A stretch of DNA of 48,044 bases from a virus: positions 1 through 48,044 of IMG/VR virus record IMGVR_UViG_3300027834_000010, one strand, 5' to 3'. Below the pieces are notes generated by a model. It worked only from the letters and a program-made list of their open reading frames with translations, did no database searches and was not told where the DNA came from. The position numbers and the translations under genes were made by a program. Below, one piece after another: positions 1 through 48,044 of the stretch. The first letter of the stretch is position 1, and each line of letters starts with the position of its first letter.

Positions 1-126
1 CTTCTTCAGAAATGATTGCTTGCTTGGCAAACACTGATATAAAGTCACATTACCTACCTTCTGGCGCATATTCTTTCGCTGGTAATTTACCTATAACACA
101 TACACCATTAACGATTGAAGGTGATG
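1..126. repeat. Terminal direct repeat, left copy
   Basis: These 126 bases are identical to 47911-48036. Because the repeat lies inside one reading frame that becomes continuous when the ends are joined, it is best read as overlap of a circular or circularly permuted molecule. After the right copy the last 8 bases (48037-48044) no longer match what follows the left copy at base 127. Confidence 0.97.
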
Positions 127-1445
127 GTGTGTCCACAGTTGTTGATATTGCCAACACTGAAGACAGTAACGGATTATACCTCCCTTCTGGTGGTAAAGAT
201 GTAACAATAAGAAAAAAGAGATTTACAAGTACACCCACAGCAGGTAAGGCAACACAAGCTATAACATTAGTTGACTGTGTTGGTATCACTATCGAAGATG
301 TGACTATAGATGGGTTTACACAATTTCCTATATCACTTCGCTTCTTACTTGGACAAGCTTACGGTAACGTAAATATTAAAAGAGTTATTGTTACTGATGG
401 TAGTTTCGCTGGTGTTGGTGTAAGTAATGCGTTTGAAATATTTGCTGGTGGTGGTGGTAACGGTTTCATAGATAACCTGGTTGTTGAAGATTCTTCATTC
501 TCTATCGGGACAGGTAAAGGTGGTAACATTGCGAAGTTTGGTGTATCAACACGCGCATTAATCAATCGGTGTCGATTTAACGCAGTAGGTAGAACAGGGG
601 AGTCTTCAAGTAGTGGCGTGGAAAATGGTTCAAGCTCAAACACTACAAAGGACTATATAGAATACCGTGAGTGTATCTTTAACGATGTAGGTCAAACAAC
701 AGGATTGTATGCACTTGCATCAAGAGCAACAGAGACCCTATTAACTAATCCGACATTCCCGGCAGGAAACAATTCGATATTCTTCCCTTCATCCGTTGAA
801 GAGTTTAAAGTTGTCGGTGGCTTCATAAGTAAAATTTTATTCGGCTCAGTAACTATTGATAAGTTCCATATGTTAGGTGGGGAGATTGAGCAAACCTTAA
901 CTATTGAAAATGCTGATATTCCTGATTTCACCCTTGAAGGGGTTAAGCTTACTACGTTAACTTTAGGGGCTGCAACTGCAACAACTAACGTAACACTTAT
1001 TGATTGCGATATTGATACAGTAAACACTATAACGGGAACTGTATTAGGTAAGCTCACTGTTAGAGGTAAAGCACCTAAACAAATGGCGTTAAATAGCGGC
1101 GTAATAGATGAAATTGATATTTGCGGAGCAGAGCTTGAAATAAATAATTTAACTCATTTCTTGAAAGCCACGCAGCTTATGGAAATTCACCATATCACCT
1201 GTAAGGCTGGAAACAACAACCTAGCAACAACAAACATGATTCAAATTGATAGTGACGCTAGATTTAGTCATAACTATGTAGCAGATGTAAATAGAACGTT
1301 TCACGTTACTGTTGCTAATGGCGCTGTATTGGATGCAACAAACAATACTCATTATGACTCTGTAGATAACAATGTTTATGGCGTTATATCTGGAACAGTT
1401 AACAAGATTTCAAACGCGATAAACGGACTTTTAGATCCGCCGTAA
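1..1445 (+). CDS. Tailspike / receptor-binding protein, C-terminal part
   Basis: This is the downstream part of the gene that starts at 47295. Joining the ends gives one frame of about 686 residues. The sequence from about base 90 onward has short, regularly spaced Gly/Asn/Val/Ile-rich strands (for example IEDVTIDG, TLIDCDIDT) typical of a right-handed parallel beta-helix of the pectate-lyase or tailspike type. Such proteins trimerise, bind host surface polysaccharide and often cleave it. No catalytic residues can be assigned by eye. The protein ends at a TAA just before a weak hairpin. An internal ATG at 12 is not the real start, because the frame is open to base 1 and the upstream half is at the other end of the window. 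Fold confidence is good; substrate is unknown. Confidence 0.85.
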   Translation, partial: SSEMIACLANTDIKSHYLPSGAYSFAGNLPITHTPLTIEGDGVSTVVDIANTEDSNGLYLPSGGKDVTIRKKRFTSTPTAGKATQAITLVDCVGITIEDVTIDGFTQFPISLRFLLGQAYGNVNIKRVIVTDGSFAGVGVSNAFEIFAGGGGNGFIDNLVVEDSSFSIGTGKGGNIAKFGVSTRALINRCRFNAVGRTGESSSSGVENGSSSNTTKDYIEYRECIFNDVGQTTGLYALASRATETLLTNPTFPAGNNSIFFPSSVEEFKVVGGFISKILFGSVTIDKFHMLGGEIEQTLTIENADIPDFTLEGVKLTTLTLGAATATTNVTLIDCDIDTVNTITGTVLGKLTVRGKAPKQMALNSGVIDEIDICGAELEINNLTHFLKATQLMEIHHITCKAGNNNLATTNMIQIDSDARFSHNYVADVNRTFHVTVANGAVLDATNNTHYDSVDNNVYGVISGTVNKISNAINGLLDPP

Positions 1446-1456
1446 ACCATAAAGAA

Positions 1457-1478
1457 AAAACCTTTTAAAAGAGGTTTT
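1457..1478 (+). terminator. Weak hairpin after the tailspike gene
   Basis: AAAACCT pairs with AGGTTTT around a short A/T loop and is followed by a mixed T-rich stretch rather than a clean T run. It could attenuate late transcription between tailspike and lysis genes. It is A/T-rich and may be weak. Confidence 0.4.
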
Positions 1479-1513
1479 GTATTGTATGCAAACATTAACG
1501 CAGGATTTGAATT

Positions 1514-1696
1514 ATGTCTAAATACCCAAAAATAAGACAAGTACACAAGAAACCAAAAAATACAGCAGCGAAATGCGAGTGTGGTCAATTAGCTAAATTC
1601 AAAACAGAAGTTGAGTTTAACTACATGCGTGGTGATGATGAATTCTTTTGGGTATGTGATACGCACAAAAGAGATTTAGAATTTATTTTAAAGTAG
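1514..1696 (+). CDS. Small zinc-finger-like protein
   Basis: This 60-residue basic protein has a CxC pair (C22, C24), then C49 and H52, an arrangement that could hold one zinc ion. It has a plausible AGGA ribosome site ahead of the ATG. It sits between the tailspike gene and the holin gene, so it is probably expressed late. No family is recognised. Phages often carry such small Cys/His proteins as host-binding factors, but nothing here shows the target. Confidence 0.7.
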   Translation: MSKYPKIRQVHKKPKNTAAKCECGQLAKFKTEVEFNYMRGDDEFFWVCDTHKRDLEFILK

Positions 1697-1755
1697 GAGT
1701 TACCGCCAGATCTTGGTAAATAAAGTATATTTCTTCTTACAGTTAAGGTAATAAT

Positions 1756-2322
1756 ATGAAACTTTGGGATATTGTAAAAAAGGTCGGTGGCGCAGCGTTG
1801 GATATTGCGTTACCAGGTGCGGGATCGCTTATCGTTGGTGCGGTTAATAAATTATTACCCAACGATAAACAATTACCTACTGATGCGACTGGTGATCAGG
1901 TTAGTGATGCTATTAACAAGTTACCACCTGAGAAACAAGCGCAAATATTAATGAAGGAATTCGACGTAAAAGAAACGCAAATAAAAAAATCTTACGACAC
2001 ATTACAAGTAATGTTACAAGCCAATGCTCAATCAAAGCATACGACTAGACCAAAGATTGCTTATCAGTCGTTTCAGGTTATAGCATTCGTTAATATAGTG
2101 GCGATTTCATTATGGGCATGGGCTGTTATTAACTCTGAAAATCCATTGGAAAGCATTAATGATAGCTGGATGTTTTTAACAGCAATAACGGGAACGTTAA
2201 CTACATTACTATTAGCTTACTTTGGCATTTTACGTGACGAAGGCAAGGATAAAATGAACGCTGCACAGGGCCATAAAGTTGACCCTGTAAACGGTATTAT
2301 TGGTAACCTATTTAAACGTTAA
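1756..2322 (+). CDS. Holin, 3TM gene-transfer-release type
   Basis: This 188-residue protein matches the layout of the GTA holin 3TM family (PF11351). It has an N-terminal Gly/Ala-rich hydrophobic or amphipathic stretch (residues about 10-30) and a charged middle. TRPK precedes two clear membrane segments (about 103-125 and 137-159), and the tail is charged. Holins form inner-membrane lesions that let the endolysin reach peptidoglycan. It is the last rightward gene, read after the tailspike across the circular junction. Its stop codon shares the TTAA at 2319-2322 with the stop of the endolysin gene on the other strand. Confidence 0.85.
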   Translation: MKLWDIVKKVGGAALDIALPGAGSLIVGAVNKLLPNDKQLPTDATGDQVSDAINKLPPEKQAQILMKEFDVKETQIKKSYDTLQVMLQANAQSKHTTRPKIAYQSFQVIAFVNIVAISLWAWAVINSENPLESINDSWMFLTAITGTLTTLLLAYFGILRDEGKDKMNAAQGHKVDPVNGIIGNLFKR

Positions 2323-2789
2323 CTCCATAGCTCATAATCAACCATGTAAGAGTCTTCGTTAGCTTTACCTACCACTGAGTTCCAATGTTTTTTTAGATAT
2401 AAAGACATACTAACTAAGTCACTAGGTAAAGTGCCCGGCTTCATAAACAACCTTTGTCTAGCCATGAATACATTGTATTTCAAGTCATAAATTAAACGCT
2501 CTGCCGGTGGATGGATGCCACTGGCTTTTTCTTGCGGTGTAATTATCCCGGCATTCATGGCGTTTATCCATATTGAATCGCCAAACTTCCAAGTACTATC
2601 ATGCGTTCTTGGTTCCATTTGTATTAAACCGACTGCAGGACCTTTGCCTATTTGCTTGATGAATTCACCACGTTTAGATTCGTGGGCGATTATCATCATT
2701 ATGGCTAACTTCGATTGCTCGGTTAATCCTTTCGGGATATCTTTAAGCATTGGAATAACAACGTGATTTAATAATTGATTTTTATTCAT
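2319..2789 (-). CDS. Endolysin, lysozyme/transglycosylase-like
   Basis: This 156-residue protein has a soluble lysozyme-like fold signature. A catalytic-type Glu occurs in AHESKRG (E37), followed by a Gly-rich GKGPAVGLIQMEP segment, which resembles the ES...GLxQ region of goose-type lysozymes and lytic transglycosylases. It would cut glycan strands once the holin opens the membrane. There is no signal peptide or membrane anchor, so export depends on the holin. It is the last gene of the leftward operon and faces the holin gene, an unusual split of the lysis pair. No spanin was recognised. Confidence 0.85.
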   Translation of the reverse strand: MNKNQLLNHVVIPMLKDIPKGLTEQSKLAIMMIIAHESKRGEFIKQIGKGPAVGLIQMEPRTHDSTWKFGDSIWINAMNAGIITPQEKASGIHPPAERLIYDLKYNVFMARQRLFMKPGTLPSDLVSMSLYLKKHWNSVVGKANEDSYMVDYELWS

Positions 2790-2801
2790 GGTATTTACCT
2801 T

Positions 2802-3398
2802 TTATAAAGAATTGGGCCATTGATGAGAAGGCCACTTGTTTTCCTCTTCCTCTGGCGCTTCATCTGAATAGCTAGACAGCTTTTCTAAAACACCTTCCAT
2901 AACAGCATGCTCTTCATCCATTTGATTCATACGATAAGTTAGCTCGCTAATCTTACCGTTAAGAACAATTTCATACATATTCAAGTCGTCTTTGCACGTA
3001 ACCCGACCAAGACGTTTAGTTAATTTTTTAAGCTCTGTATCGACCTTACAAGAAGCTGCCACTAAATCGCTAATTGCAGATCTCGAGATATCAATTGCTT
3101 TTTCAATTACATTGCCGGAAAAGTTGCTTTCACCAATCATTGAGGCGAACAATTGAGTTATGCGCTGTTCCACTGGATCTTGCTTTGGCTTAACTTCTTC
3201 GATATCGCCGGTTTGATCATAGCGAGCTTTACGCTCAGGATCAGACAAAATATCATAAGCCAATTTTACGCGCTGAAACTTTTCTTTATCACCACCTTGT
3301 TTATCTGGGTGAACTTTTGACGATGCTGACTTGTAAGCTTTTTTTATTGCTGCTTTGTCAGTATCTACGGTTACATTTAATTCTTCATATGGGTTCAT
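2802..3398 (-). CDS. J-domain protein (DnaJ-like)
   Basis: The N-terminal 65 residues are a clear J-domain, with the invariant HPD tripeptide (VHPDKQGG) between helices and the YDILSDPERKARYD end. The remaining 130 residues are helical and charged, without the Gly/Phe or zinc-finger parts of full DnaJ. J-domains stimulate the ATPase of host DnaK. A phage could use this in replication-complex remodelling, as lambda does through host DnaJ, or in virion assembly. It lies between the endolysin and small nuclease genes in the leftward operon. The J-domain call is firm; the client is unknown. Confidence 0.9.
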   Translation of the reverse strand: MNPYEELNVTVDTDKAAIKKAYKSASSKVHPDKQGGDKEKFQRVKLAYDILSDPERKARYDQTGDIEEVKPKQDPVEQRITQLFASMIGESNFSGNVIEKAIDISRSAISDLVAASCKVDTELKKLTKRLGRVTCKDDLNMYEIVLNGKISELTYRMNQMDEEHAVMEGVLEKLSSYSDEAPEEEENKWPSHQWPNSL

Positions 3399-3401
3399 TA
3401 T

Positions 3402-3644
3402 TTATTCCCATCCAAATAAGTATTGTGCTTCTGTTACGTCTTTCATGTATTCGCCTAAAGTTCCGATAACATCACCTTCTTCAGTATAAAGCTTTAATGA
3501 TAAAGGTTGCTCATTTACATCTTCCACCGTTAATTCATCTGGCTTTAAATCCGCATAATTACAAAGAATATCGATTACTTGCTGTTCGGTTGTTGCTACT
3601 ACAATATCGTTTTCGCCTACTTGATATGGTTTTAAATCACTCAT
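3402..3644 (-). CDS. Hypothetical acidic protein
   Basis: This 80-residue acidic protein has no recognised family. It begins MSDLKPYQVGENDIVVATTE and ends FGWE. It is tightly packed between the J-domain gene (3-base gap) and the VRR-NUC gene (16-base gap), so it is translated as part of the leftward operon. Confidence 0.7.
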   Translation of the reverse strand: MSDLKPYQVGENDIVVATTEQQVIDILCNYADLKPDELTVEDVNEQPLSLKLYTEEGDVIGTLGEYMKDVTEAQYLFGWE

Positions 3645-3660
3645 AAATATCTCACTTGTT

Positions 3661-3942
3661 TTATTGTTTATTTGCTATGTTAATTACATCTTGAACGCAG
3701 ATAACTATTGCGTATTCGCCTTTCCATTCTTCTTTAAACTGCAATTCTCCTTTTGATAATTTTCTTTTTGAGGCTGGTTTTTTACCATCTTTGATTTCAA
3801 CAGCTACCGTTCGACCGCCTTTACTAACCATGATATCGCAACAGTTTTTCAATTGACTGATGATTAAAACATACCAACCAAGATCACGAAACGCTTTTAC
3901 TATTTCAGGTTGGTTTTCGTCAACCCTAGCCGCTCTGATCAT
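3661..3942 (-). CDS. VRR-NUC domain nuclease
   Basis: This 93-residue protein is a stand-alone VRR-NUC/PD-(D/E)XK nuclease. D36 lies in CCDIMVSKGG, followed by E49-x-K51 in TVAVEIKDG, the three catalytic positions of the fold. Family members cut branched DNA or act as Holliday-junction-type resolvases. It could process recombination intermediates made by the Rad52-like protein of the rightward operon or debranch DNA before packaging. The start overlaps the stop of the upstream HNH-like gene by 4 bases (ATGA), showing translational coupling. Confidence 0.88.
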   Translation of the reverse strand: MIRAARVDENQPEIVKAFRDLGWYVLIISQLKNCCDIMVSKGGRTVAVEIKDGKKPASKRKLSKGELQFKEEWKGEYAIVICVQDVINIANKQ

Positions 3943-4313
3943 GCGCTTGTTGCCTGTATTGCGTTATAAATCTCAATGTTTGGCACGTTATAACCATCTT
4001 CTTTCATTCGTTGATACATTACATAAAATAAAGACCTTTGTGTGCCAAATCGCTTAACAAAGGCTTTTTTGCAATGCGTTACATTTTCAGGATGGTTGCT
4101 TGATACATCATGAAGAGCTGTAGGCACAGGCAGTATAAATTCGTGACCAATAGCCACCTTGTTATTTTTTGCGCTTCGACCCAAAACATGATGAAGCTGA
4201 AACGAAGACTGGTCAAACTCGTCACCGTAAAGTACAGCTAATTCTGTACTTGCAAAGTCTGCTATAGCCGTCATCCACTCCTTTTGTGCTGCGTTTGCTG
4301 GTTTAGTTGCCAT
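3939..4313 (-). CDS. HNH/Ref-like phage nuclease
   Basis: This protein of about 124 residues has a His-His pair in LHHVLGRSAKN and downstream histidines in TALHDVSSNHPENV. The spacing recalls the His-Me-finger nucleases of phage recombination loci (P1 Ref, DUF968/NinG-like). The usual zinc cysteines are absent. A role in recombination or DNA processing is inferred from this and from the next gene, the VRR-NUC nuclease, with which it overlaps. I chose the ATG at 4313 because it lies 6 bases after GGGG; the ATG two codons upstream is too close. The family call is moderate. Confidence 0.6.
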   Translation of the reverse strand: MATKPANAAQKEWMTAIADFASTELAVLYGDEFDQSSFQLHHVLGRSAKNNKVAIGHEFILPVPTALHDVSSNHPENVTHCKKAFVKRFGTQRSLFYVMYQRMKEDGYNVPNIEIYNAIQATSA

Positions 4314-4518
4314 TATCATCCCCTGTTACTAATTCAACCTTGCACTGAGTGCTTAAGGTTCTTACTGGTAATTGCTCGCCTTTTTCATTTAGCGGTATTA
4401 CAAAATTACTTCTCAAACCTACGCCTAAAGCGTTTCGCTGATATTCAGCGTTAATATACTTGTTGCCAGAACGAACAAGAATAAATTTATCTCCGATATT
4501 TAATTCACTTAATTTCAT
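4303..4518 (-). CDS. Hypothetical small protein
   Basis: This 71-residue protein begins MKLSELNIGDKFILVRSG and is predicted to be a small beta-rich fold. No family was recognised. It overlaps both neighbours (4 bases upstream, 11 bases downstream) and is clearly part of the leftward operon. Confidence 0.65.
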   Translation of the reverse strand: MKLSELNIGDKFILVRSGNKYINAEYQRNALGVGLRSNFVIPLNEKGEQLPVRTLSTQCKVELVTGDDNGN

Positions 4519-4775
4519 AGTAGTTTTCTGCCTTTTTGTTTTGGCTTCTTACTTTCGTTATAAAACCATTTAGCAATTTTATTTAAAAAAGTATTGGCCC
4601 GTTTACGGTTGCCAGTAGTATTTCTATTCTGATAAATAAGCTCGTAGCGATCGGCGATTTTTTGCTTGTGCTTAGGTGGTATAACCGTCATTCGTTTTAA
4701 TATGAAATTTTGATCTGAATTAGGTTTTTTGTTGAAATACCAAATAGGGTATATTTCTTTTTTTGGCCAAGTCAT
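4515..4775 (-). CDS. Hypothetical very basic protein
   Basis: This 86-residue protein is rich in Lys/Arg (RNTTGNRKRANTFLNK, ending KQKGRKLL), suggesting nucleic-acid binding. No family was recognised. It overlaps by 4 bases with the serine recombinase gene upstream and with the small protein downstream, so it may be co-translated with the recombinase. Confidence 0.65.
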   Translation of the reverse strand: MTWPKKEIYPIWYFNKKPNSDQNFILKRMTVIPPKHKQKIADRYELIYQNRNTTGNRKRANTFLNKIAKWFYNESKKPKQKGRKLL

Positions 4776-5311
4776 AAGTATTTATAAACCGTACTTGATC
4801 CGATATTCATCGCAAAAGCTATTTCCTTAACAGATTGCCCTTTTTCTTTTCGGTTTTTTAATTCAGTTACCAGCTCAGGCTTTAAACTTTTACGGCCGAA
4901 TTGCTGCCCTCGTTCTTTTGCTTTTCGAATCCCTTCACGCTGGCGAGATTTAATCATAGTCCTTTCGAACTCAGCAAACGCGCCCATCATTTGAAGCATG
5001 AGGTTACCCATAGGATTATCTTTATTGCCAAACTCAAGGTTTTCAGTGATGAATTTAATCGATACACCTTTAGCAACCAAATCACCTACGATGTTTTGAA
5101 GGTCACGTTGATTACGTGCTAACCGATCAATTGAATGAACAAGCAAAACATCACCTTCCCGAAGGAAGTTAAGGCATTCTTGAAGCTCTGGCCTGTTTGT
5201 AATATTTTTACCTGATAATTTTTCCTCAAAAACTTTATCAAGTTCAATACCGTCAAGTTGCCTTGCTGTATTCTGATCAACTGAAGAAACTCTTATATAA
5301 CCTACTATCAT
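4772..5311 (-). CDS. Serine recombinase, resolvase/invertase type
   Basis: This 179-residue protein has the full resolvase/invertase architecture. The catalytic Ser9 lies in YIRVSSVDQN. The active-site arginines are in SIDRLARN, then come the long E helix (MMGAFAEFERTMIKSRQREG) and a C-terminal helix-turn-helix that ends IGSSTVYKYL. The size fits Tn3-type resolvases and Gin/Hin/Pin invertases (about 180-200), not large serine integrases. It could resolve multimers of a circular genome or invert a segment. No invertible segment with inverted crossover sites was seen around the tailspike gene. The leftward operon context suggests early expression. Function between resolvase and invertase cannot be decided from sequence. 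Confidence 0.93.
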   Translation of the reverse strand: MIVGYIRVSSVDQNTARQLDGIELDKVFEEKLSGKNITNRPELQECLNFLREGDVLLVHSIDRLARNQRDLQNIVGDLVAKGVSIKFITENLEFGNKDNPMGNLMLQMMGAFAEFERTMIKSRQREGIRKAKERGQQFGRKSLKPELVTELKNRKEKGQSVKEIAFAMNIGSSTVYKYL

Positions 5312-5324
5312 TTAATTTTTGCTC

Positions 5325-5507
5325 CTACTTTTGTGTAAACTGTTTGGCGAATTTATCTAGTAAATCCTCTTCACAGCATTCATCGGTTAATTCCCAAAGA
5401 CAATCGGTACATTTAATTCGACTAAAACCAAGTTCACGACTGCTTTCAATTGTAAGTGCAAAGTCCTCGTTTCCACACTCAGGGCAAGGCTGTTCACATA
5501 AAACCAT
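5325..5507 (-). CDS. Zinc-ribbon protein
   Basis: This 60-residue protein has CPECG near its N-terminus and CTDC about 25 residues later, a two-knuckle zinc ribbon (Lar-like size, but no strong match). I chose the ATG at 5507, which has a GAGG site 8 bases upstream, over the longer frame that would start inside the upstream gene. Its last codons (ACA CAA AAG TAG) belong to a sequence repeated at other leftward gene ends. Confidence 0.75.
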   Translation of the reverse strand: MVLCEQPCPECGNEDFALTIESSRELGFSRIKCTDCLWELTDECCEEDLLDKFAKQFTQK

Positions 5508-5509
5508 AA

Positions 5510-5956
5510 CTAATCCTCGCTCGTCGGCTCTTTCATATACCAAAGAAAAGCACAGTAATTAGCAACATCTAACGGGTCACCTTTATTGATGTGGTGCTGT
5601 AACTGTTTTCTGCATTCACCAGCCCAATCGTTATTTTTCCATTTGTTATCATAACCGTATTTGAGTTCGGACTTTCTCAGCTTTTCAGCCATAGCAGAAG
5701 AAAATTGCCAAACGAGATTTACAGTGTCCCTGTGCAATTGGCTTGGTACGACAACGGGTATTACGCATTTTTCTTGTTTTCTGTATGAATACCAGTCAAC
5801 CACGTCATAATCACCATTAATTACTTTCCAAGCATTATGAATACGGTTAAGTAACCCCTCAATTTTCCAACCGTCAGGTCGAGCAGGTATCCAGCCGCTA
5901 GTACCTGCGTCTTGGTGACCATCCCACTCTGTTAATTCTTGTGCTGTGAATTTCAT
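5510..5956 (-). CDS. Phage protein with KLxxxxxK/W...KGD..DVAN motif
   Basis: This 148-residue protein has a divergent N-terminal half. Its C-terminal half runs MAEKLRKSELKYG, then a Trp, then LQHHINKGDPLDVANYCAF. That pattern is shared with the protein at 6841-7146 in this window and with phage proteins annotated near dATP/dGTP pyrophosphohydrolase (DUF550-like) genes. Enzymatic activity is not shown. The gene is preceded by a start-associated repeat (5963-5993) that carries its AAAGGAAAG ribosome site. Confidence 0.65.
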   Translation of the reverse strand: MKFTAQELTEWDGHQDAGTSGWIPARPDGWKIEGLLNRIHNAWKVINGDYDVVDWYSYRKQEKCVIPVVVPSQLHRDTVNLVWQFSSAMAEKLRKSELKYGYDNKWKNNDWAGECRKQLQHHINKGDPLDVANYCAFLWYMKEPTSED

Positions 5957-5962
5957 TCTACT

Positions 5963-5993
5963 TTCCTTTTTCTGTTTAAGTTTAATTGTGTAG
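5963..5993 (-). repeat. Start-associated repeat, copy A
   Basis: On the minus strand this reads ACACAATTAAACTTAAACAG followed by AAAAAGGAA just ahead of the 5956 start codon. About 28 of 30 bases match copy B at 7451-7483, and it is partly matched at 8369-8390. The AAGGA part is the ribosome site. Just upstream, GTAGG-N6-CCTAC forms a small stem. Confidence 0.75.
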
Positions 5994-6001
5994 GTCGAAG
6001 C

Positions 6002-6232
6002 CTACTTTTGTGTAATTTTGTCGTCCATTTTGCCGGATAGTATTGCCACTGTGAATGCTAGCATTAAAAGCACCCCCTCAAGCATTAAACCTGACACAAA
6101 ACCAGAAACCATCAACCCAAACACACCCAAGACTTCATCATTAAGCTTTACATCTTTAATTAAAGGGAACGCAACCATAAAAATTAAAGGTATCAGGTAA
6201 ATACTAGCAAGCCATTTCAATCGTTCTTTCAT
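6002..6232 (-). CDS. Small membrane protein, two to three TM segments
   Basis: This 76-residue protein is mostly hydrophobic: a segment at about 8-24 (LASIYLIPLIFMVAFPLI) and a Gly/Leu/Val/Met-rich stretch of about 35 residues long enough for two passes. The tail is charged (KMDDKITQK). No family was recognised. It is preceded by the GTAGACGGAGAAAA start element shared with the 7146 gene. The product is probably an inner-membrane peptide acting early in infection. Confidence 0.7.
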   Translation of the reverse strand: MKERLKWLASIYLIPLIFMVAFPLIKDVKLNDEVLGVFGLMVSGFVSGLMLEGVLLMLAFTVAILSGKMDDKITQK

Positions 6233-6250
6233 TTCGTTTTCTCCGTCTAC

Positions 6251-6400
6251 TTAAATGGAGTCGTATATTGAGTTAAACACTCTCAACGGATTCCAAGATT
6301 TTTTAATTGTAATACTTCCATTTATACGGTTAGCAAAAGAACGTGCCTCACCGTAATGCGAAAAATTATATGTGCCGTTGACCTGATAGTAAGTAAACAT
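6251..6400 (-). CDS. Small hypothetical protein (49 aa)
   Basis: ATG at 6400 follows TAGGA with 8 bases spacing, and the frame is open for 49 residues (MFTYYQVNGTYNFSHYGEAR and onward) to a TAA at 6251. It fills an otherwise empty gap in a tightly packed operon, and the preceding bases (AAAGTAGGAATGAACAA) match the start elements of neighbouring genes. Family unknown. Confidence 0.6.
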   Translation of the reverse strand: MFTYYQVNGTYNFSHYGEARSFANRINGSITIKKSWNPLRVFNSIYDSI

Positions 6401-6416
6401 TTGTTCATTCCTACTT

Positions 6417-6527
6417 TTATGTAAAATTATTTATTATAGCTACTATGGCGATTGAAGATAATGAGCCAACAACGTAACCAACCCAAAAACCAAAGCTTTC
6501 TTCTTTTAAATATTTTATAAATCTCAT
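6417..6527 (-). CDS. Small membrane peptide (36 aa)
   Basis: ATG at 6527 overlaps the TGA of the upstream gene (ATGA), and the frame encodes 36 residues with one membrane segment (FGFWVGYVVGSLSSIAIVAI). The stop (ACA TAA AAG TAGG) lies within the element that carries the next gene's ribosome site. Coupling and packing support a real gene; function is unknown. Confidence 0.55.
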   Translation of the reverse strand: MRFIKYLKEESFGFWVGYVVGSLSSIAIVAIINNFT

Positions 6528-6832
6528 ACGTTCAAGCTCATTAATTTGTTAAGTGTTCTTATTTCTTGCTCAAGCTTTTCTATCAATTTAACATCGACAA
6601 TATTCCTAACGAAACAGCTTGGCGTTGTCGGTAGTTCGGGTTCGTCATCCAAACACCACGTTACAGGTCTACCATTTATTATATCAATATGAGTTTCACT
6701 GCTTATATCAGTAACTATGTAGTCACATACTGTTATAGCTTCTAATCTTTCAGCCTCTTTGATAAACCTGTCCATAGTGTACTCGTCAGGTCGTTCCGCT
6801 CGCCACTGCCTTAACTGTTTTGATAATTTCAT
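6524..6832 (-). CDS. Hypothetical phage protein
   Basis: This 102-residue protein begins MKLSKQLRQWRAERPDEYTM and ends in a coiled-coil-like LIEKLEQEIRTLNKLM. The N-terminus resembles small phage proteins in early operons, but no function is known to me. Its start is 8 bases after the 6841 gene's stop, with GGTGACC as ribosome site. Confidence 0.65.
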   Translation of the reverse strand: MKLSKQLRQWRAERPDEYTMDRFIKEAERLEAITVCDYIVTDISSETHIDIINGRPVTWCLDDEPELPTTPSCFVRNIVDVKLIEKLEQEIRTLNKLMSLNV

Positions 6833-6840
6833 CTGGTCAC

Positions 6841-7146
6841 CTACTCCTCTGATTTATGCGTTATACCTGATTCTTGCCTGAAATAAATCATTGCTGCAAT
6901 ATTCATCACATCACGCATATCACCTTTATCTACGTGAGTTTTAAGCATTTTAAGTAAGTCATCAGTATTACATTCAGTTGTCCACCACCCACCGCGACCT
7001 TTGTTACGTGCTGCTTCAAGCTTTTCAACCATAGCCTTCTGAGCATAAGCGACAAGGTATTGGTCGGCTTCTTTGTCTCGGTCTTCTGGTTTAAGTTGTA
7101 TTATTTGTTTTAAATGACGCTTCCAATTTTCTTTTAATTGCTTCAT
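6841..7146 (-). CDS. Phage protein with KGRGGW...HVDKGDMRDVMN motif
   Basis: This 101-residue helical protein has the pattern VEKLEAARNKGRGGW, then a Leu-rich helix, then HVDKGDMRDVMNIAAMI. The pattern is widespread in phages next to nucleotide-metabolism genes and is related to the C-terminal half of the 5510-5956 product. This suggests a paralog pair in one operon. Catalytic residues of MazG/DUF550 enzymes cannot be assigned. The start follows the GTAGACGGAGAAA element. Confidence 0.68.
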   Translation of the reverse strand: MKQLKENWKRHLKQIIQLKPEDRDKEADQYLVAYAQKAMVEKLEAARNKGRGGWWTTECNTDDLLKMLKTHVDKGDMRDVMNIAAMIYFRQESGITHKSEE

Positions 7147-7160
7147 CGTTATTTCTCCGT

Positions 7161-7445
7161 CTACTTTGATGGATTATTAAAATCGTTATTTATCTGAGTA
7201 GCATACTGATTCAAAAAACTTTCTACGCTATCACCAAATTCACGCCCCATAATGCGAGCTAGTTTATGGACTTCACTATGAACAGCCTTGAATTGCGCTT
7301 CATTCATTGCATTAATAGCCCATTCGTGCGGCTCAAAAGTTTTCGCCTGACTTTCATTGATGGGTAAGTATCCGATTACACCAACACCTTGACCTTGCTT
7401 TAAAGCATTGGCTCTGGCTATTTCTAATAATTGCTCTTTTAACAT
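7161..7445 (-). CDS. Hypothetical protein
   Basis: This 94-residue soluble, helical protein has no recognised family. The start is taken at 7445 because AGGA lies 6 bases upstream; the in-frame ATG at 7451 directly abuts that site. The gene ends AAT CCA TCA AAG TAG, feeding into the GTAGACGGAG element of the next gene. Confidence 0.68.
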   Translation of the reverse strand: MLKEQLLEIARANALKQGQGVGVIGYLPINESQAKTFEPHEWAINAMNEAQFKAVHSEVHKLARIMGREFGDSVESFLNQYATQINNDFNNPSK

Positions 7446-7450
7446 GTTCA

Positions 7451-7483
7451 TTCCTTTTTCTATTTGAGTTTAATTGTGTGTAG
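7451..7483 (-). repeat. Start-associated repeat, copy B
   Basis: On the minus strand this reads ACACAATTAAACTCAAATAG then AAAAAGGAA. It differs from copy A (5963-5993) at about two positions plus a 2-base gap. It carries the ribosome site of the 7445 start. The bases before it (GTAGACCTCGCGG...) also recall the GTAGGCTTCG before copy A. Confidence 0.75.
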
Positions 7484-7514
7484 TAAACCGCGAGGTCTAC
7501 TTTAAAATAATAAT

Positions 7515-8363
7515 TTAACTGGCTTCACAGAAGAATCCGCAATCAGGTACATAGATTGGATCTTTAATGCCAACACCATCTGGTAAATATCTCAGCGGTA
7601 TTCTCATTTGACCATCTTGAGGCTTAATTTTAATTTGCTTTAGCTTGCCTGATTTAATATCCTCGGCAATCTTAATGATTACTTCTGGATGGTTATTCAT
7701 AAGCTTCATGGTTGACATGTTACACATAGCAACGCCAAGTATTTCTTCTTCGCGGGCTCGTTTTTCAAATACATCAGGAAAGCATATTCTAACCAGATTC
7801 CAGTAACCGACACTTGACGACTTTAAGCACCCTTTGCAGTTATTATTTGGGAAGCCTAAGTGATACATTTCAGGCAAGCGAATACCAGCATCTTCAAGCA
7901 TTTTAAAACAATCCTGCTTTGTGCAATTAGCTTCAACTAAAGGTGCGTCAAACATGGTGTTTGGCTCATTATCAATTAAATCATCAATGCGCTTTTCTTC
8001 TTCCGAAGTCATACCAAAAACATGAATATCACCATCTTGCTGCCAATCTAAACGAACTTGCTTTTTAAGTTCCTTTGTACACCTTGCTCCATTAACGCCA
8101 GACATATATTTAGTTTGCTTTACCACTTCCGATACAGATGAATTGTATTTCTCACTGGTTATCATTAGTATTTCTTGACCAAGCCAAGCTTCACAATCTT
8201 TACGGTAACGCTCATTATCTTCATGCTCATCTTCAATAAAAATACTAACGACCACCAATTTTTTAGGGAAAGGGAGTTTGTTGTTAGCTATGATTTTTAA
8301 TTTAGCAGCAACTGTTGATGCTGCACCATGACTAAACCAGCACACTATTCTTTCGTCACTCAT
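7515..8363 (-). CDS. PAPS reductase-like (adenine nucleotide alpha-hydrolase) protein
   Basis: This 282-residue protein belongs to the PAPS-reductase/PP-loop family found in many phages. A modified PP-loop, CWFSHGAAST (S11, G13, S16), is near the N-terminus. HVFGMTSEEEKR lies mid-protein and NNNCKGCLKSSSVGYWN (a CxxC pair) later on. The family activates or reduces sulfate nucleotides or transfers sulfur; DndC, in DNA phosphorothioation, is a relative. The phage substrate is unknown. A role in DNA modification or counter-defence is possible but not shown. The start at 8363 has AAGGA 6 bases upstream; a longer start is less well placed. A decayed second member lies at 9691-10092. Confidence 0.85.
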   Translation of the reverse strand: MSDERIVCWFSHGAASTVAAKLKIIANNKLPFPKKLVVVSIFIEDEHEDNERYRKDCEAWLGQEILMITSEKYNSSVSEVVKQTKYMSGVNGARCTKELKKQVRLDWQQDGDIHVFGMTSEEEKRIDDLIDNEPNTMFDAPLVEANCTKQDCFKMLEDAGIRLPEMYHLGFPNNNCKGCLKSSSVGYWNLVRICFPDVFEKRAREEEILGVAMCNMSTMKLMNNHPEVIIKIAEDIKSGKLKQIKIKPQDGQMRIPLRYLPDGVGIKDPIYVPDCGFFCEAS

Positions 8364-8368
8364 AATAA

Positions 8369-8390
8369 TTCCTTTTTCCATTAAAGTTTA
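8369..8390 (-). repeat. Start-associated repeat, partial copy C
   Basis: On the minus strand TAAACTTTAATGGAAAAAGG precedes the 8363 start. It shares the TAAACT...AAAAAGGAA core with copies A and B. AGTTTACT at 8385-8392 also matches the arm of the 16264-16298 palindrome. Confidence 0.5.
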
Positions 8391-8456
8391 CTAAGTGCTA
8401 TCAGCAAGTTACGTTAAAATTAACTCTATAAACTTACACCTAGCTCGATTTGTTAA

Positions 8457-8485
8457 ATTCTAGATTTTAATGTAATTAAAGTAAA
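8457..8485 (-). promoter_or_regulatory. Candidate sigma70 promoter for the PAPS-reductase-like gene
   Basis: On the minus strand TTTACT (8485-8480), 17 bases, then TAGAAT (8462-8457). It lies in the only sizeable gap (128 bases) of this part of the leftward operon. The -35 contains an AGTAAA element like those at the main promoters. Moderate support only. Confidence 0.45.
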
Positions 8486-8491
8486 GCGTTA

Positions 8492-8935
8492 TTAGAAGAA
8501 ATTCATCAATTGATTTTCTGTATTAACATCGGCACTATGGAATATATGTTTCAATGCCGCCCTAATCAAAGCTAAGTAACATTCCTGAAACCTTTCTTCA
8601 GTCATGTTAGCAAAAGCTAACGATTCGGCTTCTGTTCGTATAGAGCCATCAAGACGCACTGATTGAATATAAAAACCAGCAAGTATAGTTAAATCTTTTC
8701 TGAATCGATCAAACTGCTCTGTTTCAGAACAATACTTATGTACGTTGTCACCATTCCAATAGTTAAAGCAGAAGTGAAAAAATACCATGGTTTTTCGCAA
8801 AAACGCAGGATTACGAGATAACTTAACGTTAATTTCATAACTTTCAAAAGTTTTAAATTTTATGGTTTTTTCCTGCTCCATATCATTTAACGGTGAGAAC
8901 ATTCCGCCAGGTTGCTTAACCATGATAATTTTCAT
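8492..8935 (-). CDS. DUF1367 family protein
   Basis: This 147-residue protein matches DUF1367 in layout. It has an N-terminal VKQPGGMFSPLND segment, the RNPAFLRKTMVFFHFCFNYW motif, and a C-terminal helical part. DUF1367 proteins are common in the replication/recombination region of lambdoid and other temperate phages, with unknown activity. The start codon shares one base with the TAA of the 8935-9102 gene (TAATG). Confidence 0.82.
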   Translation of the reverse strand: MKIIMVKQPGGMFSPLNDMEQEKTIKFKTFESYEINVKLSRNPAFLRKTMVFFHFCFNYWNGDNVHKYCSETEQFDRFRKDLTILAGFYIQSVRLDGSIRTEAESLAFANMTEERFQECYLALIRAALKHIFHSADVNTENQLMNFF

Positions 8936-9102
8936 TACTTCTGAAGCTCCTTTATTTTTTTATTGGCGTTTTTAAGTTGATTTTCAGTAAGGGTTAATTG
9001 ATTTTCTAACGCTTCAACCTTTTTAACTAATGCTGATTTAGGGCAATCAATCGGTAAGCCTTGACCGCAACAGCTTTGATGGATTATTTCACTAGCCTTC
9101 AT
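8935..9102 (-). CDS. Small coiled-coil protein (55 aa)
   Basis: ATG at 9102 overlaps the upstream TGA (ATGA), and the TAA at 8935-8937 overlaps the DUF1367 start, so translation is coupled on both sides. The N-terminus has a CC pair (HQSCCGQGLPIDC) and the rest is a coiled coil (VEALENQLTLTENQLKNANK). Family unknown. Confidence 0.72.
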   Translation of the reverse strand: MKASEIIHQSCCGQGLPIDCPKSALVKKVEALENQLTLTENQLKNANKKIKELQK

Positions 9103-9560
9103 GACCAAGCCTCGAGTTTATTGAAAATAGTATAAAGCTCTTCCGGATCAAGTTCGCGACCTGAAGGTTTTGCGACCCAACCGGCGAACTGAATATTTAC
9201 ATTCTTTGATTTTAAGTCACTGATAAAATTTTGATGGCGTTCGTTTAGATAACCAACCAATTCTGATTGAAGGTAGGGTTCAGTCATTACGGCATAATCA
9301 ATCTTAAGCTCTTGGTCGCCTTTTGAATTAAAGCAACCAACAACCAGGTAAATAGCCCACTTGTAGCGGAAATAGGTGATCGCTTCGGCCATTGTTTTAG
9401 TTACTGGTCTTTCATCACCTTTTAAGTTGACAAGCTTAATTGGCTCTTTTGATGACTTATCGTTGGCAATAAAAGCAATAGCAAAGCCTTTTAACACGCG
9501 AATATTATTTTTACGCACCGCTTCAACTGGATTGTGTTTCTTTTTTCTTACTTTGCTCAT
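9099..9560 (-). CDS. Hypothetical phage protein
   Basis: This 153-residue protein has a basic N-terminus (MSKVRKKKHNP). The middle is hydrophobic and beta-rich, and the end is LDPEELYTIFNKLEAWS. No domain was recognised. It is coupled by ATGA overlap to the downstream small coiled-coil gene. It has AAGGTG ahead of its start. Confidence 0.65.
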   Translation of the reverse strand: MSKVRKKKHNPVEAVRKNNIRVLKGFAIAFIANDKSSKEPIKLVNLKGDERPVTKTMAEAITYFRYKWAIYLVVGCFNSKGDQELKIDYAVMTEPYLQSELVGYLNERHQNFISDLKSKNVNIQFAGWVAKPSGRELDPEELYTIFNKLEAWS

Positions 9561-9607
9561 AACAGCACCTTAAAATCTTCTTGTTGTATTTCGATATTAG
9601 TTAGCAT
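9557..9607 (-). CDS. Possible 16-residue leader peptide
   Basis: A short frame (MLTNIEIQQEDFKVLL) ends with TGA overlapping the ATG of the 9560 gene. The overlap is suggestive, but no good ribosome site precedes it and length alone proves nothing. Confidence 0.2.
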   Translation of the reverse strand: MLTNIEIQQEDFKVLL

Positions 9608-9661
9608 ATTATTGACATCTACTTTGATGTAGTGTTTTTTATGTTGCTTTCTGTTGTTTTG

Positions 9662-9692
9662 CCGCTAACCTTTACGGGCTAGCGGTTTTTTT
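9662..9692 (+). terminator. Rho-independent terminator, oriented against the operon
   Basis: CCGCTAACC (9662-9670) pairs with GGCTAGCGG (9677-9685), with one mismatch and a 6-base loop, and a run of seven T follows on the plus strand. On the minus strand the hairpin is followed by CAAAAC, so it would terminate only plus-strand transcripts, yet all genes here are leftward. The T run overlaps the stop codon of the PAPS-reductase remnant. Confidence 0.6.
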
Positions 9693-10092
9693 ATTCGCAA
9701 AATATGTGATCACCTATTTTGCAATTCATATCAGCACCAGTATATTCTATTTCATCACCACCACGATCAGTCATAGCCCATTTAACAACATCAAAAACAT
9801 TACCAACTACATTTTTTCTATGGCCTAAAAAAGAAAGGCTATAATCTGGGTTTTTTTCTTTCATCCATACGGCAAATCTAGATGCCTTAAACACCTGTCT
9901 TTCCCATTTATCTAGTTGAATTATTTTTTCTGGGGTTTCAATTGCCACCTGTCTAATTTCAGACTTGCATGAAAGAACACAAGGCCAGCACCCAACGCGA
10001 TTAGCGCCTTTTAAATATAGCGGGTTAGGTTTTATTCCTAGATATTTATGTAAAGCAAAAACATCCTGAACAAGCCATTTATGTATAGGTAA
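9691..10092 (-). pseudogene. PAPS reductase-like protein, C-terminal remnant
   Basis: The minus-strand frame from 10092 is open for 133 codons and reads like the last third of a PAPS-reductase-family enzyme. HKWLVQDVFALHKYLG (W-x-x-x-D-V-F) is followed by KPNPLYLKG, NRVGCWPCVLSCKSE with its Cys motif, and an end ...IFCE. The PP-loop half is missing. A TAA stands directly upstream at 10095-10093, and the replication gene follows within 35 bases. No ATG gives this product; a GTG at 9948 would make only 85 residues. I read it as a gene cut down by deletion when the neighbouring module was exchanged. The intact relative is at 7515-8363, but the two are not close copies. Confidence 0.75.
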
Positions 10093-10105
10093 TTAATCAC
10101 TCCTT

Positions 10106-10127
10106 GTAAAGTAAAAGATTACTTTAC
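10106..10127. repeat. Perfect palindrome (operator-like)
   Basis: GTAAAGTAA (10106-10114), 4-base centre, TTACTTTAC (10119-10127). Each arm has 9 bases with no mismatch. It starts in the stop codon of the DnaC-like gene. There is no T run, so it is not an ordinary terminator. The arms resemble AGTAAAC elements at the divergent promoters. Confidence 0.7.
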
Positions 10128-10840
10128 TATCCAGTGAATCCCTTCCAGTTAAACACTATCCATTCACAGTTATTGGTTTGTAATCTTCTGATTATTCTAG
10201 CGCCAACGAATTCAGTAAAATCATTTGTATCAAGGTTTGTAAGTAAGCCAATAGCTTTTAAGTTACCAGTGCGCTGATCTATTACCTGGTTTAAAATCAT
10301 CTTCTCGTGGTCGCTACCTTTCGTTAAACCAATTTCATCAAGAATTAACAGGTCGTAATCTATTAGCTGCTTTAAAAATTGGTCTTCAGAATATTCAGCA
10401 TTATCGCCGTAACATTTTCTAAGTTTGATCATCATTTCAGAAACAGTAATGATCAGGCATGTTTTACCTATAAACATTAGCTTGTTGCAAATTGCAGCTG
10501 ATAAATGATTCTTACCTGTTCCAGTGTCACCCGAAAAAACAAAACACGCTGAACTGTTGCCCAGGAAGTTTTCAATATAATTATTAGAAAACGTGGCTGC
10601 ATTGTGCTGTCCTTGATTGCTGACAACATAGTTTTCAACAGAACAATTTTGATGGATTGGCAAAATACCAGATCGACCTAATATTGAGTTGATAACTGAT
10701 GTTCGCTGTCTTTCTCCAATTTCATAGCCTGTTTCAATTTCAGCAGCCTTTCGTTCAGCCAAAACATCGTCATAGCTGCGATCTGTCTTACCTTGACTAG
10801 CAAGCTGCTTAGCTTTCAATATCACCTGTTTAATTGACAT
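10127..10840 (-). CDS. DnaC-like helicase loader (AAA+ ATPase)
   Basis: This 237-residue protein has Walker A GDTGTGKN (104-111) and Walker B LLILDE (164-169), followed by the NQVIDQRTGNLKAIGLLTNL sensor region typical of DnaC/IstB-type loaders. The N-terminal 90 residues would contact helicase or the initiator. It would load the host DnaB helicase at the phage origin. It directly follows the DUF1376 initiator gene (2-base gap), matching the O-P order of lambda-like replication modules. No phage helicase gene was seen, so host DnaB is presumably used. Confidence 0.9.
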   Translation of the reverse strand: MSIKQVILKAKQLASQGKTDRSYDDVLAERKAAEIETGYEIGERQRTSVINSILGRSGILPIHQNCSVENYVVSNQGQHNAATFSNNYIENFLGNSSACFVFSGDTGTGKNHLSAAICNKLMFIGKTCLIITVSEMMIKLRKCYGDNAEYSEDQFLKQLIDYDLLILDEIGLTKGSDHEKMILNQVIDQRTGNLKAIGLLTNLDTNDFTEFVGARIIRRLQTNNCEWIVFNWKGFTG

Positions 10841-10842
10841 AG

Positions 10843-11757
10843 TTAATCCTTATAAAGATCTTGCTGTTTACCAAAGCCTTCAGGAACGTAAAAATCTTTA
10901 CCTATGGCGTTTATATCTCGCTTGGTAGGTTTAGCATTAAGATCTTTGTTACGTTGAATAGTTAACATATCCCATTGAGTTCTGAGCTTGCCAGGACTTA
11001 AAATATTACCCTTCCAAAATTCAGAATTATTTACCCACATAAACAAGTCACTCATTTCTTGATGAGTATTTCCATCTATGGCCCGTAACTTTCTAATTGA
11101 GCCAGCCCACTTTTCAAAACCTGCAGGAGAAGGTTTTTTATGTTTAGGGTTAATCAATAAAAGCCGTTCGTAAAACCAGTGAGCAAAGTTAAGATCTTCT
11201 TTAGCAAAATTCACTGTTGATTTTTTAGGTTCAACATCTAAATTTGAATTATCGTTAACAGTTTCTTTTGTTAACTGATCTTTATTTATAGTTATTGGTT
11301 CTTGGTTAATGGTTAATGGTTCTTGGTTAGCTTTCGAGTCGCTTTTTTTAGCTTTGCTTTCGGTTTTCGTTGGGTTATCTAAATTAACCGACTGGGTTTT
11401 TTTAGCTTTGCTTTCGGTTTCCGTTGGGTTAGCTGTAGCTTTTCTAGGCCTGCCGCCTTTTTTACCGTTAACCCTTGCCGACTCTGCTTTTGCATGATAA
11501 TTAGCTATTTCGCTATCAATGCGATTTTGTTTAAATCCGTTTTCAGCCTCAACAAAGAAATCTTCCAAGACTGTTTTAATTTCTTCTTGGTTATCTCTCA
11601 TATTTATCAAACGAGACAATTTAACTACATCAATTATCAATGGCCGCTCAGTGTCATAATACAATTCAATTAGCCTTCTGTAAGCTAAGTCTTCTGTATT
11701 ACTTAAATGGCGAGTAGCTTTAGCATAGTCACCAATATTAAATTGGTAATAGTGCAT
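10843..11757 (-). CDS. DUF1376 replication initiation protein
   Basis: This 304-residue protein has the DUF1376 start (YYQFNIGDYAKATRHLSN, then LAYRRLIELYYDTERPL), a winged-helix-like initiator domain. GKKGGRPRK marks its end. A low-complexity linker follows with two near-identical TESKAKK units and EPLTINQEPITIN repeats. The C-terminal part (about 190-304) resembles the partner-binding end of phage O-type proteins. It should bind the origin and recruit the DnaC-like loader encoded next. The linker DNA is made of direct repeats (11297-11329 and 11343-11431), so the origin may lie inside the gene, as in lambda O. Confidence 0.85.
   Translation of the reverse strand: MHYYQFNIGDYAKATRHLSNTEDLAYRRLIELYYDTERPLIIDVVKLSRLINMRDNQEEIKTVLEDFFVEAENGFKQNRIDSEIANYHAKAESARVNGKKGGRPRKATANPTETESKAKKTQSVNLDNPTKTESKAKKSDSKANQEPLTINQEPITINKDQLTKETVNDNSNLDVEPKKSTVNFAKEDLNFAHWFYERLLLINPKHKKPSPAGFEKWAGSIRKLRAIDGNTHQEMSDLFMWVNNSEFWKGNILSPGKLRTQWDMLTIQRNKDLNAKPTKRDINAIGKDFYVPEGFGKQQDLYKD
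11297..11329. repeat. Direct repeats, candidate iterons
   Basis: GGTTCTTGGTTA occurs at 11297-11308 and again at 11318-11329, separated by ATGGTTAAT. The unit spacing is 21 bases, two helical turns, inside the initiator gene linker. Confidence 0.6.
11343..11431. repeat. 35-bp direct repeat pair inside the initiator gene
   Basis: A 35-base unit starting TTTTTTTAGCTTTG and ending GTTGGGTTA occurs at 11343-11377 and 11397-11431, identical except one T/C change. It encodes the two PTxTESKAKK units. Near-identity at synonymous positions points to a recent duplication or to selection on DNA, such as origin iterons. Confidence 0.8.
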
Positions 11758-11759
11758 AA

Positions 11760-11963
11760 TTAAACCTCTTCACCAAGCTTGATGAATTCCCAAACTTTAT
11801 AATCAAGAGCTTCACAAAGCTCACCTAATTTACGAACTGATAAAGAGCCAGTTTTAACAACTTGTGGAATGTAAGTTTTAGTTACTCCCATTTTTTTAGC
11901 TAATTCAGTTTTGTTTGTTTCCTTGATAGCTAAAGCTACCTTTAATGATTTTTCTAAGTTCAT
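11760..11963 (-). CDS. XRE-family HTH regulator
   Basis: This 67-residue single-domain protein has a Cro/CI-type helix-turn-helix. NKTELAKKMGVTKTYIPQVVK contains the A-x-x-x-G turn and the recognition helix, and KLGELCEALDYKVWEFIK closes the domain. It is the first gene of the leftward operon, transcribed from the promoter at 11995-12023. It probably binds the AGTAAAC elements in the divergent region and balances the two directions like Cro. There is no cleavable C-terminal domain, so it is not a classical SOS-inducible CI. Confidence 0.88.
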   Translation of the reverse strand: MNLEKSLKVALAIKETNKTELAKKMGVTKTYIPQVVKTGSLSVRKLGELCEALDYKVWEFIKLGEEV

Positions 11964-11994
11964 AATTGAACCTCATTTAGTTGATGTTGAATAG

Positions 11995-12023
11995 ATGATA
12001 CTCGCAAATAGTAAACCCGTCAA
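11995..12023 (-). promoter_or_regulatory. Leftward early promoter
   Basis: On the minus strand TTGACG (12023-12018), 17 bases, TATCAT (12000-11995). AGTAAAC elements at 12010-12016 (inside the spacer) and 12031-12037 (just upstream of the -35) are 21 bases apart, suiting binding of a small repressor on one face of the helix. Confidence 0.75.
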
Positions 12024-12045
12024 ATAAAAAAGTAAACAAATGATG

Positions 12046-12074
12046 TTGACAGGAATAATTAAGTGTAATATTAT
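12046..12074 (+). promoter_or_regulatory. Rightward early promoter
   Basis: TTGACA (12046-12051), 17 bases, TATTAT (12069-12074), a near-consensus sigma70 promoter leading to the gene at 12112. Its -35 is about 23 bases from the leftward -35, so the two promoters are back to back and can share the AGTAAAC elements. The bases GGAATAAT after the -35 recur in the 21234 promoter. Confidence 0.8.
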
Positions 12075-12111
12075 TTAAATCGTCCAAGCAAACAACATAT
12101 GAGTAGGCAAC

Positions 12112-12324
12112 ATGTTAAAAAGATTAGAAGTGAAAGTTGGTTCGGCTCACTGTGTTGAGCCAGTACCAGGAACAAACGGCGCTGTTAGTATTAAAGCGGT
12201 TCTTCTCGATGTAGATATGTTCGAGTTAATGCAGTCGTTAAAAAAAGAAGCTGGTGTTCAATTAATACTTGATCACTTATCAGATACAGAAATTGAAAAT
12301 TATTTAAAAAAGAGAGCTAAGTAA
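12112..12324 (+). CDS. Small early protein, first rightward gene
   Basis: This 70-residue protein begins MLKRLEVKVGSAHCVEPV. The second half (QSLKKEAGVQLILDHLSDTE) is helical. No family was recognised. It is the first product of the strong rightward promoter, and its TAA overlaps the start of the Rad52-like gene (TAATG), so the two are translationally linked. A role as a recombination accessory or regulator is possible. Confidence 0.72.
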   Translation: MLKRLEVKVGSAHCVEPVPGTNGAVSIKAVLLDVDMFELMQSLKKEAGVQLILDHLSDTEIENYLKKRAK

Positions 12325-13232
12325 TGGCATTTGATTTAAATAAATTATCTAAAAAATTCCCCGAAGAGGATATTGAGTGGCGCATTCAAATGTGTGGTAA
12401 TAATTCGTGGGCTCTTGTTGTTCCTTACATTACTAACCGGGCGATAATGCAACGCCTTGATGATGCTGTTGGTCCTGGGTTTTGGAAAAATGAATTCAAA
12501 GCCTCACCTTGTAATACTGGTTATCAATGTGGTATTTCAATAAAAATTGATAATGAATGGGTTACTCGTTGGGATGGTTCGGAAGTTGTTGGTTCAAATA
12601 CTATAGATAAAGTTAAATCAACAATGTCTTCAGCTATGAAAAGAACGGGCGTTCAATGGGGTATTGGTCGTTACCTTTATCAGTTTGATGTGGGCTTTGC
12701 TACTGTTAAACCTGTTGACACGAGAAAAGAAACAGATACAAAGGGCGGTTTTATTTACCACGAAAATAAAACAAAGAAAGAAAAATTTCAATGGAAACCG
12801 CCAGCACTTGAAGCGTGGGCTTTACCGTTAACTAAAAAAGATATTTCGGCTTACATAAAGTTATTGGCTGAAGTTGAAAACCTTGATGAGCTTCGTTATG
12901 CGTGGCAAGTAATATATAAAGCTTCATGTTCAGAAGGTGATGATGTAATAACTAAAGAATTCACTAAAGCAAAAGATGAAGCAAAAGAGCGAATAGCCAA
13001 GCAGCAGCAAGATCAGATCATCGGTGATACCGCTAAAATTGACGGCTACATAACTAAGCAATTAACATCATTTGATATGGTACCTAATGAATCAGCAGCA
13101 GAAGGAATTAAAGGAGCGTTATTAAAAGAACTAGAAAAAAGAACTAAAAACACGGTAGTCGATTCAGGTCCATTTATTATAAGAATCAATGCCACTTACC
13201 AAAAAACAATACAGAAATTTAAAGGCGAATAA
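12324..13232 (+). CDS. Rad52/Rad22-like single-strand annealing protein (Sak-type)
   Basis: This 302-residue protein has the Rad52/22 signature in its first 130 residues. FPEEDIEWRIQ is followed by AIMQRLDDAVGPGFWKNEF, WVTRWDGSEVVG and STMSSAMKRTGVQWGIGRYLYQ. These proteins form rings that anneal complementary single strands, the same task as lambda Red-beta and phage Sak. It would drive recombination-dependent replication and repair. The C-terminal half is divergent and probably regulatory. The next gene overlaps or abuts and is likely a partner. No RecE/lambda-Exo-like exonuclease was found beside it; the VRR-NUC and HNH nucleases sit in the other operon. Confidence 0.9.
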   Translation: MAFDLNKLSKKFPEEDIEWRIQMCGNNSWALVVPYITNRAIMQRLDDAVGPGFWKNEFKASPCNTGYQCGISIKIDNEWVTRWDGSEVVGSNTIDKVKSTMSSAMKRTGVQWGIGRYLYQFDVGFATVKPVDTRKETDTKGGFIYHENKTKKEKFQWKPPALEAWALPLTKKDISAYIKLLAEVENLDELRYAWQVIYKASCSEGDDVITKEFTKAKDEAKERIAKQQQDQIIGDTAKIDGYITKQLTSFDMVPNESAAEGIKGALLKELEKRTKNTVVDSGPFIIRINATYQKTIQKFKGE

Positions 13233-13233
13233 A

Positions 13234-14442
13234 ATGACAGACTCAACATCAATAGCAGAAAAAGAAATAAACCCTAAAGTTAAGCCAGCAAACCCTATGA
13301 TTAACGTTGATGGCTTTAAAGTTAGACAAAATTCAATAGTTTCAGTTTTTAGCGATGTTAAAAAAATCGACCCGTTAGTTAAAAAAGTTCGTGATGAGGC
13401 TTTGACGGTTCCAATTGATTTAACAACAAAAAAAGGCCGTGATCTTATTGCTTCAGAAGCGCATAAAGTATCTAAAATGAAAACTGGCGTTATAAGTAAA
13501 ATGATTGACCCCTCAATTGCAGAAGCAAAAGCGATAGTTTCTAGCGTTGGTAAAGGCAAAACTCACTTTAAAAACGAAATGGATTCTTTGCGTATCGAGG
13601 TAAGAAAACCATTAACTGATTGGGAGGCGGCTGAAGAAGTTAAGGAACAAGAACGAATTAAAGCTATTAACGAAAGAATAAGCGGTATTCATGCGATAGC
13701 TACTTTCGACCCAAACAACCCACCAGGTAAAGATGAAATTGCTTCATTAATGGAAGCTGTTGATTCAATAAATTGTGATGAAGGTTTTGATGAGTTTACT
13801 CAGGATGCACTTCAAGCAAAAAGCCGGGTAAAAGAAGTGTTAACTGAAAAACTTAACGCTATCATTCAGCAAGAGCTAAAAGAAAAAAATGAGGAAGAGC
13901 TTAGAGTTAAGGAGCTTGAGATTCAAAAACAGCACATTAAGCAGCAAGCGCAAGAGCGCGTTAATAAATTAGCAATGATACCTGTTGGTTTTTTTGGTAA
14001 GTCTTCAGAAGAAATAACAAAGAAGATTAGTTCATTGAACAACTATGAAGTTCCTCAAGAAGAGTTTGGCGATCTTTATGAAACTGCTAAAACCTCAGTT
14101 GAAAATGTTGTAATGCAATTGAATGGAATGCTTCAGCAGCAATTGCTTGTTGAGCAAGCGCAGCAGCAAAAAGAAGTTACCGAAGAAAAACCAGTTTCAG
14201 AAAAGTTAGCTGATCGCTTTGCCAACACTGAAGCTAGTGAGCCTATTGCCGAGCCTATTGCTGAAGTTATTCCTGAAGGTGGTAGAACGCATAGCCGAAC
14301 TGTAGTAACACCACTAACGCCACATCAACACATGGTTAAAGACGTTAACTTTTGGGCTGGCGAGTACGGTGTTGTTAATTCAGAATATAGCGACTTAATG
14401 AATATCGTGAACAAGTACAAGCAATTTTTTAAAGAATCGTAA
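13234..14442 (+). CDS. Coiled-coil protein of phage recombination operons
   Basis: The start is the ATG at 13234, two bases after the upstream stop and 7 bases after AAAGGCGA, giving 402 residues. The segment GRDLIASEAHKVSKMKTG through IEVRKPLTDWEAAEEV is a helical pattern found in DUF1351-like and related phage proteins beside annealing proteins. A long coiled coil follows (QQELKEKNEEELRVKELEIQ). The end contains a repeated PIAEPIAEVIPEG linker. Activity is unknown; partnership with the Rad52-like protein is inferred from position. Confidence 0.7.
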   Translation: MTDSTSIAEKEINPKVKPANPMINVDGFKVRQNSIVSVFSDVKKIDPLVKKVRDEALTVPIDLTTKKGRDLIASEAHKVSKMKTGVISKMIDPSIAEAKAIVSSVGKGKTHFKNEMDSLRIEVRKPLTDWEAAEEVKEQERIKAINERISGIHAIATFDPNNPPGKDEIASLMEAVDSINCDEGFDEFTQDALQAKSRVKEVLTEKLNAIIQQELKEKNEEELRVKELEIQKQHIKQQAQERVNKLAMIPVGFFGKSSEEITKKISSLNNYEVPQEEFGDLYETAKTSVENVVMQLNGMLQQQLLVEQAQQQKEVTEEKPVSEKLADRFANTEASEPIAEPIAEVIPEGGRTHSRTVVTPLTPHQHMVKDVNFWAGEYGVVNSEYSDLMNIVNKYKQFFKES

Positions 14443-14453
14443 ATAATACAATC

Positions 14454-14471
14454 GAACTATCCGGATAGTTC
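14454..14471. repeat. 18-bp perfect palindrome
   Basis: GAACTATCC joined directly to GGATAGTTC, a perfect palindrome with no loop, in the 80-base gap between the coiled-coil gene and the 14523 gene. A second short palindrome follows at 14488-14500. There is no T run, so a protein-binding site is more likely than a terminator. Confidence 0.7.
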
Positions 14472-14487
14472 AAAACTTAACTACAAC

Positions 14488-14500
14488 GGTGAATTTCACC
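14488..14500. repeat. 13-bp palindrome GGTGAATTTCACC
   Basis: GGTGAA and TTCACC flank one central T. It lies 16 bases after the 18-bp palindrome and 22 bases before a start codon. It could be an operator, or an RNA stem near the ribosome site. Confidence 0.55.
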
Positions 14501-14522
14501 ATAACAAAGAAGCGAGTAAATT

Positions 14523-14921
14523 ATGTCAGGACAAACTATACAACCAGGTAGCAATGTAACTAACGTTGATGATTTCGTCAGTGAATTAAACGCCGGTGTT
14601 CTAATTGATCAGTTAGGTATTTCATTAAGTGCTGCAGCATTAGCAACAATTGCTAACGGTCGCGGCGCAAAAGGTAAGGTAAGTTTAGAACTTACCTTTG
14701 GTCAAATTGGCGATAATGATCAAGTATTAGTTTCAACAAAACTAAGTAGCGTAATGCCATCTAAGAAGGGTAAAAAATCAGAAGAGAATACAACTGAAAC
14801 GCCTTTCTTCGTCGGTAAAGGTGGCCAGCTTACCATTGATGCGCCAAAAGAAAGCTTAACGGGCCAGTTCAGTCTTCAGCAAGAAAACGAGCTACCAAGT
14901 AAAGTCCGTCACATTAAATAA
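14523..14921 (+). CDS. Hypothetical early protein paired with DUF2303
   Basis: This 132-residue protein begins MSGQTIQPGSNVTNVDDFVS. The middle has a Gly-rich turn and beta strands (KGKVSLELTFGQIGDND), and there is a Lys-rich stretch (KKGKKSEE). Proteins of this form often precede DUF2303 genes in temperate phages and defective prophages, but no activity is known to me. It is transcribed with the recombination block. Confidence 0.68.
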   Translation: MSGQTIQPGSNVTNVDDFVSELNAGVLIDQLGISLSAAALATIANGRGAKGKVSLELTFGQIGDNDQVLVSTKLSSVMPSKKGKKSEENTTETPFFVGKGGQLTIDAPKESLTGQFSLQQENELPSKVRHIK

Positions 14922-14986
14922 TTAACACCAAAAAAACCGCCTGGGTTCGCACAGGTAAAACAACCCTTAAAAATATCGAGTAAAAA

Positions 14987-15823
14987 ATGACAATTTCAAA
15001 AGAAGCAATCGAACATTTAGAGCAAACTGAATTATTAAACCAACTTAACGTTCAGCTTAATGGTGTAAATGCTAAATCTCCATTGGTTGCGGTTCCTTGT
15101 GCTATCAATATTGAAGACTTAGAGTCAAAGATGCCAAACAGAAGTTCATACCGTATGAACTTTAAAACAAAGTCTATTGATGATTTTGCTGTTTATGCTG
15201 CAGAGTACGATAAAGAAGGTGCAAAGTGTTTTATCGATTCAGATGATATGAGCTCAAGAATTATCTTTGATTTAGGTACTGAAGATTTACCTGAGCATCA
15301 ACGCCATACTGCAAAGCTTACCATTGATAAAAGTGCTGCATTCAGACAGTTATTGCAAATGAATGGTGAGCGTCTAAGTCAAAAAGCTGCAGCTAATTTT
15401 ATTGAAGACTGGGCTGATTTTATCGTTGTTACGACTAAAGGTACTGATGATGAAGTTGGTGTTTCAATGACTATTGCCCAAGCTTCAAATGCAATTACGC
15501 GAATGACCATTGAATCAGCGAGAAGTATCACAAGTGAAATTGATGATTACAGCGCTAATATGTCAGCTACGGAATTGGTTGAAGTTAAAGGTAAAGCAAA
15601 AATGCCGGGTAATATCGCCTTTACTTGTAAGCCCTATAATGGCTTAGAAGATAGACAATTTAACGTTCTCCTTTCTGTTTTAACTGGTGGTAGTGAGCCG
15701 CAGATATCACTTCGTATTGTTAAACTAGAAAAGCATGAAGAAGACATTGTTGAAGAGTTCAAAGATATTTTAGTTGAAAAGTTCGACAAAATGAAATTAA
15801 AGGCTTTTATTGGCTCTTGCTAG
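14987..15823 (+). CDS. DUF2303 family protein (YfdQ-like)
   Basis: This 278-residue protein fits DUF2303. An N-terminal VAVPCAINIEDLESKMPNRS precedes RMNFKTKSIDDFAVYA, then CFIDSDDMSSRIIFDLG, and LSQKAAANFIEDWADF lies mid-protein. These patterns are typical of this family, which is found in phages and the E. coli CPS-53 prophage (YfdQ). The function is not established. A terminator follows at 15845, so this gene probably ends the first rightward operon. Confidence 0.85.
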   Translation: MTISKEAIEHLEQTELLNQLNVQLNGVNAKSPLVAVPCAINIEDLESKMPNRSSYRMNFKTKSIDDFAVYAAEYDKEGAKCFIDSDDMSSRIIFDLGTEDLPEHQRHTAKLTIDKSAAFRQLLQMNGERLSQKAAANFIEDWADFIVVTTKGTDDEVGVSMTIAQASNAITRMTIESARSITSEIDDYSANMSATELVEVKGKAKMPGNIAFTCKPYNGLEDRQFNVLLSVLTGGSEPQISLRIVKLEKHEEDIVEEFKDILVEKFDKMKLKAFIGSC

Positions 15824-15844
15824 TACTTAGCCATTAAACCAAAT

Positions 15845-15868
15845 AAAGCCGCTTAATTGCGGCTTTTT
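15845..15868 (+). terminator. Rho-independent terminator
   Basis: AAAGCCGC (15845-15852), loop TTAATT, GCGGCTTT (15859-15866), then further T. It separates the recombination operon from the 15904 gene and would reduce early readthrough. Confidence 0.85.
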
Positions 15869-15903
15869 GGGTGACAGAATCCAATAATTAAAAGGCAGCA
15901 ACA

Positions 15904-16257
15904 ATGAAACCATTAGAATTCAACAAAGAGTTAATAAGCCAACGACAAGGTAACGGTCCAAGCGTTGTATTTAGAAAGCTTGCCGATACTGGTAATGAAC
16001 CTAGATATCAGGGATCAATAAATACCAATGGCGCCGCATTGATGAAAAAGTTATCGCCATCATGCTTAACTATGCAAATTGTATTTAGTGATCAGCATTC
16101 ATTTATAGGCTTTAAGCCTTTAAATGATGATAATGGCGTTAAGTGGGTTTTCGGTGCAACTCAGCTATTTAAAAAGCTAAAGCTAGTCGTTGGTAAGAAG
16201 TACGCTTTAAAAGTTAACGGCGATATCATGGTTATTGACTCTAACGAATACAAGTGA
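15904..16257 (+). CDS. Hypothetical protein
   Basis: This 117-residue soluble protein has a beta-rich middle (SCLTMQIVFSDQHSFIGFKP). No family was recognised. AAAAGGCAG is the ribosome site. It stands alone between a terminator and the operator-controlled methyltransferase promoter. Confidence 0.68.
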   Translation: MKPLEFNKELISQRQGNGPSVVFRKLADTGNEPRYQGSINTNGAALMKKLSPSCLTMQIVFSDQHSFIGFKPLNDDNGVKWVFGATQLFKKLKLVVGKKYALKVNGDIMVIDSNEYK

Positions 16258-16263
16258 ATATAA

Positions 16264-16298
16264 AGTAAACTATTACTTTACAATGGTAATAGTTTACT
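16264..16298. promoter_or_regulatory. Operator palindrome over a promoter
   Basis: AGTAAACTATTAC (16264-16276) and GTAATAGTTTACT (16286-16298) are perfect 13-base inverted arms around a 9-base centre. The arms flank or overlap the -35 and spacer of the promoter at 16277-16306, so a bound dimer would block it. Half-sites match the AGTAAAC elements of the main divergent region. Confidence 0.8.
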
Positions 16299-16306
16299 CC
16301 TATAAT
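16277..16306 (+). promoter_or_regulatory. Promoter for the methyltransferase operon
   Basis: TTTACA (16277-16282), 18 bases, TATAAT (16301-16306). The perfect -10 is followed 32 bases later by the 16339 start with TAGGAG ribosome site. The -35 is inside the palindrome centre, which predicts repression. Confidence 0.75.
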
Positions 16307-16338
16307 TAGTATGAAAATAAATTATAGGAGATCAGTAA

Positions 16339-16602
16339 ATGATTAAACTAAAAGTAAACCTTCCTAAGAAAGCTCAAGATAAAATCAAGCAGTTCGAATT
16401 AGTCCGACTCGAAAGAACTAAATTTCTACAAGAAAAATATCCTGATTCAGAAGCTAGTTTCAATCATGCTGTAATGATTGATCCTATTATCATTCAGATA
16501 AACGGTTACATCTTAAAGGTTCGCGAGTTCGCCGTTCCTGAATCAATTGAGCTTGTAAACGAAGTTGATAAGGTTGTAAAAATCAACGAAGCAACAATTT
16601 AA
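16339..16602 (+). CDS. Hypothetical small protein ahead of the methyltransferase
   Basis: This 87-residue charged protein begins MIKLKVNLPKKAQDKIKQFE. It is the first gene behind the operator-promoter at 16264-16306, 15 bases ahead of the C5 methyltransferase. No family was recognised. It could be a methyltransferase partner or a regulator; only position supports this. Confidence 0.68.
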   Translation: MIKLKVNLPKKAQDKIKQFELVRLERTKFLQEKYPDSEASFNHAVMIDPIIIQINGYILKVREFAVPESIELVNEVDKVVKINEATI

Positions 16603-16617
16603 AGCAATGAGGTAAGT

Positions 16618-17616
16618 ATGAATGTATTAAGTTTATTTAATGGAATGAGTTTTTGCTCAATGGCTTTAGAGTCGTTAGGCGTTAACGTCGATAAAATGTA
16701 TTCAAGTGAGATTGATAAATATGCTAACCAGGCAACGCAAGCGTTGTTTCCTGATACGATCCAGTTAGGCGATGTTACTGACTGGCGCGAATGGGATATT
16801 GACTGGGCTAGTATTGATTTAGTTACCGGTGGGTTTCCTTGTCAAGCATGGTCAATGGCTGGAAAGCAGTTAGGAGACAAAGACGAACGCGGCATGTTGT
16901 TCTGGACGATGCTGGATATCATGAAACACGTTAAATATCGCAACACTGGAGCTAATTTCTTAATTGAAAACGTGAAGATGAAAAAGGAGTTCGAGCAGTA
17001 CATTACAACTCATACCGAAAACGCTTTAGGTCATGTGCATAAGATTTTAATCAATAGCGCCTTGGTGTCGGCTCAGAATCGTAATAGATATTATTGGACT
17101 AGTTTTGAGGTTGAGCAGCCAATAGATAAAGGTTTAGTGCTTGCTGACATTATTGAGAGAGACGTTGATAGTAAATACTATTTATCAGAAAAACTACTTA
17201 ATGGCTTTTGGGCTAAGAAAGAAAGAAGAAAGGAAATGAATAGTGGTTTCGATAACTTGAATGTTTGCGAAATTGATAAAAAGTCTAACTGCTTAACTGC
17301 CAGGTATTTTAAAACCTCAATGTCAGATCCGTACATTTTACAAAGACCTCGAGGCAATAACTCTGGAGGGGTTAGGGCAGAGAATAGCAAAACCCCGACA
17401 GTTAGTTCTTGCAGTTGGGAGCATAATAACTTTGCGGTTCTTGCTGGTGAAATACGAAAGCTAACACCACGAGAATGCTTCAGGCTTCAAACAGTGACAG
17501 AGCATCATATTGATACATTATTAAGCGCAGGCATTAGTAACACTCAACTTTACAAGATGTGCGGTAACGGCTGGACGATGTTAGTTATTAAACACATATT
17601 AAAAGGGTTAATTTAA
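16618..17616 (+). CDS. dcm: C5-cytosine DNA methyltransferase
   Basis: This 332-residue protein has the ordered C5-methyltransferase motifs. Motif I is LSLFNGMSFCSMAL. GGFPCQAWS holds the catalytic Cys75 (motif IV) and ENVKMKKE is motif VI. SAQNRNRYYW is motif VIII, GEIRKLTPRECFRLQ is motif IX and GNGWTMLVI is motif X. SEIDKYA and ENVKMKKE recall phage enzymes of the DNMT3-like/phi3T type. It would methylate phage DNA to evade restriction or mark it for packaging. No cognate restriction gene is nearby. Expression appears controlled by the palindromic operator upstream. The target sequence cannot be read from the protein. Confidence 0.94.
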   Translation: MNVLSLFNGMSFCSMALESLGVNVDKMYSSEIDKYANQATQALFPDTIQLGDVTDWREWDIDWASIDLVTGGFPCQAWSMAGKQLGDKDERGMLFWTMLDIMKHVKYRNTGANFLIENVKMKKEFEQYITTHTENALGHVHKILINSALVSAQNRNRYYWTSFEVEQPIDKGLVLADIIERDVDSKYYLSEKLLNGFWAKKERRKEMNSGFDNLNVCEIDKKSNCLTARYFKTSMSDPYILQRPRGNNSGGVRAENSKTPTVSSCSWEHNNFAVLAGEIRKLTPRECFRLQTVTEHHIDTLLSAGISNTQLYKMCGNGWTMLVIKHILKGLI

Positions 17617-17639
17617 TCACAAGTAAAAACAGGTGATCT

Positions 17640-17819
17640 ATGAGAATAGTTAAAACAAGTAAACAAGCGCTTTGCTACAAATGCGCTAATGACGTTCTTA
17701 GAAATGAAACTTGCTATAAATCAGGCCTTGGCTACATGCATTTGTTTTGCGGTAAAAAAGGCCAACAAATAATTAAGGAAATTAACAGTGAAAAAAAAGA
17801 TGAACCAAGCGCAATTTAA
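17640..17819 (+). CDS. Small Cys-rich protein (59 aa)
   Basis: ATG at 17640 follows AGGTGATCT, and the frame runs 59 residues to TAA at 17817. Cysteines at CYKCAN, ETCYKS and LFCGKK could bind zinc. The C-terminus overlaps the next gene's start by 32 bases in another frame. Family unknown; composition and ribosome site support a real gene. Confidence 0.6.
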   Translation: MRIVKTSKQALCYKCANDVLRNETCYKSGLGYMHLFCGKKGQQIIKEINSEKKDEPSAI

Positions 17820-18039
17820 AGCTATTGCTGAAAGCAAATACATCAAGCTAAAGCCTGAACGCTTCGAAGCTGTTAAGGATGTTATTTTTAACGGTGAAAG
17901 TACTATGGCCGCAGAAAAAAAGCATAACCTTGGTGCTGGTGTTGTTTGGCGTGATGTAAAGCGAATTAATCAGTTGTATGAAGATTGCCTTAATTTCACT
18001 AAAAGAATTCCTTGCGTTGATGTTCCTTCAGCTAAATAA
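17788..18039 (+). CDS. TrfB/KorA-like DNA-binding protein
   Basis: This 83-residue protein starts at GTG 17788 with AAGGA 8 bases upstream. The pattern MNQAQFKAIAESKYI, then RFEAVKDVIFNGESTMAAEKK, then GAGVVWRDVKRINQLYE follows the TrfB-type helix-turn-helix of KorA (IncP plasmid repressor). It likely regulates transcription of this or a neighbouring region. KorA relatives belong to plasmid maintenance circuits, which is suggestive together with the resolvase-type recombinase. Confidence 0.7.
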   Translation: MKKKMNQAQFKAIAESKYIKLKPERFEAVKDVIFNGESTMAAEKKHNLGAGVVWRDVKRINQLYEDCLNFTKRIPCVDVPSAK

Positions 18040-18061
18040 ACAAACTAAGAGAGAATGAATA

Positions 18062-18283
18062 ATGAGTGACGATAAAAAGATTGTTAAATTAGAAGCTACA
18101 TGGAGTATAAGTCTTGATTGTGAATGCCCTAAATGCGGTGAAGATATTGATTTGATGGATGATGATAATTTTTGGGAAAATAATAATATCCAAGCTTGCG
18201 AATGGGGCACTAAGAAAAGTAGTGATGTAGATGCTTACTGTGAAAAGTGCGAGCATGAATTTAAAGTTGATTTAGCTTATTAA
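18062..18283 (+). CDS. Zinc-ribbon protein
   Basis: This 73-residue acidic protein has CECPKCG near the N-terminus and CEKCEHEF near the C-terminus, a classic two-knuckle ribbon. RBS GAGAGAATGAATA precedes it. It is one of several small Cys-rich products in this early cluster; the target is unknown. Confidence 0.72.
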   Translation: MSDDKKIVKLEATWSISLDCECPKCGEDIDLMDDDNFWENNNIQACEWGTKKSSDVDAYCEKCEHEFKVDLAY

Positions 18284-18316
18284 TTAACACAACTATAACA
18301 ACAGAGAGGGTATAAA

Positions 18317-18493
18317 ATGAGACAACCAGATGATCGATCGTGGGAAGAAGATCACATATACCACTTAAACCTAGAAATAGAATTATTAAAATCTGCATTG
18401 CTTGAAATTCAAAAGCTACCATCATCAAGAATGGATGAAGGAAGTACCATAGCATTCAGAACATTAAAGCAACTTAAGCAACCCCAACAATAA
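18317..18493 (+). CDS. Small helical protein (58 aa)
   Basis: ATG at 18317 follows GAGAGGG, and the frame ends at TAA 18491-18493. The product is mostly one helix (LNLEIELLKSALLEIQKL) and has no cysteine. It is packed between two other small genes with regular spacing. No family known. Confidence 0.6.
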   Translation: MRQPDDRSWEEDHIYHLNLEIELLKSALLEIQKLPSSRMDEGSTIAFRTLKQLKQPQQ

Positions 18494-18509
18494 GCTATAA
18501 GGAAAGATT

Positions 18510-18674
18510 ATGAGCAAGAAGAAAATAAAAAACATAATTTACGTTTGCAAAGTTAACGGAATGGTCGCGCCTAATGGTGTTTGCGGTGCTGTGAGTGTTT
18601 ACCGTGATGATAAAGGCCGCAGGTGTACAGCTCATGGGAACACTAAATGTAAGCACAAAGAAGCCATTAAATAA
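18510..18674 (+). CDS. Small Cys-rich protein (54 aa)
   Basis: ATG at 18510 follows AAGGAAAG, and the frame ends at TAA 18672. The protein has cysteines in VYVCKVN-like, GVCGAV, RRCTAHG and TKCKHK contexts (C13, C25, C39, C47) plus histidines, suggesting a compact metal-binding fold. Family unknown. Confidence 0.6.
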   Translation: MSKKKIKNIIYVCKVNGMVAPNGVCGAVSVYRDDKGRRCTAHGNTKCKHKEAIK

Positions 18675-18682
18675 CCCCACAC

Positions 18683-18702
18683 TGCGTTACTTAGGTAGCG
18701 CA
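18683..18702 (+). other. Intergenic stem-loop
   Basis: TGCGTTAC, loop TTAG, GTAGCGCA gives an 8-bp stem with one G-U pair and no T run. It lies 17 bases ahead of the 18719 start, so it may be an RNA processing or translation-control hairpin. Confidence 0.5.
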
Positions 18703-18718
18703 TAACAACGAGGTAACC

Positions 18719-18844
18719 ATGTCAAAGCATCCTACAACAGAATTCATAGCTTATTACATAATTCCTATGGTGGTTATCTCAGTAATGATCAGCATTAGCA
18801 TTATGTGTAACTTTTATAAGTACCATGGCTTATTGATAAATTGA
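18719..18844 (+). CDS. Small membrane peptide (41 aa)
   Basis: ATG at 18719 follows GAGGTAACC. One membrane segment (YYIIPMVVISVMISISIM) is followed by a short charged tail. It is probably an inner-membrane peptide; a role in host membrane control or superinfection exclusion is only a guess. Confidence 0.6.
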   Translation: MSKHPTTEFIAYYIIPMVVISVMISISIMCNFYKYHGLLIN

Positions 18845-18904
18845 TTGTTTGTTGATATAAACAAGGTCGGATTATTTTATTCTTACTTTGATGGAGTGAC
18901 GTAA

Positions 18905-19253
18905 ATGAAAATGAGTAAAAAAAATTCTAGTGTTTATTGTTGGTGCGAGCTTATCGTTATCAACAGCTATTGCTAGCGAGTTCGAAAATAAAGGTATCAA
19001 TGTAACGTTTGTTGAGCCGGTAAACCCTATGCAGTTAAATGCACAGCCTGAATCAGTTGCTACAGTACACAAAGCGTTAGAAGCGTTTAGTTCAAACCTT
19101 ATCATCAATGAAATTTTAACGCTTGATTACGGCGCAGAAAACCCCAGGCAAGTTAATAGCAATAAATTAACTTATCGTGAATCAAATGTTTTTACCGCTA
19201 ACTTTGCCAAAGTGCAAAATCAAAATTTCGAACGAATATTATCAGCTTCTTAA
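18905..19253 (+). pseudogene. Secreted small protein, out of frame at an A8 tract
   Basis: ATG at 18905, with GGAGTG upstream, begins MKMSKKNSSV and stops after 23 codons. Removing one A from the run of eight at 18917-18924 continues the frame as MKMSKKILVFIVGASLSLSTAIA and then 85 further residues to 19253. That would be a textbook signal peptide with cleavage near AIA-S. As given, only an internal GTG at 18930 could begin the main frame, which would lose the basic N-region. So the gene is either broken, misread in a homopolymer, or switched on by slippage. The mature part has no recognised family. The terminator at 19282 follows it. Confidence 0.65.
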
Positions 19254-19281
19254 TATAAAATTGATTTTCACAGAAAACCAG

Positions 19282-19315
19282 AAAAGCCGCTACTGTCACA
19301 AGTATCGGCTTTTTT
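19282..19315 (+). terminator. Rho-independent terminator
   Basis: AAAAGCCG (19282-19289) pairs with CGGCTTTT (19306-19313), with an inner TACT/AGTA pairing, followed by more T. It ends the early small-gene operon. Confidence 0.85.
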
Positions 19316-19360
19316 GCTATGATGTAATTACAAAATAAACTTAACTAAAGGGGTAGGATT

Positions 19361-19759
19361 TTGGAATTTAACATATTTAACGTGCTTAGTAATCCACTAA
19401 ACAACGAATCAATAAAAATACCTGTTGCCGATGGCACTTATGAAACGGGCCTAATATCTGAAAGATTTAGGAATGGTATTTTTGTCATTGTATTTTTTGA
19501 TGTTGACGGGAATATCGTTACTCCTACGGGTGGTTACATAGAGCCAAGAATGGCAACGTTCATTGTTCCTGGCACAACTCAAGGTCAATGGCTAGAGCCT
19601 TCAGGCGGTGATGAAAGAATACTAGCGATCAATGTTAAAGCTGGTGATGCAACCTATACGCCTTCATTGTTTCATGGCCCGACTGTCAAAGGTAAGATGA
19701 AGCTAGTTGGGATTGAAGGCGCTGATCATTGCAAAGCATTTTTTTGGAGAACTGTATAA
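19361..19759 (+). CDS. Hypothetical protein, possibly virion-associated
   Basis: This 132-residue protein starts at TTG 19361 with GGGGTAGGA just upstream. It is beta-rich (GTYETGLISERFRNGIFVIVFF), ends ...FFWRTV, and has no charged low-complexity parts. Its TAA overlaps the ATG of the 483-residue gene (TAATG). The composition resembles small virion or fibre-attached proteins, but no family was recognised. It follows a terminator, so it must have its own promoter or depend on readthrough. Confidence 0.62.
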   Translation: MEFNIFNVLSNPLNNESIKIPVADGTYETGLISERFRNGIFVIVFFDVDGNIVTPTGGYIEPRMATFIVPGTTQGQWLEPSGGDERILAINVKAGDATYTPSLFHGPTVKGKMKLVGIEGADHCKAFFWRTV

Positions 19760-21210
19760 TGACTTATCCTTCAGGTAATACAAATTTAGATTCACTGATA
19801 CCTAAAACGGCGTTCGGTGAAGTTTCAACAGCTGAGCCCGCGCCGTTATTCCAAGTTTCCGCACAATACGGAATTAGAAACGATGTGTTAACTATTAACT
19901 TAGGCGGCTCAACTTCAGCGGTGGATGGTAATTTTGTTGCTTCTACTGGCGTTGGTGCTAGTAATGTTTCAGCTATCGTAACAAAGAGAGAGGCGCAATA
20001 TAAAGCTGGCCAGGGATTGATCGCTAGGTTTACCGCTATCTTCACAGAAGGCGTTATTGATAGTGAGCAGCAAGCCGGATTTATTAATAGCGAGTCAGCT
20101 TTTGCCTTTGGATACCAGGGTGAAGACTACGGGATAATACACGGTAGGGATGGAGCGCTTGAGCAACAAGAATTAACCATAACCACACCGGCGGGTGGCT
20201 CTGAAACAGCAACAGTAACTATTGATGGCGTTGCGTATAGTGTGTCTTTGACCTCAGGAACCGTTGAACATAACGCTTATGAGATCGCCGCATCATTAAA
20301 AGCACAGAACCCAACTTATAACTTTACATCAAATGGTGCGGTTGTTGTTGCATTGGCTAGACTGCCTGATTTTGGCGGTGGTTCTTTCTTGTTTTCTTCA
20401 GGTTCAGCAGCGGGTTCGTGGGTATCTATAACCAGTGGTGTTATGCCAACGGTTGAATTTACCAAAAAAAATAACTGGAATGTAAGGCCTGATATAGATA
20501 TTGATCCATCGTTCGGTAATGTTTATCTGATACGTGTTCAATATTTAGGTTATGGCGGCATAAGGTTTTATATCGAAGAAAAGGAATCAGCTGATTTAGT
20601 TTTGGTTCATGTTATTCAGTATGCAAATAGTAATTTAGTTCCTAGCGTTAACAATCCTATTTTTCGTATAGGTTGGGCAGCAAGAAACGCCGGCAATACT
20701 ACCGACGTAGTTGTAAAAGGTGCTTCTTGTGGTGCGTTCAATGAGGGCAAAGTCACGTATGACAATGAATCCAGCGGTGTTTGCCATACTCAACTGAGTG
20801 TTGGAACAACTCGAACTAACGTGTTAACCCTTAGGAATAGACTGACATATCAAGACATAGCAAACAGGGCTGAAATCATACCTAGAAGCTTAATACTTGC
20901 TACCGACACAACAAAAACGGCTGTTTATGAAGTGGTGGTTGAGCCCGAAGTCGCTCCTGGTGATTCATTGTTGTTTCAATATTTGGATGAGCCTAATAGC
21001 TTGATGGAGTACGCCACAAATTCAGTCGCTATTACTGGCGGTCGAGTTGTTGCTTGTATACCAGTTCAAGCCGGTCAGCCTTTCCCGTTTGATATAGAAA
21101 GCATAGTTAGGTTTCACCCGCCTAACACAACGTTTTCAATAGCTTCGAAAGTTAGTCAGGGTGCATCTAGTGCCATGGATGTTTCAGCGAATTGGATAGA
21201 TGATTTGTAA
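19759..21210 (+). CDS. Putative structural protein, beta-rich
   Basis: The start is the ATG at 19759, overlapping the upstream stop, giving 483 residues. The sequence is rich in Thr, Ser, Gly and Val with regular beta segments (FQVSAQYGIRNDVLTINLGG; AGGSETATVTIDGVAYSVSL) and few charged helices, as in virion surface or fibre proteins. The middle (WNVRPDIDIDPSFGNVYLIRVQ and later VNNPIFRIGWAARNAG) recalls lectin-like modules of large phage structural proteins. It lies apart from the main structural block, before the HTH cassette. I infer a decoration or adhesion protein; no confident family. Confidence 0.6.
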   Translation: MTYPSGNTNLDSLIPKTAFGEVSTAEPAPLFQVSAQYGIRNDVLTINLGGSTSAVDGNFVASTGVGASNVSAIVTKREAQYKAGQGLIARFTAIFTEGVIDSEQQAGFINSESAFAFGYQGEDYGIIHGRDGALEQQELTITTPAGGSETATVTIDGVAYSVSLTSGTVEHNAYEIAASLKAQNPTYNFTSNGAVVVALARLPDFGGGSFLFSSGSAAGSWVSITSGVMPTVEFTKKNNWNVRPDIDIDPSFGNVYLIRVQYLGYGGIRFYIEEKESADLVLVHVIQYANSNLVPSVNNPIFRIGWAARNAGNTTDVVVKGASCGAFNEGKVTYDNESSGVCHTQLSVGTTRTNVLTLRNRLTYQDIANRAEIIPRSLILATDTTKTAVYEVVVEPEVAPGDSLLFQYLDEPNSLMEYATNSVAITGGRVVACIPVQAGQPFPFDIESIVRFHPPNTTFSIASKVSQGASSAMDVSANWIDDL

Positions 21211-21233
21211 TGTTTGTTAAGTTAATTGGATTG

Positions 21234-21262
21234 TTGACAAAAAGCAGGAATAATCCTATTAT
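21234..21262 (+). promoter_or_regulatory. Promoter for the second HTH gene
   Basis: TTGACA (21234-21239), 17 bases, TATTAT (21257-21262). TTGTTGAC at 21231-21238 and GTCAACAA at 21276-21283 form inverted 8-base elements on either side of the promoter, likely operators for autoregulation by the HTH protein. Confidence 0.75.
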
Positions 21263-21292
21263 ACTGTAATACGGAGTCAACAAAGGTCAGGA

Positions 21293-21493
21293 ATGTTAAA
21301 TTTACATAAAGCAGTAAAAAAAGCTTGTATTGATGCAGATACTAACATTTCTGATTTAGCTAAAAAAATGGGCGTAAATAGGAAAACGCTTTATTCAGCC
21401 ATAAGCAATGGTAACCCTCGCCTTTCAACGATTAAAGGCATAGCTGACAATCTTGGTATTAAGGCGTCTAAATTAATCGAGGGCGCTGAATGA
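21293..21493 (+). CDS. XRE-family HTH regulator, second copy
   Basis: This 66-residue Cro/CI-type domain protein has NISDLAKKMGVNRKTLYSAIS as the helix-turn-helix and RLSTIKGIADNLGIKASKLI as the closing helices. AGGTCAGGA is its ribosome site. It has its own strong promoter with flanking inverted elements. It shares the KKMGV turn with the 11760 regulator but is otherwise distinct. It sits just before the late genes, so it might gate late expression. Confidence 0.85.
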   Translation: MLNLHKAVKKACIDADTNISDLAKKMGVNRKTLYSAISNGNPRLSTIKGIADNLGIKASKLIEGAE

Positions 21494-21530
21494 TGTCTTT
21501 TTCTGACTCCGATAATAAAAACAAACCGCA

Positions 21531-21552
21531 TTACCTTTATCTGTAAAGGTAA
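21531..21552. repeat. Perfect inverted repeat
   Basis: TTACCTTTA, TCTG, TAAAGGTAA, with 9-base perfect arms and a 4-base centre, the same size as the palindrome at 10106-10127. It lies between the HTH gene and the split peptidase-like gene. No T run follows. Confidence 0.7.
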
Positions 21553-21591
21553 TAACTTAAACAGAATAGCCCGATTTTATAAGGAATTAAC

Positions 21592-22035
21592 ATGAAAGCA
21601 GTAAACCAAACGATAGTTGATAAAGGTAAAGGCACTTGTATGCAAGCGGTATTAGCTAGCCTCTTTGAAACAGAAATTGAAGATACTATTAATATTATGG
21701 AACATCCTGAAGCTAGTTGGCATATTCCTTTTATGGAATGGCTTGAGGCTAGTACTAAATATGAATACCAAGGAGTCGTTAACGCCCATCCATAGAAAGA
21801 ACTTACTTTAGATGCTCTGCGTTCAATGTACGCTGTAAAAGGTTTTTTCTATGGCGTTGTGCCGAGTAAGAACTTTGAGGGCGTTACTCATGCTGTAATT
21901 ATTGATAGAGGTGGCTGGATAGTTCACGACCCTGAACCAAGCAAAAAATGGCTAGGTAAAAACCCTGCTGAGACAGGCGAGCTTAAATACTGGTATAACT
22001 TTGAGCCAAGAAACGGTTTTGTTTACGAAAGATAA
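21592..22035 (+). pseudogene. C39-like papain-fold phage protein split by one amber codon
   Basis: A single frame of 148 codons is interrupted only by TAG at 21793-21795. Before it: MKAVNQTIVDKGKGTCMQAV with a likely nucleophile C16, as in C39-type peptidases and related phage proteins. After it: LTLDALRSMYAVKG, then PSKNFEGVTHAVIIDRGG and WIVHDPEPSKKW, with the family's His and Asp, then TGELKYWY. These parts are one known phage family, so both halves belong together. CAG to TAG is one transition. Other genes here use TAG as stop, so the code is not changed. The downstream part has an internal ATG (21826) but no clear ribosome site. It may be a mutation, a sequence error or suppressor-dependent expression. 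Confidence 0.8.
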
Positions 22036-22079
22036 TTTGCAACAGAATAACCAAGAGAAACAAAATAAAGGGGAACAAC

Positions 22080-22190
22080 ATGAACAAGCAAAGAATTATT
22101 AACTCATCAAAAATGATACTAATGCTTTTCTTATCTGCGTTAGTTTCGGTGTTATCTTTTAGCTGGATAATAACTTGGTCAATATCATGA
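22080..22190 (+). CDS. Small membrane peptide (36 aa)
   Basis: ATG at 22080 follows AAAGGGGAAC and encodes one membrane segment (MILMLFLSALVSVLSFSWII). Its TGA overlaps the ATG of the next peptide (ATGA). It is probably an inner-membrane peptide, function unknown. Confidence 0.6.
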   Translation: MNKQRIINSSKMILMLFLSALVSVLSFSWIITWSIS

Positions 22191-22261
22191 GCGGTTTATA
22201 TGTTGCTATCGGAATTGTAGTTATTGCTTATGCAATTATTATTATAGGTCATGCAAAGTGA
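22187..22261 (+). CDS. Tiny membrane peptide (24 aa)
   Basis: ATG at 22187 overlaps the upstream TGA, and its own TGA overlaps the GTG of the terminase small subunit gene. The product is almost wholly hydrophobic (VAIGIVVIAYAIIIIG). Double coupling supports translation; the size makes it tentative. Confidence 0.45.
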   Translation: MSGLYVAIGIVVIAYAIIIIGHAK

Positions 22262-22830
22262 GTAACTTCTCTTTCAGTGAAAAACAAATTACCTTAATGT
22301 CAAAGCTAACTGACTTACAGCGTAAAACTGTAATCAATATGGTTAAGGGTAATCTAAGTCAAAGAAAAGCTTATTATGCTGCTGGTGGGAAAGCTAAGAA
22401 CCATACTTCTGCTGATTCAACAGTAACAAAGATGCTTAGACAAGCTCAGGTTAAGGCTTTCTATAATTCATTAATCGAAGAGTCTGCTGGTGATGCAATA
22501 CTTGGACGCGATGAAGCACTTGAAATATTAACCGATATTGCCAGAACAAAAGTAACTGACCTTGCTGACTTCTCAACAATTACTATTAAAGATGCAGACG
22601 GTAAAGATAAGAAGCAATCAATTTGGTCATTCAAAGATAGTGACTTAATTAACGATAAAGCCGCTCGTGTTATCAGCGAAGTTTCTGTTGGCAAGGATGG
22701 CTTAAAATTCAAGACTCATTCACAAGTGGATGCAGTTAAACAAATAAGAGCGCTTCAAGGTTGGGATAAAACTGTTGAAGTAGATCATAAACTAACTATT
22801 GTAATCGAGGGTAAAGATGCCGACTTGTAA
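22258..22830 (+). CDS. terS: Terminase small subunit
   Basis: This 190-residue protein fits the terminase small subunit family (Terminase_2). An N-terminal helix-turn-helix (LTDLQRKTVINMVKGNLSQRKAYYAAGGK) is followed by TKMLRQAQVKAFYNSLIEE and ALEILTDIARTKVTDLADF. It should recognise the pac or cos region and hand DNA to the large subunit. The start is GTG at 22258, overlapping the stop of the tiny membrane peptide; AGGT lies upstream. Confidence 0.88.
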   Translation: MSNFSFSEKQITLMSKLTDLQRKTVINMVKGNLSQRKAYYAAGGKAKNHTSADSTVTKMLRQAQVKAFYNSLIEESAGDAILGRDEALEILTDIARTKVTDLADFSTITIKDADGKDKKQSIWSFKDSDLINDKAARVISEVSVGKDGLKFKTHSQVDAVKQIRALQGWDKTVEVDHKLTIVIEGKDADL

Positions 22831-22857
22831 TAATGCTCATAAGATCAGATTGCAACA

Positions 22858-24291
22858 ATGACCAATAACCTAGCCCCACCAACTAAAGACGTAAACGCCT
22901 TTGAGCTAACTAAAGCTCAAGACAAGGCAATGGATGTATTGATCAGCGATGCTAGTCATATTGCTTTGGGCGGTGGTTCACGTTCTGGCAAAACATTCTT
23001 GTTAGTTCGAGCTGTAGTTATTAGAGCGTTAAAGTCACCAGGTTCGCGACACGCTATATTTAGATTTAGATTGAACGCCCTTAAAGCTTCAATCATTTTA
23101 GATACTCTACCTAAAGTAATGGCCCTTTGTTTTCCTGGTCTAATGGAAAAGGCTCACTTAGACAAAACTGATAACTATCTTACTTTGCCAAACAAGTCTG
23201 AAATTTGGTTTAGTGGACTCGATGATAAAGACCGTGTAGAAAAAATATTAGGTATGGAATTCGCAACGTTATATTTTAACGAGTGTTCACAAATACCATT
23301 TCAATCAATGGTCCTTGCATTAACTCGATTAGCGCAAAAAACAGATTGTTTACGCCTAAAGGCTTTCTACGATTTCAACCCACCTAGTAAAAAGCACTGG
23401 ACCTTCTTACGGTTTATAGAGAAGAAGAACCCTGAAACAAAATTACCTGAACGTCACCCGTTTGATTATGGATTTTATTTAATTAATCCTGGTGATAACC
23501 GCGACAATCTAGACCCCAAGTATTTAGAGTTTCTTGATGCATTACCAGAAAAGGCGCGTAATCGTTTCTTGCTTGGTCGCTTTGCTGATGATTCTGATGG
23601 TGCTTTGTGGACTGAACAGTGTTTAGCTGTCAATCGTAGATTAGGTCAAGAGGGCTCATTGCCTGATTGGTTACGGGTAATCATAGCGGTTGATCCTTCA
23701 GGTTGTTCAGGTGATGAAGATACTCGTTCTGATGAAGTCGGTATTGTTGTTGCTGCTTTAGGAACTGATAATCATGCTTACATATTAGAAGATTTATCTG
23801 GACGTTATTCTCCTGAACAATGGGCTGATGTTGTTAATGGTGCTTACGAACGTCATAGTGCTGATCGCGTGTATGGTGAAAAGAACTTTGGCGGTGATAT
23901 GGTTCGCGCCGTACTTCAAGCCAAAAACCCTAACTTACCTTATGAGCATGTTATAGCTACAAGGGGTAAAGTTGTTCGAGCTGAGCCAATAGCTGCACTT
24001 GATGAGTTAGGTAAAGTTCACCACGTTGGTTATTTCCCTGAAATAGAGGACCAATTATTAGCAATGACTACCGGCGGCTACATGGGATTAAGATCTCCTG
24101 ATAGAGCTGATGCTAGAATTTGGGCTGTTGCCGCACTATTTCCATCGATAACCAAAAAGCCAACTGACAATAATTGGGTGCCACCTTCTAAAATATCAAA
24201 CAATAGATCAGCAAGTAGATATGATGGTACTGGTGCAAAGTCAACAAACCGTTCTGCTTCAAAATTCGACAAGCCAGGGCGCAAATGGTAA
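22858..24291 (+). CDS. terL: Terminase large subunit
   Basis: This 477-residue protein has an ATPase domain with Walker A GGGSRSGKT (about 38-46) and Walker B ATLYFNE (136-142). The coupling and linker segment follows. An RNase-H-like nuclease domain then begins at IIAVDPSGCSGDEDTRSDEVG, with metal-binding aspartates. It powers DNA translocation into the prohead and cuts concatemers. The last 50 residues are Ser/Asn/Lys-rich and probably contact the portal. It directly follows terS. Confidence 0.95.
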   Translation: MTNNLAPPTKDVNAFELTKAQDKAMDVLISDASHIALGGGSRSGKTFLLVRAVVIRALKSPGSRHAIFRFRLNALKASIILDTLPKVMALCFPGLMEKAHLDKTDNYLTLPNKSEIWFSGLDDKDRVEKILGMEFATLYFNECSQIPFQSMVLALTRLAQKTDCLRLKAFYDFNPPSKKHWTFLRFIEKKNPETKLPERHPFDYGFYLINPGDNRDNLDPKYLEFLDALPEKARNRFLLGRFADDSDGALWTEQCLAVNRRLGQEGSLPDWLRVIIAVDPSGCSGDEDTRSDEVGIVVAALGTDNHAYILEDLSGRYSPEQWADVVNGAYERHSADRVYGEKNFGGDMVRAVLQAKNPNLPYEHVIATRGKVVRAEPIAALDELGKVHHVGYFPEIEDQLLAMTTGGYMGLRSPDRADARIWAVAALFPSITKKPTDNNWVPPSKISNNRSASRYDGTGAKSTNRSASKFDKPGRKW

Positions 24292-24325
24292 ATTTAAACG
24301 GTTAATTAAACCTTAAGGCGAGCTA

Positions 24326-24685
24326 ATGCCAGTACACTTACATTTTTCAAACTTGGCGCCGAGCGCAAAAAAAACGACATTACTGTCGGTGACTGATGGT
24401 AACCATGTATTCACTCACAACGAAACAATGCAATCATACATGTCGCATCATGGTTCAAGTGTAGGATGGGGTTATTTCTTTTCATTAGTGATCGTTACAG
24501 ATAAAACTAAAGAAGAGCTAGAATACTTACTTGAAGAAATATTTTTAGAACCCTCTAATGATTTAGTGAGTAAATATACTTTTCTAGAGCCTGAGTATGA
24601 CACAACTGATTATTGGACTATTAGAAACACTGGTCAGATAGCATTAACGTTTGCCGAATTTCAACAGTATATGAGGCTAACATAA
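24326..24685 (+). CDS. Hypothetical protein
   Basis: This 119-residue protein begins MPVHLHFSNLAPSAKKTTLL and has two-layer alpha/beta character (LVIVTDKTKEELEYLLEEIF). No family was recognised. It starts the block between terminase and portal; its last base is the first base of the next start codon (TAATG). Confidence 0.65.
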   Translation: MPVHLHFSNLAPSAKKTTLLSVTDGNHVFTHNETMQSYMSHHGSSVGWGYFFSLVIVTDKTKEELEYLLEEIFLEPSNDLVSKYTFLEPEYDTTDYWTIRNTGQIALTFAEFQQYMRLT

Positions 24686-25608
24686 TGGCTGATACTATTG
24701 TTGTCGTTGGCAATGTCGTGGGTGACGATTACAGTTCTATTGCGTCGGCCCTTGCTGCTATACCTACAGATTTAACTATTACGGGGGGCTTGCATGTAAT
24801 AAAAGTTAGGAATTATCAAATTCACGGTAGTTGTAAAACCCCTGTAATTACAGATGATGCTACTCATTATATTAAAATAATGGCGTTTGAAGGTGATGAG
24901 GTTAACGGAAAGGGTGAAGGAACAACATTTTATTCTACTAATAAATACGCTCAGCCGCTTTATTTTAGAAACGCTTACGATAGAGCGTATGGCGTTAAAG
25001 CTGATCTTGCGGCGGCTGGTGGCGCTTGTATACATACATCCCCTAGTTTCGGTTATTCAGAGGTTAAAGACTGTTTTTTAAAATCACAAAGTTCAGTTCT
25101 TTCTTTATCAAACGGTTACAGCGGTAATATTAAAGTTATAAATACTATCGGGGTATCGACAGGATCATCTTACTCTTGTTTTTATGGGGGTAATATTTCT
25201 GGGCAATTATCTCTTGATAGAGTGACCACTATTGGAGGTAAGGATTCTGTTTCTATCGGGACTAGTATAGGTGGAAAGCTTAATTCTGAAAATACACTAT
25301 CATTTAATGGTGCTGTTGAGGATTTTAGATACAAAAGTAATGTAAATATTGATTGGGATTATTTAGCTTCAGGTGATGCTACGGCAAGCGCTCAAGCAGG
25401 GGTTTCTGTAGCGTTTGATAATCGCGTAATAACTGATGATTTAGAAGATCCTAATGCTGTAACCCCTGATTACAATTTAAAATCTTCATCGACATTAAAA
25501 GGCTCTGGTTCTGGTGGTTCTGATATTGGTGCGTCTCTTGGTGCTGTCACTGTTATCGACAAGCCAATTAATGCTATAATCAGCTCATACAGAAATAGAA
25601 GGTTTTAA
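24685..25608 (+). CDS. Beta-helix (pectin-lyase-like) virion protein
   Basis: This 307-residue protein has the pectin-lyase-like pattern. It begins DDYSSIASALAAIPTDLT, continues with strand repeats (GYSEVKDCFLKSQSSVLSLS; LDRVTTIGGKDSVSI), and ends DYNLKSSSTLKGSGSGGSD, a common end of such folds. It probably forms a trimeric surface fibre on the head or tail. It is a second beta-helix protein besides the tailspike, but there is no close similarity between them. Substrate unknown. Confidence 0.72.
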   Translation: MADTIVVVGNVVGDDYSSIASALAAIPTDLTITGGLHVIKVRNYQIHGSCKTPVITDDATHYIKIMAFEGDEVNGKGEGTTFYSTNKYAQPLYFRNAYDRAYGVKADLAAAGGACIHTSPSFGYSEVKDCFLKSQSSVLSLSNGYSGNIKVINTIGVSTGSSYSCFYGGNISGQLSLDRVTTIGGKDSVSIGTSIGGKLNSENTLSFNGAVEDFRYKSNVNIDWDYLASGDATASAQAGVSVAFDNRVITDDLEDPNAVTPDYNLKSSSTLKGSGSGGSDIGASLGAVTVIDKPINAIISSYRNRRF

Positions 25609-25610
25609 TC

Positions 25611-26573
25611 ATGGAACTAAGACAATCAACCTCTCAAATAATCAGGTTTGGCCCTTTTGCTAATTCTGCTGATGGCGTAACTCCTGAGACTGGTTTAATC
25701 ATTACACAATCTGACATGAAGCTAAGTAAAGATGGTGGTGCATTTGCACAAAAGAACGCTGCAGGTAATGCGGTTCATGATGTTGATGGTTATTACTTTG
25801 CTACGCTTGATGCTACCGATACAAATACAACTGCAATACTGAAGTTTCAAGTAACCGTTGCTGGTTCTGTTTTGGTGTGGGAAAACTACCAGGTAGTTAC
25901 TCAAACTTATTATGATGCTAAGCATTCTGGAACATTTAATAATCTAGGTGGTACAGCTCAAACGGCGGATCATACTGCTGCAATTGATAATGTTGATACT
26001 GTTGTTGATTTAATTAAATCAGACACTACAGCTATTCTTGTTGATACGGGCACAACTTTGCCGGCCAATCAAACCATCATTAATGACAATGTTTTATTAA
26101 TACCTACTACCCCATTATTAGCGGCTAATTATACCGCACCAGACAATGCAAGCATTACAAGTATTTTAGCTGACACTAACGAATTACAATTGAATCAAGG
26201 TAGTTGGCTGACTGCTGATGTTAGCAACATACCAACAAGTACCGAATTCAATGCTAGATCAATACCTAGCGCTGATTACTTTGTGGTGACTGATTACACT
26301 GCACCAGATAACGCGGGGATAACGCAAGCTCAATCTGATATTGCAGCACTGAATGATATAACTGTTGCTAATATATTCGCCGGCGGTGATGTGGATGGTT
26401 ACTCATTAGAAGAAGCACTTAAATTAATATTATCTGCTTCGGTTGGTGTTTTATCTGGCGCAGCAACTAATAGCGTTGTAATTAAAGCTGCTGACAATAG
26501 CAAGACAAGAATAACGGCAACGGTTGATCTTGATGGTAATAGGTCTGTAGTTGTTAAGGATGTTGCGGGCTAA
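25611..26573 (+). CDS. Phage virion protein, Ig/BppU-like N-terminus
   Basis: This 320-residue protein starts with a module common in phages near terminase genes. IIRFGPFANSADGVTPETGL is followed by DMKLSKDGGAFAQKNAAG and LDATDTNTTAILKFQVTV, a beta-sandwich. A helical or coiled region rich in Asp/Asn follows (QTADHTAAIDNVDTVVDLI), then a C-terminal beta part (TRITATVDLDGNRSVVVKDV). It is probably a head or baseplate fibre base. The next gene starts with TAATG overlap. Confidence 0.72.
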   Translation: MELRQSTSQIIRFGPFANSADGVTPETGLIITQSDMKLSKDGGAFAQKNAAGNAVHDVDGYYFATLDATDTNTTAILKFQVTVAGSVLVWENYQVVTQTYYDAKHSGTFNNLGGTAQTADHTAAIDNVDTVVDLIKSDTTAILVDTGTTLPANQTIINDNVLLIPTTPLLAANYTAPDNASITSILADTNELQLNQGSWLTADVSNIPTSTEFNARSIPSADYFVVTDYTAPDNAGITQAQSDIAALNDITVANIFAGGDVDGYSLEEALKLILSASVGVLSGAATNSVVIKAADNSKTRITATVDLDGNRSVVVKDVAG

Positions 26574-26884
26574 TGTTTGCTTCAAGGTATTTCACCCCTA
26601 GATATTGGGCATCGAGGCTTTGGTCTAAGGTCGGCGGTGAGCAGGTTGTAACTGAAGATTGTGTTGAAACTGTATCAGGAATAATAAGAAGTTCTGTTCC
26701 TTCATTGTCGAGCAGAATATATATTGACAACTCATTTGCAAGTATTATTGATGATTCTGATATAAGCTTGATTAGTGGTATAGTGGAAAACACATCAAAT
26801 AATAGTACAATAAAACCAACTGAATCACGTTCAAGTTTAATTGATGATTCCATAATAAGTGTTAGGAGTAATTTGTGTCGTTAA
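26573..26884 (+). CDS. Small virion-associated protein
   Basis: This 103-residue protein begins MFASRYFTPRYWASRLWSKV, an N-terminus typical of small phage proteins beside the fibre-like genes. The rest is Ser/Ile-rich and beta. It overlaps the next gene by 10 bases. Function unknown. Confidence 0.68.
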   Translation: MFASRYFTPRYWASRLWSKVGGEQVVTEDCVETVSGIIRSSVPSLSSRIYIDNSFASIIDDSDISLISGIVENTSNNSTIKPTESRSSLIDDSIISVRSNLCR

Positions 26885-27201
26885 AAGTAGGTGAAGTTGG
26901 TAAGGTTTTTCGCGTTGCCACTAATTTTGATTTGTCTGGTAATACTGAACTGAAGATTTCATTCATTAACCCGGACGGTAGCCAGTTTGAAAAGACTAGC
27001 GCTAATGGCGTTGTCGCTCCTGCTTCACCAGTTACCGATCCTGTTCTTGGCCCTTTGTTGGCCAGTACTTATTTAGAATACCCTGTTGAAGCTGGTGTAT
27101 TTACCGTAAAAGGTAGTTATAAAGGCTTTGCTGTTTATGAGGATGCTACGCCAAAGGTGTTTCTTGGTGATGTGTTTTCTTTTTCTGTAACTGATCAATA
27201 A
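26875..27201 (+). CDS. Conserved virion-associated protein
   Basis: This 108-residue protein starts at GTG 26875. LKVGEVGKVFRVATNFDLSG then ELKISFINPDGS and ATPKVFLGDVFSFSV form a small beta-sandwich found in phages of this gene order. It likely belongs to the head or connector surface. Activity unknown. Confidence 0.7.
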   Translation: MSLKVGEVGKVFRVATNFDLSGNTELKISFINPDGSQFEKTSANGVVAPASPVTDPVLGPLLASTYLEYPVEAGVFTVKGSYKGFAVYEDATPKVFLGDVFSFSVTDQ

Positions 27202-27215
27202 AAAGCGAGTTTACC

Positions 27216-27437
27216 ATGGGTGACATAAAGAAATTTGGAAAGAAAGCGTTAAATATTGCGACATTGGGCGCATCGGATTCATTACTTTCATCGCCTGACA
27301 TGCCTGAAGTTAAAGACCCTGCATTGGCTCCTGATCCTGATGATGCTGATGCTAGAAGAAAACTAGAGCGCGAAGCTAGACGTAAAACATCTGGCCGCAC
27401 AAGTACCATCTTAAGCGGAAGTAATACTCTTGGCTAA
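27216..27437 (+). CDS. Small conserved connector-region protein
   Basis: This 73-residue protein has MPEVKDPALAPDPDDADARRK and REARRKTSGRTSTILS, a pattern common in short-tailed phages just before the portal gene. It is basic near the C-terminus. The last 8 bases overlap the portal gene. Role unknown. Confidence 0.75.
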   Translation: MGDIKKFGKKALNIATLGASDSLLSSPDMPEVKDPALAPDPDDADARRKLEREARRKTSGRTSTILSGSNTLG

Positions 27438-29001
27438 ATTAGACGTTAGTGACTTAAAAAAGCAAACTGAGCATTTATTTACTAAGCAGTATCCAATGCT
27501 TTCTTTGTATCAAACTATCTCTGATCATTTCTATCCTGAACGGGCTGATTTTACTGTCACTCGTAATATAGGTAATGAGTTGGCTGATTTATTGGTTGAT
27601 TCATATCCTGTTTTGGTTCGTCGTGATCTTGGTAATTCATTTAGTGCAATGTTACGTGATGGAGATTGGTTTTCTGTTGGTGTAACTGGCCTTGCTGATT
27701 ATGAGGGTGAAGCATGGTTGCAATGGGCCGGTGGCCGATTGAAGTCATTGATTGATGATCGCTCTGCTAACTTTGTTCGCTCAACTAAAGAAGGTGATCA
27801 TGATTTTGCTACCTTTGGGCAATGCGTTATCAGTGTAGAGCTAAACAAATATGCTAACGGTTTATTATATCGCTGTTGGCATTTGCGAGATATGGCATGG
27901 TTTGAAGATGAAACTGGTTCTATATGTGGCGCAACAAGAAAATGGAAACCTACCTATAGGCAGCTTTATGATTATTTTGGTGACAAAAACCACCCAAGAA
28001 TAAAAGAAAAGTTACGTGATGCACCTTTTGAAGAGTGCGATATTCGTCATATGGTCATGCCATCCAATCAATACGGTGATGAAGAAATTGAATCTAAGCA
28101 TCCATACGTTTCAATTTATATCGATATGGCAAACGATCATATCATTGAAGCCGTTGGAATTAATCATAAGTACTATGTGATACCTCGCTTTCAAACTATC
28201 GCGGGTTCGCCTTATGCTTACTCTCCTGCTACCGTTGTTGGTTTGCCTGATGCTCGAGCATTACAATCAATGACTCATACTTTGCTTGAAGCTGGTGAAC
28301 GTTACGCAAGACCACCAATGATTGCTACGCAAAAGGTTATTCGTTCTGATGTTGATCTAAGCTCTGACGGTATAACGTGGGTTGATGATGAGTACGATGA
28401 AAAAATGGGCGCAGCGTTAAGACCTATCGCTCAAGATCGCGGTGGTTTCCCGATTGGTTTAGAAATGCAAGGTACTATTAAGCAGGTTTTAGCAAGTGCG
28501 TTTTACCTGGATAAACTTTCTTTGCCTAGCGTATCTCGTGAAATGACAGCATACGAAGTTTCAGAACGTATGAAGCAATACCGCCGTGAAAATTTACCAC
28601 TGTTTGCTCCTATTGAATCAGAATATAACGGCCAATTGTGCGAGATATCTTTTGATATTGCTATGCAAGCTGGCTTACTTGGTTCACCTTATGATATTCC
28701 TGAATCATTAAAAGGTCGTGATGTAGTATTTAAATTCAAATCACCACTGTCTGAATCACAAGAAGAGAAGAAAACAACGCAATTTAATATCGTTAGCCGT
28801 ATGCTTGCTGAAGCTGCTGAAGTTGACCCAAGCGTTACAGATAATGTAAACTTTGACGTAGCGTTGCGTGATGCTATTACTGGTGCCGGCGCTCCTGTAA
28901 CATGGTTACATAGTGTTGAAAATGTTATGGAAGGAAGACAGCAACAGGCAGTAATGCAAGCTGCTATGGCTGCACAGCAAGCCGGTGGAGAAGTAGAATA
29001 A
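27430..29001 (+). CDS. Portal protein (head-tail connector, T7 type)
   Basis: This 523-residue protein fits the bacteriophage head-to-tail connector family (PF12236). The N-terminus has LYQTISDHFYPERADFT. RRDLGNSFSAMLRDGDWFSVG and a long alpha/beta wing follow, then ALQSMTHTLLEAGERYARPPM. The crown part is SREMTAYEVSERMKQYRREN. Twelve subunits would form the channel for DNA at one capsid vertex. It starts at TTG 27430, inside the end of the upstream gene, with GGAAG upstream. An Ala/Gln-rich tail forms the C-terminus. Confidence 0.93.
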   Translation: MAKLDVSDLKKQTEHLFTKQYPMLSLYQTISDHFYPERADFTVTRNIGNELADLLVDSYPVLVRRDLGNSFSAMLRDGDWFSVGVTGLADYEGEAWLQWAGGRLKSLIDDRSANFVRSTKEGDHDFATFGQCVISVELNKYANGLLYRCWHLRDMAWFEDETGSICGATRKWKPTYRQLYDYFGDKNHPRIKEKLRDAPFEECDIRHMVMPSNQYGDEEIESKHPYVSIYIDMANDHIIEAVGINHKYYVIPRFQTIAGSPYAYSPATVVGLPDARALQSMTHTLLEAGERYARPPMIATQKVIRSDVDLSSDGITWVDDEYDEKMGAALRPIAQDRGGFPIGLEMQGTIKQVLASAFYLDKLSLPSVSREMTAYEVSERMKQYRRENLPLFAPIESEYNGQLCEISFDIAMQAGLLGSPYDIPESLKGRDVVFKFKSPLSESQEEKKTTQFNIVSRMLAEAAEVDPSVTDNVNFDVALRDAITGAGAPVTWLHSVENVMEGRQQQAVMQAAMAAQQAGGEVE

Positions 29002-29279
29002 TGGCAAAACAACTTAACCAGTGCTTCAAAGTTAGAAAGCCAACTGAAGCTGAACATTCCGCATTAAAATCTTTACAAAAAGGTGATGCAACAGAATATC
29101 AGCAACAGTTAGCTTTGAAGTATATTATTAATTCGACAAGTAGAGCGCAGGACCAGCTTTATATTCCGAATAGCTTTGATGAAACCGCATTCCTTAATGG
29201 TCGCGCTTTTGTCGGGCAACACATACTAAAACTATTAAATGTACCTGTAGGTACGTATAACGACAAGGCCGAAACCTAA
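29001..29279 (+). CDS. Bbp19-like phage protein
   Basis: This 92-residue protein follows the Bbp19-type pattern from Bordetella phage BPP-1 relatives. RKPTEAEHSALKSLQKG precedes a beta or helical core and ends FLNGRAFVGQHILKLLN. It has start/stop overlap with both neighbours (TAATG at each side). Probably a small connector or assembly protein; activity unknown. Confidence 0.75.
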   Translation: MAKQLNQCFKVRKPTEAEHSALKSLQKGDATEYQQQLALKYIINSTSRAQDQLYIPNSFDETAFLNGRAFVGQHILKLLNVPVGTYNDKAET

Positions 29280-30229
29280 TGTTTAAATTAAATCAAATAA
29301 CTCGTGTATTCCGTGAAGAAGAAAATGGTGGTGATGCTCCTGCTGGATTAGCTGATGCTCCTGCTGCCGCTCCAATTATTGCTGATGCTCCTGTAGATCC
29401 ACCAGGCGGTGAAGTTGTTCCATTTTATGATTCTTTGCCTGATACGTGGAGAAGTGATTTAGTAAATGCGCTTGAACTTGAAGGTGATGCTGCTGGCAAG
29501 CGATTAACGCAACTAGATCGCGTACCTGATTTTAAAACGTTAACCAAAAATTACTTTGAGTCACAAGATAAAATTCGTGAAGGTATTAAGCCAGTTGGTT
29601 TACCTGAGGATGCCACTGAACAACAATTATCAGAATACCGTGAAGCTAACGGTGTTCCTTTGGCTGTTGATGATTACGCTAAAGGCATTGATGAAGGTTT
29701 AGTTCTTGGTGAAGCTGATACTCGTATCATGGGTGAAGTTTATCAGGTGGCTCATGCTGAAAACGTTAGTACTGCTACCATGGGTAAATTAACTAACGCT
29801 ATGTTAAATGCTCGCATTGCTGAAGAAGATGCAATGATGCAGCAAGACGGTATTGACACCCAAACTAGCCAACGTCAATTAAAAGAAGCATGGGGGCCAG
29901 ACTTTCAAACTAATTTGAATATGATGAAAGGTTTAACTAATCAATTGCCTGAATCTATTCGTGAAGATTTTCTTAATGCTCGATTAGCTAATGGTCAGGC
30001 TTTATTTAACTCGCCTGAATTCGCTATCTTTATGACTGATATCGCCCGTAAAATTAACCCTGCTGGTACCGTTGTTCCTAACTCAAACAATCCAACACAA
30101 GCTATTAATGATGAAATCAAATCATTAGAATCTAAGATGACAGCTGATCCTGATGCATGGCATAAAGATAAAGATAGCCAATCTCGATTAATGTCACTTT
30201 ATGATGCTGAAGAGCAAATGAAACGATAG
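29279..30229 (+). CDS. Putative scaffolding protein
   Basis: This 316-residue acidic protein lies between portal and major capsid genes, the usual scaffold position. It has an Ala/Pro-rich N-terminus with three ADAP units and long helices (EQQLSEYREANGVPL; EDAMMQQDGIDTQTSQRQLK). The C-terminus (DEIKSLESKMTADPDAW and KDKDSQSRLMSLYDAEEQM) is typical of phage scaffold-like proteins. It would guide prohead assembly and then leave. No protease gene is next to it. Confidence 0.75.
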   Translation: MFKLNQITRVFREEENGGDAPAGLADAPAAAPIIADAPVDPPGGEVVPFYDSLPDTWRSDLVNALELEGDAAGKRLTQLDRVPDFKTLTKNYFESQDKIREGIKPVGLPEDATEQQLSEYREANGVPLAVDDYAKGIDEGLVLGEADTRIMGEVYQVAHAENVSTATMGKLTNAMLNARIAEEDAMMQQDGIDTQTSQRQLKEAWGPDFQTNLNMMKGLTNQLPESIREDFLNARLANGQALFNSPEFAIFMTDIARKINPAGTVVPNSNNPTQAINDEIKSLESKMTADPDAWHKDKDSQSRLMSLYDAEEQMKR

Positions 30230-30236
30230 GTGATAC

Positions 30237-30371
30237 ATGGCTAAAAAAACAAGTAATACTTCAGGTCGCTCAACCGTTAAAACGAATACACGAAAAAACA
30301 CGTATCGTTCACCGGCTAGAGTTGGCAAAAAGAAACAAAAGCTTACAACGATTATGAGTGGAGGTTATTAA
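30237..30371 (+). CDS. Small very basic protein (44 aa)
   Basis: ATG at 30237 follows TAGGTGATAC, and the frame ends at TAA 30369-30371. The product is Lys/Arg/Thr-rich (TNTRKNTYRSPARVGKKKQK), like small DNA-binding or capsid-internal peptides. It sits between scaffold and two small genes in the head block. Family unknown. Confidence 0.6.
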   Translation: MAKKTSNTSGRSTVKTNTRKNTYRSPARVGKKKQKLTTIMSGGY

Positions 30372-30372
30372 T

Positions 30373-30699
30373 ATGGCTACTAAGCAAGAAGTTAAAGATA
30401 TCGAACTGGCTATTGAAGATAACCGCCTTCGCGATCCTGCTAAGGCTAACGGTTTAATTTTAGCTTTGGCTATTGTTAATGATGATCATGATCCTAAGTT
30501 CATTGACGTTGAAGAACCAAAAAGCAATCAGTTTATTCCTGAAGAAAAAATGCGTATAAGCTCGTGGCCTAAAGGAGATTACGTTCTTTTTAACGGTGGT
30601 ATATTAACTGCTTATACTGGCCGTGGTCGTGAAGTGTTATCTGCAATGCCTATTGAATGGCTTATCAGTACCAAGTGGGAAAAACTCGATGAAGAATGA
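30373..30699 (+). CDS. Hypothetical head-region protein
   Basis: This 108-residue protein uses the ATG at 30373 because GGAGG lies 8 bases upstream; a GTG at 30358 is less well placed. Sequence is mixed alpha/beta with a terminal IEWLISTKWEKLDEE. No family was recognised. Confidence 0.65.
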   Translation: MATKQEVKDIELAIEDNRLRDPAKANGLILALAIVNDDHDPKFIDVEEPKSNQFIPEEKMRISSWPKGDYVLFNGGILTAYTGRGREVLSAMPIEWLISTKWEKLDEE

Positions 30700-30937
30700 T
30701 ATCAAAGTCGGTCATACTGTTTATGCTGCTTGTGAAGCTGGCGATGGTTCAGGCTTCATCTTGCCGTTAACTGTTGTTAGTGAAAAGAACTATACGCCAC
30801 CAATAGAAGGTGAGCATATGCGATATGTTCGCCGTTGGTGGTTGATCAATCATATCAATGCTAAGATGTGCAAGGTTTATCAGTCGCGCCGTAAAGCGTT
30901 GATGCAATTAAAACTGAAAGGCATTAAAATACAATAG
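30689..30937 (+). CDS. Hypothetical basic protein
   Basis: The start at 30689 overlaps the upstream gene by 11 bases and gives 82 residues beginning MKNDIKVGHTVYAACEAGDG. The beta-rich first half is followed by a basic C-terminus (KVYQSRRKALMQLKLKG). It may bind nucleic acid. No family was recognised. Confidence 0.62.
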   Translation: MKNDIKVGHTVYAACEAGDGSGFILPLTVVSEKNYTPPIEGEHMRYVRRWWLINHINAKMCKVYQSRRKALMQLKLKGIKIQ

Positions 30938-30942
30938 CATTT

Positions 30943-30982
30943 ACATTGCTTGAAGCATTTGAAACAGTGCTTCTTACAATGT
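30943..30982 (+). other. Long stem-loop in the capsid gene leader
   Basis: ACATTG/CAATGT and GAAGCA/TGCTTC pair around a 10-base loop, separated by a symmetric 3x3 internal loop (CTT/TTA). No T run follows, so it is not a typical terminator. It lies in the 218-base gap before the major capsid gene, just upstream of a promoter. Confidence 0.55.
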
Positions 30983-30988
30983 GAATAT

Positions 30989-31017
30989 TTGACTTTAAAA
31001 GTTAAACGCATTAAATT
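30989..31017 (+). promoter_or_regulatory. Candidate promoter for the major capsid gene
   Basis: TTGACT (30989-30994), 17 bases, TAAATT (31012-31017). The remaining leader to 31155 contains a short ACGG/CCGT stem around 31070-31085 and AACGAGGATT as ribosome site for the capsid gene. A dedicated promoter fits the need for much capsid protein. Confidence 0.55.
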
Positions 31018-31155
31018 TAAAAACGACACTGAATGTAAGACCCCTTATAGATATGGTGCGGCCCCGAACTCCACGGTTAACCCGTTAAAATATCATCAAA
31101 GGCTAACTCGAACTGTAGGTAATTAAACTAATTATTTTTTAACGAGGATTTACTC

Positions 31156-31986
31156 ATGGCTGATACAGCATTTCAACGCATGTACCGTCAAGAATTCGTT
31201 GCAGGTTTCGAGAAGCGTCAATCGCTTGTTCGTCACTCTGTAATTACTGAAACAGAAGTTCGTGGTAACGAAGCTGTTTTCTTAGTAGCGGATTCTGGTG
31301 GTGCAACTGCAGTTACTCGTGGTGTGAATGGTGATATTCCAACTCGCCCGGATAACTTAAATCAATTCACCGCTACTTTAAAAGAGTGGCATGATGTTCC
31401 TGAGCGTACTAACTTCAACATCTTTGCATCGCAAGGTGATGGCCGTAAGATTATGCAACAAACATCTATGGCCGTTATTAATCGCAAGATTGATGATGAT
31501 ATTTATGCCGCTTTAGATAATGCAACTAATACCTGGGGTGCTGCTGCTATTGCAACTCTAACGTTAGTTACTAAAGCTAAAACCAAGTTAGGTAATGCTT
31601 TCGCTGTTCATGATGCGCCTGTATTCGCTACTATTACGCCGGCTTATCACGGTTACCTAATGGGTATTAAAGAGTTCGCTTCCGCTGACTACGTTAATAT
31701 GAAACCTTTTGAAGGCGTTGGTAAAGATCGTGCTTTCTCTTGGTATGGTGTTAACTGGATTGTAGATGCTAACTTAACTGGTGCCGGTACAGCTGATGCT
31801 ACTTGTTTCATGTATTCGCGTAACGCTATTGGTCACGCGTGTGATATGGAACGAGTTCAAACTTTCGTTGGTTATGATGATAAGAACGATAAATCATGGG
31901 CGCGTTGTTCTACATACATGGGTTCTAAGTTATTACAGAACTCAGGTGTAGTTAAAATGCCACATGATGATTCTGCATTGTCTTAG
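31156..31986 (+). CDS. Major capsid protein
   Basis: This 276-residue protein has the pattern of the phage capsid family of BPP-1-like podoviruses. It begins FQRMYRQEFVAGFEKRQSLV, then comes VLVADSGGATAVTRGVNGD-like beta sequence. Further on are PTRPDNLNQFTATLKEWHDV, INRKIDDDIYAALDNATN, and a C-terminal core with VNWIVDANLTGAG. It assembles as HK97-fold capsomers. It has a long 5' leader with its own promoter, and codons are the most regular in the window, in line with high expression. Confidence 0.9.
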   Translation: MADTAFQRMYRQEFVAGFEKRQSLVRHSVITETEVRGNEAVFLVADSGGATAVTRGVNGDIPTRPDNLNQFTATLKEWHDVPERTNFNIFASQGDGRKIMQQTSMAVINRKIDDDIYAALDNATNTWGAAAIATLTLVTKAKTKLGNAFAVHDAPVFATITPAYHGYLMGIKEFASADYVNMKPFEGVGKDRAFSWYGVNWIVDANLTGAGTADATCFMYSRNAIGHACDMERVQTFVGYDDKNDKSWARCSTYMGSKLLQNSGVVKMPHDDSALS

Positions 31987-32047
31987 GCTTTAACGTGATC
32001 GGCTGTTAATTCAGCCTTTCGCAACTTGATAAATAAGGAGCCCTAAA

Positions 32048-32335
32048 ATGGCTTATTCAATCGCAAATCCACCAGCAATGACCTCTCAAATGGTTGGTAA
32101 GGCTGGCGGCAAGAAATGGTTTTATGATTCAACTGATGCCGCTGCAGTGGTTCGTGTTGATGGTTATATTACTGATGGCAAAGATTTAGGTATGGCTGTC
32201 GGTGATGTAGTCGAACAACGTGATACTGTTGGCGCTACTGTTGCACATAACTATGTAGTAAAGGCTATTAATGCTGATGGCAGCGCTAACTTAACTGATG
32301 GTACAGCTACACCTTCATTAACCGATACTGATTAA
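32048..32335 (+). CDS. Capsid decoration-like protein
   Basis: This 95-residue beta-rich protein directly follows the capsid gene with AAGGAG at proper spacing. KWFYDSTDAAAVVRVDGYIT and GMAVGDVVEQRDTVG resemble small head-stabilising proteins often paired with this capsid type. A cementing role is inferred from position, size and fold style. Confidence 0.7.
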   Translation: MAYSIANPPAMTSQMVGKAGGKKWFYDSTDAAAVVRVDGYITDGKDLGMAVGDVVEQRDTVGATVAHNYVVKAINADGSANLTDGTATPSLTDTD

Positions 32336-32381
32336 TACTTTCGGCTAGGTGCGTTCGGTTTCGGGCGCACTGTTTACCTTT

Positions 32382-32406
32382 GGGCTACTGGATGTAGCCC
32401 CTTTTT
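32382..32406 (+). terminator. Rho-independent terminator after the capsid genes
   Basis: GGGCTAC (32382-32388), loop TGGAT, GTAGCCC (32394-32400), then CTTTTT. A weaker hairpin (GTGCG...CGCAC) lies just upstream. It would leave capsid transcripts more abundant than tail ones. Confidence 0.88.
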
Positions 32407-32419
32407 GGGAAATAAAACA

Positions 32420-32860
32420 ATGTCAAACATAACACCAATAAAACCTACCGAATTCCAAACAGCTGAACATCGCTATCGTCGATTTGATTGTATTGTGCCA
32501 AAAGGCATAACTCGAGAAGATCTTGAAAACCCTCAATTATGGTGTAACGTTGCGCCGCAAATTAAAATGCACGATGAAGTTCGCGCTATTTCTGAAGATC
32601 ATAGCTTTGTTGCTTACTTGCTTTGTACGTTTGCCCAGGGTACTGATGCGCGTTTAAAAATCGTTGGTGGGGCTGATCTTATCGATGAAGAAGGTGAGCA
32701 AATTCAGATCGCTGAAGACAAGTATGAAATAAAATTATGTGGTGCTAAAAAGTATTGCATTATCAACAAAGAAACTGGTGAGGCTATCAAAGAAGACATC
32801 CCGAAAAAATCGACAGCCCATCGAGAATTAGAAGAGCACATAGCCGCTCTTAAATTATAG
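32420..32860 (+). CDS. Hypothetical head-tail region protein
   Basis: This 146-residue protein uses the ATG at 32420 with GGGAA 8 bases upstream. It begins MSNITPIKPTEFQTAEHRYR and has two Cys-containing beta segments (LWCNVAPQ; YEIKLCGAKKYCII). No family was recognised; position between capsid and adaptor suggests a virion or assembly role. Confidence 0.68.
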   Translation: MSNITPIKPTEFQTAEHRYRRFDCIVPKGITREDLENPQLWCNVAPQIKMHDEVRAISEDHSFVAYLLCTFAQGTDARLKIVGGADLIDEEGEQIQIAEDKYEIKLCGAKKYCIINKETGEAIKEDIPKKSTAHRELEEHIAALKL

Positions 32861-32867
32861 GTGACGC

Positions 32868-34046
32868 ATGGCAATCGATAAATTAGGTATATATAACAAC
32901 GCGTTACAGCTAATAGGCGAACGCAAGTTAGCTTCAATATCTGAGAATCGAGAGCCTAGGCGCTTGCTCGATGAAGCTTATGGTTTTGGTGCAGTTAATT
33001 ACTGCATCGAAATTGTTAAGCCTTCCTTTTCTCGTAAAACAATAAAGCTTACATCCTCTACCGCTAGCTCAAGCCACGACTTAGATAACGTATTTGATCT
33101 CCCTGAAGACTGGATTACTACCGTTGATGTATATAGCGATTCACGTTTAGATCAGCCTGTATCAAGATACATAAACGAAGATAGAACTATTGCGTGTGAG
33201 TATTCAACTATTTACGTTCGATATTCTTCTTCTGATAACAGTGAAATTTATTCTAAGTGGTCACCTTCATTCTTACATGTTGTATCAACCTATTTAGCGC
33301 GTGAAATATCAACTAGGTTAGCGCCTGAAGATTACGATATTTTAGACGCTAAGTTTTCAACTCGTGTTGAAGCTGCTTTGAACATTGAGAAAACAAAAGA
33401 ACCTCAACGCCGTTCAAAAGCATCGACCACTTCATTAACTCAGAAATGGATAAATATTTATAACGATGCACTGCTGATTATGGGGCTGGAAAAAATAAGT
33501 GATGCTAATGATGATTCATTTAGACGTTCAACATTAGATACCGCTATTGACGCTGATCTTGTTGAAGCTGCTCTTGAAGACATTGGCTGGCATTGGGCGA
33601 TAACCTCCATAAAATCCACGTACAATTCATCAATAGAACCAGAATGGGGATATTCAAGGGGTCACGATAAGCCTGATGATATGCACCGACTAGAAGGTGT
33701 TTTTTATGATGAGTACTTTCAACGACCGTTAAAAACATACATAGATGAAGGTGAAGTTTTTTTCACTGATGAAGATGAAATGTATTTGCAATATGTTTCA
33801 AGTGATTTTTACAACAATCCTGATGGATGGTCACCTTCATTTAGACGTTTGATTGGTGCGCGTTTAGCTAAAGATTGTTATATGACTCTAAACCCACGGG
33901 CAGAAAAAAAGGTTAATTCTGAATTTGATAAGCGTGATAGTGCAGCTAAGTCGATTGATGTTATGCAGTCACCACCTAGAATAATTGCTGAAGGTTCATG
34001 GGTTCGCTCGCGTAACTCAGGCAGAAGCCAAAGACGGAGACCTTAA
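32868..34046 (+). CDS. Tail tubular protein A-like adaptor, duplicated
   Basis: This 392-residue protein consists of two related halves, each like the adaptor (T7 gp11/P22 gp4 role). The first begins LGIYNNALQLIGERKLASI and contains KWSPSFLHVVSTYLAREIS. The second, from residue about 190, begins WINIYNDALLIMGLEKISDA and contains GWSPSFRRLIGARLAKDCY. Single copies are about 190-200 residues. The adaptor forms the ring between portal and tail nozzle. The Arg-rich C-terminus (SRNSGRSQRRRP) is unusual and may touch DNA or the portal. Confidence 0.82.
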   Translation: MAIDKLGIYNNALQLIGERKLASISENREPRRLLDEAYGFGAVNYCIEIVKPSFSRKTIKLTSSTASSSHDLDNVFDLPEDWITTVDVYSDSRLDQPVSRYINEDRTIACEYSTIYVRYSSSDNSEIYSKWSPSFLHVVSTYLAREISTRLAPEDYDILDAKFSTRVEAALNIEKTKEPQRRSKASTTSLTQKWINIYNDALLIMGLEKISDANDDSFRRSTLDTAIDADLVEAALEDIGWHWAITSIKSTYNSSIEPEWGYSRGHDKPDDMHRLEGVFYDEYFQRPLKTYIDEGEVFFTDEDEMYLQYVSSDFYNNPDGWSPSFRRLIGARLAKDCYMTLNPRAEKKVNSEFDKRDSAAKSIDVMQSPPRIIAEGSWVRSRNSGRSQRRRP

Positions 34047-34048
34047 CC

Positions 34049-36664
34049 TTGGCTATATATAATAAGTTTAATCGCGGTGAAATTGATCCTCTTGCATTGG
34101 CTCGTGATGATGTGACTAAGGTTAATAACTCGTGTGAGTTAATGAATAACTTTTTCCCTTTGCGTTTGGGACCTATGCAATTTCGACCTGGTATGGAATA
34201 TATAGGGTTGGTAACCGGCCAAACTTATCACGTTCCTTTTGTCGCTGGTGTAACCGATAAAGCTATTCTTGAATTCACTAATAACAAATTAAGGTTATGG
34301 GTTGATGATTCTCCTATTGCGCGTGAAGCTGTAGGTAGCACAATAACAAACCCTAACTTTTCATCCGATATTTCTGGTTGGACTGATGCATCTGGTGCGG
34401 GTAGTACGACAGGGCATGATTTTGGTGGTTACGCTGATTTAAAAGGTTCGGGTTCTACAAGTGCCGTTTTATATCAGACGGTAACTGTCTCAGGTGGTGA
34501 TGTTAATGCTGAACATGGTATTAATATCAACATATTCCAATCAAACGTTCTTGTTAAAATCGGCACCTCTGGCGCTAACAGTGATGAAATATTTAATGGA
34601 ATTCTTTCACCAGGCACACATTCATTACTTATAACTCCGACTAGTGATTTTACAGTCACGTTATCTAACAGTGAGAAATATAGCGCATTAGTTAATTCAG
34701 TTAATATTGAAGGTGCTGGTGAGTTATTTTTCCCTACTATTATAAGTGAATCTGAATTATCAACCATTCGCTACTCTCAATCTGCTGATGTTATTTTTGT
34801 TACTCATGATACTGGTAAAATTTATAGAGTTGAGCGAAGAGGAAAGAGATCGTGGTCACTTGTTGATTTCAGCTCTGATGATGGTCCTTTTGGATTTATA
34901 AATGATAGTGATATCTCAATGGCTTCGAGCGCCCTTGATGGCAACGCTACGTTAACAGCATCTTCAGATTACTTTAAACCCGGTCATGTTGGTGCGTTAT
35001 TCAAGTTAGGATCTGCAGGTCAGCAAGTTTCCGCCTCTGTTACTGTTGAAGATACCGGCACTAACTCAATACGTGTTACAGGTGTTGGCACCTCAAGACA
35101 GTTTAGTGTTAGTGTTTCAGCGTTAAGTGGTACAGGTTCAACGGTAACACTTCAAAGATCAGCCGATGATTCTAGTTGGGTTGATGTTGAAAGCTATACT
35201 AGTAATCAATCAAAAACGTTTGATGATGATCTTGATAATTCAATTTTATTTTATCGACTACATGTAAAGGTCGGTGATTATTCTTCTGGCACTATCGGTT
35301 TAGCTCTTGATTTTGCTGGCGGCTCTATTGAAGGTATCGCACGAGTTACCGCATACGTTGCAGGGACTTCGGTTACTATTCAAGTATTGGTTCCTTTTGG
35401 CTCTATCTTAGCAACTCGTGATTGGTATGAATCACAATGGTCTGATGTTTCTGGTTATCCATCTGCTAATAAATTATATGAAGGCCGCTTGTGGTTTGCT
35501 GGCAAAACTAATTTATGGGGCTCAGTATCAGATAAATTTTCATCCTTTGATCGCACTATAGAAGGCGATTCTGCATCTATATTTAAAACTATAGGCTTTG
35601 GCCCTGTTGAAACTGTTCAGTGGCTAGGTGAATCAACTCGATTAATAATGGGTATAGCTTCGGATGAAATAAGCGTTCGATCATCTAGCTTTGGTGAAAT
35701 ACTTACACCAACTAATACCAATTTAAAATCAGGATCTTCACAAGGTTCAGCACCTATAACGCCGGTCAGGATAGATGATTTACTTTATTACGTTCAACGG
35801 TCAGGCGTAAAAATGATGGAGCTTGAATACGCGCTAGGTTCAGATAATCACAAAGGCCGCGATTTAATGATGCTTAACCAAAATATTTGTATTGAAGGGA
35901 TAAAGCGCATAGCTGTTGTACGCCAACCTGAAACAAGAATTGTTGTTGTAATGAATGACGGTACCGCACGAATATATTTATTTGATGTTTCTGAAAATGT
36001 TGCTGCTTGGAGTAGGTTTAATACTCCTGATGGTTTAATTGAAGATGTGGTTACTTTGCCGGGACTTGTTGAGGATGAGATATACTTAACTGTTAATAGA
36101 TCTGGTGTTCGTGGTTTGGAAAAGATGGCAAAAATAGCGGCCTATGAAAGCAAGCATTTTGATTCATTTAAATCTTATACTTCACCTGGTACTACATTAA
36201 CAGGACTTGATCACTTAAATGGTAAAACTGTTGGTGTCTGGGGTGATGGTGCAGCGCAAGATGATGAAGTTGTGAGTGGTGGCTCAATAACAACGGGCTC
36301 ATTTACTGATGTTACTGTTGGCATAAAGTACGAAGCAGATTATTTATCTAATAAATTAGGTCAGTATGTTAAGTCTGGTTCAACTGGTGCTTCATCAAGG
36401 TTAACGAATAGAGCAAGAATAATTGATATTGGGCTTGTTGCTCACAGGCTTTACCCAGGCGTTTTAACTTTTGGGCCATCTTTTGATTTGCTAGATCCTA
36501 TGCCTGACTATGAAGAAGATGATGAACCTAATACTTATGACAACGAGCCTTTTGAGTTTAACGGTTCACACGATACTAACAGTAGGGTAGCATTAAGAGC
36601 TACAGGTCCTTGTGCTATTATGGCTTTAGTTTATGACATTAATGATAAGACCACTAGCAAGTAA
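34049..36664 (+). CDS. Tail nozzle protein (tail tubular protein B-like)
   Basis: This 871-residue protein starts at TTG 34049 with CGGAG upstream. Its N-terminus (FNRGEIDPLALARDD...NNFFPLRLGPMQFRPGMEYIG) is the hallmark of podovirus nozzle proteins of the BPP-1/T7 gp12 group. Several beta modules, including a Ser/Thr/Gly-rich inserted domain (about 105-230 and 325-430), come before the conserved SANKLYEGRLWFAGKTNLWGS part. Six copies would close the tail tube. It overlaps the acetyltransferase-like gene. Confidence 0.88.
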   Translation: MAIYNKFNRGEIDPLALARDDVTKVNNSCELMNNFFPLRLGPMQFRPGMEYIGLVTGQTYHVPFVAGVTDKAILEFTNNKLRLWVDDSPIAREAVGSTITNPNFSSDISGWTDASGAGSTTGHDFGGYADLKGSGSTSAVLYQTVTVSGGDVNAEHGININIFQSNVLVKIGTSGANSDEIFNGILSPGTHSLLITPTSDFTVTLSNSEKYSALVNSVNIEGAGELFFPTIISESELSTIRYSQSADVIFVTHDTGKIYRVERRGKRSWSLVDFSSDDGPFGFINDSDISMASSALDGNATLTASSDYFKPGHVGALFKLGSAGQQVSASVTVEDTGTNSIRVTGVGTSRQFSVSVSALSGTGSTVTLQRSADDSSWVDVESYTSNQSKTFDDDLDNSILFYRLHVKVGDYSSGTIGLALDFAGGSIEGIARVTAYVAGTSVTIQVLVPFGSILATRDWYESQWSDVSGYPSANKLYEGRLWFAGKTNLWGSVSDKFSSFDRTIEGDSASIFKTIGFGPVETVQWLGESTRLIMGIASDEISVRSSSFGEILTPTNTNLKSGSSQGSAPITPVRIDDLLYYVQRSGVKMMELEYALGSDNHKGRDLMMLNQNICIEGIKRIAVVRQPETRIVVVMNDGTARIYLFDVSENVAAWSRFNTPDGLIEDVVTLPGLVEDEIYLTVNRSGVRGLEKMAKIAAYESKHFDSFKSYTSPGTTLTGLDHLNGKTVGVWGDGAAQDDEVVSGGSITTGSFTDVTVGIKYEADYLSNKLGQYVKSGSTGASSRLTNRARIIDIGLVAHRLYPGVLTFGPSFDLLDPMPDYEEDDEPNTYDNEPFEFNGSHDTNSRVALRATGPCAIMALVYDINDKTTSK

Positions 36665-37004
36665 TGATTTGTCTGAATTTAATCATATGGGCTTCACGGT
36701 AAGAGGATTAGCAATCGAGCTAGACGGTGAAGTCGTTGGTATAGCCGGCGTTCTTCACACTAATCCTATACAAGCGTTTAGTCGAATGGATGATAAATTA
36801 AGAAAGCATCCTAAGACTATAATGAAAGTTATTAAGAAATTTAAAGATATACTTAGTAATTACAATTCACCAATCTATGCAATTGCTAGCGAAAAAGAAT
36901 ATAATTCAAACAAAGTGCTTGAGCGAATTGGCTTTAAGTTCTTCCACGAAAATGAACAAGGTCGATTTTATAGAATAGGGGTAGATCATGGATGCAGTGT
37001 TTAA
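36642..37004 (+). CDS. GNAT-like acyltransferase of tail operons
   Basis: This protein of about 120 residues starts MIRPLASNDLSEFNHMGFTV (ATG at 36642; one at 36633 is also possible). Its ends resemble the GNAT fold: VVGIAGVLH for beta strand 4 and SNKVLERIGFKFFHENEQG near the acyl-CoA end. Small GNAT-like proteins lie between nozzle and internal virion protein genes in many podoviruses; the substrate is unknown. It overlaps the nozzle gene by 23 bases and the next gene by 17. Confidence 0.72.
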   Translation: MIRPLASNDLSEFNHMGFTVRGLAIELDGEVVGIAGVLHTNPIQAFSRMDDKLRKHPKTIMKVIKKFKDILSNYNSPIYAIASEKEYNSNKVLERIGFKFFHENEQGRFYRIGVDHGCSV

Positions 37005-37422
37005 CGCTGGCTCATCGATAGCAGAAGGTAACGCTGCAGAGAAAGCCGCAAAATTCAAAGCTAAACAAGTTGAGCGAAACGCAATAGCTAAACGCGCTCA
37101 AGGAACTCGCCAAACTCAAGAAGGTATCCGTATCGGTGAAAAGCTTCAATCGGATGCTCAAGCGTTAATGGCTGCTGGTGGTGGTTCTACAACTGATGCA
37201 GGAGCTGTTGAGCAAAAAGCCAAGCTACAACAAGCCACTGATTACAACGCCTTAACCGCATTGTTCGAAGCTGAAGAACAAGCTTCAGGTATTGATCTTG
37301 CTGCTCAAGGTATTCGAGCCGAGGGTAAAATGGCTAAAAAAGCTGGTCAACGTCAAGCGTTAAGCACCTTATTAAGCAAGGGCGATGATGCAATTAAAAT
37401 GATTGGCGGCGGTGGTGGCTAA
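36988..37422 (+). CDS. Internal virion protein, gp14-like
   Basis: This 144-residue protein is Ala/Gln/Lys-rich and helical (EGNAAEKAAKFKAKQVERNA; EQKAKLQQATDYNALTALFE) with a Gly-rich AAGGGSTTDAGA turn. This is the typical pattern of the smallest internal ejection protein of short-tailed phages, which inserts in the outer membrane during DNA entry. Gene order (nozzle, acetyltransferase, this, then larger internal proteins) supports it. The C-terminus ends GGGGG. Confidence 0.75.
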   Translation: MDAVFNAGSSIAEGNAAEKAAKFKAKQVERNAIAKRAQGTRQTQEGIRIGEKLQSDAQALMAAGGGSTTDAGAVEQKAKLQQATDYNALTALFEAEEQASGIDLAAQGIRAEGKMAKKAGQRQALSTLLSKGDDAIKMIGGGGG

Positions 37423-37423
37423 T

Positions 37424-37819
37424 ATGCAAAATGATTTAATACTAACCGATGCTCGCTATGGTGAGCTTGGTATGATTGAAAACGAAGATGGATCAGTATC
37501 AACTGAATTTTCTATCACAACAGAAATACCTGAATTAGGAGGGTGGGTTAATATCCCTACATTAGTTCAAGGTCAAGATGATTTAGCTTTCTTGGAAACT
37601 GGCGAGCTTAGTGAAGAAAATGAACGCATCGCAATTGATCGGGCTCGTGAACGTGTTGCTTCTGGCGCAAGATTACCGGCTTACAACACTCCTGATGAAG
37701 CTGTTGAAGCTGCTGAAAATCGCAGCGAAGACGAAAAGATGGAGCCTTACATTCCAACCAAAAAAGATCAGGAGCGCAAGCCTGATTTAGGTCTTACTAC
37801 GGTGATCAACAATGGCTAA
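37424..37819 (+). CDS. Virion-associated conserved protein
   Basis: This 131-residue protein starts at ATG 37424, just after the upstream stop. WVNIPTLVQGQDDLAFLETG then IAIDRARERVASGARLPAYN and EAVEAAENRS match a short domain often found alone or fused to internal virion proteins of podoviruses. The acidic tail ends in KKDQERKPDLGL. It overlaps the next gene by 8 bases. Precise role unknown. Confidence 0.7.
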   Translation: MQNDLILTDARYGELGMIENEDGSVSTEFSITTEIPELGGWVNIPTLVQGQDDLAFLETGELSEENERIAIDRARERVASGARLPAYNTPDEAVEAAENRSEDEKMEPYIPTKKDQERKPDLGLTTVINNG

Positions 37820-39383
37820 AATACCTGATGCGGCAAGTATAGGAAGAAAAGTAGCTAATACTCAAAAGGGTGTTAGAGGCATTAATACTAGCAAATTTGC
37901 ACCAAATGAATTAGGCGCAGCCTTGAAGGGCCTTGTTGATAAAAATGAACGCTATGAAACAACCAAAGCCGAAACTGAATTTCTCACAGTAAAAAATGCC
38001 CAGGATAACGCCTATGATCAAGATGAAGATTATAAAACTATCAATGAGCGTTATGGTAAGGAGCTGGATAAAGGTCTTGCTGAAACATCAATGGGTATCA
38101 CTAGCCCTAGCGCAAGGGCTGAATTCATCCAACGTAACCAATTAAGGATTGAGCAAGGCAAATCTCGAATGAATAAAATATCATTCGGTAAAGAACGCGA
38201 TCATGAAAGAGCATACATCAACGAATCATTAACAAAATTACATGAGCAATCGGTAACTGGTGAGCTTGATGATGTTAATGCTTCAAAAGAAACCGTTAAA
38301 GGCTTGGTAGATTCAGGCGTTGAAATGGGTTATTACTCTGCAGAAGAAGCAAGTGAATTAAAATCTTCATGGCGAAACAATGCCGCCGTAGGCCGATTGG
38401 AAACAATGGACCCCGCAACGAGACTAGAAGCGTTGAGTATGCCATGGGCTCAAGACTTACCCGCAGAAGATCGCGCTAAGCTAACCAAACAAGCAGAAGA
38501 GGCGACTTTCGCGCAAAAGGCAGTTGATACTGTCGATGAGTATTTGCTACTTGATATGAGTCGCGGTGATGCGATGATTAACGCCGGAAGAATACCTGAT
38601 GAAAGACTTCGTAAAGAAGTTGAACGCCGCTTTGATTATATGCATGGTAAACAAAAAGAATTTGAGACTGAAGAACGTTCAGAGATATTTGATAAATATT
38701 ATCTTGATGTTCGCAAAGGTGATTTAACAGTTGATGATATTCCTAATGAAGAATTGCGAGCATTATCGCCGGCGCAGCAAAGTAATTTATTTAGCGCTCA
38801 GTCTGCTTCAGTTGGCAGAACTAGAACTGTTAGTGATCGCGCTGCTGTTGATACTCTTCACGGATTGCAGCAAACAGGTAAGTTTAGAGAGTTGCGTGAA
38901 TTCTTTATGGCGAATTCAGATAAGCTAAATGAAACCGCATTTAATACATGGTCCAAAGTAAGTCAAAAGGGTGAAATGCCTGTTGAAATAAAATCAATGC
39001 TTACTACTCAACAGCGAATGAATGCCAAGTTAGAAAACGCCCAGATAAACGATAGCAACGCTAAATCAAAACTATCAGGTGAAATGGATTCATGGTATAT
39101 GAATTTTCAAGCTGAAAATGGTGGCAAGCTGCCAACTGATGAGCAGTCTGATAAGCAAATGGATCGCTTGATGCTTCAGTTTGATACAACTTGGTTATGG
39201 GGTGGAACTAAGCCAATTTTCCAAATGAGTGAGGATGAACGCTCAACAGTTATAGGTAATATAGCAGAAGAAGACCCTGATCTATTCAACGCCGTTAAAA
39301 ATGCATATACTAAGCGTGGAGTAGATCCTTCACCTGAGCAATTTTTAGAGACTTATAATAATGCCATCAAACAACGAAAGTGA
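37812..39383 (+). CDS. Internal virion protein, gp15-like
   Basis: This 523-residue protein is nearly all helical, with coiled-coil parts and no membrane segment. Size, composition and place between the gp14-like and giant proteins match the middle ejection protein (T7 gp15 role), which forms part of the DNA translocation channel in the periplasm. Sequence marks: YDQDEDYKTINERYGKELDK and WAQDLPAEDRAKLTKQAEEA. The last 23 bases overlap the giant gene. Confidence 0.75.
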   Translation: MAKIPDAASIGRKVANTQKGVRGINTSKFAPNELGAALKGLVDKNERYETTKAETEFLTVKNAQDNAYDQDEDYKTINERYGKELDKGLAETSMGITSPSARAEFIQRNQLRIEQGKSRMNKISFGKERDHERAYINESLTKLHEQSVTGELDDVNASKETVKGLVDSGVEMGYYSAEEASELKSSWRNNAAVGRLETMDPATRLEALSMPWAQDLPAEDRAKLTKQAEEATFAQKAVDTVDEYLLLDMSRGDAMINAGRIPDERLRKEVERRFDYMHGKQKEFETEERSEIFDKYYLDVRKGDLTVDDIPNEELRALSPAQQSNLFSAQSASVGRTRTVSDRAAVDTLHGLQQTGKFRELREFFMANSDKLNETAFNTWSKVSQKGEMPVEIKSMLTTQQRMNAKLENAQINDSNAKSKLSGEMDSWYMNFQAENGGKLPTDEQSDKQMDRLMLQFDTTWLWGGTKPIFQMSEDERSTVIGNIAEEDPDLFNAVKNAYTKRGVDPSPEQFLETYNNAIKQRK

Positions 39384-42300
39384 TTTAAATATAGATAGCT
39401 TACTGGATGAACAATTGGGTTCATCCGATACATCAAAGCCTAATTTAAATCGTGCCTCACATTTTGACCCTAACCAGCAAGCGGAAGTGATAACGCTTGC
39501 TGAGTCGCGAAACATTGATCTTGAAACTGTTGAGAATAATCTAGGCGAGTTCAAGCGCCGTTCTAAAGTTGAAGCCATTGATACCACTGGTTACCCTAAA
39601 CTATCGCAATACTTAAGTGATGATAGAAATTCTCGCGTATCAGTTGATGATATAACCAACCTCAAAGGCATTGAAGGTGCTGTTCGTGAATCTGAAAATG
39701 GGTTCTGGTCCAACATTGGACGAGGAACATTAAACCGAGTTAACACTTTAACGGGTAACCTCGTTGAATTTACTGGTAACGTTGGCGAAAACTTCGAAGA
39801 TTATCTTGGTGAAAAAGGCATTCCGAACCCTGGTATTGTTATCGGTGAAGATGGCCTTAGTTGGTCTTGGGATATTCCCGACGAAACCCCTAACTTATTG
39901 AAAAATATAGGTAAAGCAGTTTCAGAAGGTGATGGCTATGGTTATCAGCCTCGTTTCACTTGGGAAAGATTTAAAGGTGATATGAACCCAAAAACATTAG
40001 CGGGTTATATTACTGAACAAGGCGTTCAATCGGTCCCTGATATGATGGCGGCTATCTTCACGTTACCGGCTTATATCTCTTCACGAACTGAAGAGATAGC
40101 TGAAGACCGTGTAAAGAATGACGAGCGTAAAGATGTAACAGGTCAAGATTTAGCTACCTCATTAATTCCTGCTGTAGCGGTAAGTTTAATTGAACGTTTA
40201 GCTGGTAAAGTTACCCTTGGTGTTGGCGGCGTTACCACTGGCAAAGAAGCAATCAAGGCAACAGGTGCGGCGGCATTAACTGAAGGTGGTACTGAGTTTA
40301 TTCAAGAAGGCATTGAATACTTAGGTGAAACTGTTGGTACTAAAAAAGATGTTTCAGTTAAAGAAATGATTGATCGTCAACTGGCTGGCCTTGTTGCTGG
40401 TTCTGGCATGGGCGCATCAATTCGTGGTGCCACTTCATCATATGAAGCTTTAGCTAGTCGCGCAGAACGTAATGTTGAAACTGTTATTATGTCTACCGGC
40501 GAGCAAGAAACTATTGATCAGATAGCTACCTTTGCCCAGGCTTCAACAACTCGTGGCCGAAAAGAAGACAGGTACCGCAATTTCCTTAAAGGTCTAGAAA
40601 CCGACAAGCAAGTTCATATATCAAGCGATGCAGTAATTGAAGCCGCTCAAAATGGCGTTGAATTACCTTCTTACATGACTGAACAAATAGATGGCTTAGG
40701 TACTGATATAACCGTTGATATGGAGCAATTTGGCACTGACATAGCACCAAACGAAGATATCATGACTTCTTTACGTCCTCATATGCGTTTATCAAGTGAT
40801 TCATTATCACCGGCACAATTAGAAGCTCAGGATGATTTTAGTATTAAGTCATTGCTTGAACGTGCTGAAAAATCAAAGACGGCATTAACTGAAGCTGAAA
40901 CTATTTATGAAGATGTTAAGCAACAGTTAGTTGATTCTGGCAGACAAAGCGAAGCTACTGCTCGTTATAGTGCTGCAATAATTCCCGCATACGCAACAGT
41001 AAAAGCCGAACAAACAGGTAAAACCGTTAAAGAAATTTACGAAATGATGGGTTTATCTATCGTTGGCCCTGCAACTAAAAATGGTGACGGTAAAACTTTA
41101 GAGCAAGTATACAAGGCATTTCATGGTACTGGTGAAAAGTTCGATTCGTTTGATAAAGAAAAGTTAGGTTCTTTTACGGGCGCTGACTCTGCAACTAAAG
41201 GGTTCTTCTTTACATCTGATCGCGGATTGGCTGAATCATTTAAAACCGAAGCTGAAAGAAAGACGGTAGATATTAAAGGTATTGAGCAATCAATTCGTGA
41301 TTTATCTAATGATGAGATATTTCAATTATTCGAAGATGCTGGTTTGGATAATATTGTTGGGCCTTATGATCCTGATGATGTTAATGGTGCGGTTACTGAT
41401 ATTGTTACCTTGCTTGAAGAAGATCTTTCTACCGAAATATTAGAGGAACGTTCTGGCGTTGATGCGATTATTCGTAAAAAAATTGGTGATTCTAGTTTTG
41501 ATCAGGGCGAGCTGAAAGAAGTATCTGTTGATTTGCAAAACCCTTTAATTGTTGAATTTAATCCTGATGATGAACTGAATGAAGGCGCAATAAACGAAGC
41601 TATAGATGAGGCCAGTAAATCAGGCAATGATGGCGTTATATTTAAAAATATGAAAGATGCCGCTATTGTCGATGAAAAAGGTGATGGCTCAATTGTTAGT
41701 GATGTTTATTTTGTTTTTGATGATTCAAAAGTATCACCTTCAGAATTGGCGCAAAGCGATGTAACTAAAAATTTAGTAGTCACTCATAACATCACTGAAG
41801 AAGGTATTAGGCAAGCTGAAGCACTTGGTGGATTGGCTGCACCGTCAATAGCAGTTGCTAATGTTGATGTAGGGTTTGATAGCTTCGGTGAAATATCACT
41901 AATTGCTGACCCATCGTTGCTAGACGAAAAAAAAGTAAGAACATTTGACACTGATATTTATAGCTCGCGTCAACCACGTGCTGATGAACAACTTGACATC
42001 AAACAGGTTAGGATTTTGGGTGAGGGTATTGATTCGTCGATCAAAGGTACTAAATTACATAACCCTACTGACGGCAGTATCACAAGTAAAAATGCACTCG
42101 ATGGTAAAGCAACACAGTTACATTATTTATCAACAATAGGTAAAGCGCCTAAACAGAAGAAGATGAAAGAGAATAAGATAAGCAAGTCAATCATCGGTGT
42201 ACCTGCTGTTGATGTACTTGAAGATCCTAACTTTGTTAAAAATGTTGCAGATAAATATAACAAAATGGTTAGTGACATCAAAGCCACTGACCCAACTGTT

Positions 42301-45300
42301 GACCAAGAATTTCTCGATGACATTGCAAGTACATGGTTTAACTTTAAACTTCCTGAAGGCTATGAAGTGCGTAGAGTTGATGGTGGCTTCCAAGCATTCG
42401 CACCAGGTGATGCTGAAGTTGGCAAAGCATTTGCGAGTAAAAACCTTGTTATAAGACGAACTATTGCATCATTAAAGCAAGATGGTATCACTGGTGGAAT
42501 TGATTACAACTCACCAAAACAAGATATTCTACGTGATGAGTTGTCGAAAGCCCGTAGCATAAATGACGGCATTGATATGTCAAAGCTGCGTGATGATATT
42601 CGTAAAAAGATGGATCAGAAAAGTATTAAGTCTGGTTACAAAAAATGGTTAGATAACACTTATAACACACTTGTTAAGAGTAAGCGTTTGTTCGCAGGTT
42701 ACACACCAAGCGGTGATCGTAAGTATAAGCCTTACAACCTTGATACGCTTGTTCGTGAAATGAATAAAAAGTTACAAGGTGGTGAATCGTCTAATTATGG
42801 CATTACATCTGTAAGGGCAATGTACGCCAATGAAATGACGAACAAGAAAAAAGTTCAAGCTAACCGTGACAAAATCGTATCGTCAGAAGAAATGGAAGAT
42901 ATAAAGGGTGATGCTGACTTGGTGTTTGAGGATGCAATGGAAAGTCTCAAGCCTTATTATGTCGGTCAAACCGAAGGGTGGGGCTACATGTCTGATGTTG
43001 CTGAATCAATCACTGAGGGACCTAGCGGAATACGCGAAGCATTTGAAGGGAGCGCAGAAGCCAATAAGATAATCAATAAACTCGGCGCTTACTTAGCAAA
43101 CTTGCCTACACAATACTTTGAAGCTAAAGTTCAGCGAGCAATGGACTTTTCAGAATTTAAGGTTGCGGTTGTACCTAAAAGCACAAGTAAAGAAGTCGTT
43201 GAACTACTAAAGGCTAAAGGCATTACTGTTAAACGTTATGATGAGAATGTTGAAGGTGCGCGTAGCGAACTAGTGAAGAAGCAAGAAAAACTTCTATTTC
43301 AACCAGCACAAACAGACGGGGCCAATCAATTAAAACGTGGTTCTATCCGTATTGATGATGATTCGATGATCATTAAGATGCACCAGGCTAGTGACTTGTC
43401 AACGTTCCTTCATGAGTCCGGCCACTTATTCCTTGAAATGGAAGGTAAGCTTTCTGAACTAAATGGTGTTACTGATGATCAGCAAGTTATTCTCGATTGG
43501 TTAGAAGTCGATTCATTTAAAGATATTGATACTGAGCAACATGAAAAGTTTGCTGAAACATTTGAGGTTTATCTTCGTGAAGGTAATGCTCCATCATTAG
43601 CTTTACGTGATGCTTTTGCAGCGTTCAAGCGCTGGTTGATTCGTATCTATCAAAACTTAACTGACCAACGTTTACAGCGAGCAGAACTTTCAGAAGAAAT
43701 TATTGAAGTATTTGATCGCTTGCTTGCAACTGAAGCTGAAATTGAATTGGCAACGGCTAACCCTGCTTATGATCAATTCTTTAAATCTAAAGAGCAATCA
43801 GGCATGAGTGATATTGAATGGGATGCTTATTTAAAACGTCAAGAGCAAACTAAAAATAGAGCCCAAGAAACAATCGATACCAAAGTAATGAAAGAATTAA
43901 CTTATCGTTACAGTGAAGATTGGAAGAATGAAAAGGCACCAATGATTGATGAAGAAATTGCTCGTCTATCTGAAGAGCCAGTTTATTCAGTATTAAACGA
44001 TACAACTGTAATGCCAATGGATAGAAAATTGGTAAAAGAGTTTCTTGGTATTACAAAATTACCTAAGCAATTATATGGCCGCACTGAGGTTGATGGGATT
44101 GATCCACAAGAATATTCAGAAGTTAATGGCTTTGCTAGTCCTGAACAAATGCTCACTGAAATGGTTTCAGTTCCACCATTAAAAGAAGCCGCTGATGCTG
44201 CGGCTCAAGAGCGAATGATTGAAAAGCATGGTGATATTTTAAATGATGGCACAATTGAGGTAGAAGCGCAGGAGGCTATTCATAACGAAACTCAAGCTAA
44301 ATTATTATTGGAAGAGTTAAAAGCACTTAAACCTGAACGTGCTAACAAAATTAACCGTGATTATCTCAAGGCAGAAGCTAAAACTTTAATCGGTTCAATG
44401 AAGTTTAAAGAAATACAGCCTAACAAATATTATCGTGCTGAAATTAAAGCGGCTCAAAAGGCTGTTTTAGCCAAAGATAAAGAGCAGCAATACAATCACA
44501 AGGTTCAGCAATTAGCTAATCATTATATGTATCGTGAGGCTGTTGAGACAAAGGATCGCATGACCAAGCATCGCAAGTATGTAAAGTCTGTCCAAACTCG
44601 TGAGTATAATACTAAACAAGTTAATCCTGAGTATGTTCAAAACATGAAGGTTTTAGCAAACTTGTACGATATGCGCCAAAAGCCTGATCAGCAAGTGGCA
44701 GTTAATAACCTGCTTAATTGGTACGTTGCACAAGTTGATGATGAAAATCAATTTGTTCAACTTGAATTGCTCGATGTTAATTTAATCGAAGCGCTTGAAG
44801 CTAAACAGAACGGCGAAATTACTGAATTAAAATTACCTACCTTTGATGATTTATCAGCGCAAGATCTTCAGGGCCTTAATGATATGTTGCGCCACCTTCG
44901 TTATGTTGGCGGTGTAATGTCTGATCTTGGTAAGGCTGAATTTAATAAAACCATTGATGATATGGCTGAATCTATATTAAAGAATGGCAAGTCTGATTAT
45001 AAAGGTCGTGGCGGTGTTGCGCGTAGACTTGAAGAGCAGCGAAGAGAATTATCTCATTTTGTTAATAAGTTTCCTTCACTGAGAAACCTTATCAGAAAAC
45101 TTGACGGTGATTTTAAAGATAGTGATGTTGAAGGTGTTATGCATAAAGAAATTTTTAGATTAGTTGAAGAAGCTAATTCTGACAAAATAACGCTTAATGC
45201 TGATCTTCATAAAAAGTTTCAGGAAATTTTAGGTGATATTTATCGCGTTGGTTTAACCAGGGGTGGCAATAAAACTTACCTACTTGATAGCGGCTTAACC

Positions 45301-46968
45301 TTTGATGCTCACAATGAAGCTAGATTTATGCTTGCTGTTTATTGGGGTACTGAAACAAGTCGTGAAGCTGTTCGTGATGGTTACGGCATGACTGATAACG
45401 ATGTAATGAAAATTATGTCTGACTTAACGACAGAACAATTAAAAATGGTTAATAAAGTTTGGGAAATGAATGAAACCGTTTGGCCTCAACTTTCTAGCGC
45501 TTCAGTTAAATTGCTTGGTGTTGCTCCACCTAAACTAGATGCGATGCCGTTTACTGTTAATGGTGTTAATATGTCTGGTGGTCATATGCGCCTAATGTAT
45601 GACTCGTCTAGATTAGATTTAAAGGCTGATCAAGATCAGGCAACAAGAATGCAAACAGTTGTACCTACTCGCGCCGGTTCAACTTTTGCGCGTGTTGGTG
45701 GTGGAGGTTCACCTGTTAAGCTTTACACTTCAAATATTTCTCAATCACTAGAAGAGAATATTCACTATATTGCATTTGCTGAAAGTGGCCGTAGAACTCA
45801 AAGCTTAATAAATAACCCTAAAGTTAAGCAAGCCATTGAACAAAAGCATGGCAATGGATTTTTCGGTGCGTTAATTGAAAACCTTGAAGGCACTATTTCA
45901 AACCGCTCTTACCGTGAAACGGTTAAAACTATCGCTAGAATATCTAAGCTATTAAGACGAGCGGCAACCTATAAGCATTTATGTTTTTCTATTCGAAATA
46001 CAGTGCAACAATTTTCATCGTTACCTGTAATCGTTGATGAGCTTGGTGTGGTGCCAGTTATTAACGCGATGAATAGAATTGTTACCGATAATGACTTAGT
46101 TGATTTTATCAATGATAGATCGCCATTTATGAAAGAACGCGCATCATTCGTTAACCGTGAAGCTGCAGAATTCCTTAAAGATTTAGATGTTACCAATAAC
46201 GTGCAGAAAAAATACCGTGACTTTGCTAGTAAAGGCTTCTTCATGCAAACAGCAATTGATTCATTGCTTGCTTATCCAACTTGGTTAGCAACTTATGAAA
46301 GACAATTTGAATTACATGGTGATGATAAACGAGCATCAAGCGAAGCGAATACCGCTGTTGCTGAATCAGTTGGCTCAGGTAGTGATTTACATATGGGCGC
46401 TTTGTTCCAAAAAAATCAATCTGAATTCGTTAAAATAATGACGTTGTTTGGCTCGTGGTTTAACTCTTATTATCAAAGAATGTACCGATCAACTGAAGGC
46501 TGGACTACTGCCGATGCTGGAACTATTAAAGCTTTATTTATGACCCCGGTAATATCTGCAACCATGGCCGCATTGCTAGTTATGGATTATCCCGCCGATG
46601 ATAGTGATGAAGCTTGGTACGAGTGGATGACTAAGCGCTACGTTTCCTTTATGGGTGGAACGATACCATTCCTTCGTGATATTGTAGGCTCATTTAGTGG
46701 CTACAGCCCTAAAACGTTATTAGGTGGTGGTCAAGAAACTGCGTTCAGGCTTTACGGTGAATTTGATTCATTCCTTAGTGGCAAGCAATCAGGCGTAAAA
46801 GCAACCAGTGATATAACTAAAGCTATAACCACAATAGTTCCTGTACCTGGTATCGGTAACGTCACAAGGGTTATGGATTTTGTAGATAGTAATTCACAAG
46901 GTAAAGAAAGCGGAAACGCCATCAAAAAAACCTACCAGGCAATAGTTGAAGGAAAGGATAAAAATTAA
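39361..46968 (+). CDS. Giant polyvalent internal virion protein (ART + zincin + LPD38-like)
   Basis: This 2535-residue protein holds the place of the largest ejection protein (T7 gp16). Visible parts: an ART-PolyVal ADP-ribosyltransferase-like domain at about 585-790, with AFHGTGEKFDSF (H588-G-T), KGFFFTSDRG and DVYFVFDDSKVSP. A zincin-type metallopeptidase follows at about 1335-1435, with HESGH (1351-1355), FAETFE carrying a third ligand Glu, and AFAAFKRWLIRIYQNL. The C-terminal region (2200-2535) is LPD38-like, with SWFNSYYQRMYR and a hydrophobic stretch near 2390-2410. Polyvalent proteins of phages and conjugative elements are sent in with DNA to disable host targets. Known are the families; the targets here are inference. 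No lytic transglycosylase motif was seen. Confidence 0.85.
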   Translation: MPSNNESDLNIDSLLDEQLGSSDTSKPNLNRASHFDPNQQAEVITLAESRNIDLETVENNLGEFKRRSKVEAIDTTGYPKLSQYLSDDRNSRVSVDDITNLKGIEGAVRESENGFWSNIGRGTLNRVNTLTGNLVEFTGNVGENFEDYLGEKGIPNPGIVIGEDGLSWSWDIPDETPNLLKNIGKAVSEGDGYGYQPRFTWERFKGDMNPKTLAGYITEQGVQSVPDMMAAIFTLPAYISSRTEEIAEDRVKNDERKDVTGQDLATSLIPAVAVSLIERLAGKVTLGVGGVTTGKEAIKATGAAALTEGGTEFIQEGIEYLGETVGTKKDVSVKEMIDRQLAGLVAGSGMGASIRGATSSYEALASRAERNVETVIMSTGEQETIDQIATFAQASTTRGRKEDRYRNFLKGLETDKQVHISSDAVIEAAQNGVELPSYMTEQIDGLGTDITVDMEQFGTDIAPNEDIMTSLRPHMRLSSDSLSPAQLEAQDDFSIKSLLERAEKSKTALTEAETIYEDVKQQLVDSGRQSEATARYSAAIIPAYATVKAEQTGKTVKEIYEMMGLSIVGPATKNGDGKTLEQVYKAFHGTGEKFDSFDKEKLGSFTGADSATKGFFFTSDRGLAESFKTEAERKTVDIKGIEQSIRDLSNDEIFQLFEDAGLDNIVGPYDPDDVNGAVTDIVTLLEEDLSTEILEERSGVDAIIRKKIGDSSFDQGELKEVSVDLQNPLIVEFNPDDELNEGAINEAIDEASKSGNDGVIFKNMKDAAIVDEKGDGSIVSDVYFVFDDSKVSPSELAQSDVTKNLVVTHNITEEGIRQAEALGGLAAPSIAVANVDVGFDSFGEISLIADPSLLDEKKVRTFDTDIYSSRQPRADEQLDIKQVRILGEGIDSSIKGTKLHNPTDGSITSKNALDGKATQLHYLSTIGKAPKQKKMKENKISKSIIGVPAVDVLEDPNFVKNVADKYNKMVSDIKATDPTVDQEFLDDIASTWFNFKLPEGYEVRRVDGGFQAFAPGDAEVGKAFASKNLVIRRTIASLKQDGITGGIDYNSPKQDILRDELSKARSINDGIDMSKLRDDIRKKMDQKSIKSGYKKWLDNTYNTLVKSKRLFAGYTPSGDRKYKPYNLDTLVREMNKKLQGGESSNYGITSVRAMYANEMTNKKKVQANRDKIVSSEEMEDIKGDADLVFEDAMESLKPYYVGQTEGWGYMSDVAESITEGPSGIREAFEGSAEANKIINKLGAYLANLPTQYFEAKVQRAMDFSEFKVAVVPKSTSKEVVELLKAKGITVKRYDENVEGARSELVKKQEKLLFQPAQTDGANQLKRGSIRIDDDSMIIKMHQASDLSTFLHESGHLFLEMEGKLSELNGVTDDQQVILDWLEVDSFKDIDTEQHEKFAETFEVYLREGNAPSLALRDAFAAFKRWLIRIYQNLTDQRLQRAELSEEIIEVFDRLLATEAEIELATANPAYDQFFKSKEQSGMSDIEWDAYLKRQEQTKNRAQETIDTKVMKELTYRYSEDWKNEKAPMIDEEIARLSEEPVYSVLNDTTVMPMDRKLVKEFLGITKLPKQLYGRTEVDGIDPQEYSEVNGFASPEQMLTEMVSVPPLKEAADAAAQERMIEKHGDILNDGTIEVEAQEAIHNETQAKLLLEELKALKPERANKINRDYLKAEAKTLIGSMKFKEIQPNKYYRAEIKAAQKAVLAKDKEQQYNHKVQQLANHYMYREAVETKDRMTKHRKYVKSVQTREYNTKQVNPEYVQNMKVLANLYDMRQKPDQQVAVNNLLNWYVAQVDDENQFVQLELLDVNLIEALEAKQNGEITELKLPTFDDLSAQDLQGLNDMLRHLRYVGGVMSDLGKAEFNKTIDDMAESILKNGKSDYKGRGGVARRLEEQRRELSHFVNKFPSLRNLIRKLDGDFKDSDVEGVMHKEIFRLVEEANSDKITLNADLHKKFQEILGDIYRVGLTRGGNKTYLLDSGLTFDAHNEARFMLAVYWGTETSREAVRDGYGMTDNDVMKIMSDLTTEQLKMVNKVWEMNETVWPQLSSASVKLLGVAPPKLDAMPFTVNGVNMSGGHMRLMYDSSRLDLKADQDQATRMQTVVPTRAGSTFARVGGGGSPVKLYTSNISQSLEENIHYIAFAESGRRTQSLINNPKVKQAIEQKHGNGFFGALIENLEGTISNRSYRETVKTIARISKLLRRAATYKHLCFSIRNTVQQFSSLPVIVDELGVVPVINAMNRIVTDNDLVDFINDRSPFMKERASFVNREAAEFLKDLDVTNNVQKKYRDFASKGFFMQTAIDSLLAYPTWLATYERQFELHGDDKRASSEANTAVAESVGSGSDLHMGALFQKNQSEFVKIMTLFGSWFNSYYQRMYRSTEGWTTADAGTIKALFMTPVISATMAALLVMDYPADDSDEAWYEWMTKRYVSFMGGTIPFLRDIVGSFSGYSPKTLLGGGQETAFRLYGEFDSFLSGKQSGVKATSDITKAITTIVPVPGIGNVTRVMDFVDSNSQGKESGNAIKKTYQAIVEGKDKN

Positions 46969-47285
46969 TGTCACCACATATTAAAGAGTTTAATCAACTA
47001 AACGTAAACCGTGATCCAGAAAAGAACGAGCGCTTAAATACCAAGGAGCGACTTGATAATCTTGAAGGGGATATAATTCATATGGCTGATGCTATCGATC
47101 GGCTTGTTGAACAAAATGATAAGTACGCTGATTATTTGGATTCACGAATAAAAGCAGAACATGAAAAAACTGAATTCTGGCGTGACGTTAGAAAAAAATT
47201 AGTTACCTCAGGTATTTGGGGAACAATATTAATAATTTTTGGCGCGGTAGCTTACGCAATAAAACAATACATTCAAACTCATTAA
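46968..47285 (+). CDS. Coiled-coil membrane protein, XhlA-like layout
   Basis: This 105-residue protein has a charged coiled-coil N-terminal part (NTKERLDNLEGDIIHMADAI) and one C-terminal membrane segment (GIWGTILIIFGAVAYAI). The layout is that of XhlA-type holin partners and other small phage membrane proteins. Its ATG shares a base with the stop of the giant gene (TAATG). It could assist lysis or genome entry; position between ejection protein and tailspike does not decide. Confidence 0.65.
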   Translation: MSPHIKEFNQLNVNRDPEKNERLNTKERLDNLEGDIIHMADAIDRLVEQNDKYADYLDSRIKAEHEKTEFWRDVRKKLVTSGIWGTILIIFGAVAYAIKQYIQTH

Positions 47286-47294
47286 GGAAAAATT

Positions 47295-48044
47295 ATGGCT
47301 GACAATCAACAAGGTCGCTTAGGTAAATCACCAAGGGAGGCGGTAAAGTCACCCGTTATTGTTTCGTCTATAGCAAATATAACCCTTACTGGGTTACCTA
47401 TCATTTCAGGCGTTCAGTTAGTTGAAGGTGATCGTGTACTCGTTAAGGATCAATCCGACTCTACACAAAATGGTATTTATTGTGCTTTCGTTGGTAATTG
47501 GGATCGCGCAAAAGATTGGAATAAATCAAACGATGTTATCAATGGTCAATTGGTTGTAGATAGTAACTCAGGTCAAATATATCGCACTCAATTCGAAGGG
47601 GAGTTTTTTATTAACAGTACTAATGTATTGTTTTTTGAAACTCTGACTGGTGAGTACGCTAGAAACTTCCCTGACTTCTCATCGTTGATAAATGACGCTT
47701 CAATGGCTTTGGGTCAAGCAGCTAACGTAAAAGAACACACGCAAGGTAATGGGGGTTCTGAAAGTTGGGACGCTGTATTATTATCAAGTGTAACGCCTGA
47801 TCCTTTTTTTAAAGTGGCTTCGCTTGGAAATAACTCATTAGCGCTATCTTTGCGAGTTAACTCACCATTTGATGTGACAAAAATCGGGACGTCAAAGGTA
47901 GGTATTGATTCTTCTTCAGAAATGATTGCTTGCTTGGCAAACACTGATATAAAGTCACATTACCTACCTTCTGGCGCATATTCTTTCGCTGGTAATTTAC
48001 CTATAACACATACACCATTAACGATTGAAGGTGATGTGACTTTA
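47295..48044 (+). CDS. Tailspike / receptor-binding protein, N-terminal part
   Basis: ATG at 47295 with AAGGAAA upstream begins MADNQQGRLGKSPREAVKSP. The frame is open to the window end and, at 47911, continues identically at base 1, giving about 686 residues in all. ANITLTGLPIISGVQLVEGD, VLVKDQSDSTQNGIY and then WDRAKDWN is a virion-binding module common to phage tail fibres and spikes. The region from about 120 leads into the beta-helix encoded at 1-1445. The last three codons of the window differ from the left-end copy, so the final 8 bases should not be trusted as this allele. Confidence 0.88.
   Translation, partial: MADNQQGRLGKSPREAVKSPVIVSSIANITLTGLPIISGVQLVEGDRVLVKDQSDSTQNGIYCAFVGNWDRAKDWNKSNDVINGQLVVDSNSGQIYRTQFEGEFFINSTNVLFFETLTGEYARNFPDFSSLINDASMALGQAANVKEHTQGNGGSESWDAVLLSSVTPDPFFKVASLGNNSLALSLRVNSPFDVTKIGTSKVGIDSSSEMIACLANTDIKSHYLPSGAYSFAGNLPITHTPLTIEGDVTL
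47911..48036. repeat. Terminal direct repeat, right copy
   Basis: Identical to 1-126. Beyond it, TGACTTTA (48037-48044) replaces GTGTGTCC found after the left copy. The true circular length is about 47,910 if one copy is removed. Confidence 0.97.

Follow-up and report, generated by a model that had tools for sequence, protein, structure and literature searches.

The window analysed here, the full 48,044 nucleotides of the viral contig IMGVR_UViG_3300027834_000010, has a late region of the podovirus type, in which genes for the portal, capsid, tail tubes and small internal virion proteins are followed by the gene for a 523-aa protein and then by a giant gene. The latter occupies the site of T7 gene 16, after the genes for tail tube A/B and for internal virion proteins. 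It is a single uninterrupted reading frame on the plus strand (39361-46968), open throughout, and encodes the 2535-residue protein that an earlier note, made from the sequence alone, had placed there. A second IMG/VR contig carries it as well, with 100% identity. The features discussed below are as follows (all on the plus strand).

37812-39383, +, 523-aa syntenic partner of the relatives' "structural lysozyme" (match to PHROG 10475 over the C-terminal part only)
39361-46968, +, giant polyvalent protein in the ejection position, 2535 aa (open reading frame; relatives in phage records and IMG/VR)
39361-41067, +, N-terminal chassis, residues 1-569 (73.7% identical over 1-582 in L004)
39457-39699, +, LPD22 domain, residues 33-113 (Pfam PF18834, E 6e-12)
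41098-41106, +, junction mark LEQ, residues 580-582, start of the bay (AF2 low-confidence linker 570-580; bay-start enrichment)
41107-41754, +, cargo module 1, predicted ADP-ribosyltransferase (ART), residues 583-798, with H588, F616 and D757 (Pfam, alignment, AF2, Foldseek)
41746-41754, +, junction mark LAQ, residues 796-798, between the cargo modules (AF2 pLDDT <50 at 794-800)
41755-43302, +, cargo module 2 (M2), predicted RNase of the PBECR5 type, residues 799-1314 (Pfam, alignments, AF2 mostly pLDDT >90)
43294-43302, +, junction mark LFQ, residues 1312-1314, end of the bay (63/70 bays; AF2 pLDDT <50 from 1314)
43318-43770, +, zincin metallopeptidase-like domain, residues 1320-1470 (invariant residues in 68/68)
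43411-43425, +, HESGH motif, residues 1351-1355 (sequence; alignment of relatives)
43543-43545, +, E1395, likely third zinc ligand (invariant in 68/68; N4 vRNAP NEFMAW by eye)
43771-46965, +, C-terminal all-helical chassis, residues 1471-2535 (constant length in relatives; AF2)

In most of the dozen or so phage relatives that were inspected, the giant gene is flanked by a "structural lysozyme" gene on one side and by a gene for a tail fibre or spike on the other. The structural lysozyme has about 700 aa in several relatives; in the 523-aa partner in the window, no lysozyme domain was found, and Pfam gave no match. Further upstream, at the position of T7 gp13, a 123-aa protein that looks GNAT-like by eye (36633-37004) matches PHROG 308, "internal virion protein". 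On the minus strand, the phage encodes a J-domain protein (2802-3398; Pfam DnaJ, E 1e-17) and a 288-aa protein (7515-8381) that by eye is of the PAPS-reductase/ATP-pyrophosphatase type and has no Pfam match.

Relatives of the giant protein were found in 60 phage records, each with less than 60% identity and Bordetella phage BPP-1 Bbp10 among them, and a scan of IMG/VR confirmed at least 532 relatives. One 50 kb contig (IMGVR_UViG_3300045977_000222) encodes two giant chassis proteins, L086 and L090, with bays of 129 and 1004 aa, and is either a pair of joined phages or a genuine duplication. Searches of PDB sequences with the whole protein, with a profile of its core and with a profile of M2 returned nothing credible. 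With at least two unrelated enzymatic domains (ART, PBECR5, zincin) and a gene sited among virion genes, the protein is a phage polyvalent protein. It sits in the ejection position, as the earlier note had recognized, and delivery of its ART to the host by a presumed injection is likely.

Comparison with relatives divides the protein into residues 1-569 and 1320-2535, which by alignment form a conserved chassis, and residues 570-1319, which alone form a cargo bay. The closest informative relative, L004, is 74% identical over residues 1-582 and 63% over residues 1321-2535, and holds a different ART and a GNAT-like domain between these matching ends. Among 78 relatives, the part past the zincin hardly varies in length (1237+-39 aa), and the part before it varies widely (1234+-421 aa). 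When the bay was located by a profile of the last ~200 residues of the N-terminal part, which matched 77 giant proteins, its length ranged from 21 to 2343 aa with a median of 462 (n=75 relatives); in two proteins, L012 of Vibrio phage MZH0603 and L043, it is empty, with about 22 aa. Pfam searches on 73 bays identified the enzymes ART (17), PBECR5 (11), GNAT (6), RadC (4) and GGDEF (3), together with DUF7178 (5), LPD3 (3), MuF_C (2), zeta toxin (2) and others. The earlier note had missed this modular bay, and likewise the LPD22 and PBECR5 domains that Pfam places at residues 33-113 and 801-905.

The C-terminal chassis is almost entirely helical in the AF2 model (pLDDT 82), and Foldseek found no match for it in the PDB. 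About 1000 residues without known motif could, according to the earlier note, hold further effectors, but little of this is free space: residues 799-1314 are one conserved module and residues 1471-2460 belong to the conserved chassis, so that the C-terminal thousand residues are carrier rather than additional effectors. An LPD38-like end, also proposed earlier, was rejected, as there is no Pfam LPD38 match and the hhalign probability against the genuine LPD38-bearing end of L118 is 0.1%.

The first cargo module contains the HGT motif, starting at residue 588, from which an ART-like domain had been suspected. Pfam places ART-PolyVal at residues 586-630 with an E of 4e-4 and 21.7-23.6 bits, below the gathering score of 31.2, which close relatives, L004 and L023 among them, do pass. 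An end-to-end alignment with 13 other ARTs of relatives extends the domain to residues 578-797, with all three signature regions present. H588 is conserved in 91 of 96 relatives and D757, the putative catalytic Asp by virtue of its conservation, in 83 of 88; position 616, Phe in the giant protein, is Tyr in 66 and Phe in 20 of 101 relatives. The AF2 model of residues 570-1330, built from 69 sequences with a mean pLDDT of 87, predicts an ART-like fold over 578-797, in agreement with the earlier placement around 585-790 and closest to PARP/ART structures. Foldseek ranks a tankyrase ART first in the PDB (prob 0.93, with a weak E of 0.23), and in BFVD the model matches proteins annotated as PolyVal ADP-ribosyltransferase with E values down to 6e-7. 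By analogy, the ART would modify host proteins.

The Pfam match of the second module to PBECR5 (E 1e-13, 52 bits against a gathering score of 25) spans just the first part of a conserved unit of 516 residues, more than twice the 239 positions of the PBECR5 profile. In an alignment of about 146 copies, there is virtually no variation at H809, S829, D865, Y1252, E1254 and R1259, and the putative BECR catalytic residues H809 and S829 are present in 146/147 and 147/147, respectively. The invariant C-terminal residues of the module are those of a YFE, an R and an E. By analogy with its family, M2 would cut RNA. Homologs of M2 occur in other giant proteins as well.

The zincin motif HESGH and the FAETFE sequence, both pointed out earlier, were found at residues 1351-1355 and 1397-1402. 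All relatives in the alignment (68/68) share nine residues: H1351, E1352, H1355, E1395, A1398, E1402, Y1404, G1408 and P1411. As this set was gathered partly via zincin motifs, a second scan used the C-terminal core alone; HExxH was kept in 74 of its 75 open reading frames. Both empty-bay proteins have it as well. The exception in the second scan, L320, has lost the HExxH helix and retains the chassis and a mark (LSQ). E1395, rather than a residue within FAETFE, is likely the third zinc ligand, judging by a by-eye comparison with N4 vRNAP (IHELVH ... NEFMAW). In the region where a zincin fold had been expected (1335-1435), AF2 predicts a beta hairpin, the HExxH helix and another helix that bears the invariant Glu, in models that have no metal site; a Foldseek search of the PDB with the full model matched no zincin, because the model is dominated by the helical chassis. 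In two Xanthomonas phages, L098 (about 313-700) and L099 (about 1521-1900), the zincin is interrupted between HExxH and its Glu helix by an insertion with an ART-like HGG motif.

The earlier note had taken the protease for a delivered host-attack domain, a zincin that is itself an effector and cuts host proteins early in infection. Polymorphic toxin systems do use zincins as effectors, and the option is given for polyvalent proteins (PMC5512222). However, if host targets drove the evolution of the zincin, variation would be expected, whereas it is constant among relatives, never swapped, kept where the bay is empty and, as set out below, of a clade that predicts the marks between cargo modules. 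We therefore consider this explanation unlikely. The zincin belongs to the chassis and is probably not a host-attack cargo, and its constancy, empty-bay forms included, makes cutting of its own polypeptide the better reading.

The candidate cut sites lie at the module boundaries. In the giant protein, the cargo modules end in a mark of the form hydrophobic-x-Gln, read from the sequence as LEQ 580, LAQ 796 and LFQ 1312, and these marks coincide with the AF2 low-confidence linkers 570-580, 794-800 and 1314-1330. Among relatives, 63 of 70 bays have [LIMFVY]xQ in their last 20 aa, just ahead of the resumed chassis; shuffled sequences give 26+-4, and other windows of the same proteins 20+-4. With E, K or R in place of Q, the pattern shows no enrichment there. 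The bay-start mark is weaker than the bay-end mark (45/68 against 30+-3.5 shuffled). Carriers with empty bays keep a single mark, VLTQ in L012 and MGQ in L043. We place little weight on the distance from the end of a Pfam domain to the next mark, because its p value is only 0.0014 and the ART tails are homologous. The collections in which the marks were discovered also supplied the further modules and loci for testing them; of these tests, the one on the ART and the one on the set of genome contigs come nearest to being independent.

Natural swaps of cargo have their breakpoints at the marks. Between L119 and L084, DNA identity of 85-86% extends as far as the Gln of LLAQ and resumes at the Gln of LLFQ/PLEQ, and the breakpoints of L003 and L004 fall within a few residues of marks; in both pairs the flanking DNA is 84-86% identical and the cargoes between the breakpoints differ. 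L113 differs from L111 by one additional GNAT-like module between two marks. Such breakpoints would also be expected if the marks were never cut and were instead caps at module ends, or scars of exchange, that are passed on within the gene pool of the chassis, and the homology of the ART tail in all copies and the persistence of the mark in L320 fit this idea, too. A recombination scar at the DNA level was rejected: Leu codons in the marks are mixed and Gln is encoded by 30 CAG and 30 CAA, and the constraint therefore acts on the protein. The switching of two unrelated modules together, and independent switches in which Gln follows the zincin clade by 7 to 0, speak against end-caps and scars alike, and we regard this explanation as rather unlikely.

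These switches are seen when the same module is compared in different carriers. In other giant proteins, M2 ends not in LLFQ, but in LLFS, [VI][KR]FS or RFR, and in several of these proteins an HExxxH zincin follows 70-110 aa further on. The last residue of M2 homologs is Gln in 66 of 67 cases with a chassis-type zincin (64/67 in the script count, before two misread YFQ ends were corrected), but only in 2 of 21 with HExxxH zincins. Where M2 lies 117-927 aa away from the zincin, the end is Gln in 10 of 10. An M2 tree built with the mark omitted contains nine independent, supported pairs that differ in zincin type; Gln tracks the zincin clade in a median of 7/9 of these pairs and runs opposite in 0 (p about 0.016), and for the chassis type against HExxxH alone there are six pairs (p about 0.06). 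A like switch is seen in the tails of the unrelated ART module, from ...FDPNDPNIL(H/N/Y/F)Q to ...FDPxNxDIRFS, with Gln in 37/42 against 2/27 as scripted, the exceptions being mostly script misreads. One protein with the chassis-type zincin (zincin A), L120, has Asn at the mark. Six Bacteroidales-type polyvalent proteins with HExxxH zincins (L198, L215, L217, L222, L225 and L234) mostly have an R-F-R mark, which is possibly a third code.

A boundary mark that changes with the type of protease suggests that this protease cuts the enzymes free. The marks could in principle be cut by another protease, of host or phage, with some other role for the zincin, and there is precedent in separate prohead proteases that cut short motifs, such as SPN3US gp245, which cuts ejection proteins after A-x-E (PMC10052503). 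The code, however, tracks the zincin clade and not the host. Non-Gln marks, of the FS type or other, occur in Gammaproteobacteria (L181, L192, L203, L209) and in records of Methylomonas, Endozoicomonas and Pasteurellaceae, and Gln-type marks occur in Sideroxydans, Geobacteraceae, Veillonellaceae, Selenomonadaceae and bins of Planctomycetes, including a Phycisphaerales bin; because both types are spread across host groups, a host protease was rejected as the source of the code. Nor is another protease evident near the giant gene, and we consider cleavage by a separate enzyme to be quite unlikely.

Together, the architecture, the swapping of cargo, the boundary marks and their dependence on the zincin clade, all read from sequence comparison, lead to a model of a cargo-carrier protein, from which we infer cleavage and its timing, injection, the enzyme activities and their targets. 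The chassis (1-569 and 1320-2535) would probably enter the cell alongside the DNA, with interchangeable effectors in its bay, here an ART and an RNase module of the PBECR5 type. The mark at the end of each module, in a flexible linker, would be recognized by the chassis zincin, which would cut there, either within the virion or after entry, and the freed effectors would then modify host protein and RNA. We consider this model the simplest and likeliest of the accounts, and give it about an even chance. That empty-bay carriers keep the zincin and a single mark suggests that a cut between the N- and C-terminal halves of the carrier matters even without cargo.

A generalization, about which we are somewhat more hesitant, holds that injected polyvalent proteins are self-cleaving polyproteins, that each zincin clade reads its own mark, and that modules on the move must adopt the mark of their carrier. 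The code would then be hydrophobic-x-Gln for the chassis zincin, and of the [KR]-F-S or R-F-R type with HExxxH and other zincins. Several observations speak against self-cleavage: N4 vRNAP also bears a zincin, but is packaged unprocessed (PMC5512222); the marks could come with gene pools rather than from selection, with just nine well-supported independent pairs; and L120 has Asn at the mark, and L320 keeps its mark without the HExxH helix. Against the cargo-carrier reading stand the ART and zincin folds, neither of which matched the PDB at E<0.001, and the Phe of the ART where relatives mostly have Tyr.

Cutting of polyvalent proteins by their zincins has been predicted since 2017 (PMC5512222), but we found no published cut sites in the open-access literature. 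A mark that switches with the zincin clade in two unrelated modules now provides exact candidate cut sites, together with a control in the form of copies of a module that bear the other mark. If the model is true, the zincins would be a new family of sequence-specific proteases, and for a long list of giant hypothetical phage proteins the set of mature effectors that they deliver could be predicted: under the generalized code, a module that changes carrier has to gain the mark of the new one, so that mature effectors could be read from sequence. The empty-bay relatives define a minimal carrier and could serve the study of phage protein delivery in laboratory strains.

Among known systems, the protein shares its gene position with T7 gp16, after genes of the gp13/14/15 type and before a tail fibre or spike. 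The earlier assignment as a T7 gp16-type ejection protein holds for the gene position but is not supported as homology: hhalign of profiles from 68 and 12 sequences gave a probability of 0.1%, and unlike in T7 gp16, no transglycosylase was found. The virion RNA polymerase of N4, gp50, is likewise giant and ejected, with a large helical region behind its HExxH domain (PMC12633501), but its cargo is an RNA polymerase, it is packaged unprocessed, and sequence homology was rejected by hhalign profile comparison (0.6%). BPP-1 Bbp10 and its homologs in Vibrio, Caulobacter, Pseudomonas, Xanthomonas, Cobetia and Nostoc phages have the same gene position, an intact zincin and a chassis related by homology, with 20-28% identity in the core; they differ in having other cargo or none, and are annotated as hypothetical, lysis or crystallin-motif proteins. 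In processing by SPN3US gp245 and by prohead proteases of the T4 type, ejection proteins are likewise trimmed at a short P3-x-P1 motif, A-x-E for gp245 (PMC10052503), but the prohead protease is separately encoded, whereas the candidate protease of the giant protein is part of the same chain and its mark is hydrophobic-x-Gln. Polyvalent phage proteins have been described as single polypeptides with disparate enzymatic domains such as ART, PBECR, GNAT and zincin, the last of which was predicted to act on the polypeptide as its processing enzyme (Iyer et al., 2017, PMC5512222); that account names no cut sites, and reports P1 DdrB as cut before packaging and N4 vRNAP as uncut. The giant protein resembles these proteins in joining an ART, a PBECR domain and a zincin and in being encoded among virion genes. 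Unlike in that account, its family shows a fixed chassis, one bay, empty-bay forms and boundary marks that depend on the zincin clade.
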